Assembly: GCF_022669015.1 (NCBI RefSeq)
Contig: NZ_JAKKSL010000002.1
Coordinates: 682,001-746,000, forward strand
Direction of reading: 5' to 3'
DNA: 64,000 nucleotides
From: Colwellia maritima
GTDB lineage: Bacteria > Pseudomonadota > Gammaproteobacteria > Enterobacterales > Alteromonadaceae
A model generated the notes under the pieces. That model made no database searches. It was not told the origin of the DNA and was given only the letters and a program-made list of their open reading frames with translations. Within the stretch, counting starts at the first letter, position 1, and the number at the start of each line of letters is the position of its first letter. The translations under genes and the position numbers were made by a program. Of the stretch, positions 1 to 64,000 are shown piece by piece.

Positions 1-356
1 ATCTCTTTCTTCTGCTATTTTTATAATAGTAGTGGTGGAGAACCTTCAATAATATCGGCCACAGGTTTACCGCCAGGAAATTCTGCACCCTCTAATTCTT
101 CTAAACAAAATTTATCAATACGTTCTTTAACTTTTATGTGTAAATCATCAATTGAGCGCTGATATATCTCTTCTATCGTGCCTTCCGCAATATAAGAATT
201 AATTATCGAAGCTGAATTAGGATTGATGGGTTCAATTACATACAAAAAATGAATTTTTGCATTCATTTGTTTCGCTAAACTCACCGCCATACGGAAAGCA
301 GGTCTGGTGTGTTTACCAAGATCTGTTGCATATAAAATTGTATTGATTTCTGTCAT
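1..356 (-). CDS. Universal stress protein (UspA family), partial and frameshifted
   Basis: Cytoplasmic stress protein of the Usp fold. The N-terminus has the typical beta-alpha start (ILYATDLGKHTRPAF, then MAVSLAKQMNAKIHFLYVIEP) and the later VADIIEGSP segment that precedes the nucleotide-binding region in this family. The reading frame stops after EGSPPLLL, but one base shift near position 38 restores TTIIKIAEERD, the usual Usp continuation, up to the window edge. The gene therefore continues to the left of the window and carries a one-base deletion, probably a sequence error. The start at 356 is supported by the family N-terminus. A perfect FNR-type box lies about 75 bases upstream, so oxygen-limitation control is likely. 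Which Usp paralogue this is cannot be decided. Confidence 0.85.
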
Positions 357-431
357 GATCGTCTCGTTAGTTATTTCGTTAATTATTGATTCAGGTATAT
401 GTTAAGAATACAAAGTACACAAAAAACTTAT

Positions 432-445
432 TTGATTCATATCAA
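432..445. promoter_or_regulatory. FNR/CRP-type operator upstream of the usp gene
   Basis: TTGATTCATATCAA is an exact match to the FNR consensus TTGAT-N4-ATCAA. It sits about 75 bases upstream of the usp start codon (minus strand), a position suited to activation with a short leader. Regulation of usp genes by FNR-type factors is established in other gammaproteobacteria; that it acts here is inference. Confidence 0.65.
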
Positions 446-450
446 TGATA

Positions 451-520
451 ATACCAGTTTCATTAATTAAGTGATCTATTTTTAATGTAGAAATGATCAC
501 ATCTTAGCTGAGATTGGTAT
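451..520. repeat. Short dispersed repeat with ATACCA terminal inverted ends (copy A)
   Basis: A 70-base intergenic element that starts ATACCAGTTTCATTAATTAA and ends GAGATTGGTAT, so its ends form an imperfect inverted repeat. A second copy with the same order of motifs (AAGTGATCTA, then GTAGAAATGATCA, then GAGATTG) lies at 8106-8184. It contains no gene. It looks like a MITE- or REP-like element; mobility is not shown. Confidence 0.6.
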
Positions 521-585
521 AACCTTTACCATTGAACTTTTTAATGAAAATCACTATTCATTTGCTTGGTGTAATGGTAAGGATT

Positions 586-2776
586 TTAATTTGGTCTTGC
601 TTGCCTCATAGCGATAACTAATTGGTCAACCGAGTCTGTATTGAAAAAGTTCTCCAATGAAACGGGTAATTTTTGTAGCCAGTTAGGGTGTTCATCAATT
701 GTGCCTGGAATATTCACTTGTTCTACAGATTCAATCGCATCTTCAAGGGGGATCAGTTGAATATAACTGGGTGCCTCGGCTAAATATTTTTGCACCGCAA
801 TCGTTAATTCCGTTGTCATTTCTGGTGGATTTTGTGCAGGTGCTTTATTTATATCGAGCACTTGCATGTCATTTAACGCGTCAATAAGCATTGCTCTTTC
901 GCTAGCTCGGCCATTGCGTTCATGTTCACCTGCCTCTGCACTTGGATAAAGATTAAGTAATTCACGCCATTGTAAATCACGTCCTTGCCACCAACCCGTT
1001 AATGTAGCGGTGTCATGGGTTGAAATAGTGACTACTGATTGTTCTGGATATAAATCGGGACGCTTAAATAACCCTGATTCCCAACGTTCAAAAAACATAA
1101 CTTTAAAAGATAACAAACCAAAGATTATGCATTATTTCACTGAAGCCATCAGGTACGTTCCCTAGATCTTCACCAATTACAATACATTGATTTCGTTGTG
1201 ATTCTAGCGCAATAATTCTCAGTATTTCATCAAATGGAAACCTTATATATATACCTTCGTTGGCGGGCATGTTTGGGGCAATCCAATACTGACGCATTAA
1301 ACCTAAAATATGATCAATGCGAAGTGCACCGGCATATTGCATATTGCTTCGTAGGGCATGTACTAAAGGTTGATATCCTTTCGCTTTTAACGTGACAGGG
1401 CTCATAGGGGTTAAGCCCCAATTTTGTCCTAATGCATTCATACCATCGGGTGGCGCTCCGATAGCGGCACCGGCGACATATAACTCTTGATCTGACCAAA
1501 CATCAACACCTGAACCATCACAGCCAACAGCTAAATCTAAATACAAGCCAATTTTCATTTGTTTAGCTTTGGCAGCTTTTTTAACTGCTGTTAATTGATG
1601 ATGGGCTATCCATTGTATAAAACAGAAATACTCAATACGTTCTTGATGAGTCTTTTGAAACTCAACAACCTCTGCGCTGTTTACCCTCTGATAGGCTTCA
1701 GGCCATGAAGTCCGGCCATAGGCATGTTCGTTAATGTTTCTAAAATACTCATACAGCGCATCAAAGGTAGCAAATTGCTGTAAGTTTTCACCCTGATCTT
1801 GCTTAAATTGTGAATAAGCCTGATGTTGTTTTAAATTACTGGTTGTTTTATTGGCAATGAAATCATTAAAGATTAATCCTAACACCTCAAATTTTAAAGC
1901 GGCAACGGCTACATAATCCACCTGTTCAGATGCTTTTGCTTTTAATAGTTTTTGTTGAAAATCAGCACTATTCACTCGGTTTTGAACCTGCAGACATGAT
2001 GAAAACTGTGCTACAGCAGTCACGTCTATATAAAGTGGATTTAAAAAGCATCGACTTGACGGAGAATAAGGGCTTCTATGTCTTGCCGGATTGTTTTGAT
2101 AAAGCGGATGTAATGGGTTTATGCCAATAGTTGCAGCACCTTGTTCAGCTGACTGCTCAACCAAGGTATGCAAATCACTAAAATCACCAATGCCCCAATT
2201 GTTTTCACTTTTCAATGAATATAACTGTGCTGTAAAACCCCATACCTTTTTATCACTGGCTTGTTTTGGACTATAACAGCATTGAGGGGCATAAATTAAT
2301 GTACAGTGTTGTGTTATTTCGCCTAAAGTTACCGCCAGTTGGTGGTATAAAACTTGTAGTGCAGGTAAGGGTAGTTGATACAAAGAATAGTGTTTGTCAT
2401 TGAGTTGTTTATTATCAAGCAAATGCAATTCGTTGACTAAAATACAACCTGTAATTTGTTCATCAAATTCTGTAATTATTTTCCAGTTAACTGTCGTATT
2501 GCTGTCAGTTAAAACAAGCGAGTCAGGAATGCTTAACTTAATGAAATGTTGTTTTTCTTCAAGCTTGGCTATATGTGTTGTAGGCAGCATTGTTTGCCAT
2601 TGAGCATTTTCTAATTTTTCTATTGATGCAATAAGTGACTCATCATCTAATGAGTACCCCATAGCCGATAACAAGGCTCGTCTTGCTTGGTCTTTAACAA
2701 AGACTTGTTCACCAAATGTGCCTGTGTAACTCGAACAAAATCCGACTAATTCGGCTAGTCTTTCAACTAAATGCAT
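586..2776 (-). CDS. malQ: 4-alpha-glucanotransferase (amylomaltase), frameshifted
   Basis: Transfers alpha-1,4-glucan segments between maltodextrins, in the cytoplasm, and belongs with the glycogen-degrading enzymes next to it. GH77 signatures are clear: KVWGFTAQLYSLKSENNWGIGDFSDL near residue 180 (shown here as one conserved block), RIDHILGLMRQYWIA near 485, and GEDLGNVPDGF near 535. The total of about 729 residues matches proteobacterial MalQ. The frame breaks near 1118-1126: the first part reads IMHNLWFVIF and stops, while one base change gives MHNFGLLSFKVMFFERWESG, the family sequence, which continues to the stop at 586. The gene is divergent from the CBM48/glgX side, with a 13-base palindrome (2808-2820) in its leader. 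The break is probably a sequence error rather than decay. Confidence 0.9.
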
Positions 2777-2807
2777 TTATAATCCTTTTTGGTTATGAAA
2801 TAAAATT

Positions 2808-2820
2808 ACATTTAATGTAG
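2808..2820. promoter_or_regulatory. Small palindrome in the malQ/CBM48 divergent promoter region
   Basis: TACATTTAATGTA is a 13-base palindrome around a central T, 32-44 bases upstream of the malQ start. It lies in the 250-base AT-rich space between malQ and the divergent CBM48 gene. It could be an operator for a sugar-responsive repressor, but no consensus was matched and chance is possible in such AT-rich DNA. Confidence 0.25.
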
Positions 2821-3026
2821 TTTAAACAACAATTAGGTTAAAATATCATCGTTTTTTGTTTTGATAATAACGAAAAATATTATATAGCTTATAAAATGTT
2901 ATTTTGCTACAAAAGGTATTTGATAGATAATGCTCATTAATAACGCCACTCAATAAGTAGTTTATACTAGTTTTGAGGTTTATTTACTATTCATTTTACA
3001 CCAATAACAAATTACTGGAGAAAATA

Positions 3027-3323
3027 ATGTTAACTAAAAAGTTTTTTAAAACCAAAGATGAAGCGGAAGTTACTTTTGAATTTACTCGTAGTGATGTTTC
3101 ATCGGTTGCCTTGTTTGCAGATTTTAATGATTGGCAAGCTATCGAAATGAAGTTCAATAAAAAATCGAAAAGTTTTAAAACTAAAGTGCGACTACCCAAG
3201 GATGGTACTTTTCATTTTAAGTATTTGTTGAATAATACTGAATGGGAAAATGATTATAAGGCGGATCAGTATCAACCTAATGCGTTCGGTACTGAGAATA
3301 GTGTGGTGACTACCGTAAATTAA
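3027..3323 (+). CDS. Small stand-alone CBM48 glycogen-binding protein (AMPK-beta-like domain)
   Basis: A 98-residue cytoplasmic protein made almost entirely of one CBM48/isoamylase-N domain. Residues 30-40 give VALFADFNDWQ, and the end gives FHFKYLLNNTEWENDYKAD, both typical of the glycogen-binding fold in AMPK beta subunits and branching/debranching enzymes. There is no catalytic domain. The start at 3027 is preceded by GGAG seven bases upstream; a longer reading from 2973 has no support. It sits between malQ and glgX, so it probably binds glycogen or tethers cluster enzymes to the granule. That role is inference. Confidence 0.8.
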   Translation: MLTKKFFKTKDEAEVTFEFTRSDVSSVALFADFNDWQAIEMKFNKKSKSFKTKVRLPKDGTFHFKYLLNNTEWENDYKADQYQPNAFGTENSVVTTVN

Positions 3324-3493
3324 AATTAAAATTAAATTTTTATTAATTTATGTATTTTTTGATAAAATAATGCTTAACTAGTTTTAGGTTATACATTTAC
3401 CAAATTTTTATGTAGTTAATGTTGGATTTAAAAAAACAAGTTTCCTGTATTTAATTTAGTTTTATACTGGTTATAAGTTGAAACGGGACATTT

Positions 3494-5584
3494 ATGGAAA
3501 TGTATAAGATGGAACCGGGTAGTGCTTATCCTATAGGCACTACTGTAGACGGTTCTGGTGTGAATTTTTCATTATTTTCAGCTAATGCTGAAAAAGTAGA
3601 ATTGTGTATTTTTGATGATCTAGGTCAGCAAGAATTAATGCGCTTCACCCTGCCTTTATGTGAACATAATCTGTGGCATGGATACCTTAAAGGTGCAAAA
3701 GTAGGCCTTGTTTATGGTTACCGTGTATACGGACCTTATCGACCAGAATTCGGTCATCGTTTTAATCATCATAAATTGTTATTAGATCCTTATGCTAAAG
3801 CATTAACGGGTCGTTTTTCTTGGTCGGACCGTCATTTCGCTTATATAGTTGGTGATCCCAAAAAAGATTTATCTTTTGATGAAAGAGATAATGCCGATGT
3901 GATGTTTAAAGCGGTTGTTGTCGATCCCTCGGCTTCGGGAATACCAAGGAAGCCCATAGCTTGGCAAAATACTGTCATTTATGAAGGGCATGTTAAAGGT
4001 TTAACCGCAATTAATGACAAAATACCTAGCGAATTAAGGGGGTCATTTTTAGGAATAAGTCATCCCGCGATGATAGCGCATTATCGGGCTATTGGTATTA
4101 CTACAATTGAATTACTACCCGTTCAGCAGTTTATTTCAGAACAATTCCTAACAGATAAAAATTTGTCTAATTATTGGGGATATAACTCATTAGGTTTTTT
4201 TGTTCCCCATAAAGATTATCTAAATCAGCATCAAATCATTGAATTTCAACAAATGGTAGACCAATTACATCAAGCCGGATTTGAAGTCATTATTGATGTT
4301 GTCTACAACCATACGTGCGAAGGCAACTGGCTTGGTCCAACGTTAAGTTTTCGTGGTATAGACAATAAATCGTATTATCGATTAAATCCTACCGAGCCTC
4401 GCTATTATATTAATGATACAGGATGCGGTAATACCCTTAATATTAGTCATCCTCGTGTTTTGCAAATGGTTATGGATAGTTTGCGATATTGGGTAAATAT
4501 TATGGGTGTTGATGGCTTTAGATTTGATTTGGCGACGATTTTAGCGCGCGAAGTAACAGGGTTTGACCCAAGTAATGGCTTCTTAGATGCTATTTTACAA
4601 GATCCAGTGCTAGCAACGGTTAAGGTAATTGCTGAACCTTGGGATATTGGTCCTGGTGGCTATCAATTAGGTGCTTTTCAAAGACCTTGGTCTGAATGGA
4701 ATGACCAATACCGTGATGCTATTAAACGGTATTGGCGTGGTGATAAAGGTATGTTACCTGAATTTGCACGACGAATTCATGGATCTAGTGATATTTTTGA
4801 ACACAGTGGTCGCCAACCTTATGCGAGTATTAATTTTCTTTGTAGTCATGATGGCAATACCTTACGTGATTTAGTAAGTTACCAAAAGCGACATAACGAG
4901 GCCAATGGTGAAAATAACCGTGATGGACATTCCGAAAATTTTTCAAACAATTATGGCGTTGAAGGTGAAACTACTGACACTACAATTTTAGCAATACGTC
5001 TAAGGCAAATTAAAAATATGTTGACCACCTTGATGTTTTCTCAAGGGGTTCCTATGTTGCTTGCGGGTGATGAATTAGGACGTACACAACAGGGAAATAA
5101 TAATTCATATTGTCAAGACAATGAAATCAATTGGCTTAATTGGCAAGATAATTCAGCGTTTAGTGAAGAGCTTATACCGTTTGTTGCCAGTTTAAGCCAA
5201 TTAAGATCACGTTTTCCCATGTTAGCTTATCGTCGTTTTATCCATAAAGATGAGAAAGATTCTCAAGTAGGCATAACTTGGCTTCATCATTCTGGACTTC
5301 CTATGCTCAAAGATCACTGGCATGCGCATCATGAAGCAACGCTAGGCTATATGATACATGAAAAACCAGAAAATTCTCCTGTGCTTTTATGTTTATACCA
5401 TGCAGGAAAAGAGCCTATAGAATTTCAGTTACCAGAGATTGAAAATGTGACTCATTGGCAAGTTGTAATAGATACCAATGCTAGCGCTATTCAAACAGAA
5501 AAACGCCATTTAGCCGCCGAGCGGAAGTTAACTATGGTGCCTTTTTCAACTATAGTTTTATTACATGAACTCAATGATTGCTAA
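3494..5584 (+). CDS. glgX: Glycogen debranching enzyme (isoamylase-type GH13)
   Basis: Hydrolyses alpha-1,6 branches of phosphorylase-limit glycogen in the cytoplasm. The protein has 696 residues, close to GlgX/isoamylase length. An N-terminal CBM48 region (GTTVDGSGVNFSLFSANAEK) precedes the GH13 barrel with all four conserved regions: DVVYNHTCEG near 270, DGFRFDLAT near 340 with the nucleophile Asp, AEPWDIGPGG near 380 with the acid/base Glu, and CSHDGNTLRDLVSY near 450. The reading frame is intact. It is followed after 51 bases by glgP; together they supply short oligosaccharides to MalQ. An ATG at 3500 is an alternative start. Confidence 0.95.
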   Translation: MEMYKMEPGSAYPIGTTVDGSGVNFSLFSANAEKVELCIFDDLGQQELMRFTLPLCEHNLWHGYLKGAKVGLVYGYRVYGPYRPEFGHRFNHHKLLLDPYAKALTGRFSWSDRHFAYIVGDPKKDLSFDERDNADVMFKAVVVDPSASGIPRKPIAWQNTVIYEGHVKGLTAINDKIPSELRGSFLGISHPAMIAHYRAIGITTIELLPVQQFISEQFLTDKNLSNYWGYNSLGFFVPHKDYLNQHQIIEFQQMVDQLHQAGFEVIIDVVYNHTCEGNWLGPTLSFRGIDNKSYYRLNPTEPRYYINDTGCGNTLNISHPRVLQMVMDSLRYWVNIMGVDGFRFDLATILAREVTGFDPSNGFLDAILQDPVLATVKVIAEPWDIGPGGYQLGAFQRPWSEWNDQYRDAIKRYWRGDKGMLPEFARRIHGSSDIFEHSGRQPYASINFLCSHDGNTLRDLVSYQKRHNEANGENNRDGHSENFSNNYGVEGETTDTTILAIRLRQIKNMLTTLMFSQGVPMLLAGDELGRTQQGNNNSYCQDNEINWLNWQDNSAFSEELIPFVASLSQLRSRFPMLAYRRFIHKDEKDSQVGITWLHHSGLPMLKDHWHAHHEATLGYMIHEKPENSPVLLCLYHAGKEPIEFQLPEIENVTHWQVVIDTNASAIQTEKRHLAAERKLTMVPFSTIVLLHELNDC

Positions 5585-5635
5585 ACATGAATGTAAATAT
5601 TTACAGCAGTCATTATAAATAGGAGTTACTAACTC

Positions 5636-8098
5636 GTGAACAAAAAAAATACGCTATGTGAAATCGCTGAAACAGATAGCAGTGTATTAATGAATGATCA
5701 TACATTCTCTGAAGATTTGGCCCGTCATTTTCACTTTTCATTAGGCCGAGATACGGTACAAGAATCACATTTATACCTTTATAATGCGCTTGCCATTACC
5801 ATTCGTGATCGCTTAGTTGCACAATGGAGAAAAACGCGCACAGATAGAGTAGGGCAACGACGCGTAGCCTATATTTCACTTGAATTTTTAATGGGCAGAG
5901 CACTCAATAATGCTATTTTAAATTTAAACTTAGATGATACGGTACGTAAAACGTTAAACGACTATTGTTGTGAATTAGAAGAAGTAGAGCAAGCCGAACA
6001 TGATCTTGGTTTAGGTAATGGTGGTTTAGGGCGTTTGGCTGCTTGTTTTTTAGATAGTTGTGCCAGTTTAGCCTTGTCTGTTATTGGTTATGGCATTCGT
6101 TATGAATACGGCATGTTTAATCAACAAATTAAAAATGGTAATCAAGTTGAACACCCTGATAATTGGTTAAGACATGGTAATCCATGGGAAATACCCGCTC
6201 CAGAAAAAGCGGTTAGAGTGAAGTTCTTTGGCAATGTTGATGTGATTACCCAAAAAGATGGTAAACAATATAGACAATGGAATAACACTCATGATGTATT
6301 GGCTGTTCCTTATGATATGCCAATTCCGGGTTATCAAAATGGTATTGTTAACACATTAAGATTATGGAAGTCTGAAGCAACGGATGAATTTGATCTTGAT
6401 GAGTTTAATGCCGGTAGTTATACCGAAGCTGTAGCTCGAAAAAACCTTGCCGAACAAATCACCATGGTTTTGTATCCAAATGATACCAGTGAAAATGGTA
6501 AAGAATTACGTTTAAGACAACAATACTTTTTGTCTTCAGCGTCGCTTCAAGATGTAATAAACACACATATAGAAATACATGGTATCAATTTCGATAATTT
6601 TGTAGAGTTTAATGGCTTTCAATTAAACGACACGCATCCGAGTATAGCGGTTGCCGAGTTAATGCGAATTCTTATGGATGACTATGAAATTTCGTGGGAT
6701 AACGCATGGCAAATCACATCGCAAACCATGGCGTACACTAACCATACTTTATTACCAGAAGCACTTGAAAAATGGCCGGTAAGGTTATTTGAAAATCTTT
6801 TACCACGAATTTTAGACATTATTTACGAAATCAACGCCCGGTTTTTACTACAAGTTGCCGTTTGTTGGCCTGGCGATAACGAAAAACAACAAACGTTATC
6901 CCTGATTGAGGAAGGACCAGAGCCTCACGTAAGAATGGCACATTTAGCGATAGTAGGTAGTTATTCGGTTAATGGTGTTGCAGCTTTACACACGCAACTA
7001 CTAAAAGCAGGTTTGTTCAGTGATTTTTATAAACTATGGCCTGAAAAATTTAACAACAAAACCAATGGGGTTACACCCCGTCGCCGGTTGTCACATTGTA
7101 ACAAAAGCTTATCCACTTTAATTAGTAGTAAAATAGGTAAAGAATGGGTGGGTGATTTATCACAAATTGCCAAGTTATCTGAATATGCTGCTGATAAAAC
7201 TTTTCAAAAGGAATGGCAAGAAAGTAAATTAACCAACAAAATTGCCCTTGCTGACTTTGTTGAGCAATCAACAGGTGTAGTATTTGATGTCAACATGATG
7301 TTTGATGTTCAAGTCAAACGTATTCACGAATACAAACGTCAATTACTTAATATTTTACACGTTATCGGATTATATGACCGTATACGTAAGGGCGATACCG
7401 ACGATATTACACCGCGTTGTGTTCTAATTGGCGGTAAAGCTGCTCCGGGTTATGCTATGGCAAAACAGATTATTAAATTAATTAATAATGTTGCTGATAC
7501 TATTAACTTAGATCCTAAAGCATCACCGTACTTACGTGTCGCTTTTATTCCAAATTATAATGTATCAGCAATGGAAATTATCTGTCCGGCTACTGATTTA
7601 TCAGAACAAATTTCAACTGCCGGTAAAGAAGCTTCTGGCACGGGAAATATGAAATTTATGATGAACGGTGCATTAACTATTGGCACCTTAGACGGCGCTA
7701 ATATCGAAATTAGAGATGCGGTTGGAGAGGATAACTTTTTCCTTTTTGGTGCTCACGCTGATGAAGTAGCGACGATTAAAGCAAACTATCAACCCAATAA
7801 CATCATCGCAAATTCACCGACTTTATCTGCCGTGATGCAATTATTAGAAAGTGGTCATTTTAATTTATTTGAACCAAAGATCTTTGATTCAATTATTCAA
7901 ACCATTCGTGACCCACATGACATGTGGTTAACAGCTTATGATTTTGACACCTATTTTGAAGCCCAACGTAATGTAGACCAATTGTATAAAAATAAAACGT
8001 TGTGGACCCAAAAGAGTATTTTAAACACGGCGGCAAGCGGTGTGTTTTCGAGTGATCATACGATCAGGCAGTATCGAGATGAAATATGGAAGCTATAG
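5636..8098 (+). CDS. glgP: Glycogen/maltodextrin phosphorylase
   Basis: Releases glucose-1-phosphate from glycogen ends with pyridoxal phosphate as cofactor. The 820 residues match the GT35 family. Visible signatures are EFLMGRALNNA near 82, LGNGGLGRLAACFLDS near 128 and EASGTGNMKFMMNGALTIG near 665, which holds the PLP lysine. The start is GTG at 5636, supported by AGGAG ten bases upstream. The frame is intact, unlike many neighbours. The gene lies between glgX and glgC and is probably cotranscribed with glgX. Confidence 0.95.
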   Translation: MNKKNTLCEIAETDSSVLMNDHTFSEDLARHFHFSLGRDTVQESHLYLYNALAITIRDRLVAQWRKTRTDRVGQRRVAYISLEFLMGRALNNAILNLNLDDTVRKTLNDYCCELEEVEQAEHDLGLGNGGLGRLAACFLDSCASLALSVIGYGIRYEYGMFNQQIKNGNQVEHPDNWLRHGNPWEIPAPEKAVRVKFFGNVDVITQKDGKQYRQWNNTHDVLAVPYDMPIPGYQNGIVNTLRLWKSEATDEFDLDEFNAGSYTEAVARKNLAEQITMVLYPNDTSENGKELRLRQQYFLSSASLQDVINTHIEIHGINFDNFVEFNGFQLNDTHPSIAVAELMRILMDDYEISWDNAWQITSQTMAYTNHTLLPEALEKWPVRLFENLLPRILDIIYEINARFLLQVAVCWPGDNEKQQTLSLIEEGPEPHVRMAHLAIVGSYSVNGVAALHTQLLKAGLFSDFYKLWPEKFNNKTNGVTPRRRLSHCNKSLSTLISSKIGKEWVGDLSQIAKLSEYAADKTFQKEWQESKLTNKIALADFVEQSTGVVFDVNMMFDVQVKRIHEYKRQLLNILHVIGLYDRIRKGDTDDITPRCVLIGGKAAPGYAMAKQIIKLINNVADTINLDPKASPYLRVAFIPNYNVSAMEIICPATDLSEQISTAGKEASGTGNMKFMMNGALTIGTLDGANIEIRDAVGEDNFFLFGAHADEVATIKANYQPNNIIANSPTLSAVMQLLESGHFNLFEPKIFDSIIQTIRDPHDMWLTAYDFDTYFEAQRNVDQLYKNKTLWTQKSILNTAASGVFSSDHTIRQYRDEIWKL

Positions 8099-8105
8099 TT
8101 AAATA

Positions 8106-8184
8106 ATACCAGTTTCATAAATTAAGTGATCTATTTGGTGATATTAGCAAGTAGAAATGATCATGGAGTTAGTGAGATTGATAT
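8106..8184. repeat. Short dispersed repeat with ATACCA terminal inverted ends (copy B)
   Basis: A 79-base element between glgP and glgC that starts ATACCAGTTTCATAAATTAA and ends GAGATTGATAT. It shares start, internal AAGTGATCTATTT, GTAGAAATGATCA and end with the copy at 451-520, with a different middle. It lies within a glycogen operon, so it may affect read-through from glgP to glgC. Confidence 0.6.
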
Positions 8185-8247
8185 AAGTGAACTAAATAAA
8201 TAGGCATGTTTTATTGCTTGTTAAATACAGTTTGTAAAGGAGGCACT

Positions 8248-9511
8248 ATGCCCAAATATGAAGAAAGAAGAATTAGTAGTTTAACAAAAGAAACGTATGC
8301 GCTGATTTTAGGCGGCGGGCGTGGTTCTAGGTTGTTTGAACTAACTGATAAAAGAGCAAAACCAACTACTTTTTTTGGTGGTAAGTTTAGAATCATCGAT
8401 TTTCCTTTATCAAATTGCATTAACTCTGGCATAAGACGCGTAGGTATTGCTACTCAATACAAATCTCATTCACTCATTCGTCACGTCAATCGCGGTCGTG
8501 GGACACTTCAAGAAAGAATTGGGTGAATCAATTGAAATTCTTCAAAGATCACAGCAAAAAGGCGATGGTTGGTATTTAGGTACAGCCAATGCTGTTTTTC
8601 AAAATATCGATATTATCAGACATGAATTACCAAAATATGTCATGATTTTATCGGGTGATCATGTTTATAGAATGGATTATGGTCCATTACTAGCTGAACA
8701 TGTTGCTAACGGTGCAGATATGACAGTGTGTTGTATTGAAGTACCTGTTGCTGAAGCTGTTGGATCCTTTGGTGTAATGACTGTGGATGAAGATAACCGT
8801 GTATGTCGGTTTGATGAAAAACCGGCTGTTCCATCTGAAGTACCAGGTAAACCAGGTATGACTTTGGCCTCCATGGGTAATTACATTTTCAACACTGAGT
8901 TCTTATTTGAACAATTAGAAAAAGATGCGGCTCAAGAAGCATCAAGTGGCGATTTTGGAAATGATATTATTCCAAAAATCATTGAATCCCACCGTGTGTT
9001 TGCCTATCCATTTAAAGATCCTGATAGTAGCAGGCAGCCATATTGGCGCGATGTAGGTACACTCGATTCATTTTGGGAAGCGAATATGGAATTAGTCACG
9101 CCTGTGCCTCAACTTGATATGTATGACGAAAATTGGCCTATTTGGACTTTCCAAGAACAAACTGCGCCGGCCAAGTTCGTGTTTGACCAAGATAATAGAC
9201 GAGGTATTGCCATTGATTCTACTGTTTCCGGCGGAGTTGTTGTTTCTGGCTCAACGGTTAAACGGTCTTTGTTGTTTTCAAAAGTGCGTATTAATTCGTA
9301 CTGTGATATTGACGAAGCCGTTATATTGCCCAGTGTTGTGGTAAATCGTAATTGTAAAATTAAAAAAGCCATTATCGATCGCAGCTGTGAAATTCCAGAA
9401 GGTATGGTGATTGGTTATAACCATGACGATGACCGTGCTAATGGCTTTAGAGTAACAGACAAAGGCGTGGTTTTGGTTACGCGAAGTATGATTATGGCTA
9501 TGGATAAATAA
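8248..9511 (+). CDS. glgC: Glucose-1-phosphate adenylyltransferase (ADP-glucose pyrophosphorylase), frameshifted
   Basis: Makes ADP-glucose from ATP and glucose-1-phosphate, the committed step of glycogen synthesis. The start ATG at 8248 is preceded by AAAGGAGG. Residues 19-34 give the nucleotidyltransferase loop ([20 protein letters not shown]), then [16 protein letters not shown]; later come [31 protein letters not shown] and a left-handed beta-helix C-terminus ([16 protein letters not shown]). Total length is about 420 residues as expected. The frame shifts near 8495-8502: HVNRG is followed by RGTLQERIG and a stop, while the next frame continues [14 protein letters not shown]. An extra base is the simplest cause, probably a sequence error. 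Confidence 0.92.
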
Positions 9512-9625
9512 GCCAATGATACATGTTCAGGTTTTTTCTGAACGTGAAAATCAACGCTCTTACTATCTATTGAATAATTGACATTGATTTTCAACACTGA
9601 TTTACCGGTATATTAGGAAAATATA

Positions 9626-11873
9626 ATGAATAATCTCGCATTAAGTTTGTTGAATGCTGAAGACCTAACTGCATTAATTAATGCCCGACATCAAGACGTT
9701 TTTTCTGTACTTGGCATACATAAACATCCAACTGAAAACGGCTTAATTGTGAGAGCATTTTTGCCAGAAGCGTTGAGTGTTGAGGTAATTGATTGTAAAA
9801 CTAATCAATGTGTTGCCGCTTTATCTTTAGTGGATACTGCAGGGCTTTTTGAAGGGAAGCTTGGCCGCCGTAGAAACGTATTTACTTATCGATTAAGAGT
9901 TTGTTATAAAAATGACACCCTATTAATTGATGACCCTTATCAGTTCCCATCTCTGCTTAATCAAGATGACTTGTATCTTTTTTGCGAAGGAACTCATGAG
10001 CATGTCTATCAATGGATGGGTTCACATCAAATAACTTTTAATAAGGTTAGTGGTACGCATTTTGTCGTATGGGCACCTGAAGCGACGCGTGTTTCTGTTG
10101 TCGGAGATTTTAATTTTTGGGATGGCAGACATCATGTTATGCGTAAACATATCGCTGCAGGTGTTTGGGAGATTTTTATTCCTAATATCCCAATGAATAG
10201 CGCATACAAATACGAAATTCTTGATGCCAATGGTCATATTCAACCGTTAAAGGCTGACCCCTATGCAGTATCGATGCAGCATCCACCTGAAACTGCTTCT
10301 AAGGTTATCGCCACAAAACCGTATCAATGGCAAGACACGCAATGGATGCAAACAAGAGCTTCTTCCATTAATCATTATCATGGTCCGGTTTCCATATACG
10401 AAGTGCATTTAGGTTCATGGCGAAGAAATCATCAAGACGGACATAGTGAATTACACAATAAATATTTAACTTATCGTGAACTTGCTGAACAATTAATTCC
10501 CTATGTGCTTGATATGGGGTTCACCCATCTACAGCTTATGCCAGTAAGTGAATATCCGTTTGATGGCTCTTGGGGCTATCAACCTGTTGGACTGTTTGCG
10601 CCGACCTCCCGTTTTGGTAATGCTGAAGATTTTAAATACTTTGTAGATTGTTGCCATCAAGCAGGGCTTGGTTTATTGCTTGATTGGGTACCAGGCCATT
10701 TTCCTACTGATGCTTATGGTACGGGTAAATTCGATGGTTCATGTTTATATGAGCATCAAGATTTACGCAAAGGTTTTCATCCAGACTGGCAAACACTTAT
10801 CTATAACTATGGCCGAGCAGAAGTGCAAAGCTATTTAATTAGTAATGCAATTTATTGGTTAGATCAATTCCACATTGACGGTTTACGTGTCGATGCTGTT
10901 GCCTCCATGTTGTATCTAGATTACAGCAGAGAAGACGGTGAATGGTTGCCTAATCACCATGGGGGACGTGAAAATTTAGAAGCCATTAATTTACTACAAC
11001 AGGTAAATAGCCGAGCCTATTTTAACTACCCTGGGGTAATGATGATTGCTGAAGAGTCAACTGCTTGGCCTGGTGTTTCCCAACCTGTGGATAATGGCGG
11101 TTTAGGTTTTGGCTTTAAATGGAATATGGGTTGGATGAATGACACCTTGTCATATATGAAACGAGACCCTATTCATCGGTCTCATCATCATAACGAAATG
11201 ACGTTTAGTTTGGTTTATAGTTTCAGTGAAAACTTTGTTTTACCTATCAGCCATGACGAAGTAGTACACGGCAAAGGGTCACTACTGACTAAAATGCCCG
11301 GTGATGAATGGCAAAAGTTTGCTAACCTGCGTGCCTATTATGGCTTTATGTGGACACATCCAGGCAAAAAACTTCTTTTCATGGGCTGTGAATTTGCGCA
11401 GTGGAATGAATGGAACCATGATCAAAGCCTTGATTGGCATTTGCTAAACGATGATCACCAAAATAAACATCGCGGTGTTCAGCAATTGATAAAAGACCTA
11501 AATCATTGCTATCGTAACATTCCTTCCCTTTACGAACTTGACTGTGACAGCAGTGGTTTTCAATGGCTTGATTCACAAAACAGCGAACAGTCGATTTTAA
11601 TCTATTTACGTCAAGGAAAAGAAGGGAGTGCTCCAAACTTTAGTTGTTGTAAATTTAACACCAACAACGTATAAAAATTACTGTGTGGGTGTACCTGAAC
11701 CGGGGTTTTATCGTGAATGCTTGAACACCGACAGTGCCCAATATGGTGGAAGTAATATAGGTAATAACGGCGGTGTTGAAACGCAAGATAAACCTTATGT
11801 TGGGCAATCAAATCAATTAAGTTTATCAATTCCGCCGTTGGCAACGTTAATATTTGAATTACAAAATCGATAA
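9626..11873 (+). CDS. glgB: 1,4-alpha-glucan branching enzyme, frameshifted near the C-terminus
   Basis: Introduces alpha-1,6 branches into glycogen. The protein has two N-terminal beta domains ([13 protein letters not shown], then [20 protein letters not shown] as CBM48) and a GH13 barrel with [16 protein letters not shown] near 305, [16 protein letters not shown] near 418 with the nucleophile, AEESTAW near 474 and [11 protein letters not shown] near 541. The first frame ends at 11674 after [10 protein letters not shown]; a one-base shift near 11625-11635 restores [17 protein letters not shown] and the rest of the C-terminal beta domain to 11873. Total about 748 residues, normal for GlgB. 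The start has AGGAAA upstream. Confidence 0.93.
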
Positions 11874-11916
11874 AAATTTAAATAAACAATATGTTTAACT
11901 GGTTAGGTTGAATTAA

Positions 11917-13573
<1,657 letters not shown>

Positions 13574-13586
13574 ACTTCTTAACACA

Positions 13587-13617
13587 CTACATTTACATTA
13601 ATGTAGTTTATTATATT
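13587..13617 (+). terminator. Terminator-like hairpin after pgm
   Basis: CTACATT (13587-13593) pairs with AATGTAG (13600-13606) around a 6-base loop, followed by TTTATTATATT. The stem is short and AT-rich, so strength is uncertain, but the position just after the pgm stop fits a rho-independent terminator. Confidence 0.4.
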
Positions 13618-13629
13618 GTAGTTTGCCAG

Positions 13630-13671
13630 ATAATGGTTATTCAGGTGAATATAGCCTTGAATAACCATTAT
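13630..13671. repeat. Perfect 14-base inverted repeat after pgm
   Basis: ATAATGGTTATTCA (13630-13643) and TGAATAACCATTAT (13658-13671) are exact reverse complements around a 14-base loop whose AGG/CCT edges may extend the pairing. No T-run follows directly. It may act as an mRNA end-stabilising hairpin or be part of the adjacent palindromic element. Confidence 0.5.
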
Positions 13672-13680
13672 GTTCAATTA

Positions 13681-13740
13681 ATACCATGTTTCTAATCTTA
13701 TAAATTTCACTCAAAGTGACAATTTTAATGGGCTTGGTAT
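13681..13740. repeat. Palindromic ATACCA...TGGTAT element upstream of glgA
   Basis: A 60-base stretch starting ATACCATGTTTCTAATCTTA and ending GGGCTTGGTAT, with an inner TTTCACTCAAAGTGACAA palindrome. The ends resemble those of the repeats at 451-520 and 8106-8184 but the interior differs, so it may be a related or degenerate element. It occupies the glgA upstream region. Confidence 0.4.
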
Positions 13741-13785
13741 TTGTAAAATTACAGTTTTATTGTATAAATGATTAAAGGGTAGAAG

Positions 13786-15369
13786 ATGAAAATATTAATG
13801 GCTGCTGCTGAAAATGATGCTTTTTTTGGTGGTAAAGTTGGCGGAATTGGTGATGTTGTACGAGATATACCGTTGGCACTTGCCAGTATTGGTCAACAAG
13901 TTGATGTGGTAATACCGGGTTACGGTGTTTTCTCTAAACTTCCCACGGCAAAACACGTTACCATACTACAGGTTATGTTTGCCGGTCATTATCAAACAGT
14001 AGAAGTCTTTAAAATTGACCCGGATATTAATAATGTCACCCAATGGGTAATAGAACATCCTCTATTTTCACAAGGCGGGCAAGGAAAAATTTATTGTGAC
14101 GACCCCGATAACCGACCATTTGCATCAGACGCAACCAAGTTCGCTCTTTTTAGTGCATCAGTAGCCAAAGCAATAATCAATGATGTTTTTGGTCAAATTG
14201 ATGTCTTGCATCTACACGATTGGCATACGGCTATGGTCTCAGTACTTCGTGCATTTGACCCTGAATATCAACAACTCAAATCAATCAAAACTGTCTATAC
14301 AATCCATAATCTTGCTTTACAAGGTATTAGACCCATAGCTGATGATGAATCTTCACTAAAAGCCTGGTTTCCATCGTTATCATTTGACCCTAGTAAAATA
14401 AATGATCCACGTTATAACCATTGTTATAACCCCATGCGCGCAGCAATAAAACTCTCTGATAAAGTTCATGCTGTATCACCAACCTACGCACAAGAAATTT
14501 TATTACCCAGTAATCCTGAACACGGCTACATTGGAGGGGAAGGGTTAGAACTTGATTTAAGAGAAGCCAAAGAAACAGGGCGCTTGCATGGAATACTCAA
14601 TGGTTGTGAGTATCCTGTGATGGATAGTGAGGATGAGAGTAAAGCAACGAAAACCAAAAAATTAGGGGTTACAAAACTATTACAACTGTGTGAAAACGAA
14701 TTATTAAAATGGTTGGCAAATAAACCTTTAGTGGATAGTGCCCATTTAATTGCAACAACAAGAATTAAACAATTAACATGCGATAAACCTAAGAAAAAAC
14801 CACTGATTTTAACCTCGGTTGGTCGAATTACGGATCAAAAAGTCCGTTTGTTTCAACAAACAATGGTTAATGGCGAAAGCGCGTTAGAAAATATACTTTC
14901 CATGCTTGGGAATAAGGGGATTTTCATTCTACTTGGTAGTGGTGATTCAGCATTAGAAAACTTTTTAACGCAAATAGCAGCCAAACGTACAAATTTTATT
15001 TTCCTTAAAGGTTACTCTGAAGCGCTATCTGAAAATTTATACAGCACAGGAGACTTATTTTTAATGCCAAGTTCATTTGAACCTTGCGGCATTAGTCAAA
15101 TGTTAGCCATGCGTGCCGGACAACCTTGTTTAGCTCATGATGTTGGTGGATTAAGCGATACTATAATCAACAACGAAAATGGTTTTACCTTTAATGGAGA
15201 CACACCCAACGAGCAGGCAATTAATCTATTAAACTGTTTTGATAAAGTATTATCTTTAAAATTAGACAACACAAAACAATGGAATATCATTGCCGCTAAT
15301 GCTTTTAAAGCCCGCTTTTTATGGGAAGATGTTGCCCATGATTATGTAACGTATTTATACTCAGCGTAG
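13786..15369 (+). CDS. glgA: Glycogen synthase (GT5)
   Basis: Elongates alpha-1,4-glucan from ADP-glucose. 527 residues, one intact frame. The N-terminus has GGKVGGIGDVVRDIPLAL, the GT5 nucleotide-sugar loop normally written KxGGL, here KVGGI. HLHDWHTAMVS lies near 142 and the C-terminal Rossmann half has SSFEPCGISQMLAMRAG near 430 with the conserved Glu, then VGGLSDTI. The sequence is more divergent than typical enteric GlgA, but the cluster position and motifs leave little doubt. It is the last gene of the cluster and is convergent with the thiolase gene. Confidence 0.9.
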   Translation: MKILMAAAENDAFFGGKVGGIGDVVRDIPLALASIGQQVDVVIPGYGVFSKLPTAKHVTILQVMFAGHYQTVEVFKIDPDINNVTQWVIEHPLFSQGGQGKIYCDDPDNRPFASDATKFALFSASVAKAIINDVFGQIDVLHLHDWHTAMVSVLRAFDPEYQQLKSIKTVYTIHNLALQGIRPIADDESSLKAWFPSLSFDPSKINDPRYNHCYNPMRAAIKLSDKVHAVSPTYAQEILLPSNPEHGYIGGEGLELDLREAKETGRLHGILNGCEYPVMDSEDESKATKTKKLGVTKLLQLCENELLKWLANKPLVDSAHLIATTRIKQLTCDKPKKKPLILTSVGRITDQKVRLFQQTMVNGESALENILSMLGNKGIFILLGSGDSALENFLTQIAAKRTNFIFLKGYSEALSENLYSTGDLFLMPSSFEPCGISQMLAMRAGQPCLAHDVGGLSDTIINNENGFTFNGDTPNEQAINLLNCFDKVLSLKLDNTKQWNIIAANAFKARFLWEDVAHDYVTYLYSA

Positions 15370-15416
15370 CCACAAATGGAATATTTCAGCTGTGGTAAAT
15401 GAGCTTTATGTTAAAA

Positions 15417-16603
15417 CTACATGGCTTGGTATATTGCGGCAATACCTTGACCGCCGCCAATGCACATAGTTACCAAGCCATAATTACCATTAATTCTTTT
15501 TAATTCATGTAAACATTTTGTTGTTAAAATAGCACCTGTTGCACCAACAGGATGACCTAAACCAATAGCACCGCCATTTGGGTTTACTTTATCTCCGGAA
15601 AATTTAATGCATTAGCGACACAAATGGCTTGAACAGCAAACGCTTCATTTGATTCTATTACATCTATATCATCTATCGTTAATCCTGATTTTTCAAAAAC
15701 CTGAGTTACGGCAGGAATTGGTCCTATCCCCATTAGTGAGGGTTCTACACCGGCCCTAGCATAAGCAATTAAGCGGCCAATAGGTTTTAATCCCTCTTTT
15801 AACGCTTTTTGTTCCGACATAAGTACAACCATAGATGCCGCATCATTTATGCCAGATGAAGTGGCTGCTGTCACTGTACCATCTTGCTTGAAGTGTGGTT
15901 TTAATGTTGAGATTGATTTGGCTGTCGTTTCTGGACGCACATGCTCATCAATATCAAATACTTGGGTACCTTTTCGTGACTTGATTTCAATAGGTACTAT
16001 TTGACCCTTAAAGTAACCTTTTTCAATAGCACTGGCTGCTTTCTGGTGACTTTGAGCTGCAAATTGGTCTTGTTCTGTTCTGGTAATACCATATTTATCC
16101 GCAATGTTTTCTGCTGTGATCCCCATATGAAAATCATTCCAAGGATCTTGTAGTGTCGTTGATAATTCATCAACAAGGACACTGTCACCCATTTTTTGTC
16201 CCCAACGATTACTTTCAAGTGTATAAGCTGAAGTAGACATACTTTCCGCTCCGCCGGCAAGTGCTATATCAACATCGCCGAGTTGAATTTGCTGAGCAGC
16301 TTGAATGATTGCTTCAAGACCTGAACCACATAATCGATTTAGGGTGACAGCATGACTACTGGTCTCTAAACCTGAATCTAATCCGATCACACGTGCTAAA
16401 TAAGCATCTTTAGGGCCATTATGAATCACTTTGCCAACAATACATGAACTGATCCTTTTAGCGGAAATATTTGCTTTAGTTATCGCTTCTTTTGCGCACA
16501 GTGTACCGAGTTGTGCCGGTGTAAATCCCTTAAGACTACCACCAAAGCCGCCAATTGCAGTACGTACAGCACTTAATATTACAACACCATTTAATTTTGA
16601 CAT
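15417..16603 (-). CDS. Acetyl-CoA acetyltransferase (thiolase), frameshifted
   Basis: Thiolase II family enzyme condensing or cleaving acetoacetyl-CoA/3-ketoacyl-CoA. The nucleophile Cys is in [13 protein letters not shown] near residue 88; SNEAFAVQA near 330 and, after the break, [11 protein letters not shown] with the active-site His and [11 protein letters not shown] with the second Cys. The frame shifts near 15590-15600: NALNFPEIK stops, while the other frame reads [14 protein letters not shown] and continues to the stop at 15417. About 395 residues, typical. It is 56 bases downstream of the acyl-CoA dehydrogenase gene on the same strand, so both are likely one operon for fatty-acid or branched-chain catabolism. 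Confidence 0.9.
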
Positions 16604-16659
16604 TATGTTTCCTAAATTTAACTAAAACGAAAGTACCAACTGATTGAAACTGTTGAACA

Positions 16660-17804
16660 TTAGCGACCAAATAAAGTGCGGGCAATAACTTCTTTCATTA
16701 TTTCTGAAGTTCCACCATAAATTTTCTGTATCCTAGCGTCGGCATAAAAACGACTGATTTTATATTCGCGCGTATAGCCATAACCACCAAAGAGTTGTAA
16801 ACATTCATCGGCAATTTTACATTGAGCTTCTGTTGTCATTAACTTTAAAATAGCTGCATCTTCTGTAGTCATTTCATGCGATTTTAGTTTTTCAGTACAA
16901 GCATTTAAAAATGAACGACATAATTCCTGCTGTGCTTTTAGCTCGGCAAGTTTAAAGCGTGTATTTTGAAATTTAGCAACTGACTGACCGAACACTTGAC
17001 GCTCGGCAACATAATTAATGGTTTCCTCCAAAGCACCATCGTTAGCACCAATAGCCTGAATAGCACAACCAAGACGTTCCCGTGGTAACTCAGTCATTAA
17101 ATGAATAAAGCCTTTATTCAGCTCTCCAAGTAGACAATCTTCAGAAAGACGAAGTTTATCAAAAAACAATTCAGACGTGTCGCCGGTATGTTGGCCAAGC
17201 TTTTTTAGTTTTTTTCCGCGAGAAAAGCCGCCTAACGTAGCATCTACTAAAAATAATGAAATCCCTTTTGCACCAAGACTAGTATCAGTTTTCGCACAAA
17301 CAATCACTAAATTTGCATTCATGCCATTAGTAATGAATACCTTTGAACCGCTTAATACCCATTCATTACCCTCTTTAACCGCTGTAGTTTTCATTGCCGC
17401 AACATCACTGCCTGCGCCGGGTTCAGTCATCGCTAATGCCCCAATGGTATCGCCACTGATCATTTTAGGTATCCAGTATTGCTTTTGCTCTTCTGTTCCT
17501 AAATGTAAAAGGTAAGGCATAACAATGTTTGCATGAATGTTATAACCCGTGGCTAGGCCCGCAAAACACATTTTTGACATTTGATATATAATCATTTGGG
17601 TAATATCAAAAGGTGCGGATGCGCCACCATATTGCTCAGGCATATCTATACCAAGTAAACCAAAGCATCACCCATGGTTTTCCAGATAGATTTCGGCATG
17701 TTTTCTTGTTCTTCCCACTCTTCGAAAAATGGCTCTACTTCCTGCTTTAGAAACCGCATGGTCATATCTTCAAAAATATTGAATTCATCACTGGAAATAT
17801 TCAC
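16660..17804 (-). CDS. Acyl-CoA dehydrogenase, frameshifted
   Basis: FAD-dependent alpha,beta-dehydrogenation of acyl-CoA. Visible motifs: LAMTEPGAGSDVAAMKT (FAD/substrate loop), GSKVFITNG, FGGYGYTREY and IYGGTSEIMKEVIART at the C-terminus. The residue equivalent to the medium-chain catalytic Glu is Gly (YGGTS), whereas ALEETINYVAERQVFG carries a Glu at the long-chain/isovaleryl enzyme position, so the base is probably there. The N-terminus is in another frame: a T-run shortened by one at 17662-17664 separates WKTMGDA from FGLLGIDMPEQYGG. The start GTG at 17804 has AAAGG upstream. About 381 residues. It is divergent from an AraC-type regulator. Confidence 0.9.
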
Positions 17805-18005
17805 TACAAACCTTTTATATCAATAGGTGAATTATATAGTCAGTAGATTAGTGTTTGGTTCGCTGAAAATGAATGATATTATCAGACAAATAATTAACAT
17901 TTTCGGCCATAATACACTTGGTCAAAATGATTTAGGCCAAATACAAGTCATTTGTTTCAATAACGAGTTGTGCTAATTATTAAATAACAGGTAAAAGATA
18001 ATATA

Positions 18006-19016
18006 ATGCGCCAAAACCATACCATTTCTATTATTTTTGTTAAAACGATTTTAGATTGTATTAGCAATGATGAGCATGAAACAGAAAAGCTGTTAATGCT
18101 AGCAGGTGTGAAATTAGCTTTATTAAAAAAACCTCAAAGCCGAATAACACCACTACAATTCAGTAAATTAATAAAGGTAATATCAACAACATACAAAGAT
18201 GAATTTTTAGGTTTATCTAAAGAGCCTATGCCTTTAGGAAGCTTCTTGCTATTAGCGCGTAATGTTATTCATTGTAATAACTTATTTGAAGTATATAAAA
18301 ATACTGAAATGGCGTTAACTGCAATGACAAAACAATTGTCCTTAAAATTGATAATTGAACCAACACAAGCCAGTGTTCATTTTCAGGTACAATCTTTAGA
18401 TCAAAACAGTGAAATTATTTTAACTGAATTAGCCATGTTAATTTGGCATCGATTTCCGAGTTGGTTATTAGGTAAAGAAATTCCTCTCAGCCAAGTTTGT
18501 TTACCCTATGGCAAAACAACTCATATTTCTGAATACCTATTAATGTTTTCAACCGATAATATAACCTTCAATTGTGAAACTGCAAAATTAGTATTTCCTA
18601 TTCAGTATTTAGATTCGCCCTGTAAACGGTCACCAATGGCATTGAAAAAATATATAGAACAATTACCTGAATACTGGTTTAAACGTGTGCAGTTAGCAGA
18701 CACTAGTAGTATTGTTTCAAATGAGTGTTTAAAGCTCATGGCAATTTCATCTGATATTAGTATGGTGTCCATTGCTCAAAAAATGAATAAAAGTGTTAGA
18801 ACTTTAAGAAGAAATCTATCCGTTGAAAAGCGTAGTTTTAATCAATTAAAAGCTCAATTCTTGCGAGATAAGGCGATTCATTTACTTACCGAAACCACTT
18901 CTTCTATAGAAACCATTGCATATAGGCTTGGTTACACCGAAGCCGCAACATTTTCGCGGGTTTTTAAGCAATGGACAGGTAGTACACCAAGAGAATACCG
19001 TAATTATACTGAATAA
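18006..19016 (+). CDS. AraC-family transcriptional regulator
   Basis: 336-residue DNA-binding regulator. Residues about 20-210 resemble the Arabinose_bd-type sensor found in OruR/ArgR-like AraC proteins; the last 95 residues hold the double helix-turn-helix with SIAQKMNKSVRTLRRNL and IAYRLGYTEAATFSRVFKQW followed by GSTPREYR, the family signature. It is divergent from the acyl-CoA dehydrogenase/thiolase pair with a 200-base shared upstream region, so it most likely controls that pair. The ligand is unknown. Confidence 0.85.
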   Translation: MRQNHTISIIFVKTILDCISNDEHETEKLLMLAGVKLALLKKPQSRITPLQFSKLIKVISTTYKDEFLGLSKEPMPLGSFLLLARNVIHCNNLFEVYKNTEMALTAMTKQLSLKLIIEPTQASVHFQVQSLDQNSEIILTELAMLIWHRFPSWLLGKEIPLSQVCLPYGKTTHISEYLLMFSTDNITFNCETAKLVFPIQYLDSPCKRSPMALKKYIEQLPEYWFKRVQLADTSSIVSNECLKLMAISSDISMVSIAQKMNKSVRTLRRNLSVEKRSFNQLKAQFLRDKAIHLLTETTSSIETIAYRLGYTEAATFSRVFKQWTGSTPREYRNYTE

Positions 19017-19098
19017 AATATCATTCGATATTGCCGTTTTTTAATTATGAGCTATGCTTATTATTAACCCTTTTATTAATATTCGGGGAGAAAGAATA

Positions 19099-20268
19099 AT
19101 GCGTATTATTGTCTTATTTCTATTTTTACCCTTATTATTTTCGTGCCAAAGTAATAATAGCTATCAAACTGGCACACAAAACGTGCCTCTATACTTAGAT
19201 CAACAATTCATTAGTCCTACCTCTTCCTTTACATTAGAAACAGAAGACGAAATCTTTATGCTCGATGATGAAATGATCTATATGGTTGAGCATTCCATTA
19301 ATACGACCAAAAATGTTGAAAAAAAAGCCACTAAATTACTAAAACAGATTTTTTCAAAAGATAACATTGCTCTGAGTTATGCCAGTAATGCCAATCTTAC
19401 CGCAAGAGAGACTTTTCATAGTCAAGAGGCAAATTGCATGTCGCTTACTATAATGGCTTATGCTTTGGCCAAAAGGGCGAATTTAAGCGTAAATTTTCAA
19501 CAAGTAGATGTACCTGAATACTGGATAAGAAATGGTCAGTTTAGCTTACTCACCGGACACGTAAATTTACTGGTAGATACCAATAGCGCTCTCAATAATC
19601 GTATTATCTATGGCCGTGACAAAATTCAAATAGATTTTGACCCTTATGCCGTTAAACAAAATTTTGCTAGGAGAGTTATTACCAAAAATAGGGTAGTCGC
19701 TATGTTTTATAATAATAAAGGTGGCCAAGCAGTTGTTCAACATAAGTATGATGTCGCCTATCAATACTTTAAAGCGGCAACCTTAAAAGACAAAACTTTT
19801 AGTCCTGCTTGGGGAAATTTAGCGGTGCTTTATCGCTTGAACGGTAATATAAGTGAAGCGGAGCAAGCCTACAGATACGCTATTTATATTAATCATAATA
19901 ACTTAACATCATTAACTAATTTAGCCCTATTATTGCGCAGCCAACAAAAATATAAGGAAGCTAAGAAAATAGAATCAACCCTTATCCAAAAACGAATTGA
20001 GAACCCTTATTACCATGCGTTATTAGCAGATGAGGCCTATTATAAAGGTAATTACTCGCAAGCTTTGAAACATTATAAAAAAGCATTACGGTTAAATAAT
20101 AAAATACATGAAATTTATTTTGGCATAGCTAAAGTGTATTATGAAATGGATAGGTTAGATGATGCTGAAAGTGCAATGAAAAAAGCGTTATCGTTAAATA
20201 AAGCCAAATCCATAGAGCATCAATACATTGCTAAGTTAAATTTTTTGCAGGCTGAAAGTGTTCATTAA
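19099..20268 (+). CDS. Lipoprotein with transglutaminase-like and TPR regions
   Basis: Predicted lipoprotein: MRIIVLFLFLPLLFSCQS has a short hydrophobic signal and a lipobox Cys. Residues 75-150 contain LTARETFHSQEANCMSLTI and VNLLVDTN, resembling a transglutaminase-like core with a candidate catalytic Cys. From about residue 195 there are tandem TPR units (AYQYFKAATLKDKTFSPAWG, EAEQAYRYAIYINHNN, QALKHYKKALRLNNK, DAESAMKKALSLNKA). The start at 19099 has GGGGAG upstream; an earlier ATG at 19054 would place the signal sequence internally. No exact function recognised; likely an envelope protein-interaction factor. Confidence 0.7.
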   Translation: MRIIVLFLFLPLLFSCQSNNSYQTGTQNVPLYLDQQFISPTSSFTLETEDEIFMLDDEMIYMVEHSINTTKNVEKKATKLLKQIFSKDNIALSYASNANLTARETFHSQEANCMSLTIMAYALAKRANLSVNFQQVDVPEYWIRNGQFSLLTGHVNLLVDTNSALNNRIIYGRDKIQIDFDPYAVKQNFARRVITKNRVVAMFYNNKGGQAVVQHKYDVAYQYFKAATLKDKTFSPAWGNLAVLYRLNGNISEAEQAYRYAIYINHNNLTSLTNLALLLRSQQKYKEAKKIESTLIQKRIENPYYHALLADEAYYKGNYSQALKHYKKALRLNNKIHEIYFGIAKVYYEMDRLDDAESAMKKALSLNKAKSIEHQYIAKLNFLQAESVH

Positions 20269-20392
20269 ATACATAAGTTTTTAACGAAATAAGCTTTATA
20301 TAAAATAAAAACCTGACTAATTAGACAAATAATTTAAAAAACAAAAATAATCACGTTATAATAACCAAAAATTAGTATTAAGGTTTATTTCA

Positions 20393-20947
20393 ATGGATAA
20401 AAAATTTATTACCGCACAAGAATTACTTGAAGATTCTTTTAGACTTGCCGCTAAAGTATACGAAGACGGTTTCAGACCACAATTTATTGTTGGTATATGG
20501 CGAGGAGGAGCTCCAATAGGTATTGCAGTTCAAGAATATTTTGATTATAAAAAAGTCGATACTGATCATATTGCGGTACGTACTTCTTCTTATTATGGCA
20601 TTAACAAACAAAGTAAAGAAATAACAGTTCATGGACTGCATTATATTATAGAAAACGCCAATGCAGATGATGGTTTATTAATTGTAGATGATGTTTTTGA
20701 TTCAGGGCGTAGCATTAAAGCTTTAATTGAAAAACTCAATTTAACCATGAGAAAAAACATGCCTAAGGATGTTCGTATTGCTTGTCCGTGGTATAAACCT
20801 AGCAATAAGCAAGTGGATATAACACCAGACTATACCGTTCATGAATCAACAGAATGGTTAGTGTTTCCACACGAAATATCAGGCTTAACGCCAGAAGAAA
20901 TCGTTAAAGGTAAAGCTGATTTAGCAAATATCAAAGATTTATTTTAA
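20393..20947 (+). CDS. Phosphoribosyltransferase (hypoxanthine/xanthine type)
   Basis: 184-residue type I PRTase, probably purine salvage. The PRPP loop is LLIVDDVFDSGRSIKAL near residue 96, preceded by the flexible-loop region VRTSSYYGINKQSKE and an early IVGIWRGGAPIG that forms the pyrophosphate-binding turn. The C-terminal hood includes CPWYKPSNKQ and EWLVFPHEISGL. The base specificity cannot be read from the sequence, and gpt- or hpt-like naming would be a guess. It stands alone, with no operon partner evident. Confidence 0.8.
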   Translation: MDKKFITAQELLEDSFRLAAKVYEDGFRPQFIVGIWRGGAPIGIAVQEYFDYKKVDTDHIAVRTSSYYGINKQSKEITVHGLHYIIENANADDGLLIVDDVFDSGRSIKALIEKLNLTMRKNMPKDVRIACPWYKPSNKQVDITPDYTVHESTEWLVFPHEISGLTPEEIVKGKADLANIKDLF

Positions 20948-21016
20948 TTGCTTAATTGCCGTAAGCTGATGAATGCGCTTGGTGCAATTAACGGATGGGT
21001 TTCTAAAGGATAGAAA

Positions 21017-22293
21017 ATGTCGCGTTTTATTTCTGCTTGTTTTTTTGTGTTGTTTTTTTGTAGTTCAGCCCGCAGTGAAACAACCCCACCCGTTATAGTT
21101 TTATTGTCCATTGATGGTTTTGCTTATGAGTATATTCATAAGCATCAACCACCGAACATTTTAGCTTTATCAAAATTAGGTATTTCGGCTAAGCTTGCAT
21201 CGGTGTATCCAAGTAAAACCTTCCCAAATCATTTGTCGATTATTACTGGCAAATATCCCATACATCATGGCATTACGAACAATGCTTTTTATAGTCCAGA
21301 AATAGGCCAACACTATAAATTAGGGGCGGGTAAAAAAAATGCTGCTTGGTTAAAAGCCGATCCTTTGTGGACAGTAGCTGAACAACAAGGCTTGAAAACC
21401 GCCGTGTACTTTTGGCCAGAGTCTGAAGCGTTAGGCAAACAACCAACCTATAACATTCCTTTTAATACAAAAGACTCTAACCAAAAGCGCTTTGATCAAA
21501 TTTTACAATGGTTAGCATTACCTGATGAACAGCGTCCACGTTTAATTGTAAGTTACTTTTCAACGGTTGACAGTGCAGGGCACACTTATGGGCCAAACTC
21601 AAAAGAAGTAGAGCAATCAGTACAAGAAATTGATTCTTTAATTGGTAAATTCATTGCTAAACTATCGGCAGATAATAATGATGACATTACACTTATTCTC
21701 GTATCAGACCATGGCATGATGGAGAAAGACAAAAACAAACTGATTAAACCCTCTACAACTTTTGATGCTTCTATACAAAATTTAATTAAAACCAAAGCCA
21801 TTACTATGGCTAAAAATGATACCCAACTCTATCTATATTTTACCCCACCTAAATCAAATAATTTAGACCCCTCAGATGTACTAAGTCGTTTAAAGGTTAT
21901 CGCTGAAACAAAACATAATAAAAATCTATATCACATTTATTCTAAAGGAAATTACCCAAAACATTGGCAGTTAAATACTGACAGTCCCCTTGTGCCAGAT
22001 ATTATAATTGAAGCAATACCACCAAAGCAACGTTTATAAAAGAAGCGGTTGATATAAAGACTATGCACATGGGAATGGGTACCCATGGATATGATCCATT
22101 CAAACAAAATGAATTATTAGGTATATTTATTGCGGTAGGTCCTGACATATCACAATCAAAAGAAATTTTAACCTTTGAAAATGTACATCTTTTTCCTTTT
22201 TTAAGTAAATTACTTAACCTTCAAGAGGTTAATAGTGTTGATGGTACAGGAGAAATGTTAATGCCTTATATTAAAGAGAAGGTAAAACCTTAA
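21017..22293 (+). CDS. Nucleotide pyrophosphatase/phosphodiesterase-family protein (alkaline phosphatase superfamily), frameshifted
   Basis: Secreted two-metal phosphodiesterase. A signal peptide (MSRFISACFFVLFFCSSARS) precedes the NPP core: VLLSIDGFAYEYI with the first metal Asp, VYPSKTFPNHLSIITG with the nucleophile Thr, STVDSAGHTYGPNS and LVSDHGMM with metal ligands, and GTHGYDP with the last His. The frame breaks at an A-run at 22024-22026: adding one A restores PPKATFIKEAVDIKTMHMG through to 22293. About 425 residues, normal for bacterial NPP-like enzymes. It probably releases phosphate or nucleotides from extracellular substrates. Confidence 0.87.
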
Positions 22294-22384
22294 GCAAAAT
22301 TTGCACTAACTTGCGATTTTACGCTAGTAATTTCATACGAAAATGGTAATCTTGAAGGTAATTAGTCCTCAATAAAAATGTAAA

Positions 22385-23620
22385 ATGAAACATACCTATA
22401 TCGCCAGACAAGCTATTCTTAATGAGAAATCAGAAACTATTGGTTACGAATTATTATTTAGAGATAGTAGCGATAACAAGTTTCCTGATATTGAACAGGA
22501 TGTAGCGAGTTCAAAGCTGATTATTCAAAACCATATTCATGGTGATATTAAAACAATTAGTATGGGTAAACTGGCATTTATAAATTTTACTGAAAACTGC
22601 CTAATTCATAAATTTCCCTTAATGTTTGATAAAGACAGCATTGTGATTGAACTTGTAGGAGCAGATAAACCTACCAAAAAATTATTAAAAATCATTAAGT
22701 TTTATCATGAAAATGGCTACATGGTTGCACTAACCGAATATGATTTAGCGCCACATTGGGACGTACTTTTTCCGTATATTGATATTGTGAAAGTGGATAT
22801 TGAAAAAATAAACACAAAACGAATAATTCATGCGGTTGAACGTATGAGACCTTTTAACATTGCAATTGCAGCAGAAAAAGTAGAAACAAGAAACCAACAA
22901 CAAACACTGGCCGAAGTTGGGTTTGATTACTTTCAAGGTTATTTTTACCACGAACCTGAAATTATTGAAGGGCAAGCACTGTCACCCATTAAAACTCAAA
23001 TGCTGAGTTTGTTAAGTGAAACGTTCAATTACCCATTAAATTTTGAAGCTGTTGCTGAAATTATCAGTCATGACGTTAACTTAACGGTTGGTTTACTTAA
23101 AATGGTAAACAATGTATCAACAGGCTCACGCGTTGAAATAACCTCATTAAAACAAGCCGCTGCCTATTTAGGTGAAGACAAACTAAGACAGTTTGTATCA
23201 ATTCTTGCTTTATCAAACCTAACCTCAGAAACTACCGATGAAGTGTGTAAACAAGCATTGATTACAGGCAAAATGATGCTTGCCTTAAGTAATCATGTAG
23301 CCTTTAAAGAAGTTAATGATTTAGCGTTCATTACCGGTTTACTCAGTGCGATAGAAGTAATGTTGTCTATGCCAATGGCCGAAATTGTTAAAACAATGCC
23401 TTTAGCAAAACCAATAGAAACAGCCTTAGTGAAGCATGATGGTTTGTTGGGGCAATTACTCGATTTAACCACTAACTATATATTAGGTTATGAAAAGTTA
23501 AAATCTAACAAAAATTTAATTGAGAGCTTAAAACAATATTCATTAGACAAAAAACTTGTTCAAGAAGAATTTTTAAAAGCCATTGAATGGTGTAACAGCC
23601 TTAATATTGAAGCCGCATAA
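22385..23620 (+). CDS. EAL and HDOD domain signalling protein (YuxH family)
   Basis: 411 residues. The N-terminal 200 residues form an EAL-like domain (YIARQAILNEKSETIGYELLFR, VKVDIEKI, AAEKVET, GFDYFQGYFYHEP); the C-terminal half is an HDOD domain (NYPLNFEAVAEIISHDVNLT, LLKMVNNVS, LAFITGLLSAIEVMLSMPM). The EAL signature is ELL and several metal ligands typical of active c-di-GMP phosphodiesterases are missing, so it may bind rather than hydrolyse c-di-GMP. The protein is cytoplasmic, with no signal or membrane segment. Confidence 0.85.
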   Translation: MKHTYIARQAILNEKSETIGYELLFRDSSDNKFPDIEQDVASSKLIIQNHIHGDIKTISMGKLAFINFTENCLIHKFPLMFDKDSIVIELVGADKPTKKLLKIIKFYHENGYMVALTEYDLAPHWDVLFPYIDIVKVDIEKINTKRIIHAVERMRPFNIAIAAEKVETRNQQQTLAEVGFDYFQGYFYHEPEIIEGQALSPIKTQMLSLLSETFNYPLNFEAVAEIISHDVNLTVGLLKMVNNVSTGSRVEITSLKQAAAYLGEDKLRQFVSILALSNLTSETTDEVCKQALITGKMMLALSNHVAFKEVNDLAFITGLLSAIEVMLSMPMAEIVKTMPLAKPIETALVKHDGLLGQLLDLTTNYILGYEKLKSNKNLIESLKQYSLDKKLVQEEFLKAIEWCNSLNIEAA

Positions 23621-23794
23621 CGATTTAAGCGCTTTAACCGTATTTTCTACAAGTAATAACTTAACCTTAACTCAGGGTTAAAAAGACATTAACTTATTGA
23701 AAATTAGTGTTTAATTTTCATCTTATCACTATAGCGAGACAGTTTTGCTACTTTCGTCCGCAAATTTAGTCCGCAAAATAAGCAAGGCAAATTT

Positions 23795-23818
23795 ACGCGT
23801 GAATAAACGCGTGAATAA
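23795..23818. repeat. Two tandem 12-base units
   Basis: ACGCGTGAATAA occurs twice in direct succession just upstream of the oxidoreductase gene at 23842. Slightly further upstream GTCCGCAAA occurs at 23756 and 23769. The purpose is unknown; it may be a regulator site or simple slippage. Confidence 0.4.
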
Positions 23819-23841
23819 ACGAGAAAATAGGGCAAGGAAAT

Positions 23842-24840
23842 ATGAGTAAAATAAAAACCGGTGTTTTAGGCTATGGATTTTCAGCAAAAGTATTTCATAT
23901 ACCATTCCTCAAAGCCCATGATGCATTCACACTAACCGCAATTACCCAAAGAACCGGCAATAAAGCCCAGTTAGAACATCCTCAAGCAACTATTTATCGA
24001 GACTATGAGTCGATGCTTGACGATGATCAAATTAACTTAATCATTATTACAACGCCAAGCCATATGCATTATGAACATGCCAAAATGGCCCTTAATAAAG
24101 GAAAACATGTACTGGTTGAAAAACCATACACCGCAACCTATAAGCAAGCCTTAGCATTAAATGCTTTGGCCATAGAAAAGGGCAAAGTCATAACCGTTTA
24201 TCAAAATCGTCGTTATGACGGTGATTTTTTAACCCTTAAAGAAATTGTAAATCGTTCTGATGAAAATCCCTATGAGTTGGATGTTACCTGGGACCGATTT
24301 AAAATGGTTAACGACAATAGTTGGAAAGCTGCCGGCCTGCCTGCGAGTAATCAATTGTATGATCTTGGCACGCATTTACTTGATCAAATATTATGTTTAT
24401 TTGGCAAGCCAATTAGCCTTAACGGACAAGTACGAAAGTTAAGAGAAGGCACCAAAATTGTTGATTACTTTTTTATCAACCTCAATTATAAAAACACAGT
24501 TGTCAGACTTAAATCAACAATGGCGGCTGTAAAAGCGGATGAGCGCTATAAATTGCATACTACCAAAGGAACCTACTATTTTCATGAAATGGGGGAGCAA
24601 GAACACCGGCTTATTGCCGGTATGGCCCCTGATAATCCAGAGTATGGTGATAATGCTAGTTATGATTTCTATAGCATTGATGGTAATAAAACAAGTAGGC
24701 AAGTCGTTAAAGGTAATTACTTAAACTACTATGCAAAACTTGCAGACGCCATAAATAATAATGGCGAATTACCTGTATCACACGCAGATGCTGTATTGTT
24801 GATCAAATATATTGAAGAAATTATGGCCACTGAGATGTAA
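23842..24840 (+). CDS. Gfo/Idh/MocA-family oxidoreductase
   Basis: NAD(P)-dependent dehydrogenase, 332 residues. The N-terminal Rossmann fold begins TGVLGYGFSAKVFHIPFL, the EKP motif is LVEKPYTATYKQA near 93, and the C-terminal domain has QLYDLGTHLLDQ near 171 with the conserved Asp and His. It resembles the YdgJ/YhhX group of enteric bacteria. The substrate is probably a sugar or inositol but cannot be named. It ends 18 bases before the methyltransferase gene and may be cotranscribed with it. Confidence 0.85.
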   Translation: MSKIKTGVLGYGFSAKVFHIPFLKAHDAFTLTAITQRTGNKAQLEHPQATIYRDYESMLDDDQINLIIITTPSHMHYEHAKMALNKGKHVLVEKPYTATYKQALALNALAIEKGKVITVYQNRRYDGDFLTLKEIVNRSDENPYELDVTWDRFKMVNDNSWKAAGLPASNQLYDLGTHLLDQILCLFGKPISLNGQVRKLREGTKIVDYFFINLNYKNTVVRLKSTMAAVKADERYKLHTTKGTYYFHEMGEQEHRLIAGMAPDNPEYGDNASYDFYSIDGNKTSRQVVKGNYLNYYAKLADAINNNGELPVSHADAVLLIKYIEEIMATEM

Positions 24841-24858
24841 GGTAATTAACAGGTTTAT

Positions 24859-25449
24859 ATGTCTAATAATTTTTATAATGAAAATGCTACTAGTTTTTTT
24901 AATGATACTGTTGAAGCAGATTTATCACCTATTTATCAACAATTTTTACCGCTAGTTAAAAGCGGATCTCATATTCTTGATCTTGGTTGTGGTTCAGGCC
25001 GAGATACTTTATTTTTCATCAATCAAGGTTATCAAGTAACAGCGTTTGATGCGTGTGAAGCGTTAACCGCTAAAGCAAGTGAATACACGGGAATAAATGT
25101 TACATTAAATACATTTGAAAATTTTAACAGTAAGTCACCAGAATGTTTATATGATGCTATATGGGCGTGTGCATCGTTACTTCATGTACCAAGTAATAAG
25201 ATATCAGGCTCTTTCAAAAACCTAGCTAATCAATTGAAAATAGATGGTGTTTTTTATTGTTCTTTTAAATATGGAGATAATGATATTACTCGAAACGGTC
25301 GATATTTTACTAATGCAAATGAATCAAGGTTAAATGAGTTTATTAAAAATACTGGGTTAGTGATAGATAGAACTTGGATAACAGAAGATGTACGGCCTAA
25401 TCGTCATGGTGAAAAATGGCTAAATGCAATATTGATTAAAGTAGCATAA
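24859..25449 (+). CDS. Class I SAM-dependent methyltransferase
   Basis: 196-residue cytoplasmic methyltransferase. Motif I is HILDLGCGSGRDTLFF near 38, the acidic residue after beta 2 is in VTAFDACEA, and motif IV reads AIWACASLLHVP. There is no DPPY/NPPF motif, so it is not a typical DNA amino-methyltransferase; small-molecule, thiopurine- or TehB-like activity is more likely. It ends 7 bases before the reconstructed ATG of the large nuclease-helicase gene, so the two may be translated together. Confidence 0.8.
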   Translation: MSNNFYNENATSFFNDTVEADLSPIYQQFLPLVKSGSHILDLGCGSGRDTLFFINQGYQVTAFDACEALTAKASEYTGINVTLNTFENFNSKSPECLYDAIWACASLLHVPSNKISGSFKNLANQLKIDGVFYCSFKYGDNDITRNGRYFTNANESRLNEFIKNTGLVIDRTWITEDVRPNRHGEKWLNAILIKVA

Positions 25450-25455
25450 ATCTTC

Positions 25456-28400
25456 ATGACTTTACTTAAGATTGATAGCTTATTAGCAAGCTATAATTAC
25501 ACCCTATCAGAAGTGGTTTCAGTCGGCCGTCTCTACTTAAATAAGTGCGCAAGTAAAAATAAGCCGCAATTTTAATTGATACAACACTTTACGATTTATT
25601 AATTGCAGACTTTCAATATGTTGATTATACAAGCTATCAAAATAAAGTGATGCATCAATATAATGGTTTATATCGTTTTTTAGGAACCGATATAGCACTT
25701 TTAAAAGCTGAGTTAGCATTATTTTTATCTGGAGGTATTGAAGAATTAGAGTTGAAAATATATGGATCTGACCGTAGCGAAACTCATATTGACCCAACAC
25801 CTCCAGAATTTAACTTTGCCGTTTCATTTGAAAAAGTATTTGGTGCAAAACACATTTATGCCTTGCAAGCTGAAGCTCCCTATGTGGATCGCCAAGGCCA
25901 CCGACGTTATATTGATTATGTGTTACATCGTAACTCAACACCTATCGCGATAGAGCTTAATGGTGAACAATATCATCACCCATTATCGGCTATTGTCTCT
26001 GAAAAAAAATATCGTTCGCAGCTGTTTAAACAAAACTCATTAGTCAATGATGGATACCGCGTTTTTCGTTGGTCAAATAGAGGCATGCAAGATGACTTTA
26101 AATTTGAAGATCAAATAAAAGAATATTTCGGTGACAAGCAAGGGTTTCAATCAGCGCCATTATATCGAGCTGAACGCACAATAGACTTTTCTTTATATGA
26201 ACACCAAGCAACTGCAGTTAAGTCATTACAAGAAAAAGATCGAACGGCAATCAAACCTTTTTAATTGTTCTACCGCCAGGAACAGGGAAAACAGAAGTTT
26301 TTATTGAGGATTTTAGGCAAGAATTTTCGAAAGGGTTTGGTTAAAAGAGCATTAGCGATAGTGCCAAGTACAGAACTAAAAAAGCAGCTTATTAAACGAA
26401 TTATCGTGCAATTAAAGGAGATTAACGTTGGCGAAGACTTTTACGATGAAACACTCGATGTCATTGTTCAAACGAGTGCTTATGTTTTAAGGCACTACAG
26501 AAGTCATGTTTCTACTCATTTCGATTATATTTTAGTAGATGAAGCTCATCGTGCTGCAGCACATGGTTTGCGCAATGTCTTAGAATATTATAATCCTCAA
26601 AATCTTTTAGGGTTAACAGCAACAGACCGTTTAGATCAACAAAGGTTGGAAGATATTTTTGGCAGTTATCAAATTAACTTGTCTTTGGAAGAGGCAATTA
26701 AACAGAAATTAATACCGCAGATTAGAGCATTTAGATTACAGTCGAATATTGACCTTTCCAGTGTACGCTTTAACGGCAAAGAATTTGTTAAAAGTGATTT
26801 GCAAAAGTCGGTGCAAGTACCGTCTCGTGATCAATTAGTTGTTGATCTGTTAGTAAAGTATTTCTCAGCCAGTCATTCTAATAGCCACACTAATGAATCA
26901 CTACAAACAAAACAGGGCGTAATATTTTGTGTCGATATTAAACACGCCAAACGCATGTCAGCTCTACTGAATCAACATGGCGTAAAGTCTGCTTCAGTGC
27001 ATGGCACAAACAGGAAAGGCTTAGATGAGTACAAGCAGGGCGCTATACAATTTTTATGTGCTTGTGATTTGATAAATGAAGGGTGGGATGCACCCCAAAC
27101 ATCAGTAATTGTTATGGCAAGGCCAACCATGTCAAAGGTGTTATATACTCAACAACTTGGCAGAGGAACTCGTAACCACCCTGATAAAGAAGCACTTTAT
27201 GTTATTGATGTAGTTGATAGCTACAGCTCAGCGTTGCAACCATGGTCAGTTCATAGTCTATTCAATTTTGGCATGTACCACCATTTGGCGATTTAGTCAG
27301 AAATGTTGAAGGAACCCCTAATCGTGAGCTAATTATTTTGGATGGTTTATGGGAAACAGAGCGCCGATTAGAGCCAATTAATATATTTAACTTTGAGCAA
27401 GAGTTTGGCCATTTAATGAATGAAGAACAATTAGCGAGAGAGCTTTTTGTCTCTACATCAACAATTAAGTCTTGGTTAAAAAAACAAGAGATTAGTGCAT
27501 ATAGAACACTACCTTTTGGCAATAAAACACTTAATTACTTTTCTGAAGAACAATTGTTAATAATCAAAAAAGAAAAAAACATCAAAGATAGAACCGAAAA
27601 AACGCGTAAATTAGACTTCTATGAGTTTTTAGACAAAAAAGATTATACATTTTCTTATAAAATTATTTTTCTATTGGCAATGGTTAATCACTGTAATAAC
27701 CGTGGTGAACTTAATATTGATAATTTGGTTAAAAAGTACCAACAATTTTATCAAGATTTATTGACAAAATTTGGAAGAGCTGAAAAACAGGGTAACCCAC
27801 TTAATAAAACAAGTAACTTAAGTAATATTAATTATTTGAAAAAAAGCATAAGAGAAAATCCATTTGAAAAGTTTGAACGTAAGCGTTTCTTTTATCAGTG
27901 CAAAGATCTCAATATTATTTCATTTGATTCAGTGCTTTGGGAGAATTTAGAGTCAGCTGAACTCACCAAAATAACAGAACAGATGATTAAAGATGGTATA
28001 AATTACTTTAATAAAATTGATATAGAACTATCGCGCGAAGATTTCAATGTATTACTCAACCACACAGCTAAAGGGAATATAGCTAAATTTGTCAGACCTG
28101 TAGAATCTGTTCCTAAGGATAATGTAGCAGTAATTGAAGATGAAACTATTTCAGGTTTATATTTGCCATTTTATCAAAACCTTAAAATTGCTTGTGGCCA
28201 TTTTAAAACCAACCAACATGACGAGGTTGAAATGCATTTCATTGCCGATACAGCTCACAGTTTTGGAAAGTTAAATCCCGATATACATTTTGTTGCCACA
28301 GCGTCAGGCAATTCAATGAACGGTGGTAAAGCGCCAATTGAAGACGGAGATTTATTATTACTTGAATGGATCACACCAAATAATGCAGGCTCTATTTCCG

Positions 28401-28585
28401 GTTTAACAATGGCAATAGAAACTCAAGATGAAACTGGAGACGATCAATATTTACTACGAGTTGTTAAAAAGCAGGCCAATGGAAGCTATTCACTTATCGC
28501 TAATAATCCTGATTACCCAAGTATGTTGGCAAATGACCAAATGACTACTTTTGCCAGGTTGAAAGCGGTTTTAAAAGATATATAA
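25456..28585 (+). CDS. Large nuclease-helicase-HTH-S24 (LexA/UmuD-like) fusion protein, frameshifted
   Basis: Reconstructed as one gene of about 1040 residues. The start ATG at 25456 opens MTLLKIDSLLASYNYTLSEV. Single-base breaks lie at a T-run (25570-25573), a T-run (26258-26262), TTT (26336-26338) and CC (27278-27279); undoing each gives one continuous protein. Order: about 130-215, a PD-(D/E)XK-like nuclease of the DUF559/Vsr kind (RRYIDYVL, PIAIELNGEQYHH, GYRVFRWSNRG); about 250-600, an SF2 helicase (LPPGTGKTE, ILVDEAHRA, LGLTATDRL, FLCACDLINEGWD, QQLGRGTRN); about 650-690, a MerR-like HTH (ARELFVSTSTIKSWLK); then a region ending NPFEKFERKRFFY; about 900-1040, an S24 domain with IACGHF, ATASGNSMNGG and YLLRVVKKQ. 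Likely a DNA-damage or defence factor; not a named system I recognise. Confidence 0.75.
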
Positions 28586-28680
28586 GCCTTTCTCTTACAA
28601 ATTCGTGGTGGCAAAATACATTTAAAGTATTAAATTTTCTTACATACCCCAACTTAATAAACCAATAAGGTAAAATCATT

Positions 28681-29073
28681 TTGGAACATTTTAAAGCGCA
28701 AAGCGCGATTCAATTAGTAGAGCCCAATGAAGTAAGCAAGCGTATATCTGCGGGTGATACCTTTATAGTCAATGTAGTAGCAACATGGTGTCCAGATTGC
28801 ACAGAAAGGCAAAAGTTATATATTGATGATTTTGCACAAAAGATGAAATTACAAGCAATCGATGTATTGCAAGTAATTGTTCAAAGGGTGAAAGGTGAAT
28901 TTATCAATGATGAACACGCGCAATTGACCGCTAAATTTGGCGGACATGGCTACCCAAGAACGGTGTTAATTTGCCAAGGAAATATAGTAGATTCAGACAA
29001 CGTTGAAATAATTACAGAAGATGCATTGTCAGCTTTAGCTGAAAAGTTTACTCAAATAATAAACGAGTCATAA
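28681..29073 (+). CDS. Thioredoxin-fold protein with CPDC active site
   Basis: 130-residue small thioredoxin-like protein. NVVATWCPDCTERQKLY near residue 38 gives a CxxC redox site, followed by a thioredoxin beta-alpha layout and a cis-Pro candidate in GHGYPRTVLIC. There is no signal peptide, so it is cytoplasmic. The best start is TTG at 28681 with AAGG about ten bases upstream; no ATG fits the same frame. Partner proteins are not identifiable from the neighbours. Confidence 0.75.
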   Translation: MEHFKAQSAIQLVEPNEVSKRISAGDTFIVNVVATWCPDCTERQKLYIDDFAQKMKLQAIDVLQVIVQRVKGEFINDEHAQLTAKFGGHGYPRTVLICQGNIVDSDNVEIITEDALSALAEKFTQIINES

Positions 29074-29200
29074 ATAGATACATAACAGTACCAAGAGTGG
29101 ATTGTGTAAAAATTATACATCTTCAGTGGGTTTAGCTATAGTGATATGAGCATATTGCAATTAACTGATATTTACATGAGGAAGATAGGAGCAATCAACA

Positions 29201-29868
29201 ATGAAAAGGAAAAAACTAGCATTGATAGTTGGGCTATTTTTTATCGGTAGTAGCCAAACCGTATTTGCAGAAAACTTTAACGATGTATGTAGTAACACCA
29301 TTGAAGGTGCAAACATAGGTATGTCAAAAGAAGAAGTTCAATCAACTTGGCAACACGCGGCTTTGAAAATAGTAAACAAAAAAAACACAAATTATCTAAA
29401 CACCCAGAATCAATACAGTCGTTACTTTTTCAAACTGAAGACCGTCAACCTAATGAAAATTTTGTAAAGTTGCTAGGTTGGAAACAGATACTTTCAAATG
29501 ATAACCGACGTATTTTTGCTAACTATGTTGCACCTAAAGACCCTAGCAAAATTGAGGCATACGAAACGTTTTACCGTGCAAAGCTAACAGCTTTTTGCGA
29601 ATATAATATAGAAACATTGCGTGAAACAGAGCCGGCTGTACGAGCTACTCGTGCTTCTCGAATGAATCCTAATCCGAAATCAGCTGTTCACGAGTTTTGC
29701 GAAAACGCCTTAAAAGGTGAGTTTCGCACTGACAGCAATGGCCATGCTCATCCACCACCGCATGGTTTGAGCATCACCAATGCACAAGGGTGTAGAGTAA
29801 GCATTTCTAACCTCAATTTAAGAGGTTACAAAGCGGCTTTTACTGTGAGTATTGAGAACAACCAATAA
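29201..29868 (+). CDS. Small secreted protein of unknown function, frameshifted
   Basis: A signal peptide (MKRKKLALIVGLFFIGSSQT, then VFA before ENF) precedes a mature protein of about 195 residues. The first frame runs to WQHA; a one-base shift near 29355-29360 continues in GFENSKQKKHKLSKHPES and ends ISNLNLRGYKAAFTVSIENN. Four cysteines (in DVCSNT, TAFCEYN, HEFCENA and QGCRVS) suggest two disulfides in the periplasm. The family is not recognised. The start has AGGAGC upstream. Confidence 0.6.
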
Positions 29869-29940
29869 CCACACAACAATAATTCTAGCAGATTGAAAAA
29901 TAGATGTTCTTCAGTGTTACTTTTACTGGGATTTAGGCAC

Positions 29941-29965
29941 AAAAAAAGACGTCCGAGGACGTCTT
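29941..29965 (-). terminator. Rho-independent terminator of tRNA-Pro
   Basis: On the minus strand, GACGTCC, a two-base loop, GGACGTC and seven T residues directly follow the tRNA gene. The 7-base GC-rich perfect stem (29948-29954 with 29957-29963) and T-run make a strong intrinsic terminator. Confidence 0.9.
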
Positions 29966-29977
29966 GATTCTTATATA

Positions 29978-30054
29978 TGGTCGGAGTAGCAAGATTCGAA
30001 CTTGCGACCTCACGTCCCCCAGACGCACGCGCTACCAAGCTGCGCTATACCCCG
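29978..30054 (-). tRNA. tRNA-Pro, anticodon GGG
   Basis: 77 bases on the minus strand fold into a full cloverleaf: acceptor CGGGGTA/TACTCCG with one G-T pair, D arm GCGC/GCGC, anticodon stem TGCGT/ACGTG with two wobble pairs, loop CTGGGGG giving anticodon GGG, T arm GCAAG/CTTGC with TTCGAAT, discriminator A and an encoded CCA. C1-G72 and A73 are proline identity features. It reads CCC and, with wobble, CCU codons. Confidence 0.97.
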
Positions 30055-30258
30055 ATCTACAAAACATTACTTTGTCATTAATATGAATACAGTAACCAGG
30101 GGAAGGTTACTATCAATAGTACTGATTTGCGTCGACTATATTAATGATTTATTTGATTAATGCAATCATAATTCGCTATTGAGGCGGTCAATTTTGATCA
30201 ACCGCACAAGTATTAGCCAACTATTCGCTGCTACAGCCAACTATTCACCGCTACCATG

Positions 30259-32006
30259 TTATTCATTTACGTTTTCTAGCATTTGTTTACTAAAACGCTT
30301 GATAAAATGCACACCATCAATCATTAACGGAAAATCTTTATTTACGGTGATCGGGGCAGCTAATTGACTTGAGTAACTTTGAAAATTACCATTTTGGTCA
30401 ATCAATACTGATTTATCTTTATTAAAAACCATTAAACCATTCGCTGAGGTATTGGCAATAACACGATCTCGATTTAAGCTAAGTAAGTCTGTGCCATTAC
30501 TGTAGTTTTTATTGTCATGAGAACAATTCAACCAATTTGTCATTAATGTTGATTGCAAGTCCATATGACTTGTTAGTTTGTTAATTACGGCTCTACTGCT
30601 ATCACGTTGTGAGGTGGTAGCAGGGGCAATCAACAACGCAGGTTTAGTTGATAACTGTGTCTCGTTCGTTTGATTACCTATTGAACTGATCCATATAATG
30701 TCTTTTTGTTGTTTTTGCTTTTGTGCTAACAGTAAAGCATCTACAAACAATGAAAACTGATAGTCATTACTGATGGTTTTTTCGCTGTTGTCGTTTTCTT
30801 TACCGCTTTTAAAATATATAACATGTAGCCCGGCTTTCTTCGTGTTTAACTTATTTGAAAAAATTGGTGGATATATCATTTAGCTGATATTGCTCGTCAA
30901 ATAAACCAGTAAACCATTGTTCTTCATTTTCATTGCTTTGCTCAGTATCTGCGTTGCTGTTTGAATCAACCAGAGTAAAGGAGGTTGCCATGTTTTGTTG
31001 TTCAATCGCTTGAAATAATAACGGTTTAATTTGCTGTGTTAAAATATCTTGCTGATAAATACTGGGTAATGAATAGAATAAATTAAACCAAGCATCATTA
31101 AGCAAGGCTGAATCAACATGGTTATTAAATTGATAATTGTTACTGTTTGTTCTGTTGCTAAAGTTTTGCAATTGTAGCGCTGTTAATTGCTCATCCGTTA
31201 ATATAATAAACACAGACTGCTCAGTATTAGCGTTAGTACATTGCTTGTCTATACTAGGATATTGCGGAATAGCATGACTAAAAGACAATGGGCTCGTGGT
31301 ACGCTCTTTATAGGCGTCAATATCAAATAAACCGTATTTGGTTAATAAGGTTTGTGCTGTTGCAGGGTAAGACAAAGGTAAAACGGTGTCTTGACGTAAT
31401 ATATCGTAATCTAAATTAGCATCTGCCCATATATGGGTAAGATGGCTAAAGAAAAATGAAACGACCAAGCGCAAAAATAACGAAACGAGCAAACACGGTT
31501 TTTTGTAATTTTTTTAAATGCTTCCAAGCATAGTTACTTACCGTGAATTCATAACCCAAAATCATAATGGCAAACATGCCGCTTAATGTATAAAAAGCAA
31601 CACTTTCTTGTGCTATTTCTTTGATTAAACTAAATATTTGGCTGCTTGATGAGGCATTTAAATGATAACCTAAACGGCTATAAATAAATCCATCTAGCAG
31701 TAAGAGTAGTAAACCAAAGGTGAAAATAATTGAACCGCTGATCCTAATGACTTTGGTGTTAGGCCAAACGATAGTTAACGGAAATAGCAGCAATACAAAG
31801 CTCATAAAGGTTAAAAACGCAATATGGCTTACCCAGGTAGTAATTAAATAGGCCTGACCTAATAAAGTGTCTGGTGCTGTTTCACTAAAAAGATAGTAAG
31901 AGGAAAGGGCGATTGCGGCAATAATATTAAAAAAAGTAAACCAATGGCTCCAACTGATTAAATGTAAAAGTTTTTTGCTATAGGTTTTTGTATCAAAAGA
32001 GACCAT
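30259..32006 (-). CDS. yejM: Inner-membrane LPS-regulatory protein LapC/PbgA (YejM family), frameshifted twice
   Basis: YejM senses periplasmic LPS and restrains LapB/FtsH degradation of LpxC. The N-terminus has about five membrane helices after LHLISWSHWFTFFNI, the DUF3413 block, then HIWADANLDYDI and LPLSYPATAQTLLTKYGL, all close to the enteric protein. The periplasmic sulfatase-like domain lacks the metal and nucleophile residues, as in YejM. Breaks near 31466-31472 and in an A-run at 30858-30863 split the gene; with both repaired it is about 582 residues, equal to the family length. Lethality of loss in enteric bacteria argues for sequence error. It is 40 bases after yejL, the conserved gene order. 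Confidence 0.9.
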
Positions 32007-32046
32007 TGATCTTTATTCTTCTTATTTTGATGTTAAGTAAATAAAA

Positions 32047-32265
32047 CTAGTGAGTTTTTTGAATTGATTGATTCAATGCGCGCGTAAAATTGTCTACAAT
32101 AGCACGTTGCTTATCAGCAGGAATTTTACTAATAACATTGGTTATTGTATTTCCTAAGCACATAAGGGCTAAATCTGTGGTGGCTTGCTCGTTTACAAGT
32201 ACATCCATTAGTTCTTGGATAATTTTTTCTACACGTTCGTTGGAGTATTTCGATACAATGGGCAT
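32047..32265 (-). CDS. yejL: YejL family protein (DUF1414)
   Basis: 72-residue conserved protein. [20 protein letters not shown] and [15 protein letters not shown] are the family signature; the function is unknown. The start ATG at 32265 matches the family N-terminus; the longer reading to 32325 is not conserved. It precedes yejM and is divergent from yejK, as in enteric bacteria and Vibrio, which supports all three identifications. Confidence 0.88.
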
Positions 32266-32374
32266 AATGACACTTAATTGCTGATGATAAATAATATTTT
32301 GCCAGTTTATCAAATGCCTGAACAATATACTAATATATCAATACTAATATAACACTTAACGTAGACCTTAATTT

Positions 32375-33513
32375 ATGAGTTTAATAATTTCCAATATAGC
32401 ATTACATTTTATTTCTAAAAAAGAAGAATCTGGCGAGGTTTTGTTACGCTTAGGGCCTGAAGATATAGAGATAGGGGCAAAAATCACGGCTTTTGTTGAT
32501 GGTTTACATGTTATTTATAACGCTAAAGGTAGTAAAGCTTACGGTAGTTTCTCAACAATGCCTGCACAAGCTATTAATACTGACAATGTTACCGACACCA
32601 TTGAAAGTGTTGATGGTGTTGAAGCGACAGTGAAACAACCACAGCACGTTTTGTTGACTTAATGGAAGGCTATTTAGGCGAGCGTCAAAGTTTTTATGCC
32701 TTTAGTACCCAAGCTGCCAATACACTTAAAAATGAAATTGAAAAATATGACCTAGAAGAAAGCGGTTATTTGGTGGTTTGTCATTACGAATATATGGGTG
32801 GGCGCTATCTTTTAGTGGCGGTTATACCCGTGTCGCAACATTACAGTGTTGATGGTGAATTAAATATTTCTGCTGATAAACACCTTGATACAAATAAAAT
32901 ACAATTAGCTGCACGTATTGATCTATTCGATTATCAACAAAATGCCAGTGGTAATCGTTATATTTCATTTATCAAAGGGCGAGCAGGCCGTAAGGTATCT
33001 GATTTTTTCCTTGATTTTTTAGGTTGTGAAGAAGGGTTAAATGCAAAAGAGCAAACCCAAACTTTAGTACAAGCAGTAGAAGACTATGTTGCCGTTAATC
33101 AATTAGACTCAAGTGAAAAGCAACAAACGCGTAAAGAATTATTGAATTACTGTAAAGAGCAGAAAGCGAGCTCGCAAGATGTATCAATGCAAGAAGTGGG
33201 TAAAGTTATTGGGCATACCACAACGGATGCTAGTGGTAACGAACAGGATTTTTATCAGTTTTGTCAGCAACAATCTTATCCTATTGAAGAGTCGTTCCCA
33301 CATGATCAAACTGTAGTGAATAAAATAACGAAATACTCGGGTTACGGAAATGGCATCAGTTTAAGTTTTGAGCGTAGTCATTTTGGGCAAGATGTTGTTT
33401 ATAATCCCCATAATGATTCGCTTACAATTTATAAAGTTCCACCAAATTTGAAAGAACAGCTACAAGCGTTATTAACAGCCAACGACACTGACGAACCCAT
33501 AGAAAACAGTTAG
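32375..33513 (+). CDS. yejK: Nucleoid-associated protein YejK (NdpA), frameshifted
   Basis: Nucleoid-associated protein, 37-kDa family. The first frame (SLIISNIALHFISKK ... GSKAYGSFSTM) ends at 32662; a one-base change near 32641-32650 joins it to RFVDLMEGYLGERQSFYAFS and the rest, including HYEYMGGRYLLVAVIPVS, FIKGRAGRKVSDFFLDFLGC and EGLNAKEQTQTL, which match the family closely. About 379 residues in total, some 40 longer than the enteric protein because of an extra linker (about residues 60-95). Divergent from yejL/yejM across a 109-base promoter region. Confidence 0.9.
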
Positions 33514-33556
33514 TCACTTTAAGTATAAAGTACTCATTAAAGTGAAATAGGTAGAG

Positions 33557-33580
33557 CTAAAGGGTTACGCGTTACCCTTG
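33557..33580 (+). terminator. Hairpin after yejK
   Basis: AAGGGT and ACCCTT flank a TACGCGTT core, about 45 bases after the yejK stop and 85 bases before pyrC. A weak T-rich stretch (GCTTTATTT) follows about ten bases later. It is a likely terminator or mRNA end structure, not a clear-cut one. Confidence 0.4.
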
Positions 33581-33665
33581 ATCGCTTTATTTGACTGATT
33601 AAATATTACCGTATTATCAATTGCTTACTTTGTTTAATTGATAATTTAAAGAAAAGAGAGTTACC

Positions 33666-34725
33666 ATGACAGATACTGTACAAGAAAACAAAAACATGAC
33701 GTTAACCATTGCACGACCAGACGATTGGCATGTACATTTACGTGATGGTGACGTATTAAATAATACCGTAAAAGATATTAGTCGTTATTTTGGGCGAGCT
33801 ATTGTAATGCCAAATTTGGTACCGCCAGTTACCGACAAAGCACTTGCTGAAAGTTATTATCAACGGATTATGGCTGCGCAACCTCGTGCTGATTTTCAGC
33901 CGTTGATGGTACTTTATTTAACCGATGCCACCACGGCTGAAACAATTATTGAAGCAAAAGAATCTGGACTTGTGTTTGCCGCTAAACTTTACCCTGCCGG
34001 TGCAACCACCAATTCTTCTTCTGGTGTTACCGATATAACTAAAATGGGTGATGTCTTTGCGGCAATGCAAGCGGTTGGTATGCCTTTGTTAATTCATGGT
34101 GAAGTTACCACAAACGATATTGATATTTTTGATCGTGAACACGTGTTTATTGAAACTATATTATCGCCGCTTGTGGCTAATTATCCTGATTTAAAAATAG
34201 TGTTAGAGCATATCACCACAAAGCAAGCGGTAGACTTTGTCAATAACGCTAGTAGCAATGTGGCCGCGACCATCACGGTTCATCACTTGTTATTTAATCG
34301 TAATCACATGCTAGTAGGTGGAATTCGCCCACATTATTTTTGTTTGCCTATTTTAAAACGTAATATTCACCAACAAGCATTAATTGAAGCTGCTACAAGT
34401 GGTGATGCCAAGTTTTTCTTAGGTACCGATTCTGCGCCACATGCTAAGCACGCTAAAGAATCAAGTTGTGGTTGCGCCGGTGTTTACACGGCTCATGCTG
34501 CAATAGAATTATATGCTGAAGTGTTTGAACAAGAAAACGCATTAGATAAATTAGAAGCTTTTGCCAAGACTAATGGCCCAAACATTCTATGAATTACCCG
34601 TGAATAGCGACCAAATAACTTTGGTTAAAAAATCTTGGCCTGTACCTGCAACATTAAATTTTGGTAATGATGTTATTGTACCGCTTAGAAGTGAAGACAC
34701 TATTGCTTGGCAAGTGGAAGGTTAA
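33666..34725 (+). CDS. pyrC: Dihydroorotase, frameshifted near the C-terminus
   Basis: Third step of pyrimidine synthesis, cyclising carbamoyl-aspartate to dihydroorotate. The class II enzyme signatures are all seen: [11 protein letters not shown] near 22 with the first zinc histidines, [18 protein letters not shown] with the carboxylated Lys, [18 protein letters not shown] and [13 protein letters not shown] with the catalytic Asp. The frame breaks near 34578-34586: NGPNIL stops, while the next frame reads [18 protein letters not shown] to the stop at 34725. About 352 residues, the usual length. As pyrC is needed for pyrimidine synthesis, the break is probably an error. Confidence 0.93.
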
Positions 34726-34727
34726 TA

Positions 34728-35609
34728 ATGAAGTTATTTGTAAATGATCTTACCGTAATTGATTTTTCATACTTATGTAAAGAGCGCGGCATAGTAGGTG
34801 AAAGTTGGATAGTGGATGTACTGCTTGACGGTTCGTTAAATGAACAATCAATGGTATTAGATTTTGCTATTGTAAAAAAACAAATTAAAGCCATTATTGA
34901 CGAGGCGGTTGATCACAAGTTGCTATTGCCAACACAACAACAAGCATTAACAGTTAATGATTCTTCTTATCATGCTGATCATCTAACCCTTGATTTTATT
35001 AGCGAACGAGCCAGTTATTATTTGCAATCACCAAGTTGTGCTTTTGCTTTAATAGACTGCTTAGCCATTACCATTGAATCGGTAACAGAATATCTAAATA
35101 AAATTATCATGGCAGAATTACCAAGTAATGTGCAGGGGTTAACATTAACTTTGCGTCCTGAAAATATAGCAGGAGATTATTATCATTATACCCACGGTTT
35201 AAAGCTTCATGACGGTAATTGTCAACGTATTGCGCATGGACATCGCTCAAAAATACAGATTTTTGTTGATAATGTAAAAGACAGTAAAATAGAGCACGAT
35301 TGGTGTCAACGCCGGCAAGATATTTATATTGCCAGTGAATCTGACCGCGTGCCAAAAGCGGATATTCAGTTATCTGATTCGGCACTAACTAATGTTACAC
35401 CCGATCATCAATATTTTAGTTATACCGCACCGCAAGGGCGTTTTGATATTGCGGTTGAAAGCAAAGTGTTGGATGTGGTTGATTGTGATTCTACCGTTGA
35501 ACTACTTGCAGATTTTATTGCCAGACAAATACATAAACAACATCCTGATAATAGTATTAAGGTTATCGGCTATGAAGGGGTGGCAAAAGGAGCAATAGTT
35601 AGTGTTTAA
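34728..35609 (+). CDS. Two-domain 6-pyruvoyl-tetrahydropterin synthase-like (T-fold) protein
   Basis: About 293 residues with two PTPS/QueD-like halves. The first half (residues 1-70) follows the fold (SWIVDVLLDGSLNEQSMVLD, VDHKLLLP) but has VGES where QueD has the zinc motif HGHS. The second half (about 145-180) has THGLKLHDGNCQRIAHGHRS, with a Cys followed by HGH, the QueD-type site. So zinc binding probably resides in the second half only. The start ATG at 34728 lies two bases after the pyrC stop; an upstream reading overlaps pyrC. The substrate is unknown; queuosine or pterin metabolism is possible. Confidence 0.72.
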   Translation: MKLFVNDLTVIDFSYLCKERGIVGESWIVDVLLDGSLNEQSMVLDFAIVKKQIKAIIDEAVDHKLLLPTQQQALTVNDSSYHADHLTLDFISERASYYLQSPSCAFALIDCLAITIESVTEYLNKIIMAELPSNVQGLTLTLRPENIAGDYYHYTHGLKLHDGNCQRIAHGHRSKIQIFVDNVKDSKIEHDWCQRRQDIYIASESDRVPKADIQLSDSALTNVTPDHQYFSYTAPQGRFDIAVESKVLDVVDCDSTVELLADFIARQIHKQHPDNSIKVIGYEGVAKGAIVSV

Positions 35610-36453
35610 AAATTTAAAACCATATACATTTATAAAAAACAGTTTTGTAAGTGCAACTATCTTACTTTCAAGCTTATACATCAATAATACAATAGCAGCG
35701 AGTATTAACGTATCAGGTGAAGTTAAGCAGGGTGGTTTAATTGTTGGTAAAACAGAGGCAAACAATAGTGTTACGTTAAATGCTAAACCGTTACCCGTTT
35801 CGGCACAGGGTGATTATGTTTTTGGTTTTTCTCGTGACGATGTTTCAAGTTATCAACTGGTTATTACTGAACCCGATGGCACGAAAGCGACAAAAACATT
35901 TACCCCGTTAAAACGCGATTATAAATTGCAGCGTATTGAAGGGATAAAAAAGAGTATTATGCAGCCAGACCCTAAAGCGGTGGCAAGGTCTCAAAAAGAC
36001 AGTAAGCAAATTAAAACGGCTCGTAAAATATCTAGCGATCTCACTAGTTTTGCCCAAGGATTTATTGCGCCAATTAAAGGCACTATTACTGGGGTTTTTG
36101 GCAGCCAACGTATATATAACGGAGTACCTAAAAGACCGCATTTTGGTTTAGATTATGCGGGTGATATTGGTGATCCCGTAAAAGCGCCTGCTTCGGGTAA
36201 AGTGTTGCTTTGGGTACCTGATATGTTCTATTCTGGTGGTACTATGATTATTGATCATGGTCACGGCATTAGCTCTACCTTTTTACATTTGAGTCATTCT
36301 TTTGTAAAACAAGGGGATACGGTTAAGCAGGGTGATATTGTCGCCTCAGTAGGTAATAGCGGTAGAGTTACAGGACCGCATCTAGATTGGCGTATAAATT
36401 GGTTAGACGTAAAAATTGATCCTGCTTTAGTATTGAAAATTAACACATTATAA
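35602..36453 (+). CDS. M23-family metallopeptidase, exported
   Basis: 283-residue periplasmic peptidoglycan hydrolase-like protein. The N-terminal hydrophobic segment (FVSATILLSSLYINNTIAAS) is a signal peptide. The last 130 residues form the LytM domain: PHFGLDYAGDIGDPVKAPAS (HxxxD zinc motif), IDHGHGISSTFLHLS and VTGPHLDWRINW. The final HxH motif reads HLD, so Asp replaces the second zinc His; the same HLDW variant is known in other M23 proteins. The start is GTG at 35602 with AAAGGAG upstream, overlapping the previous gene by 8 bases, so these two genes and pyrC look like one operon. Confidence 0.85.
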   Translation: MFKNLKPYTFIKNSFVSATILLSSLYINNTIAASINVSGEVKQGGLIVGKTEANNSVTLNAKPLPVSAQGDYVFGFSRDDVSSYQLVITEPDGTKATKTFTPLKRDYKLQRIEGIKKSIMQPDPKAVARSQKDSKQIKTARKISSDLTSFAQGFIAPIKGTITGVFGSQRIYNGVPKRPHFGLDYAGDIGDPVKAPASGKVLLWVPDMFYSGGTMIIDHGHGISSTFLHLSHSFVKQGDTVKQGDIVASVGNSGRVTGPHLDWRINWLDVKIDPALVLKINTL

Positions 36454-36483
36454 TTAAATTATTTTGTAACATAGAAGCAAATT

Positions 36484-37260
36484 AATGAGTATTAAGCATG
36501 TTAAAACATTTTTTAAGCAATTAGTTTTTAGTTTTTGCTTAATTGTTCCGCCCAAAGCCAAGAATTTTCGGTTGGTTGGGAGCTTTGGTACCCTTATCAA
36601 TATCATAACGAGCAAAATAAATTGACTGGTGTTGATATTGAATTGTTTAAACTCATCACCGAAAACGTGGGTATGTCAGTTTCTTATGTCGAGCTTCCTT
36701 GGCAACGTCATTTAATGTATATCAAAAGTGGTAATGTAGATATTGCTTTTGGTGCATCTTATACCAAGGAACGCGCCGAAAGCGCTTATTATTCAATTCC
36801 ATACCGAAAGGAACTCGTTAATTTATTTGTCAGAAAAGGGATGTCTGACTCGATAAAGTTATCACAATTATCTGATCTGATTGGTAGCAAATACCTTATT
36901 GGTATTGAAAACGGTTATTATTATGGTAAAGAATACGAACAACTAAAAACGAATCCTGATTTTATCTCTCGCATAAATAGTGTGATTGATATTGAACAGA
37001 ACGTTAAAATGCTAATGAAAGGGCATATTGATGGTTTTCTAGCAGACCCAATGTCGATACAGTCTTTCGTGGAAAAATATAAATTTCAGGATGAATTTGA
37101 AGTACACCCATTGCCCATTTATCAAGGGGATATCTTTATTATGCTGAGTAAAAAAACCTGTTCTCAAACTGACTTAGACAAGATTAATGATGCTATAATC
37201 TCCCTCAAAGAAAATGGTAAACTTGATCAAATAATTAATCATTGGTCAATTGTGAAGTAA
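36484..37260 (+). CDS. Periplasmic solute-binding protein (SBP_bac_3 family), frameshifted in the signal peptide
   Basis: Amino-acid-type binding protein of about 258 residues. The mature part begins QEFSVGWELWYPYQYHN and has KLTGVDIELFKLI, GNVDIAFGASYTKERAE and LMKGHIDGFLADP, typical of family 3 binding proteins. The natural start appears to be ATG 36484 (MSIKHVKTFFKQLVFSF); a T-run at 36532-36536 is one base short, and adding one T gives FSFLLNCSAQSQEFS, a complete signal peptide. No transporter genes are adjacent, so it may be an orphan receptor-like binding protein. Confidence 0.8.
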
Positions 37261-37376
37261 ATTCATACATTAACTTATTACTCCATTTAAGTAAGATCAT
37301 CGTTCATAAAATACCGTGTTATTCTCCTCGAACCTTGGTTTTGCATCTTCAGTATGTTTAACGAGGAAAAAATCTT

Positions 37377-39130
37377 TTGTTGTCACGTTTATATCAATTC
37401 ATGCCTGGCTTAATCACACTTTTCAACTATGACCGTAAATGGTTTACTGATGATGTAAGAGCAGGGCTATCCGTTGCAGCCGTAGCCCTACCTGTAGCTA
37501 TAGCTTATGCTCAACTTACTGGGGTTAATGCCGCTGTGGGTTTATATTCATGTGTTTTACCCATGATTGTTTATGCAATGTTTGGCACGTCAAAACAACT
37601 TATTGTAGGCCCTGACGCGGCAACTTGTGCCGTGATTGCAGCAGTGGTTACCCCTTTAGCCGCAGGTGATAGTGTTAAACATTGGCAGTTAGTTATAACC
37701 ATGACTGTGATGACAGGTGGGTGGTGTATTATCGCCGACCGTTTCAAGCTAGGAGTACTTGCTGACTTTCTATCAAAACCGATTTTAATGGGGCTATTAA
37801 ACGGTGTTGCAATAACCATTATTGTTGGTCAATTTTCAAAAGTTTTCGGTTTTACGTTTGATGAAAAACATTTACTTGAACGTTTAGGCGGCATTCCAAC
37901 CTATTTATCGCAAGCACACATACCCACAATTTTAATTTCTATACTGACGATCCTTATTTATTTTTTCATGAAACGCCTTAAACCAACATGGCCGGCCTCT
38001 ATGTTTGCCATAGCATTAGGGGCTTTGTCCGTATGGCTTTTTAATTTAGAACAATTTGATGTGAAAACTATTGGTATGGTTGATGGTGGTTTTCCTTTAT
38101 TTCATGCACCCGTATTTAATGTTGGGATTATCCGTGAACTTGTTATGCGGCGCTTAATTTGGCGATAGTAAGCTTTGTAAGTATGATGCTTACCGCCAGA
38201 AGTTTTGCTGCAAGAAATGGCTATGATATAAATGCAGACAAAGAATTTATGGCATTAGGTATGGCTAACTTCGCTTCTGCATTATCCCAAGGGTTCGCCG
38301 TTAGTGGTGCTGATTCACGTACTGCCGTTAACGATGCAAATGGCGGTAAAACACAATTAGTTTCTATTATAGCGGCCGGTATTATTGCTATGATAGCGCT
38401 TTTTTTAACCGCACCGCTCGAGTTTATACCCAGTGCATCCTTAGGCATTGTGTTAATAATAGCCTCTGTACAGTTACTTGATTTAAAAGCCGTATGGAAA
38501 TTAAAAGTCAAAGACCGACAAGCATTTTATTTAACAGTATGTACTTTGTTTGCTGTGCTTTTCATCGGTGTTATTCCGGGTATTACGCTCGCTGTATTAT
38601 TAGGTTTATTTCAATTTATTCGCACAGTTATGCGCCCAACCGACCATATATTAGGTGTTGATATTAATGGTGTTGTCAGAAGCATGGATACAAGCGATAA
38701 AGCAAAAGCAATAGACGGTATATTTATCTATCGTTTTAATTCACCCTTAACCTACTTTAATTCAAGCTATTTTAAACGTCGTTTATTAGAACAATATGCC
38801 AGACAAAAAGATGCGATTGAATGCGTTATTATTGACGCCGTTCCTTGTTTCACGCATTTAGATTTAAGCGTTATGGCCATGTTAGATGATTTGAATACCA
38901 TCTTTAGAAAACGCGGCGTTCGTTTAGAAGTTGCGGGTAGAAAAAGACAATTACTTGCGTGGTTTGAAAAAGCAGAAATCAAATCTGGGGTTGATGGCAT
39001 TTACGTACATTCTGATTTGTATCTAGCATTAAGACGGAACCAGAAAAAAGAACCGGTTGAAATTGTAACCGATGATACAACACGGCTTGATGAAACGCTT
39101 ATTGACAACAATAAACCTGAACATGCTTAA
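37377..39130 (+). CDS. SulP/SLC26-family anion permease with STAS domain, frameshifted
   Basis: Inner-membrane sulfate- or bicarbonate-type transporter. The N-terminal two thirds is hydrophobic with SulP motifs: AGLSVAAVALPVAIAYAQLT near 25, QLIVGPDAATCAVIAAV near 78, and GANFASALSQGF-like substrate loop (MANFASALSQGFAVSGADSR) after the break. The C-terminus (FIYRFNSPLTYFNSSYFKRR, CVIIDAVPCFTHLDLSVM) is a STAS domain. A G appears to be missing near 38147: LVMRRLIWR stops, while one added G gives ELVMAALNLAIVSFV. About 584 residues. The start is TTG with ACGAGG upstream. The anion cannot be named from sequence. Confidence 0.85.
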
Positions 39131-39170
39131 AAACACACAATAGGTTGGGGTGTCACCTAAGCGCTCGACT

Positions 39171-39482
39171 TTAAAGATCAACTTTATGAAATCTATGCAA
39201 TCGATTTTGTAGAAGCTGATTTTCTTCCTGTAGCATTTGTTTTTGCTTAAGAAGATCAATAATCATCGCCACCGCACCCCAATCAACTTCCAATTCATTA
39301 TAGATACGTACAGCTTTCTTAAACCAAATAATACTGGAAGTATCAAAGTACCAGTCATTTTTATCAGTGCCAGAAATGGGTTTTGCTATGCCATAATCTA
39401 TAATCTCTATCACCCATTCTTGGTCGATGTTTTCTAATTCACATAACTCATCAAAACAGATTGTTAACCTCGTATCTATCAT
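39171..39482 (-). CDS. cbpM: Chaperone modulator CbpM
   Basis: 103-residue MerR-like protein that binds and inhibits the J-domain of CbpA. FDELCELENIDQEWVIEIID and FKKAVRIYNELEVDWGAVAM are family features, and the C-terminal coiled region (LLKQKQMLQEENQLLQNRLH) is typical. The gene begins one base after the cbpA stop, the usual order, so they are cotranscribed. Confidence 0.88.
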   Translation of the reverse strand: MIDTRLTICFDELCELENIDQEWVIEIIDYGIAKPISGTDKNDWYFDTSSIIWFKKAVRIYNELEVDWGAVAMIIDLLKQKQMLQEENQLLQNRLHRFHKVDL

Positions 39483-39483
39483 T

Positions 39484-40455
39484 TTAATTACTCCAATTTT
39501 TTCTGGGGTCGAAGGTGCTTGAACTTTTAAATTTTTGCCATAATATTTTGTCGCTTTCTGTAGTTTCTGATGGAATTACAATTTTCAGCACACCTATTAA
39601 ATCACCTGTTATCGACTTACCTTTTAAGCCCTTGCCTTTAAGTCTTAACTTTTGCCCAGTTTGACTATTGGGTTTTATATTCACTTTAACTTTTCCATTT
39701 AAGGTAGGTATAGTAACGTCGGCTCCTATCGCTGCCTCCCATGGAGAAACGGGAATAGTAAGGATAAGATCATACGCTTGCACATCGAAAAGGGGATGGG
39801 GTTTCAACTTTATATTTAGATATAAATCACCATTGGCTCCTTGCGCAATTCCAGGGCCTCCTTGGCCTTTTAGTCTTATTCTACTATTATCTAAAACCCC
39901 AAAAGGAATATTAACTTTAAGTGTTTTGTTTATCTGCTTGATTTTACCATTCTCTATAGAAGGAATACCAAATTGAATCGTTTTTTCCGTTTTAGACAGG
40001 GTTTCTTCAAGTGATATTGATATGTCAATTTCCGCGTCTTGACCTTTCTGCGAAAACTGCTCAGCTCTACTTCGATGTGAGCTGTGAGACCTAGCATTGT
40101 TAACAGATTGCTCGCCAAATATTGAATTGAAAAAATCTGAGAAATCACCGTCATCTACAGTACTGCTGTAACTAGATGAAGCATTTTGTCTATTGCTTGC
40201 TGTGTTGAATTCGTCATGACTTCTCGCCCCACCATGTTTTCGTAGCTCATCATATTCGGCTCTAAGTTTGGGATCTTTAAGTACTTTATAAGCTTGTGCT
40301 ATTTCTTTGAACTTTTCGCCACCATCATCAACGGGATTCACATCAGGATGTAATTTTATGGCAAGTTTTTTATAAGCCTTTTTAATTTGTTTAAGATCGG
40401 CATCTTCCGCAATACCAAGTATTTGATAATAATCTTTAAACCTCATAGGTTTCAT
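39484..40455 (-). CDS. cbpA: DnaJ-like co-chaperone CbpA
   Basis: 323-residue DnaJ homologue and nucleoid-associated protein. The J-domain is at residues 6-70 (DYYQILGIAEDADLKQIKKA, with HPD in LHPDVNP near 37), followed by a G/S-rich linker and two C-terminal substrate-binding domains (EIDISISLEETLSKTEKTI, LKVNIPFGVLDNSRIRLKG, GDLYLNIKLKPHPLFDV). There is no zinc-finger region, which separates it from DnaJ. An ATG at 40446 (MRFKDYYQ) is an alternative start. It pairs with cbpM. Confidence 0.92.
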   Translation of the reverse strand: MKPMRFKDYYQILGIAEDADLKQIKKAYKKLAIKLHPDVNPVDDGGEKFKEIAQAYKVLKDPKLRAEYDELRKHGGARSHDEFNTASNRQNASSSYSSTVDDGDFSDFFNSIFGEQSVNNARSHSSHRSRAEQFSQKGQDAEIDISISLEETLSKTEKTIQFGIPSIENGKIKQINKTLKVNIPFGVLDNSRIRLKGQGGPGIAQGANGDLYLNIKLKPHPLFDVQAYDLILTIPVSPWEAAIGADVTIPTLNGKVKVNIKPNSQTGQKLRLKGKGLKGKSITGDLIGVLKIVIPSETTESDKILWQKFKSSSTFDPRKNWSN

Positions 40456-40468
40456 CTCGTGATTTGTT

Positions 40469-40489
40469 GCTGCTGCTCAATGCAGCAGC
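40469..40489. repeat. Perfect 8-base stem hairpin between the cytochrome gene and cbpA
   Basis: GCTGCTGC and GCAGCAGC around a 5-base loop, 14 bases upstream of the cbpA start on the minus strand. No T-run follows on either strand, so it is not a standard intrinsic terminator. It may affect cbpA translation or end the upstream cytochrome message. Confidence 0.5.
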
Positions 40490-40528
40490 CATAGTCGCTG
40501 TAATATTCATTAGTGATATCATTGCTAT

Positions 40529-40999
40529 TTAATAGCGATTATATTGTGTATACGTTGGTGGTTTTATTTTGTATTTAGGTTGTAAAAAGGCAACTAAATC
40601 TATCAGTTCACTAACAGTCATTACATCATTGTAAATACGCATTTTAGAACTACCATCCTCATTAGTTACTTCTTCAGAAAGGTTAGCTTTTTTAGCAATT
40701 TTATGTGATGGATTAATAATTGAAGTGACTAATTGCGCATAGGTTGTTACCACCGCAGATGTGCCTCCCAAAGGTATTGGTTGTTTAAATTCTTTCGTGA
40801 TTAACTCATAGTCATCCCTATTAACGCTGTAATTTTCAAGGCTATGACATGCTAAGCACTGATATTTCATAAATGCGGCTTCACCTTTAACAATATTGCC
40901 TTTGGGTAAACTAAAGCCTTGTGGTGAATCAACCCCTTGATTGCATGCAAATAAGGTTAAGATCGCAAAAAGAGTTACTACTAATAGTTTAATATTCAT
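40529..40999 (-). CDS. Cytochrome c lipoprotein
   Basis: 156-residue monohaem c-type cytochrome, envelope-anchored. A signal ending LFAC gives a lipobox Cys. The haem site is YQCLACHSLENYS near residue 48 (CxxCH), with VMTVSELIDLVAFLQPKYK at the C-terminus, where the axial Met is likely in NDVMTV, as in small SoxX-like cytochromes. It stands alone on the minus strand; the FNR-like box at 41106 lies about 107 bases upstream, so control by oxygen supply is likely. The redox partner is unknown. Confidence 0.83.
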   Translation of the reverse strand: MNIKLLVVTLFAILTLFACNQGVDSPQGFSLPKGNIVKGEAAFMKYQCLACHSLENYSVNRDDYELITKEFKQPIPLGGTSAVVTTYAQLVTSIINPSHKIAKKANLSEEVTNEDGSSKMRIYNDVMTVSELIDLVAFLQPKYKIKPPTYTQYNRY

Positions 41000-41048
41000 T
41001 TTTACTTCCTCGAGTTTAGTTGTATTTTAGTGCTATTGAATTAATAAC

Positions 41049-41081
41049 TAAGTATTAAGTAAGTATTAAGTAAGTATTAAG
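41049..41081. repeat. Three tandem 11-base units upstream of acnA and the cytochrome gene
   Basis: TAAGTATTAAG occurs three times in a row at 41049, 41060 and 41071. The 11-base period is near one helical turn, so A-tracts or protein contacts would be in phase. It lies 50-82 bases upstream of the cytochrome start in a 432-base divergent region that otherwise contains only the FNR-like box and nothing else I recognise. Confidence 0.6.
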
Positions 41082-41105
41082 GTGCCACATAATATGAAAA
41101 GTTAA

Positions 41106-41119
41106 TTGACCTTGATCAA
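41106..41119. promoter_or_regulatory. FNR-like box in the cytochrome/acnA divergent region
   Basis: TTGACCTTGATCAA differs from the FNR consensus TTGAT-N4-ATCAA at one position. It is 107 bases upstream of the cytochrome gene (minus strand) and 313 bases upstream of acnA (plus strand), so the cytochrome gene is the more likely target. Binding itself is inference. Confidence 0.5.
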
Positions 41120-41431
41120 TATTTTGCTAGTAATATTGGATGTTTACCTCAAAGTGTGATTATAGTTAAGTCTAATTTCATGAATTTTACAAATGGATAT
41201 TATGCTATTTATTTCTATATTATTTTAATGGCGTGTACCTTGATAAAAATTTCGTCGTTGTACTACACTTGACTATGTCATCGGGTAGAAAATTCTAAAA
41301 GTTAAACACGTGTTAATGGTCTTGGAGATTGAACCTTTAATTGAACCGAAAAACTCAGAAGAGGATTAAGCTCGGTTGACCTTTACTGATTATTTTCTTC
41401 GGAAATAAATTGCCATAATTGGAGGGCTATT

Positions 41432-44134
41432 ATGCCTACAAATACAGGGTCTACAAAAACAGGCTTAAATGAATTTAAAAAGGAACTTAACTTAAAGGGT
41501 AAAACGTATCAATATTTCGCCATTAATTCAGTAGATACGGCTATTAACTCATCAGTATCACGTTTACCTATATCCATTAAAATTTTATTAGAAAATTTGT
41601 TACGACACCAAAAAGACAACGACCAAGTCGGAGCAGATATTAAAGCGTTGGCGGTAAGTGGTGGCAGAGAGAGTAACACAGAAATTAACTATCGACCTGT
41701 ACGTGTGTTAATGCAAGACTTCACCGGTGTGCCACCGTTGTTGATTTGGCAGCAATGCGTTATGCCTTAGTAAAACAAGGATTGGATCCAAAAAGATCAA
41801 CCCACTCTCAAGGGTTGACTTGGTTATTGATCATTCTGTTAGTGTGGATAAGTTTTCAACTAACACCGCTTTTGCACAGAATGTTGATATTGAAATGCAT
41901 CGTAATAAACAGCGTTATGAATTTCTAAAATGGGGGCAATCAGCCTTTGAAAATTTTCACCTTGTACCACCAGGTACAGGTATTTGTCATCAAGTTAACC
42001 TTGAATATCTGGCTGATGTTGTGTGCGTTCAAAACACAGATGATAGTGGTGCGGATGAGAACACCCTAATATACCCAGACACGTTAGTTGGCACAGATAG
42101 TCATACCACCATGATTAATGGCTTGGGGGTTTTAGGTTGGGGAGTAGGGGGAATAGAAGCTGAAGCGGCCATGCTTGGTCAACCTATTTCAATGCAAATA
42201 CCTGATGTGGTTGGCTTTGAGCTTACGGGTCAATTACTCGAAGGTATCACTGCGACAGATCTCGTATTGCGTGTGGTTCAATTATTACGAAATCACGGTG
42301 TAGTGGGTAAATTTGTTGAGTTTTATGGTGATGGACTAAACCATTTACCCTTAGCTGACAGAGCTACTATCGCCAATATGGCGCCAGAATATGGTGCAAC
42401 TTGTGGCTTTTTTCCTGTTGATCAGCACACCTTAGCTTATTTACAGCTTAGCGGTCGAAATCAAGAATCCATTGATTTGGTCGAAGCCTATTGTAAAGCA
42501 CAAGGAATGTGGCGAGATGATCACAGTGTTATTCCTGATTTTGCAGAAAGTTTACATCTTGATATGAGCACCGTTGAAGCAAGCCTTGCAGGTCCGAGTC
42601 GGCCGCAAGACAGAGTACCTGTTAGCCAATTAAAAATGGCAACTGACAATTTTATTCAACTAAACGGTAAACAAGCGAAATCAACATCAGTTGTTGATGT
42701 GTCTAACAATAATCACTCATTAGATCACGGCGATGTAGTTATTGCAGCGATTACTTCTTGCACAAACACATCTAATCCGGCAGTGATGTTAGCTGCCGGA
42801 TTATTAGCTAAAAAAGCAGTAGCAAAAGGTCTGGTTAAACCTTCTTGGGTCAAAGCGTCACTTGCGCCTGGTTCTCGGGTAGTCACGGATTATCTAAAAG
42901 AAGCAGGACTACAAGAGGCTTTAGATAAACTTGGCTTTAATCTTGTGGGTTACGGTTGTACAACCTGTATTGGAAACTCAGGTCCATTAACGGAAGCAGT
43001 GCAAAACAGTATTCAAGAAAATGATCTCATCGTGTCTGCAGTGTTGTCTGGTAACCGAAATTTTGAAGGTAGAATTCATCCGTTAGTTAAGGCATCTTGG
43101 TTAGCATCCCCTCCGTTGATAGTCGCTTATGCACTTGCGGGGACTACTCGGATCGATCTAAGCAACGAAGCAATAGGTACAGGTAACCAGGGTGAAAAAG
43201 TATATTTAAAAGATATCTGGCCAAGTAATACTGAAATTACCTCATTATTGCAATGTGTACACCAACAGATGTTCACAGAACGATATCGTTCGGTTTTTGA
43301 AGGCGACGATAACTGGCAAGCTATACAATCAACAGGTGAGATTAATTATCCCTTTGCCCTCGACTCGACCTACATTCAGCGTCCTCCTTTTTTTGAGCCA
43401 CAATATCGTGACAATGTGTCTGATATTATTGATGCACCCATTTTGGCAATGTTCGGTGATTCGGTAACAACCGATCATATATCTCCCGCGGGGACTATTC
43501 CAAAAAACAGCCCACTGCAGATTATTTACGCGACCACGGTGTTAAAGAAGCAGATTTTAATTCTTATGGCTCTCGCCGTGGCAATTACGAAATCATGAAA
43601 CGTGGTACTTTTGGCAATATTCGCATCCGAAATGAAATGCTCACTAATCAACTCGGAGGATACACGCATTTACAAGGTAAAGTGGACGTCATGTCTATTT
43701 ATGATGCGGCAAATATTTATCAGCAACAACAAAGAGGAAGTGTGATTATTGCCGGTAAAGAATATGGCACGGGTTCGAGTCGTGATTGGGCAGCAAAAGG
43801 TACTTTACTACTTAATGTAAAAGCGGTTATTGCCGAAAGTTTTGAACGTATTCACCGTTCGAATTTGGCGGGAATGGGGGTATTGCCGTTGCAATTTTTA
43901 CCCGGAGAAGACAGAAAAACATTGGCGTTAACTGGGGATGAATCGTTTGACATTCTTGGTTTAAGTGATACTTTAAAAATTAACCAACAGCTTGAGGTAG
44001 TTATCCATAATTCAACGGGAGAGAAGCGTCATATGAAATTGCTTTGCCGGTTAGATACTGCGATTGAAATTGAATATTATCGCGGTGGTGTTTTGACTTA
44101 TGTTTTAAATCAAATTATGTCACCATCATCATAA
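41432..44134 (+). CDS. acnA: Aconitate hydratase A, frameshifted three times
   Basis: TCA-cycle and stress-stable aconitase with a [4Fe-4S] cluster. About 900 residues, the AcnA/IRP size. Motifs: VLMQDFTGVP near 90, VIDHSVSVDKF, DSHTTMINGLGVLGWGVGG near 230, SCTNTSNPAV near 441 and CTTCIGNSGPL near 509 for the three cluster cysteines, then YGTGSSRDWAAKGT in the swivel domain. Breaks occur near 41731-41736, in an A-run at 41790-41794 and at CCC 43511-43513; repaired, the joins give VVDLAAMRYALVKQGLDPKK and TADYLRDHGVKEADFNSYGS. The start has GGAGG upstream. The N-ATPase operon starts about 75 bases after its stop. Confidence 0.9.
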
Positions 44135-44199
44135 AAAGGAAACTCAGCATAGAACTTAAAAAGTTTATCAACAAAAGGTCAATATATGCCAAAGATTAG

Positions 44200-46177
<1,978 letters not shown>

Positions 46178-46216
46178 CGTGAAACAATTACGTGAAATAA
46201 AAATGAGCCGTAAGCT

Positions 46217-46585
46217 ATGGCAAATAATATAGATAAACATAAGTTGGAAACAACATCGAAAACGCAATCGACATTAGCCTCGACAGTTGGCATAAAAGTA
46301 ACGCGCAAAATAAAAGCTCGTGATAATTCACATCAAAGTGTATGGTTCGGCTTAGGTATGATGGGGCTTATTGGTTGGTCAGTGGCAATCCCCACATTAA
46401 TTGGTGCCAGTATCGGTCTATATATTGATAGTCATTACCCCGGTGAAAGGTCTTGGACACTAGCCTTGCTAGTAGCCGGTTTAGCCATTGGTTGTTTTAA
46501 TGCGTGGCATTGGGTAGAAAAAGAAGATATGGCGATACACGACGTTAATCAAGAGAAAAACAAAGAGGATCACATCGATGAGTAA
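46217..46585 (+). CDS. atpQ: N-ATPase accessory membrane protein AtpQ (AtpI-like)
   Basis: 122 residues with two hydrophobic segments after a hydrophilic 45-residue start: GLGMMGLIGWSVAIPTLIGA, then WTLALLVAGLAIGCFNAWHW. This AtpI/AtpQ-like hairpin is specific to N-ATPase operons, where it sits between atpC and atpR. Its role may be assembly of the c-ring or ion delivery; this is not settled. It overlaps atpR by 8 bases. Confidence 0.82.
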   Translation: MANNIDKHKLETTSKTQSTLASTVGIKVTRKIKARDNSHQSVWFGLGMMGLIGWSVAIPTLIGASIGLYIDSHYPGERSWTLALLVAGLAIGCFNAWHWVEKEDMAIHDVNQEKNKEDHIDE

Positions 46586-46955
46586 CTCAATGGAATTACT
46601 GCTGATCTGGTGCGTAGGCATGGTCTTGGGTAGCTTTTTTTTCTGTGGCCTATGGTGGACAGTGCAAAGAAGTTTACGGTCTAAAAATCCGGCAACTTGG
46701 CTACTAACTAGTTTGTTATTGCGTATGACTGTCACGGTCTTTGGCTTTTATCTGGTGGCCACACATGAAATGAGCAATGCACCATGGCTACGTTTGTTAA
46801 TTTGTATGTTAGGGTTTATCTGCGCAAGACTTGTTATTTCAACAGTGATTTCGAGAATAGATCCTAAACAAACAACTCATGTGGATGAGCCAATAAACCA
46901 AGTAAGCGCCACTGAACAGCTTAATTCATCTGAGGGGTCACAGCATGCACCTTAG
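46578..46955 (+). CDS. atpR: N-ATPase accessory membrane protein AtpR
   Basis: 125 residues with three predicted membrane helices (LLLIWCVGMVLGSFFFCGLW, TWLLTSLLLRMTVTVFGFYL, WLRLLICMLGFICARLVI). The conserved Arg/Lys positions inside the membrane segments are typical of AtpR, which is found only in N-ATPase operons. AAAGAGG precedes the start. It overlaps atpB by 11 bases. Confidence 0.82.
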   Translation: MSNSMELLLIWCVGMVLGSFFFCGLWWTVQRSLRSKNPATWLLTSLLLRMTVTVFGFYLVATHEMSNAPWLRLLICMLGFICARLVISTVISRIDPKQTTHVDEPINQVSATEQLNSSEGSQHAP

Positions 46956-47661
46956 CCCTGACATGGTAATTTACTGGCAGTTTGGCTTTGTTAAAATCAA
47001 TGCAACTATTGTTTTTACATGGGCACTGATGTTGCTGTTGACCCTTGGCTCTGTGTTAATTACCCGAAATCTATCAACAAAACTTTATCGTTCGCGCCGG
47101 CAAAATTTTTTGGAAATTATTGTTACGGGTATCGAAAAGCAAATTGAAGAAGTGGGCTTGCGTCATGCGAACAAATACCTGTCTTTTCTTGGCACCTTGT
47201 TTCTGTTTTTAGTAACCGCAAGTATTTTTACTATAATTCCCGGCTATGAGCCACCAACTGCGTCACTTTCAACAACAGCGGCATTGGCACTATGTGTTTT
47301 TATTGCTGTGCCAATGTTTGGTATTGCAGAGCAGGGCATCGGTAACTACCTTAAATCTTATATGGCGCCTACTAAGATTATGTTGCCATTTAATATCATC
47401 AGTGAATTGTCACGTACTTTAGCCTTGGCCGTACGTTTATTTGGTAATATGATGAGTGGTGCGATGATTCTTGGTATTTTACTGACCATTACCCCTTTTA
47501 TTTTCCCCATAGTAATGACGGCATTAGGCTTGCTAACAGGCATGGTACAAGCCTATATTTTTACTATTCTCGCCGCAGTATATATTGCTGCGGCGACACG
47601 TTCTCGCGAACCGAGTGAATTGTCTACCAAAGCAAACGAGTACCGGAGTAATGAATTTTAA
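46945..47661 (+). CDS. atpB: N-type F-ATPase a subunit
   Basis: Membrane stator channel subunit of Fo, 238 residues with about six helices. SRTLALAVRLFGNMMSGAMI near 155-175 holds the essential Arg, and the last helix has MVQAYIFTILAAVYIAAAT, the conserved a-subunit signature. It overlaps atpR and is separated from atpE by 157 bases that contain a structured element, an unusual gap for this tight operon. Confidence 0.92.
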   Translation: MHLSPDMVIYWQFGFVKINATIVFTWALMLLLTLGSVLITRNLSTKLYRSRRQNFLEIIVTGIEKQIEEVGLRHANKYLSFLGTLFLFLVTASIFTIIPGYEPPTASLSTTAALALCVFIAVPMFGIAEQGIGNYLKSYMAPTKIMLPFNIISELSRTLALAVRLFGNMMSGAMILGILLTITPFIFPIVMTALGLLTGMVQAYIFTILAAVYIAAATRSREPSELSTKANEYRSNEF

Positions 47662-47730
47662 TTAATATCAACTTAGCATTTAACTTTAACGTGCCTATGC
47701 ACTTTGCTCAGGACAAAATGATGTATCCAT

Positions 47731-47778
47731 TGTAGGGGGTTATTTATTGCCCCTTGTCGGACTGAAGTCCAACCTACA
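47731..47778. repeat. REP-like structured element between atpB and atpE
   Basis: TGTAGG (47731-47736) pairs with CCTACA (47773-47778). Inside are GGGG/CCCC around TTATTTATTG and GTCGGACT/AAGTCCAAC, so the RNA can form a multi-branch structure. Similar palindromes of the GTTGGACTTCAGTCCAAC kind are common between genes in marine gammaproteobacteria. It may separate expression of the a and c subunits. Confidence 0.55.
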
Positions 47779-47818
47779 TGGGATATTCTAATATTTTACA
47801 GTAGATTTTGGAGATAAC

Positions 47819-48101
47819 ATGGACAATATGACAATGATTGCAGTCGCCTCGATAATAATCGCAGGCATCACAACCGGTTTTGGCTGTTTAGGACCAAACA
47901 CTTGGGGAAGGGCGCGCAGTGGCCGCAGCTTTAAGTGCGATAGCGCAACAACCTGATGCCTCCACTACCATTACCCGTACCTTATTTGTTGGTCTAGCGA
48001 TGGTAGAATCTACAGCAATTTATTGTTTCGTCGTATCGATGATCCTTATTTTTGCGAATCCTTTTTGGAATTTTGCTATTGCTCAAGCCGCAGGAAATTA
48101 A
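47819..48101 (+). CDS. atpE: N-type F-ATPase c subunit (Na+-type), frameshifted
   Basis: Rotor-ring subunit, about 93 residues, two helices. The AAA at 47896-47898 has one A too many; removing it gives GCLGPTLGEGRAVAAALSAI in helix 1, then AMVESTAIYCFVVSM in helix 2. Compared by eye with the Na+-translocating Ilyobacter c subunit (GVGQG ... VAESTGIY), the Gln position is Glu here and the Glu-Ser-Thr and Tyr are kept, the N-ATPase sodium pattern. The ATG at 47819 has TTTGGAG upstream. The gene ends three bases before atpF. The break is almost certainly a sequence error. Confidence 0.88.
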
Positions 48102-48104
48102 ACC

Positions 48105-48983
48105 ATGTTGATCGATTGGTTCACTGTAACGGCGCAAGCTGTAAACTTTTTAATCCTAGTATGGCTTTTAAAACGTTACCTTTATCAACCAATTCTAAAT
48201 GCTATTGATAAACGTGAAAAACGTATTGCCGCTGAGCTTGCTGATGCCGATGCTAAACAAGTTCAAGCAAAAGCAGAGCGTGATATTTTTCAGAGTAAAA
48301 ATAATAAACTTGATCAAGAACGTGACAACTTACTGCAACAAGCAAAAAATGATGCTGATATAAAACGAGAAGAATTATTGGCTGAAGTAGAGCAAGACGT
48401 TGAAGTATTACGTATAAAACATCAAAGTATTATGGCAAAGGATGCTGAAAACCTAAAAAAGGTGCTCAGTCGTAAAACAAACGATGAAGTTTTTGCTATC
48501 GCGAGGAAAACCTTAAAGGATCTCGCTTCAATAAGTCTTGAACAACAAGTGATTCAAGTATTTATACAACAGTTGAGTCAACTTGAAAAATCAGCAAAAG
48601 CCGACCTAGTGCAAGCACTGAAAACCACATCTGAACCTGTCTTATTAACAAGTGCATTTGAGTTATCTGACAGTGAACGTAGCACGATTCATAACGCAAT
48701 TAATGCAACATTTGGTGTTGATATTGATTTAACCTTTTCACTCTCGGAAGATCTTATTAGTGGTATTGAGCTTAAGGCTAATGGGCAAAAAATAGCGTGG
48801 AATATTGCCGACTATTTACAGCTACTAGAACAAGAAATTGTTGCACTGATACAAGAAAATAGTACAACTGTAAATCAAGAACGTCCTAAAAATAAAACCG
48901 AGAACGCCGCGAAAAACAAATCAAATGATACGCTTACGGATAATATTGAAACAGTGACTACAGTTGATAAACATCATGAGTAA
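48105..48983 (+). CDS. atpF: N-type F-ATPase b subunit fused to a delta-like domain
   Basis: Peripheral stalk subunit, 292 residues against about 156 for enteric b. The N-terminal helix (AQAVNFLILVWLLKRYLYQP) anchors it; then a long charged coil (about 40-150) dimerises. Residues about 185-250 (LTSAFELSDSERSTIHNAIN, LISGIELKANGQKIAWN) follow the C-terminal domain of delta/OSCP. No atpH gene is present in the operon, so this domain probably does the work of delta. A hydrophilic tail follows. The fusion fits N-ATPases, which lack a separate delta gene. Confidence 0.85.
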   Translation: MLIDWFTVTAQAVNFLILVWLLKRYLYQPILNAIDKREKRIAAELADADAKQVQAKAERDIFQSKNNKLDQERDNLLQQAKNDADIKREELLAEVEQDVEVLRIKHQSIMAKDAENLKKVLSRKTNDEVFAIARKTLKDLASISLEQQVIQVFIQQLSQLEKSAKADLVQALKTTSEPVLLTSAFELSDSERSTIHNAINATFGVDIDLTFSLSEDLISGIELKANGQKIAWNIADYLQLLEQEIVALIQENSTTVNQERPKNKTENAAKNKSNDTLTDNIETVTTVDKHHE

Positions 48984-50619
48984 TCAAATTAATGAGACTG
49001 AATCTGTGCCTTTAGCAGAGCAAGAAACAACAAACGATTTTTGTTGTTCAACGCAAAATAGCGAGACACTCGATGATATTTTAGACAGCACCTTTTCCTT
49101 GATACAAAAAACTCGTAAAGCGTTTACGCCCCAAATGAAAGCGTATGAAGTAGGGGTTATTACCCATATTGCTACAGGGATCGCCAAAGTATCAGGATTA
49201 CCCGGTGCGGGTTATGAAGAAATGATTATTTTTCCTGGTAATGTCCAAGGTATCGTTTTTAATGTCGATGCAGATGAATTAGGTGTGGTATTACTAGGTG
49301 AATATGAACATTTGCAAGCAGGTGATGAAGTTCGTCGCAGTGGTCATGTAATGAATGTTGTTGTCGGTAATGAATTATTAGGGCGAGTCATTAACCCGCT
49401 TGGTCAGGTGCTTGATGATGGGCTTCCCATTCAATCGAATATCCATTTCCCCATAGAGCGAACGGCAACTGCAATTATGGATCGCGCACCAGTAACCGTT
49501 CCCTTGCAAACTGGTCTTATTGTGATTGATGCGTTAATTCCTATTGGCAGAGGACAACGTGAGCTTATTCTTGGTGACAGACAAACAGGAAAAACCGCCA
49601 TTGCCATTGACACCATTCTTAATCAACATGATAAAAATGTGCTTTGTATTTATTGCGCTATTGGACAACGAGCTTCATCTGTGGCTAAAGCAGTAGCAAC
49701 ATTACGCGAACAAGGCGCAATGGACTATACGGTAGTAATGGCCGGCGAAGGTAATGAACCCGGTTTACAATATATTGCTCCTTATGCTGCAACGAGTATT
49801 GCTGAATATTTTATGGAGCAGGGACAAGATGTACTTATTGTTTACGATGATTTAACCAAACACGCTCGTGCTTATCGCGAATTATCTTTATTGCTTCGTC
49901 GGCCACCTGGCCGAGAAGCTTTTCCTGGCGACATTTTTTATATTCATTCTAGGTTACTCGAACGTGCAACCCAATTAAACAAAGCACTTGGAGGGGGATC
50001 ACTCACGGCACTGCCAATTATTGAAACAGAAGCACAAAACCTCTCTGCATATATTCCCACCAATTTGATTTCGATTACCGATGGTCAATTATATTTATCA
50101 CCCTCATTATTCGAATTAGGTGTTTTGCCTGCTGTTGATGTTGGTAAATCGGTTTCTCGTGTTGGTGGTAAAGCCCAACGGGCCGTTTTTCGTTCTGTAG
50201 CAGGTGATCTAAAACTGGCTTATGCACAGTTTGAAGAGCTTGAAACCTTTGCTCGATTTGGTGCTCGTTTAGATAAAGATACTGAACAATCTATCGAACA
50301 TGGCCGCCGTATTAGAGCCAGTTTACAGCAGGCTGAATCATCACCAATGTCAGTTTCAGAGCAAATTGTACTATTACTTGCATTGACTTCGGGTCAATTT
50401 GATACAGTTCCACTGTCACAAATGATAAAAGCGAAAGATTGCTTGCGAAGTATGATTAATAAATTACCAACTAATTTAAGTACACGATTGGAAACTTCCG
50501 ATTTTTTAACTGATGAAGATCGCAAACATATCATTGAATTTACGAGTGAAATTCTTGCTCGCTTTACTTGTTCTGAAGTTGAAAATGAGCCCAAAAAGAG
50601 TTTAACCGACCATGAGTGA
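48976..50619 (+). CDS. atpA: N-type F-ATPase alpha subunit
   Basis: F1 alpha subunit, 547 residues. The P-loop is LGDRQTGKTAIAIDT near 200, then YVVM-like GEGNEPGLQYIAPYAATSIA, VLIVYDDLTKHARAYRELSL and LLRRPPGREAFPGDIFYIHS, all alpha hallmarks. It has a longer N-terminus than usual (about 55 residues before AYEVGVITHIATGIAKVSG). It overlaps atpF by 8 bases and atpG by 8 bases. The start at 48976 is chosen because the earlier codon at 48964 lies inside the atpF tail. Confidence 0.93.
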   Translation: MSNQINETESVPLAEQETTNDFCCSTQNSETLDDILDSTFSLIQKTRKAFTPQMKAYEVGVITHIATGIAKVSGLPGAGYEEMIIFPGNVQGIVFNVDADELGVVLLGEYEHLQAGDEVRRSGHVMNVVVGNELLGRVINPLGQVLDDGLPIQSNIHFPIERTATAIMDRAPVTVPLQTGLIVIDALIPIGRGQRELILGDRQTGKTAIAIDTILNQHDKNVLCIYCAIGQRASSVAKAVATLREQGAMDYTVVMAGEGNEPGLQYIAPYAATSIAEYFMEQGQDVLIVYDDLTKHARAYRELSLLLRRPPGREAFPGDIFYIHSRLLERATQLNKALGGGSLTALPIIETEAQNLSAYIPTNLISITDGQLYLSPSLFELGVLPAVDVGKSVSRVGGKAQRAVFRSVAGDLKLAYAQFEELETFARFGARLDKDTEQSIEHGRRIRASLQQAESSPMSVSEQIVLLLALTSGQFDTVPLSQMIKAKDCLRSMINKLPTNLSTRLETSDFLTDEDRKHIIEFTSEILARFTCSEVENEPKKSLTDHE

Positions 50620-51538
50620 AACCGCCACTTATTTACGTCACAAAATCAGCAGTGCTAGCGATTTACAAGGGGTAGTGCGCACAATGAAAGCCCTTGCTGC
50701 ATCAAGTATTAGCCAGTATGAAAAATCTGTAAGTTCATTAGCTGATTACTACCGAACGGTTGAATTAGGTTTAAGTGCTACTTTACATGCTAGTGACTTA
50801 ACCATGCAAACAACTAACTCAACACCAGTAAGTGGCATTAATACTAAAACAGATCCTAGTGTTATAGCTGCCATTGTATTTGGCTCTGATCAAGGCTTAG
50901 TTGGCCAATTTAATGAGGATATCGCGGATTTTGCCGTTAAAACTCTTACGGATATAGAAACTCAATTACAGCCAAACAAACAGCTTCAAGTGTGGGCAGT
51001 AGGCGAACGGGTATATTCTCGTCTTGCTGATCCGGATTAACCATGATGAACAATTTTAGTGTGCCTAACAGTATTGACGCAATTACCGCCTTAGTTGGGG
51101 AAATTCAAATTGATTGCGAATCTCATCTTTCCACTGAAAAAGACCCTGACGTTTATGTTTTTTATAATCGTATGCAATCTGGTGCAATTTATCAGCCGAT
51201 ATCACAGCGATTATTGCCCCTAGACCAAACAATGGCAACGTGACCTAAAAGCAATATCATGGCCGACAAACTTAGTACCCGAAATTTTATGCAGTAATGA
51301 TAGATCGCTACGTGCGTTAATTCGTGAATATGTTTTTATTTCATTTTACCGTGCCTGTGCCGAGTCATTGGCTAGTGAAAATGCGAGCAGACTCGCTGCA
51401 ATGCAACGTGCTGAAAAAAATATAGAAGAGTTATTAGAAAAACTCGGTCGAGAATTTAATGTGCTACGACAAAACTCAATTGATGTGGAATTAAGTGATG
51501 TAATTGCGGGTTATGATTTACTGAAAACTCAATTATAA
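50612..51538 (+). CDS. atpG: N-type F-ATPase gamma subunit, frameshifted twice
   Basis: Rotor shaft, about 308 residues. The N-terminus RHKISSASDLQGVVRTMKALAASSI is the gamma signature and AIVFGSDQGLVGQFNE the Rossmann-like start. The frame breaks at CC 51032-51033 and at AA 51231-51232; repaired, it reads ADPGLTMMNNFSVP and DQTWQRDLKAISWPTN and ends ISFYRACAESLASENASRLA followed by a C-terminal helix, as in gamma. The last gene of the operon. Breaks in both this gene and atpE argue against a working operon unless they are sequence errors. Confidence 0.87.
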
Positions 51539-51648
51539 GGTTCAATTAATTTTTATTAGCTTTAGAAAATTTGAAACTTGGTTATTAGTTTATGAGGTAT
51601 TGGTTTAGTATAATACTATGAAATTAATAGGGTACCTTCAATGGAATT

Positions 51649-52212
51649 ATGATGCACAAAGGACAATTAAAAAGCCGGAAAAGTGATAAGGGTTTTGGTT
51701 TTATTGAATCAAGTGAGCTTAAACAAGATACATTTATACATATCTCTACCTTAAAAAACATGAGTAGAAAACCTAAGGTAGGTGACTACATTTATTTTGA
51801 AGTGGAAAAGCAGGCAAATGGAAAATTCAGAGCCATAAATTGTCGTATTGAAGGTGTTGCTGCCAAAGCCACACAAACGCTTCGTGTTCACAGAAATACT
51901 TCAATACCTAAAAGCAAAGTTGTTTTAATACTTTTAGTTATAGCTATTGGTGCTTTTGGTTATCAACGCTTAGGATTATCTACAGCCACTAAACCAACAG
52001 AACTAAAAAACAATGCTTTAACATCTGACGAGATGTTAAAGCGTGCTTTTTCCCATTCGGAATCAAACTCAACATTTTCATGTGACGGTAGACAGCATTG
52101 TAGCCAAATGACATCACGTGCAGAAGCCGAGTTTTTTATTCGGCATTGTCCAGGTACAAAAATGGATGGCGACAACGATGGCATACCTTGTGAAAATGAC
52201 TCAAGGTTTTAA
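51649..52212 (+). CDS. Cold-shock domain, membrane helix and excalibur domain fusion
   Basis: 187 residues. Residues 3-70 form a cold-shock domain (GQLKSRKSDKGFGFIESSEL, DTFIHIS, VGDYIYFEVE); residues 92-110 are one membrane helix (VVLILLVIAIGAFGYQRL); residues 145-187 are an excalibur calcium-binding domain (FSCDGRQHCSQMTSRAEAEF, then DGDNDGIPCENDSRF with the DxDxDGxxCE loop). The nucleic-acid domain would be cytoplasmic and the calcium domain periplasmic. The architecture occurs in marine gammaproteobacteria; function unknown. The start is ATG 51649 or 51652. Confidence 0.8.
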   Translation: MMHKGQLKSRKSDKGFGFIESSELKQDTFIHISTLKNMSRKPKVGDYIYFEVEKQANGKFRAINCRIEGVAAKATQTLRVHRNTSIPKSKVVLILLVIAIGAFGYQRLGLSTATKPTELKNNALTSDEMLKRAFSHSESNSTFSCDGRQHCSQMTSRAEAEFFIRHCPGTKMDGDNDGIPCENDSRF

Positions 52213-52245
52213 TTGATAAAGAATAACCCCCATAAAATTAATTGC

Positions 52246-52303
52246 ACGCTACGTGAAATTTACGGGCAATAGTACCTAAAAAACAATTTCATGAACGTAG
52301 CGT
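52246..52303. repeat. Long-loop inverted repeat after the cold-shock gene
   Basis: ACGCTACGT (52246-52254) is the exact reverse complement of ACGTAGCGT (52295-52303), with further partial pairing (GAAATTT against AATTTC) inside. It is about 35 bases past the stop codon. It may be the end of the cold-shock transcript or a small repeat. Confidence 0.45.
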
Positions 52304-52379
52304 CACGATAGTAATTGTCTAGAGTTGATTGCTAGCAGAACAGAGTTAAGATAATAAGTACTATTCTAACTATATATAA

Positions 52380-52434
52380 ATACCACTTCACTATGTCCGA
52401 TACCTTTTAGTATTGGATATAGTTTAAAGGGGTA
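52380..52434. terminator. Bidirectional terminator-like hairpin between convergent genes
   Basis: CTATGTCCGATAC pairs with GTATTGGATATAG (two wobble pairs) around a short loop, and the arms extend outward as ATACCACTT against AAAGGGGTAT. T-rich bases follow on the plus strand. It lies between the convergent cold-shock and serine hydrolase genes, the place for a shared terminator. Confidence 0.5.
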
Positions 52435-52492
52435 TTTTGTTGAGATATGCTGCTACTTATCTATATCATCTATAAACTCTATGGCTATAATC

Positions 52493-53647
52493 TTATAGAT
52501 TACTGTCAGCCCATTCTGCTAGTTCATTTTCAACTAACGTCCAAACTTTGTATCCTTCAATACTCGTACCTAAATTACCTTCACGTGCAATAATACCAAA
52601 GTATTTATGTTCAAAATCAATAAATGGATACGCACCATATGCACCTAAACTTGAAACTCTTTTTGGTGTTGTACAATTTAAAACATCTGATGAGCATTCT
52701 AACCACAAACCCAAACCATAATGCCAATGTGACAAGTTGTCATCATCACTAACTGGTGAATAAACAAAATTAGCATTGTTTGTATGGTCACTCATCATTA
52801 TGTCGATTAATTCAGCTGAAAGAACCTGTTGTTGATAAAGTGCCCGCAAAAAATCTAAATACTCTGTTGCTTGCCAATGCATTCCACCGGCTAACCTTGG
52901 ATTACTTTGCGAAGGTAAATCATAGACGGCATGAGAAAAAAGCTGTGTTTCTAGTGTGAAATTATTGAAAACCTGTTGCCAATTACTTAAACCACTAGCG
53001 CGTATAGCCATTAAACCTGCTATTTGTAGATGTGTACTAGCATAATAAAACTCTGTTCCAGGACTAGAAATTGACGAATTCTTATTAAGAATTGATTCAA
53101 CACAATCAGTAAAATTAGCATTAGGTAAATTTAAACACAGGGGTTCTTCACTTAATCCTGAGGTAAAACTCAGTAAGTGCTTTAGTGTTATCAATGCATG
53201 GTTACCTGTCGATGGCCAAAATTCGATATAGTTTTGAGGATGATCATCTAATGAAAGCACACCTTGTTGAACCAATGATAAAATGACTGTTGCTGTTACT
53301 ATTTTTGATGTTGATGCAGAGCGATAAAACGTACTGTTTGTAGACTCCCCAGTACTATGTGTAAATTGGGTTCCGTTATTCGACTCTATTAACATGGTAA
53401 AGTCAGTGTCAGTATTTGCTGTGTCTAATGCTGCATGCATATTTTGCTCATTTGTGAGTGTAATCGAGGGTTCATCTGTGTTTATTGAATCTTTGCCACT
53501 ACCACCACAACTGCTGATTGTCGTCAGTATTGTTGCTAAAAACAGAGAAGTAATTAGCTTAGTTTTCCTGTAAACATCTTGATAATGTTTATGATATTTT
53601 TCATCAGATTCTTTGTTCGCAAAGGGATAATATCTAAATAAATCCAT
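52493..53647 (-). CDS. Serine hydrolase, class C beta-lactamase/esterase family, lipoprotein
   Basis: 384 residues. The SxxK motif is in SASTSKIVTATVILSLV near residue 115, with LKHLLSFTSGLSEE and EFYYASTHLQIAGLMA (Tyr-x-Ser in place of Tyr-x-Asn) later; these are features of the beta-lactamase-fold esterases and peptidases rather than of a true AmpC. The early LATILTTISSCGGSG looks like a lipobox, so it is envelope-attached after a long N-terminal extension. A later start would give a normal lipoprotein signal, perhaps in the region of residue 30. No resistance role is implied. Confidence 0.75.
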   Translation of the reverse strand: MDLFRYYPFANKESDEKYHKHYQDVYRKTKLITSLFLATILTTISSCGGSGKDSINTDEPSITLTNEQNMHAALDTANTDTDFTMLIESNNGTQFTHSTGESTNSTFYRSASTSKIVTATVILSLVQQGVLSLDDHPQNYIEFWPSTGNHALITLKHLLSFTSGLSEEPLCLNLPNANFTDCVESILNKNSSISSPGTEFYYASTHLQIAGLMAIRASGLSNWQQVFNNFTLETQLFSHAVYDLPSQSNPRLAGGMHWQATEYLDFLRALYQQQVLSAELIDIMMSDHTNNANFVYSPVSDDDNLSHWHYGLGLWLECSSDVLNCTTPKRVSSLGAYGAYPFIDFEHKYFGIIAREGNLGTSIEGYKVWTLVENELAEWADSNL

Positions 53648-53712
53648 TGTAATAATCCTTTTGTTTATTTCTATACTTGTCTGGCTTATGACCTAAATAA
53701 CTATAATTAGTA

Positions 53713-54951
53713 TTAGTCCACTTTGCGTTTTTTACCGCTTGCTGCGCGTAATTTATTTTCAGATTGTACATAAATGGTATCAGTCGTTGCCATACTTGCA
53801 TGACCTAAATCTTCAGAGAGATCTTTTAAAGCTCGTCCACGTTCTATTTCCATACTGGCACCGGTGTGTCTAAGCCAATGGGTGGTAGCTTCTTTTAGTT
53901 TAATCGATTTGTTTTCACCTTCCAAACGTTTCATTCTTGTATAAGCGTGGTCAAAAGTATCTTGAACTAGCCGTCTTAGGTGTCTTGATGTCATACCGCC
54001 TTGACCACGAATTTTTTCAACCAAAACATTATTGTCGCCACTGGTGGGTAACCCCGACAAGTCTCTTGATAAGCGATATCGCTTTAAAAAAGGAAGAAAA
54101 TCTGAGGGTACCGTTGTGTCTCGAAGCTTTCTACCTTTGCCAAAAATTTTAAGCCACCAGTTTTCGTCTTCATCTTGCCAAAAATGTCCCATTACCGGCG
54201 ACCAATTATCACGTTCAGACAGCTCAGATATCCTTAAAAATAAGGTTTTTAAGGAGGCAATAACAAATAAATTTCGTTCATAAACTGGATCTTCGTTTGC
54301 CATGTCTACAGCAGTGTCTAATATATATTGCCATTGTGAACCTGATAATCTTTTTACTTCTTTAACTTGGGCATCACTAATAAAATGTTTACAGTCTTTT
54401 TTTGCTATCTGTGCAGGATTTCCATAACATAATTCTTCGCCCATCAAGTAGTTATAAAACACAATGATAGCTGTAAAAGTTGATGTTAGTGTTTGTTGTG
54501 ATGGTCGATATTTTTTTCTATCAACATCTTTTGAGGCTTGACTTTTAGCCGCTTGTATTTTGAATGGACGCCATTCTTCATTTATTGAAAAATAACTATT
54601 TTTTAATTTAAAGCGCTCTTGATTACTGGTACCAATCCACGTTACGGGTGGTTTCCAACAAAAATCAGCGTAATCTAAAATGTCAGTTTTGCGTAATTGA
54701 TCTATAGGTGTTTTTTTTACCATAAAAGACCAGAGTAAAAATTTCTCTATTTCATTTCTAAATCTATCATAGGTATGAATTGATTTATTCCGCCCAGTAT
54801 ACTCAAGAAACGACTTTCCCCATTGCCAATGCGTTAAATGCCATTGACTAGTGGTTTTTATATTACTTTCAAGTTCGGGATAATCACAGAATTCAAATTC
54901 TATTAACTCTGCGTAAGTGGGATATAAAGGGAAAAGAGCTGATTTTTTCAT
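53713..54951 (-). CDS. Tyrosine-type site-specific recombinase
   Basis: 412 residues. The C-terminal catalytic half has FLRISELSERD with the first Arg, FGKGRKLRDTTVP, ATTHWLRHTGASMEIERG with HxxR, and DLGHASMATTDTIYVQSEN with the final His and nucleophile Tyr. The N-terminal 170 residues form a SAM-like core-binding domain (SFLEYTGRNKSIHTYDRF). No excisionase, cargo or clear attachment site adjoins it, and the nearest tRNA is 24 kb away. It may be the remnant of a mobile element or a stand-alone recombinase. Confidence 0.85.
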   Translation of the reverse strand: MKKSALFPLYPTYAELIEFEFCDYPELESNIKTTSQWHLTHWQWGKSFLEYTGRNKSIHTYDRFRNEIEKFLLWSFMVKKTPIDQLRKTDILDYADFCWKPPVTWIGTSNQERFKLKNSYFSINEEWRPFKIQAAKSQASKDVDRKKYRPSQQTLTSTFTAIIVFYNYLMGEELCYGNPAQIAKKDCKHFISDAQVKEVKRLSGSQWQYILDTAVDMANEDPVYERNLFVIASLKTLFLRISELSERDNWSPVMGHFWQDEDENWWLKIFGKGRKLRDTTVPSDFLPFLKRYRLSRDLSGLPTSGDNNVLVEKIRGQGGMTSRHLRRLVQDTFDHAYTRMKRLEGENKSIKLKEATTHWLRHTGASMEIERGRALKDLSEDLGHASMATTDTIYVQSENKLRAASGKKRKVD

Positions 54952-55309
54952 ATTAATTCATATTCACATGCTATTGAATAATAATAGTTTAATTACATTA
55001 GCTGTATATTATACGGCTTTATTTGTTAAGTCCAATACTAAACAGTATCGGATTTTGGTTTTTATACGCTTCGATCAACTAATCGCTACAACTAATCAAA
55101 TAATGAATAATAGGCAATCTAAAACCCATAAATTTGAGTGACGGTTGTGCTACTATTCAATATATTATGTAGATTAAAGTTTTTGTGATGTTAGTGCCCT
55201 ACTTTAATTTCTAATGATATAAAACAAATAAGTGTCGGTTAAGCGCGCTATCTCTCTTGATTCAAGTAAAAATCTAAAGCACAATATTCATAACAACTAC
55301 ATCGTTAAT

Positions 55310-55326
55310 ATATGTACCCTACATAT
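55310..55326. promoter_or_regulatory. Palindrome in the integrase/HlyD divergent region
   Basis: ATATGTACCCTACATAT has perfect 7-base arms around CCC, in the 497-base gap between the recombinase and the export operon, about 120 bases before the HlyD start. It resembles a TetR-type operator in shape only. The rest of the gap is AT-rich and I see no gene or other clear element in it. Confidence 0.3.
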
Positions 55327-55448
55327 TTTAGTTAAGTTTTAGTTAAATTTTAATTACGACAATTCAAATGTTTAAAGGATTATGATCTCAACGAATAAAA
55401 CAATCGTTATCAATTAAATCGTTTTCAATTAAACAACCAAATTACTTT

Positions 55449-56501
55449 ATGGAAAAAATCATGAAAAAATCAGTGGTTAGCTTTTTGATTTTAGGTGTTG
55501 TTATTGCGGTGGTTGCCACGTTTTCTTGGCAATGGTGGCAACAACAGCAATCAATATTAGCAAAAGATTTTGTGTCTGGAAATGGAAGAATTGAAGCAGA
55601 TCAAGTTGATATCACCACTAAATATTCGGGCCGAGTAAAGCGTATTTTAGTGCAAGAAGGCGACTTAATTAAACCTGGTCAATTACTTGCGATCATGGAC
55701 ACCACTGAACTTGATGCGCAGTTAGCCCAAACAAAAGCCCAAGTTGCTCAAGCACAAGCGGCAGTAGCTGAAGGTGATGCTTTAATAGCACAACGACAAA
55801 GTGAATTAACATTGGCTGAACTTGAATTAAAACGTGTTGCGCCATTGGTAAAAACGGGGGCAATGTCACAAAGTATTGCCGATAAAACAAAAACTATTAG
55901 AGATACTGCTTTTGCGGCTTATAGTGCAGCAAAAGCCCATGTACATACACTTGAACAGTCGGTTTTAGTGGCAAAAACAGCCGTGGCACGAGTACAAACA
56001 CAAATAGATGAAGCAACACTTACATCTCCCGTTATGGGACGTGTGCTTTATCGACTAGCACAGCCAAATGAAGTATTAGGCGGTGGCGGAAAAGTGCTGA
56101 CCGTAATCAACTTAGGTGAAATATATATGGAAATATTCTTGCCTTCGGCCCAGGCTTATTTAACCCCAATTGGTGCACAAGCCAGAGTAAAACTAGATAT
56201 CATAGATATTGCTATTCCTGCTCAAGTGAGTTTTGTTTCACCAGAATCACAATTCACACCAAAACAAGTTGAAACACAAAGTGAACGCGACAAACTCATG
56301 TTTCGCGTCAAGGTACGTATACCGCAAGCATTAGTGTTAAAACACATTGAGCAGGTTAAAACAGGCGCAAGAGGTGTTGCTTATATCCGCTTACTAGCCA
56401 ATAAAGGTGAAGACCCCTCCCCTTGGCCTGATTTCTTACAAAAATTACCAGACGATGTTTTATCAAGTGAAAGCAGCCCTGCCGAGAAAAGCAATCAGTA
56501 G
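55449..56501 (+). CDS. yhiI: HlyD-family membrane fusion protein (YhiI-like)
   Basis: Periplasmic adaptor of an ABC exporter, 350 residues. One N-terminal membrane helix (VSFLILGVVIAVVATFSW) is followed by a lipoyl half (FVSGNGRIEADQVDITTKYS, VQEGDLIKPGQLLAIMD), a long Ala/Gln-rich coiled coil (about 85-190), the second half (ATLTSPVMGRVLYRLAQP) and a beta barrel (ARVKLDIIDIAIPAQVSFVS). It is 12 bases before rbbA, so it is one operon with it and yhhJ. An ATG at 55461 (MKKSVV) may be the true start. Confidence 0.88.
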   Translation: MEKIMKKSVVSFLILGVVIAVVATFSWQWWQQQQSILAKDFVSGNGRIEADQVDITTKYSGRVKRILVQEGDLIKPGQLLAIMDTTELDAQLAQTKAQVAQAQAAVAEGDALIAQRQSELTLAELELKRVAPLVKTGAMSQSIADKTKTIRDTAFAAYSAAKAHVHTLEQSVLVAKTAVARVQTQIDEATLTSPVMGRVLYRLAQPNEVLGGGGKVLTVINLGEIYMEIFLPSAQAYLTPIGAQARVKLDIIDIAIPAQVSFVSPESQFTPKQVETQSERDKLMFRVKVRIPQALVLKHIEQVKTGARGVAYIRLLANKGEDPSPWPDFLQKLPDDVLSSESSPAEKSNQ

Positions 56502-56513
56502 AGGATTTGTAAA

Positions 56514-59306
56514 GTGAATGAAACTCGGCAATCTGTAGCGAGCATTAAAGGTGTCACCCATCGCTATAATAAGACGTTGGCACTTGAAAATATTAATTTA
56601 ACTATACCTTCAGGGCTGATGGTTGGCCTATTAGGTCCTGATGGTGTTGGAAAATCGACACTGATGGGGTTAATTTCAGGCGCAAGAAAACTTCAACAAG
56701 GCCAATTAACTGTATTAGACGGCGATATGGCATCCGCTAAAAATCGAGAATTGATTGGTCCTCGTATTGCTTATATGCCACAAGGATTAGGTAAAAATCT
56801 TTATTCAGAACTTAGCGTTGAAGAGAATTTAGACTTTTTTGCAAAATTGTTTAATCAATCAGCTGCTGAACGTAAATTACGCATAGAAAAATTAACTAAA
56901 GCAACTGAATTACATGCCTTTTTATCTAGACCTGCTAAAAAATTATCAGGCGGCATGAAACAAAAACTTGGTTTATGTTGTGCACTAATTCATGATCCCG
57001 ACTTGCTTATATTAGACGAACCAACAACGGGTGTTGATCCACTTTCTAGGCAACAGTTTTGGCAATTAATCGCATCAATCAGAGCTGAACGTCCAACAAT
57101 GAGTGTGTTGGTTTCTACTGCTTATATGGACGAAGCCGAAGGATTTGACTATTTAATTGCGATGGATCTTGGGCATGTACTTGATATTGGGACACCTGAG
57201 GAATTAAAAACAAAAACCAATACAAAGAATTTAGAAAGTGCTTTTGTTCATTTATTACCCGAAAATAAACGAGCGAATCACAACGAACTTATTATTCCTC
57301 CCTATGAAAAAACCCAAAACGCCCTGACTATTATTGCTAAGCATTTAAGTAGACGATTTGGTGACTTTACTGCTGTAAACGATGTAAGTTTTGAAATACA
57401 AGTGGGAGAAATTTTTGGTTTTCTAGGGTCAAACGGTTGTGGAAAAACAACCACCATGAAAATGCTTACGGGTTTATTGCCCGTATCAAGTGGTGATGCG
57501 TACTTATTCGGTAAACCAATAGATGCAAATGACCTAGAAACACGGCAACGTGTTGGCTTTATGTCTCAGGCTTTTTCATTGTATGGTGAGCTAACGGTAT
57601 CGCAAAACTTAACTTTGCATGCACGTTTATTTCATTTATCTCCAGAGCAAACAATTTCTAGAATAGACAAGCTCGTTAACCGATTTGGATTGCTTGCCTA
57701 CATGGATGAACCCGCAGCATCTTTACCATTAGGTATGCGTCAACGATTATCCCTTGCCGTAGCGGTTATTCATGAACCAGAAATGCTGATATTAGATGAA
57801 CCTACTTCGGGTGTTGATCCTATCGCGAGAGATTTATTTTGGGAGTTGTTGGTAGAACTGTCTCGTAAAGATAAAGTCACTATATTTGTGTCTACTCACT
57901 TTATGAATGAGGCACTGCGTTGCGATAGAATTTCGTTAATGCATGCGGGTGAAGTACTGATTTATGGTACACCACAACATATAATTGAAACAAAAAACGT
58001 GAATACGCTAGAACAGGCATTTATAGAATATTTAGAAGATGCTATTCAACGCAAAAAGCAAAGTAAGCCTACACAACAAGTCTCTCAATCTGACAACTCG
58101 GTAGAGGTTACGTCTTCACAAGCTGAACCTACATTAATTGAAACTGTACCGACTGAAAAAACCACGATTAAACATAATCGTTTTAGTTTTCATCGACTAT
58201 TAGCCTACAGTTACCTTGAGTCGATGCAAGTTTTGCGTGATCCAATACGACTCGCGTTTGCTTTTATCGGTAGTGCAATACTCTTAATCGTCATAGCTTA
58301 TGGTATTTCCCTTGATGTTGAAAATTTAAATTACGCCGCGTTTGATAATGATAAAACCCCAGAAAGTCGTCAATATTTGAGTAATTTTGAAGGCTCTCGG
58401 TACTTTGTTAGTCGGCCGAGTGTACAAAGTAATGAAGAATTAGAACGGCGTTTACGATCAAATGACATCACCTTAGCGATTGAAATACCGGTCGGATTTG
58501 GGCGAGATCTTAAAAAGGGTAAAACACCAAGTATCTCAGCATGGATCGATGGTTCTAATACTATCCGTTCAAAGACAATTGAGGGATATGTCACTGGTGT
58601 GCACTTTAGTTATATTACTGAGCTAGCTAAAAATGTAGGCCTAGATATCAGCACCTTAGCAAATGTTAAATTAGCCTCTCGTTATCGTTACAATCCTACG
58701 TTTAAAACGGTTTATTCAATCGGGCCTAAAACACCCGCCATGCTGTTGTTATTGTTTCCTGCTATTCTTATGGCGGTTAGCATCTCACGAGAAAAAGAAA
58801 TTGGTACTATCACTAACTTTTATGTCACCCCAACAAAAAGGCTTGAGTTTTTATTGGGTAAACAACTACCTTATCTCGTTATTGGTATGCTTAATTTTTT
58901 TATTTTAACAATAATGGTTGTCTATTTATTGCAAGTACCATTACAAGGCAGCTTTCTAGGTCTTATGCTCGGAGCCCTTTGCTATATTTTTGCTGCAACA
59001 GGTTTTGGATTACTCATTGCTACTATTACTAAATCTCAAGTGGCTTCCATTTTCGCAACTGCCATATTATGTATGCTGCCCACACTACAATTTTCAGGTA
59101 TTGTGCAACCCACTTCAACACTTGAGGGATCAGGACATATTATTGGAACACTTTGGCCGGCAACGTATTACATGCATTTAAGTGTTGCAGCCTTTACCAA
59201 AGGACTTGGCTTTTTTGATTTAGCTAACGACATTATTTTACTTGCTATATTTGGCCCTGTATTTATTGCTATTGCCACCGTCTTTCTTAAAAAGCAGGAA
59301 CGTTAA
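56514..59306 (+). CDS. rbbA: Double-ABC ATPase/permease fusion RbbA-like
   Basis: 930 residues. Two ABC domains in tandem: the first with LLGPDGVGKSTLM near 41, LSGGMKQKLGL near 143 and LLILDEPTTGVDP; the second with FLGSNGCGKTTTMK near 305, LPLGMRQRLSLAV as a changed signature, and MLILDEPTSGVDP near 423. A linker (about 520-560) leads to an ABC-2 permease part with six helices (about 580-920). Enteric RbbA has the same order and about 911 residues. The GTG start at 56514 has AGAGGA upstream. The likely role is export with YhiI and YhhJ; a ribosome-linked role, as proposed for E. coli, is not shown here. Confidence 0.9.
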   Translation: MNETRQSVASIKGVTHRYNKTLALENINLTIPSGLMVGLLGPDGVGKSTLMGLISGARKLQQGQLTVLDGDMASAKNRELIGPRIAYMPQGLGKNLYSELSVEENLDFFAKLFNQSAAERKLRIEKLTKATELHAFLSRPAKKLSGGMKQKLGLCCALIHDPDLLILDEPTTGVDPLSRQQFWQLIASIRAERPTMSVLVSTAYMDEAEGFDYLIAMDLGHVLDIGTPEELKTKTNTKNLESAFVHLLPENKRANHNELIIPPYEKTQNALTIIAKHLSRRFGDFTAVNDVSFEIQVGEIFGFLGSNGCGKTTTMKMLTGLLPVSSGDAYLFGKPIDANDLETRQRVGFMSQAFSLYGELTVSQNLTLHARLFHLSPEQTISRIDKLVNRFGLLAYMDEPAASLPLGMRQRLSLAVAVIHEPEMLILDEPTSGVDPIARDLFWELLVELSRKDKVTIFVSTHFMNEALRCDRISLMHAGEVLIYGTPQHIIETKNVNTLEQAFIEYLEDAIQRKKQSKPTQQVSQSDNSVEVTSSQAEPTLIETVPTEKTTIKHNRFSFHRLLAYSYLESMQVLRDPIRLAFAFIGSAILLIVIAYGISLDVENLNYAAFDNDKTPESRQYLSNFEGSRYFVSRPSVQSNEELERRLRSNDITLAIEIPVGFGRDLKKGKTPSISAWIDGSNTIRSKTIEGYVTGVHFSYITELAKNVGLDISTLANVKLASRYRYNPTFKTVYSIGPKTPAMLLLLFPAILMAVSISREKEIGTITNFYVTPTKRLEFLLGKQLPYLVIGMLNFFILTIMVVYLLQVPLQGSFLGLMLGALCYIFAATGFGLLIATITKSQVASIFATAILCMLPTLQFSGIVQPTSTLEGSGHIIGTLWPATYYMHLSVAAFTKGLGFFDLANDIILLAIFGPVFIAIATVFLKKQER

Positions 59307-59308
59307 CC

Positions 59309-60432
59309 ATGAAAACATGGATCAATATATTTTGGCTTGGCATAAAAGAATTACGCAGTCTTTTAAGCGATTTTATTATGTTGATGTTAATCGTTTATTC
59401 ATTTAGTGTAGCAATCTATTCTGAGTCTACCGCGATTAGCGAATCAGTACATAATGCGTCTATTGCGATAGTTGATGAAGACCGCTCAGCATTATCGGGA
59501 GCTATTGCAAATGCACTGTATCCGCCCTATTTTAAAACGCCAACACTTATTTCAGCATCAGAAATTGATCAAGGAATGGACCAAGATAAGTACATGTTTG
59601 TAGTTACCATTCCACCTAAATTTGAACAAAACATACGACAAGGTCGTCAACCTACGGTACAAATAGATATAGATGCAACAGCTGTCACACAAGCAAGTAT
59701 CGGTAATAGTTATATACAAAGTATTATCACGAAAGAGGTCAATCATTTTGCGAATCGTTCAGATGCAACGACGGCTTACCCGGTAAAACTGATTCAACGT
59801 CGTGCCTTTAACCCAAATGGCACGGGCATGTGGTTTAGTGCTATTAATGCATTACTAAATCAGATTACCATGTTAACGATTATTTTAACGGGTGCAGCGT
59901 TATTACGTGAGCGTGAACACGGTACAATTGAACATTTATTAGTAATGCCTTTAAATGCTTTTCAGATTGTAATTGCTAAAATATGGTCCAATGGTTTAGT
60001 TATTTTGATTGCCTTTGCATTGTCTATGTTAGTTTTGGTTGAACAAACCCTAGACATCCCCATTGCGGGTTCAAAATTATTATTATTACTGGGGACGGCT
60101 TCCTACATATTTGCGGCTGCATCCATCGGTATATTTTTAGGAACTATAGCTCAAACCATGGCACAATTTGCCTTGTTGGTACTTATGGTTATAATCCCTA
60201 TGGTAATGCTTTCAGGCGGTTTAACTCCCATTGAAAGTCAACCTGATATTATTCAACCTATAACTTGGTTATTACCCTCTAGGCATTTTATGGACTTCTC
60301 TCAAGCCGTTGTATTTCGAGTCTTGGCTTTGATTTAGTTTGGCCACAACTTTCAATTATCATAGCGCCGGGTGCTGTATTCTTTCTCGCAAGTCTTGCCA
60401 TGTTTAGGCGGTCTTTAGAACGGATGTCATAA
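59309..60432 (+). CDS. yhhJ: ABC-2 transporter permease YhhJ, frameshifted at the end
   Basis: 374 residues, equal to the enteric protein. ABC-2 permease with one helix at the start, a large periplasmic loop (about 45-170) and five more helices (TMLTIILTGAALLREREHGT with the conserved RE at the membrane edge). A G is missing at 60320: FRVLALI stops, and one added G gives FRGLGFDLVWPQLSIIIAPG to the stop at 60432. It is two bases after rbbA, so the operon yhiI-rbbA-yhhJ is complete. Confidence 0.88.
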
Positions 60433-60480
60433 GTCAGTTTTAGCTAGCTGTTACTGTTTTTAGGTTAAACAGGAATCCAA

Positions 60481-60786
60481 TTAGGGTTGTTTTTCATGCA
60501 TAGAAATTGTTGTAACTGATTTTACCGAGCTTTGAAAATATTTAGCTTTTACTGCTAAATATTTAGGGTCACTAAAAAATTCATTCATAATTTCTTTACT
60601 TGGAAAATCAATTGTAAACACACGATTTATAGGGGCATCACTTTTAGATTTTAAGACTTCATTTACTTTAAAATCGAAACCAAAACTGCCACCAAAAGAA
60701 TGAAGTATCGGCATCATACTTTCACGATATTTCTGATATTCAACATCATTAGTTACTTCAATACCCATTATTCTTTCGTAAGACAT
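60481..60786 (-). CDS. DUF1330 family protein
   Basis: 101 residues, a small ferredoxin-like dimeric fold. YRESMMPILHSFGGSFGFDF and FTIDFPSKEIMNEFFSDPKY are typical of DUF1330/NIPSNAP-like proteins. The catalytic role is not known for the family. It has AAAAGGGG upstream of the start at 60786 and no clear operon partner. Confidence 0.75.
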   Translation of the reverse strand: MSYERIMGIEVTNDVEYQKYRESMMPILHSFGGSFGFDFKVNEVLKSKSDAPINRVFTIDFPSKEIMNEFFSDPKYLAVKAKYFQSSVKSVTTISMHEKQP

Positions 60787-60816
60787 ATAACCCCCTTTTA
60801 ATTACTTATACTCATT

Positions 60817-61692
60817 CTATTTACTGAGCTCAAAGTCTAGCTTTCTGACTTTGATATTAACACCGGCAGCGGTTAATTCTTGATAGAAATCGACAATATT
60901 ACATAATTCAACTTGTTTGCAAATTATGCCGTACTTTAAAATTGCAGGCTTATAACTTTGTAAAGAAGCTTGTTTAAGCCAATACAGCGCTTGTTCAAAA
61001 TCTTTTTTAACATATTGTCCATTTATATACATTTCAGCAAGATTAACTTGTCCTTTGGCGTAGCCAAGATTAGATGAAGCTTGAAATAATTCAAAAGCAC
61101 TTTCTAAATTAGTTTCACTAAATTTCTCATTTAAGAATGCCTCACCTGAGATATTTTCTTTTTTGCCATAAGTTAAATAGCTACTCGGTTGTTCATGTTT
61201 TTCTGGACCAACTAAACGATTAAATAACTTACCTCTTACCGGTCTTTTTGCTAAATAAATAGCTTGAGTATTTCTCATGCTTTTGATTACGTCAAGATGC
61301 AGATCATATCGTTTAGATTGAAAATAATCCTTATAACTCAATTGACTGTATTTTATACTATTGATAGCTGCATTTTGTCGTTGGTAATAAAAATCACCAT
61401 ATACCAATGTAATTATATCACCTGTAATATCGACAACCTTTGCAAGTCTGTACTTCTCTGTCGGTCTTAATTTGTCACTGAGCAATCTAAAATCTAAAAA
61501 GTAAATATCATCAATCTTTGGGTTTGAAATAATAGATAAAGTCTCTTTCTCTTCAGCTATAGAAGTGTGATATTCAAAAAACGCCAAACATAAAATGGTA
61601 ACTAAAGCACAAATACTAAAGGTTTGATATGGTTTAATTGTTTTAAAAAACGTTGATGCTTCCTGATTTTCAATAGCTTCGTTAATATACAT
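60817..61692 (-). CDS. Membrane-anchored Sel1-repeat protein
   Basis: 291 residues. One membrane helix near residues 22-42 (YQTFSICALVTILCLAFFEY) places the rest outside. The middle is of unknown type; residues about 200-265 contain Sel1 repeats (SNLGYAKGQVNLAEMYINGQ, EQALYWLKQASLQSYKPAIL). Sel1 proteins act as binding scaffolds; no partner is evident. The only Cys pair in IICKQVELCN may form a disulfide. Confidence 0.65.
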   Translation of the reverse strand: MYINEAIENQEASTFFKTIKPYQTFSICALVTILCLAFFEYHTSIAEEKETLSIISNPKIDDIYFLDFRLLSDKLRPTEKYRLAKVVDITGDIITLVYGDFYYQRQNAAINSIKYSQLSYKDYFQSKRYDLHLDVIKSMRNTQAIYLAKRPVRGKLFNRLVGPEKHEQPSSYLTYGKKENISGEAFLNEKFSETNLESAFELFQASSNLGYAKGQVNLAEMYINGQYVKKDFEQALYWLKQASLQSYKPAILKYGIICKQVELCNIVDFYQELTAAGVNIKVRKLDFELSK

Positions 61693-61797
61693 AAAAGTTA
61701 ATCCCTTATACTTTTCAAAAGTGATTTAAACATTATGACACAAATAATATTTGTTTGTGTAGACGAATAAATCTTAGCTGCTACTATTTAAAAATCT

Positions 61798-62436
61798 TTA
61801 TTTCTTAGCCGTTAACAAAAACACTGGATACTGCCCATGCGGCTTTTGTACAGCGCTCGCATCTACAACGGCAACATCTCGAAACCCGGCGTCTTGTGCT
61901 GCTTTAGTTATTACACTTCGATCAAAACCACAATGAAACACGCCGGTATCTTCACTATGAAAATTACCATCTTCACTATCTAGATCGGCGATAGCAATGA
62001 CTCCGTCATCATTTAATAGTTTGTGAAATTTAGCAAACATTGCACTAATATCTTTAACATGGTGCATTGTCATTGAGGAGATAATACCGTCAAAAGCCCC
62101 CTTAAATTTTTCAGTTATATCTATCAATGTTAGATCCACGTCAATAATATCAAGCTCGCAACCCAGAGTATTTCGCTTTTTAGAAAGCTGCTCATTCATT
62201 GACTTTGAAATATCAATAGCCGTAATTTTTCTTACAAACGGCGCTATACGTTCAAGTAATAACCCAGTACCTGAGCCAAAATCCATTAGGTGCATATTTG
62301 AATCAAGGTTTATAGTTTCAATGATAGCATTGGCAATGTTTTCGACATTTGTAACTCTTTTAACGTCTTTTTCGTAGACCTTTGCTTTTTCTTTAAAATA
62401 ATCTTTGTTCACTAAATTCTCTCCAATTTTTAACAT
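61798..62436 (-). CDS. Class I SAM-dependent methyltransferase
   Basis: 212 residues. LMDFGSGTGLLLERIAP near 50 is motif I, AIDISKSMNEQLSKK the post-beta-2 acidic motif, and ISSMTMHHVKDISAMF motif IV; the C-terminal GVFHCGFDRSVITKAAQDAG is common to small-molecule methyltransferases of the UbiE/arsenite-methyltransferase type. The substrate is unknown. The 5' region includes a GGGGT-TAAT-ACCCC hairpin (62502-62515). Confidence 0.78.
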   Translation of the reverse strand: MLKIGENLVNKDYFKEKAKVYEKDVKRVTNVENIANAIIETINLDSNMHLMDFGSGTGLLLERIAPFVRKITAIDISKSMNEQLSKKRNTLGCELDIIDVDLTLIDITEKFKGAFDGIISSMTMHHVKDISAMFAKFHKLLNDDGVIAIADLDSEDGNFHSEDTGVFHCGFDRSVITKAAQDAGFRDVAVVDASAVQKPHGQYPVFLLTAKK

Positions 62437-62501
62437 TAACCATTAAAATAAATCGTTTATCATGAATTTTCCATAAAATTTGATAACCGTCAAACTAAGG
62501 T

Positions 62502-62555
62502 GGGGTTAATACCCCTATTCTTATTTTTTACTTTTATATTTATTTTTATATTTAT
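62502..62555. repeat. Small hairpin and two 12-base tandem units in a 335-base gap
   Basis: In the gap 62437-62771 a short stem GGGGT/ACCCC (62502-62515) is followed by TTTTATATTTAT twice in tandem (62532-62555). I see no gene, tRNA or other element in this gap. It holds the promoters of the divergent methyltransferase and chemotaxis genes. Confidence 0.4.
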
Positions 62556-62771
62556 TTTAATAGCACATTGATCCTTTTATGAAAGGCAAACGTATAATTC
62601 CCCTTAAGTATATTTTAGGCACGACTCAACTAGCTTTAACAGCCAATACTCTTTAATAAGGTTGTATGTCGTGTTGCTCTTTTTCAATTCATTAGCTATC
62701 TTCTAATGATAAAAGTGAGATTGTAGATTGTATAAGACTGAATAATAACAAATTTAATAGGGTAATAAGTA

Positions 62772-64000
62772 ATGAAGTACAATGAGACAATTCTTTTTAT
62801 TGAGAATGATGATAATACCCGTAAAATTTACTCTGATTTTTTTCGTGGAATATTTGCAACCGTGCTTGAAGCATCTAATGGACGATAAGGCATATCAAAA
62901 TTTATCACCCATAGACCGAGCTTAGTGATAACTGAAATTCAGCTACCTCAAATGAATGGTCCTGAATTAATTCAAGAAATTCGTAAAAACGATAGTAAAA
63001 CCCCAGTTATTGTATTTAGTGCACATATTGAAGAAGACTTTATCTTAGATACTATTAAAGAGCACATTAATGGTTTTATCAGTAAACCCACTAATAATAA
63101 AAAATTGGCACAAGTTATTGATCAAGTACTATCTGTTGGAAAGCACGAAGATTCCGTTGATAAAGCTAAGATACTTGGTGATAGTTTAACCCTAAATAAT
63201 GAATCTGAAAAAGAACTACCTCAAGACCCTGAAAGTTTGATGGTCGTAGGGATAGGGTCAAGTGTCTTTGGCGGTCTAGAGGCGCTTACGGCTCTTATAA
63301 AAGGGTTACCTAGAAATAATAACACCGCCTATATCATTGCTCAGCACTTAAGTCCTAAGCATAATACTATGTTAGTGGAATTGCTTTCGAGAGAAAGTAG
63401 TTTAATGTTTAAAGAAGCTGAACATAATGAGACGCTTGAAAGCGATGTTTTTTATATTACACCACCAAATAAAAATGTTGAGATAAATAACAATAATCAA
63501 ATTGTATTATCGGCACCAGAAAAACACTCTTTTTTACCTAAGCCTTCGGTAAATCAACTTTTTATCTCTATTGCTAAATACAAAAAAGAAAAATCTGTTG
63601 GCATTATATTATCAGGCACAGGTTCAGATGGCTGCCAAGGTATGCGTGCAATTAACGCTGAGGGTGGCATTACCATAGTACAAGAGCCAAGTACGGCAAA
63701 ATATGATGGTATGCCTATGGCTTCAATTAACGGATCAGTTGTTGATATTTTAATTGTAGCTGACAAAATTGGCGAAGAATTAGTGGCGCTAGCAAATTTT
63801 CCTAGAAATAAAGTATTGAAAAAACATCAAGTGACACCTGCTAATGATCATATCTCAATTATTTTCGCTCTGCTTCATAAAATTAAGCATGTCGACTTTT
63901 CTGTTTATAAAAAAGCGACGATTGGTCGCCGCATTGAACGAAGAATGGTGGCATTGAAAGTAACAACACTCAGTGAATATGTAGCCTTAATAGAAAGAGA
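62772..64000 (+). CDS. Receiver-CheB-CheR fusion protein, partial, with an internal stop codon
   Basis: Multi-domain chemotaxis-like protein running off the window. Residues 1-120 form a receiver domain whose phospho-acceptor position is Glu (VITEIQLPQMNG), while the KP near the end of the domain is kept (FISKPTNN). Residues about 155-340 form a CheB methylesterase (GIGSSVFGGLEALTALIKG, AQHLSPKHNT, LSGTGSDGCQGMRAINAEGG), then from about 355 a CheR start (FALLHKIKHVDFSVYKKATI). Codon 39 is TAA (62886-62888) in the same frame; a single base change to GAA would restore it, so either a sequence error or a truncated receiver. Such CheB-CheR proteins often continue into PAS and kinase domains. Confidence 0.82.

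What the first reader, a model, noticed from the sequence alone, without database searches (positions are those of the whole stretch)
25456..28585. One gene joins a DUF559/Vsr-like nuclease, an SF2 helicase, a MerR-like HTH and a UmuD/LexA-like S24 domain
Seen: after repair of four single-base breaks, one continuous frame of about 1040 codons runs from ATG 25456. The order is a nuclease-like motif (RRYIDYVL, PIAIELNGEQYHH, FRWSNRG), a full helicase set (PPGTGKT, DEAH, LTATDR, QQLGRGTRN), a MerR-type HTH, a region ending NPFEKFERKRFFY, and an S24 domain (ATASGNSMNGG). Known: S24 domains in LexA and UmuD are triggered by RecA filaments; nuclease plus SF2 helicase is a common defence or repair plan. 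Inference: a DNA-processing factor whose activity is set by DNA damage through its S24 tail, perhaps a single-gene defence or repair system. I do not recognise this exact set as a named system.
Basis: partly seen in the sequence, partly recalled or inferred. Interest (0 to 1): 0.85.

Follow-up and report, generated by a model that had tools for sequence, protein, structure and literature searches.

The report
Swappable nuclease with LexA-like tail
A marine Colwellia bacterium carries a two-gene cassette, a small methyltransferase plus a large DNA-cutting motor protein that ends in a LexA-like tail whose catalytic lysine is replaced by arginine, and relatives attach the same kind of tail and methyltransferase to other types of nuclease, which suggests a defence-type system whose cutting part is exchangeable.

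Summary
In detail: six intact relatives carry the whole chain in one frame (PD-(D/E)XK-like nuclease, SF2 helicase, HTH/helical region, S24 domain). The breaks in the window look like assembly errors. The reading needs three changes. (1) It is not a single-gene system. A TehB-like methyltransferase gene (24859-25449) precedes it; these two genes are the only DNA shared with two other Colwellia loci, and 72 of 80 named tail genes have this methyltransferase adjacent or fused (0 of 314 control ORFs match it). (2) The tail has the LexA/lambda-repressor fold, the Cys-Gly junction and the serine, but the dyad lysine is arginine in 28 of 28 tails (Lys in 49 of 50 ordinary S24 domains), so LexA-style self-cleavage cannot be assumed. 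(3) The tail is portable: it caps three nuclease types (PD-(D/E)XK-helicase, SauUSI-like PLD-helicase, HNH), and in one genus all three sit between closely related methyltransferase and tail sequences. Best reading: a restriction/defence cassette with exchangeable heads and a tail that reads RecA filaments without ordinary LexA cleavage. The RecA link is untested; a purely structural tail remains possible.

The parts
24859..25449 (+). TehB-like class I SAM methyltransferase gene, 196 aa, first gene of the cassette; 6 nt before the second gene
   Evidence: Pfam Methyltransf_25 7e-11, TehB 2e-9; PDB nearest 3e23 and TehB 2xva among others, no DNA methyltransferase among the 60 of 66 matches shown; same kind of gene adjacent or fused in 72 of 80 named loci
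25456..28585 (+). nuclease-helicase-HTH-S24 gene, intact in relatives (1038-1058 aa), broken by about four frame changes in this assembly
25611..26130 (+). about: N-terminal region with PD-(D/E)XK-like (DUF559/MTES_1575-type) nuclease motifs; IDYV to QYHH lies at 25911-25979
   Evidence: motif residues invariant in 9 of 9 class A relatives; MTES_1575 5 of 9 sub-threshold, 4e-7 in L155, none in L217; hhalign to a DUF559/MTES set P 4e-4, probability 35%
26184..27293 (+). about: SF2 helicase/translocase core
   Evidence: ResIII 1e-12, Helicase_C 7e-10; nearest PDB chain 7clg, E 2e-33 for intact relative L033 (7CLG is SauUSI)
27395..27570 (+). about: MerR/HTH_17-like helix-turn-helix
   Evidence: MerR_1 6 of 9, best 0.0021; HTH_17 3 of 9, best 0.0021; RacA 5i41 0.021
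27571..28060 (+). about: conserved region with PFEKFERK (invariant in 9 of 9), in the position of SauUSI's coupler
   Evidence: alignment A2; position by analogy with SauUSI; no credible Pfam domain
28160..28585 (+). S24 (LexA-fold) tail; Cys-Gly junction at 28193-28198, Ser codon 28313-28315, Arg codon at the LexA Lys156 position 28457-28459
   Evidence: Pfam 1e-7; AlphaFold pLDDT 87, pTM 0.83; Foldseek; VIA Z 15.1 to LexA 1jhe and lambda CI 8gmu over residues 1-140; residue counts

Best explanation
It is a mobile two-gene restriction/defence-type cassette. Gene 1 is a small SAM methyltransferase of unknown substrate. Gene 2 is an ATP-driven nuclease laid out like SauUSI (nuclease, SF2 motor, coupler, recognition tail), with a different nuclease at the front and a LexA-fold tail where SauUSI has its modified-base reader. 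Proposed working: the tail docks on RecA-ssDNA filaments formed on damaged, invading or recombining DNA and so brings the motor-nuclease to DNA in trouble, or holds it there. Because the dyad lysine is arginine, docking is not followed by ordinary fast self-cleavage. The nuclease head is exchangeable between the constant methyltransferase and tail. Shown here: the fusion, the LexA fold with scissile Gly and Ser kept and Lys replaced, the methyltransferase pairing, the head exchange, a defence-like neighbourhood of relatives. Inferred: the restriction/defence role (about 70%) and RecA-filament docking (about 40%).
For: One-ORF relatives. Helicase nearest to 7clg, which is SauUSI. LexA/lambda-CI fold including the cleavage segment, best matches the LexA L89P/Q92W/E152A/K156A mutant and lambda CI in complex with RecA, Z 15.1 each. 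Arg for Lys in 28 of 28 tails against Lys in 49 of 50 ordinary S24, and Arg in 80 of 80 named tails. PMC3834820 (passages seen): LexA K156A is non-cleavable and its C-terminal domain was the only protein of those assayed with stable binding to RecA filaments, so loss of the lysine can give a filament-gripping domain. Methyltransferase adjacent (51) or fused (21) in 80 named loci; 0 of 314 control ORFs match it. Only the two genes are shared by DNA with two other Colwellia loci. Related flanking methyltransferase and tail, three different nuclease heads; 8 class changes on the tail tree. Neighbours rich in PADLOC families (against 65).
Against: No direct evidence of RecA binding. Nuclease profile scores are sub-threshold in this clade and absent in L217. 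The methyltransferase substrate is unknown. Five class A relatives (L037-L041) and gut record L217 lack the tail yet keep the methyltransferase, so the core works without the tail and defence need not involve RecA. L155 (class A core, no tail) shows no methyltransferase among the ORFs listed upstream (by inspection). Arg for Lys could simply mean a dead, structural domain. No SOS-box excess.
Confidence: 0.4

Rival explanations
1. The tail is an active but slow autoprotease. RecA filaments make it cut at Cys-Gly, separating the tail from the nuclease, either to switch the nuclease off when the host's own DNA is damaged (built-in restriction alleviation) or to release it.
For: Scissile Gly, Ser and the whole cleavage segment are kept and the model aligns over the cleavage segment with cleavable-form LexA 1jhe. 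A pure docking domain has no obvious need for an invariant junction. Recalled, not seen in any call: LexA with Arg at 156 is said to keep some RecA-dependent cleavage.
Against: The Lys is Arg in 28 of 28 and 80 of 80 tails; LexA K156A is non-cleavable (PMC3834820). Literature searches aimed at an Arg variant of LexA gave nothing usable in their listings.
Confidence: 0.22
2. The tail is only a dimerisation or scaffolding domain, as LexA-fold C-terminal domains are in repressors, with no RecA link; it pairs two nuclease chains.
For: The phage 186 repressor C-terminal domain has the same fold (Z 9.6); SauUSI is a dimer (abstract and passages of PMC7913695); the Lys is lost.
Against: The cleavage junction and Ser stay invariant, which dimerisation alone does not explain; in SauUSI the nuclease domains, not the tail, hold the dimer; tail-less class A nucleases exist.
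Confidence: 0.25
3. A DNA-repair factor of the host rather than a defence system.
For: Helicase similarity to RadD and XPB; LexA-like tail.
Against: Patchy (tail piece matched in 37 of 295 genomes of the family, weak and partial matches included; tail profile in 9 of 369 of the class, two weakly); no shared flanks in the two Colwellia loci compared; neighbours rich in PADLOC families; heads exchanged.
Confidence: 0.08
4. An ordinary modification-dependent (type IV) or restriction-modification enzyme in which the S24 domain has become the target-recognition domain for modified DNA and the methyltransferase is the protective partner.
For: Class B relatives are SauUSI-like (PADLOC mREase_IV in the three scanned, E 3e-87 to 8e-115) and some keep DUF3427 next to the S24 domain (L048, L062); the S24 tail sits where SauUSI has its reader domain.
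Against: The window protein has no PLD and no DUF3427 match; the methyltransferase resembles TehB and other small-molecule enzymes; the known fold is a protease fold, not a base reader.
Confidence: 0.15

Closest known systems
[quoted passage not shown]
   Same: Nuclease, SF2 translocase, helical coupler, C-terminal recognition domain in one chain; nearest solved helicase. Class B relatives of this cassette score as mREase_IV.
   Different: Window protein has a DUF559-type nuclease in place of PLD and a LexA-fold tail in place of the SRA/DUF3427 reader; it is paired with a methyltransferase.
LexA / lambda CI / UmuD (S24, RecA-stimulated self-cleaving proteins)
   Same: Fold, Ser, scissile Gly, with Cys before it as in UmuD (E. 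coli sequences recalled).
   Different: Arg at the catalytic Lys position; tail of a nuclease-helicase, not of a repressor or polymerase subunit.
Phage 186 repressor C-terminal domain
   Same: LexA-like fold, Z 9.6.
   Different: A repressor; our tails keep Ser and the cleavage junction.
DUF559 / MTES_1575 (Vsr-like PD-(D/E)XK) nucleases
   Same: D..E motif region; MTES_1575 4e-7 in distant class A relative L155.
   Different: Sub-threshold in the window's clade; much longer multidomain chain.
TehB-type methyltransferases
   Same: Family of gene 1.
   Different: Here a near-constant partner of nucleases; its substrate is unknown.

Membership tests
LexA/UmuD-type S24 self-cleaving proteins | LexA C-terminal fold | tested here: met
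   pLDDT 87 model; all 24 PDB matches at E<=1e-3 are LexA or lambda repressor; VIA Z 15.1
LexA/UmuD-type S24 self-cleaving proteins | nucleophilic Ser | tested here: met
   28 of 28 tails, 80 of 80 named tails (retrieval pattern favours it)
LexA/UmuD-type S24 self-cleaving proteins | (A/C)-G cleavage junction | tested here: met
   C-G 28 of 28; C 79 (one R) and G 80 of 80 (retrieval pattern favours it)
LexA/UmuD-type S24 self-cleaving proteins | general-base Lys | tested here: not met
   Arg 28 of 28; control S24 Lys 49 of 50
LexA/UmuD-type S24 self-cleaving proteins | RecA-stimulated self-cleavage | not testable with these tools
   needs protein
SauUSI-type type IV restriction enzymes | SF2 translocase of this type | tested here: met
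   7clg best PDB match, E 2e-33
SauUSI-type type IV restriction enzymes | N-terminal PLD nuclease | tested here: not met
   no PLD match in the window pieces or in class A proteins L033 and L041; present in the four class B proteins scanned
SauUSI-type type IV restriction enzymes | DUF3427/SRA reader domain | tested here: not met
   no DUF3427 match in window pieces, L033 or L041; S24 tail in that position
SauUSI-type type IV restriction enzymes | cleaves modified DNA only | not testable with these tools
   needs enzyme assay
Restriction-modification system | DNA methyltransferase partner | tested here: inconclusive
   methyltransferase present, but relatives named in the PDB and NCBIfam results are TehB and small-molecule or protein enzymes
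DUF559/MTES_1575 PD-(D/E)XK nucleases | profile match over the curated cut-off | tested here: inconclusive
   5 of 9 sub-threshold, best 0.013; 4e-7 but 30.3 bits against a cut-off of 38.2 in L155, none in L217
Known anti-phage defence system (PADLOC) | match to a named system over the whole chain | tested here: not met
   class A protein and window pieces match mREase_IV and others through the helicase only
MADS (mad1/mad2) | mad2-type methyltransferase and mad1 | tested here: inconclusive
   gene 1 matches mad2 at 1e-13, but 5 of 135 control ORFs match mad2 too; window tail piece matches mad1 only at 0.008

The most novel reading that the evidence does not exclude
A family of defence cassettes in which a constant methyltransferase and a constant LexA-fold tail frame an exchangeable nuclease, and in which evolution has fixed Lys-to-Arg in the LexA catalytic dyad to turn an SOS self-destruct switch into a RecA-filament-reading guide: nucleases aimed at DNA by the host's recombination filament rather than by sequence or base modification.
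Probability: 0.28. Interest if true: 0.9.

Novelty: new variant of a known kind. Interest (0 to 1): 0.72.

Why it matters
LexA-fold domains are known as RecA-triggered self-cleaving switches of repressors and of a repair polymerase. Here one is a portable tail on three types of nuclease, with the catalytic lysine replaced by arginine in every tail aligned, while the cleavage junction and serine are kept. If it reads RecA filaments, it would be a direct link between bacterial DNA-damage sensing and restriction-type immunity, and a natural case that tests what the lysine is for. The head exchange between related partners also gives a natural experiment for asking which part of a defence cassette senses and which part kills.

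Tried and rejected
Full-length AlphaFold model of an intact relative: pLDDT 42, unusable, so no claim is made on domain packing; model coordinates were not at hand for measuring dyad distances. SOS-box scan upstream of the cassette: 2 exact hits in 106 (shuffle mean 0.44, maximum 3), both the same locus under two ids; 15 with up to one mismatch against 10 in shuffles: no excess claimed. Solved-structure profile search for the nuclease region: no match up to E 10. Core-gene tree of class A: 3 changes of tail presence, but one origin is not excluded and two branches are very long, so repeated transfer is claimed from the tail tree and the locus comparison only. On the tail tree the classes are clustered, not random (8 changes against a shuffled mean of 17.4). 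The 268-nt block downstream of the exchanged loci is a dispersed repeat and is not counted as synteny. tRNA at six of these loci: none. Viral collection: 14 relatives of class A, 13 of them aligned only within the helicase region; 1 tail. Methyltransferase as mad2 of MADS: matches, but so do 5 of 135 control ORFs.

Literature: no paper on an S24-nuclease-helicase fusion appeared in the listings of searches (of 37 and 63 papers in the last two, 15 and 12 were listed). Passages were seen in PMC3874153, PMC7159879, PMC12839542, PMC3834820 and PMC7913695; no paper was read whole. Only open-licence PMC papers are held, so this is weak evidence of absence.

Limits of the controls: the PADLOC neighbour comparison counts families, not proteins; several models hit one protein; 135 of about 400 neighbours were sampled from 100 loci, some of which are the same contig under two ids; the control ORFs come from 5 chromosomes at chosen round coordinates. 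In the S24 control the reading frame was picked by a GxS(M/F/L) pattern, so the control's Ser count is built in; the Lys count is not. The 80 named loci were fetched with patterns for the junction and Ser motifs, which favours those motifs but not the Arg.

Rows dropped: L065 (spurious weak hit) and the 69-aa tail fragment of L035/L140 from tail counts; the tail tree used 89 rows after near-duplicates and tail genes with an unknown head (ORF under 700 aa, other than class C) were left out; the structure alignment used 68 of 81 available tails. Nuclease classes of the 27 family tails rest on BLAST, length and clustering; Pfam was run on two class A, four class B and four class C proteins.
Full report
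WHAT IS THERE. The region 25456-28585 has no open frame throughout, but the pieces match, in order, a single ORF of 1038-1058 aa in six distinct relatives: L033 (the same contig as L066, Colwellia sp. E2M01), L034, L035 (the same as L140, Marinifaba), L036, L067 (Colwellia MAG) and L110 (Shewanella). The breaks are most simply assembly errors: another gene of the same window, a DUF3413 protein, is split over two frames, and a relative of the upstream gene elsewhere in this genome also matches in two pieces.

DOMAINS. The helicase is certain (ResIII 3e-28 in the intact relative; nearest solved chain 7clg, which PMC7913695 gives as SauUSI, passages seen). The S24 domain is certain (Pfam 1e-7; model pLDDT 87; all 24 PDB matches at E<=1e-3 are LexA or lambda repressor; VIA Z 15.1 over residues 1-140). 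The HTH is MerR- or HTH_17-like but weak (MerR_1 6 of 9, best E 0.0021; RacA 0.021). The nuclease is probable, not certain: D, ELNGE, HH, SQL and KQNSL are invariant in 9 of 9; MTES_1575 is sub-threshold in 5 of 9, 4e-7 in the distant relative L155 and absent in L217; hhalign gives P 4e-4 but a probability of only 35% to a set of DUF559/MTES domains, and nothing for the HTH/helical region as a control; no solved structure matches the region.

THE METHYLTRANSFERASE. A 196-aa TehB-like methyltransferase gene (24859-25449) ends 6 nt before the second gene. DNA comparison of the whole window with two other Colwellia loci finds one shared block each, 24869-28573 (L066, 20.4 kb held) and 24854-28585 (L067, 14.5 kb held, only 0.8 kb of it upstream): these two genes and no flanks. 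In 33 large loci from the family search, 31 hold this methyltransferase; by coordinates it lies just upstream (29), fused (L061) or just downstream (L062). The misses are a contig that starts inside the gene (L063) and a spurious hit (L065). Of 80 named tail genes, 51 have it just upstream, 21 fused at the N-terminus, 1 downstream on the other strand, 2 lie at contig edges and 5 have none by this test; two of these 5 (L081, L118) have a methyltransferase further upstream and a short tail ORF. 0 of 314 control ORFs match. Tail-less class A relatives keep it too (L037-L041), and so does a 12.7-kb record from human faeces labelled as a phage (L217: methyltransferase 42% and nuclease 36% identical, next to a GmrSD_N gene). 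L155, a class A core on a viral contig, shows none among the ORFs listed upstream. NUDIX domains join in some loci (L061, Pfam; L143, BLAST; L057, by inspection of the sequence). The named relatives of gene 1 are TehB and other small-molecule or protein methyltransferases, so it is not clearly a DNA methyltransferase.

THE TAIL IS SHARED. The S24 tail, at 54-66% identity to the window's, also ends, or lies near the end of, two other nuclease classes: class B, PLD nuclease plus SF2 helicase with or without DUF3427 (12 of 27 tails in the family loci), and class C, an HNH protein of 507-536 aa (11 of 27); class A has 4 of 27. Classes rest on BLAST, length and clustering, with Pfam run on ten examples. 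Classes A and B share a distantly related helicase (about 31% identity); class C has none. The genome-contig collection holds 279 relatives of the tail, best 80 kept. In 369 genomes of the class 9 match, two of them weakly. PADLOC calls the three class B proteins scanned mREase_IV.

HEADS ARE EXCHANGED. In one genus (group code g19) L036 (class A), L056 (class B) and L058 (class C) share the methyltransferase (76-85% DNA, 77-90% protein identity) and the tail (87-92% DNA, 94-97% protein), with no DNA match between the nuclease heads. L056 and L058 also share 1.3 kb of upstream flank at 92%, though it lies about 4.8 kb from the methyltransferase in L056 and 0.65 kb in L058. A tree of 89 tails needs 8 changes of class where 2 would be the least; starred branches alone force 7, 5 and 4 changes for B, C and A. 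The classes are still clustered (shuffled mean 17.4), and with 136 columns many forks are open. The window's tail lies in a starred set of 9: three Colwellia class A tails and six Shewanella class B tails.

THE ARGININE. At the position of LexA Lys156 the tails read Arg in 28 of 28 (27 family loci plus the window); 50 ordinary S24 domains from the same order (30 best hits, LexA-like, and 20 others) read Lys in 49 and Tyr in 1. Ser is 28 of 28; in the control it is 50 of 50, but there the frame was chosen by a Ser pattern. The scissile Gly is 28 of 28 against 48 of 50 with 2 gaps. The 80 named tails read Arg 80 of 80, Ser 80 of 80, Cys 79 and Gly 80 of 80; these were fetched with patterns that favour the junction and Ser motifs but not the Arg. 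PMC3834820 (passages seen) reports that LexA K156A is non-cleavable and that its C-terminal domain was the only protein of those assayed with stable binding to RecA filaments. This makes a non-cleaving RecA-filament reader a concrete hypothesis, though Arg is not Ala.

HOW IT MOST LIKELY WORKS. By analogy with SauUSI (nuclease, SF2 motor, coupler, recognition domain), the tail takes the place of the recognition domain. I propose that it directs or holds the motor-nuclease at RecA filaments, with the methyltransferase as a near-constant partner of unknown substrate. Shown: architecture, pairing, exchange, Arg. Inferred: restriction or defence (sampled neighbours match 300 PADLOC families against 6 for an equal number of control ORFs; patchy spread) and RecA docking. 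Results against: no SOS-box excess, tail-less relatives that keep the methyltransferase, weak nuclease scores, and no experiment.

NOVELTY. The parts are known; the combination, the portable K-to-R LexA tail and the head exchange did not appear in the listings of the literature searches made. I file it as a new variant of a known kind.

Noticed in passing
L140:13124-13333 (same as L035:12625-12834): A second, partial copy of the S24 tail (69 aa) about 4 kb downstream of the full gene, as if left by a recombination or head-exchange event.
   Followed up: no
L217 (MT836124.1) 5537-10511: Record labelled 'Bacteriophage sp.' carries a GmrSD_N gene, the methyltransferase and a tail-less class A nuclease, and by inspection a transporter-like gene; it looks like a bacterial defence island rather than a phage.
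   Followed up: partly
L220:292-996 with L220:1189-3738: An ordinary XRE-S24 repressor (with the catalytic Lys) lies next to a class A gene whose own S24 tail is cut short.
   Followed up: partly
L080, L088, L099, L102, L113 and others (21 of 80 named loci): In Pseudomonas, Azotobacter, Thauera and relatives the methyltransferase, the class B head and the S24 tail are one chain, mostly near 1290 aa (BLAST; NCBIfam and PADLOC scans of L080).
   Followed up: partly
L057, L061, L143: A NUDIX (MutT-like) domain fused to the methyltransferase, in L061 to the whole nuclease chain (1292 aa).
   Followed up: no
L036:7979-8246, L056:8867-9134, L058:16839-17096: A 268-nt repeat, about 92% alike, shortly downstream of the cassette in three loci, with further copies nearby in L036 and L056.
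   Followed up: partly
window 30854-32006 (-): DUF3413 gene split across two frames, a sign of a frameshift-rich assembly; other window genes (21017-22293, 29201-29868) may be split too.
   Followed up: partly
window 29978-30054 (-): tRNA-Pro(ggg) 1.4 kb downstream of the cassette; not shown to be an integration site.
   Followed up: no
L039:2783-9089 and L047:2-3641: Three adjacent genes shared by these two loci (one tail-less class A, one class C; clusters); by size and order they look like a type I restriction set, but no individual family result was seen.
   Followed up: no
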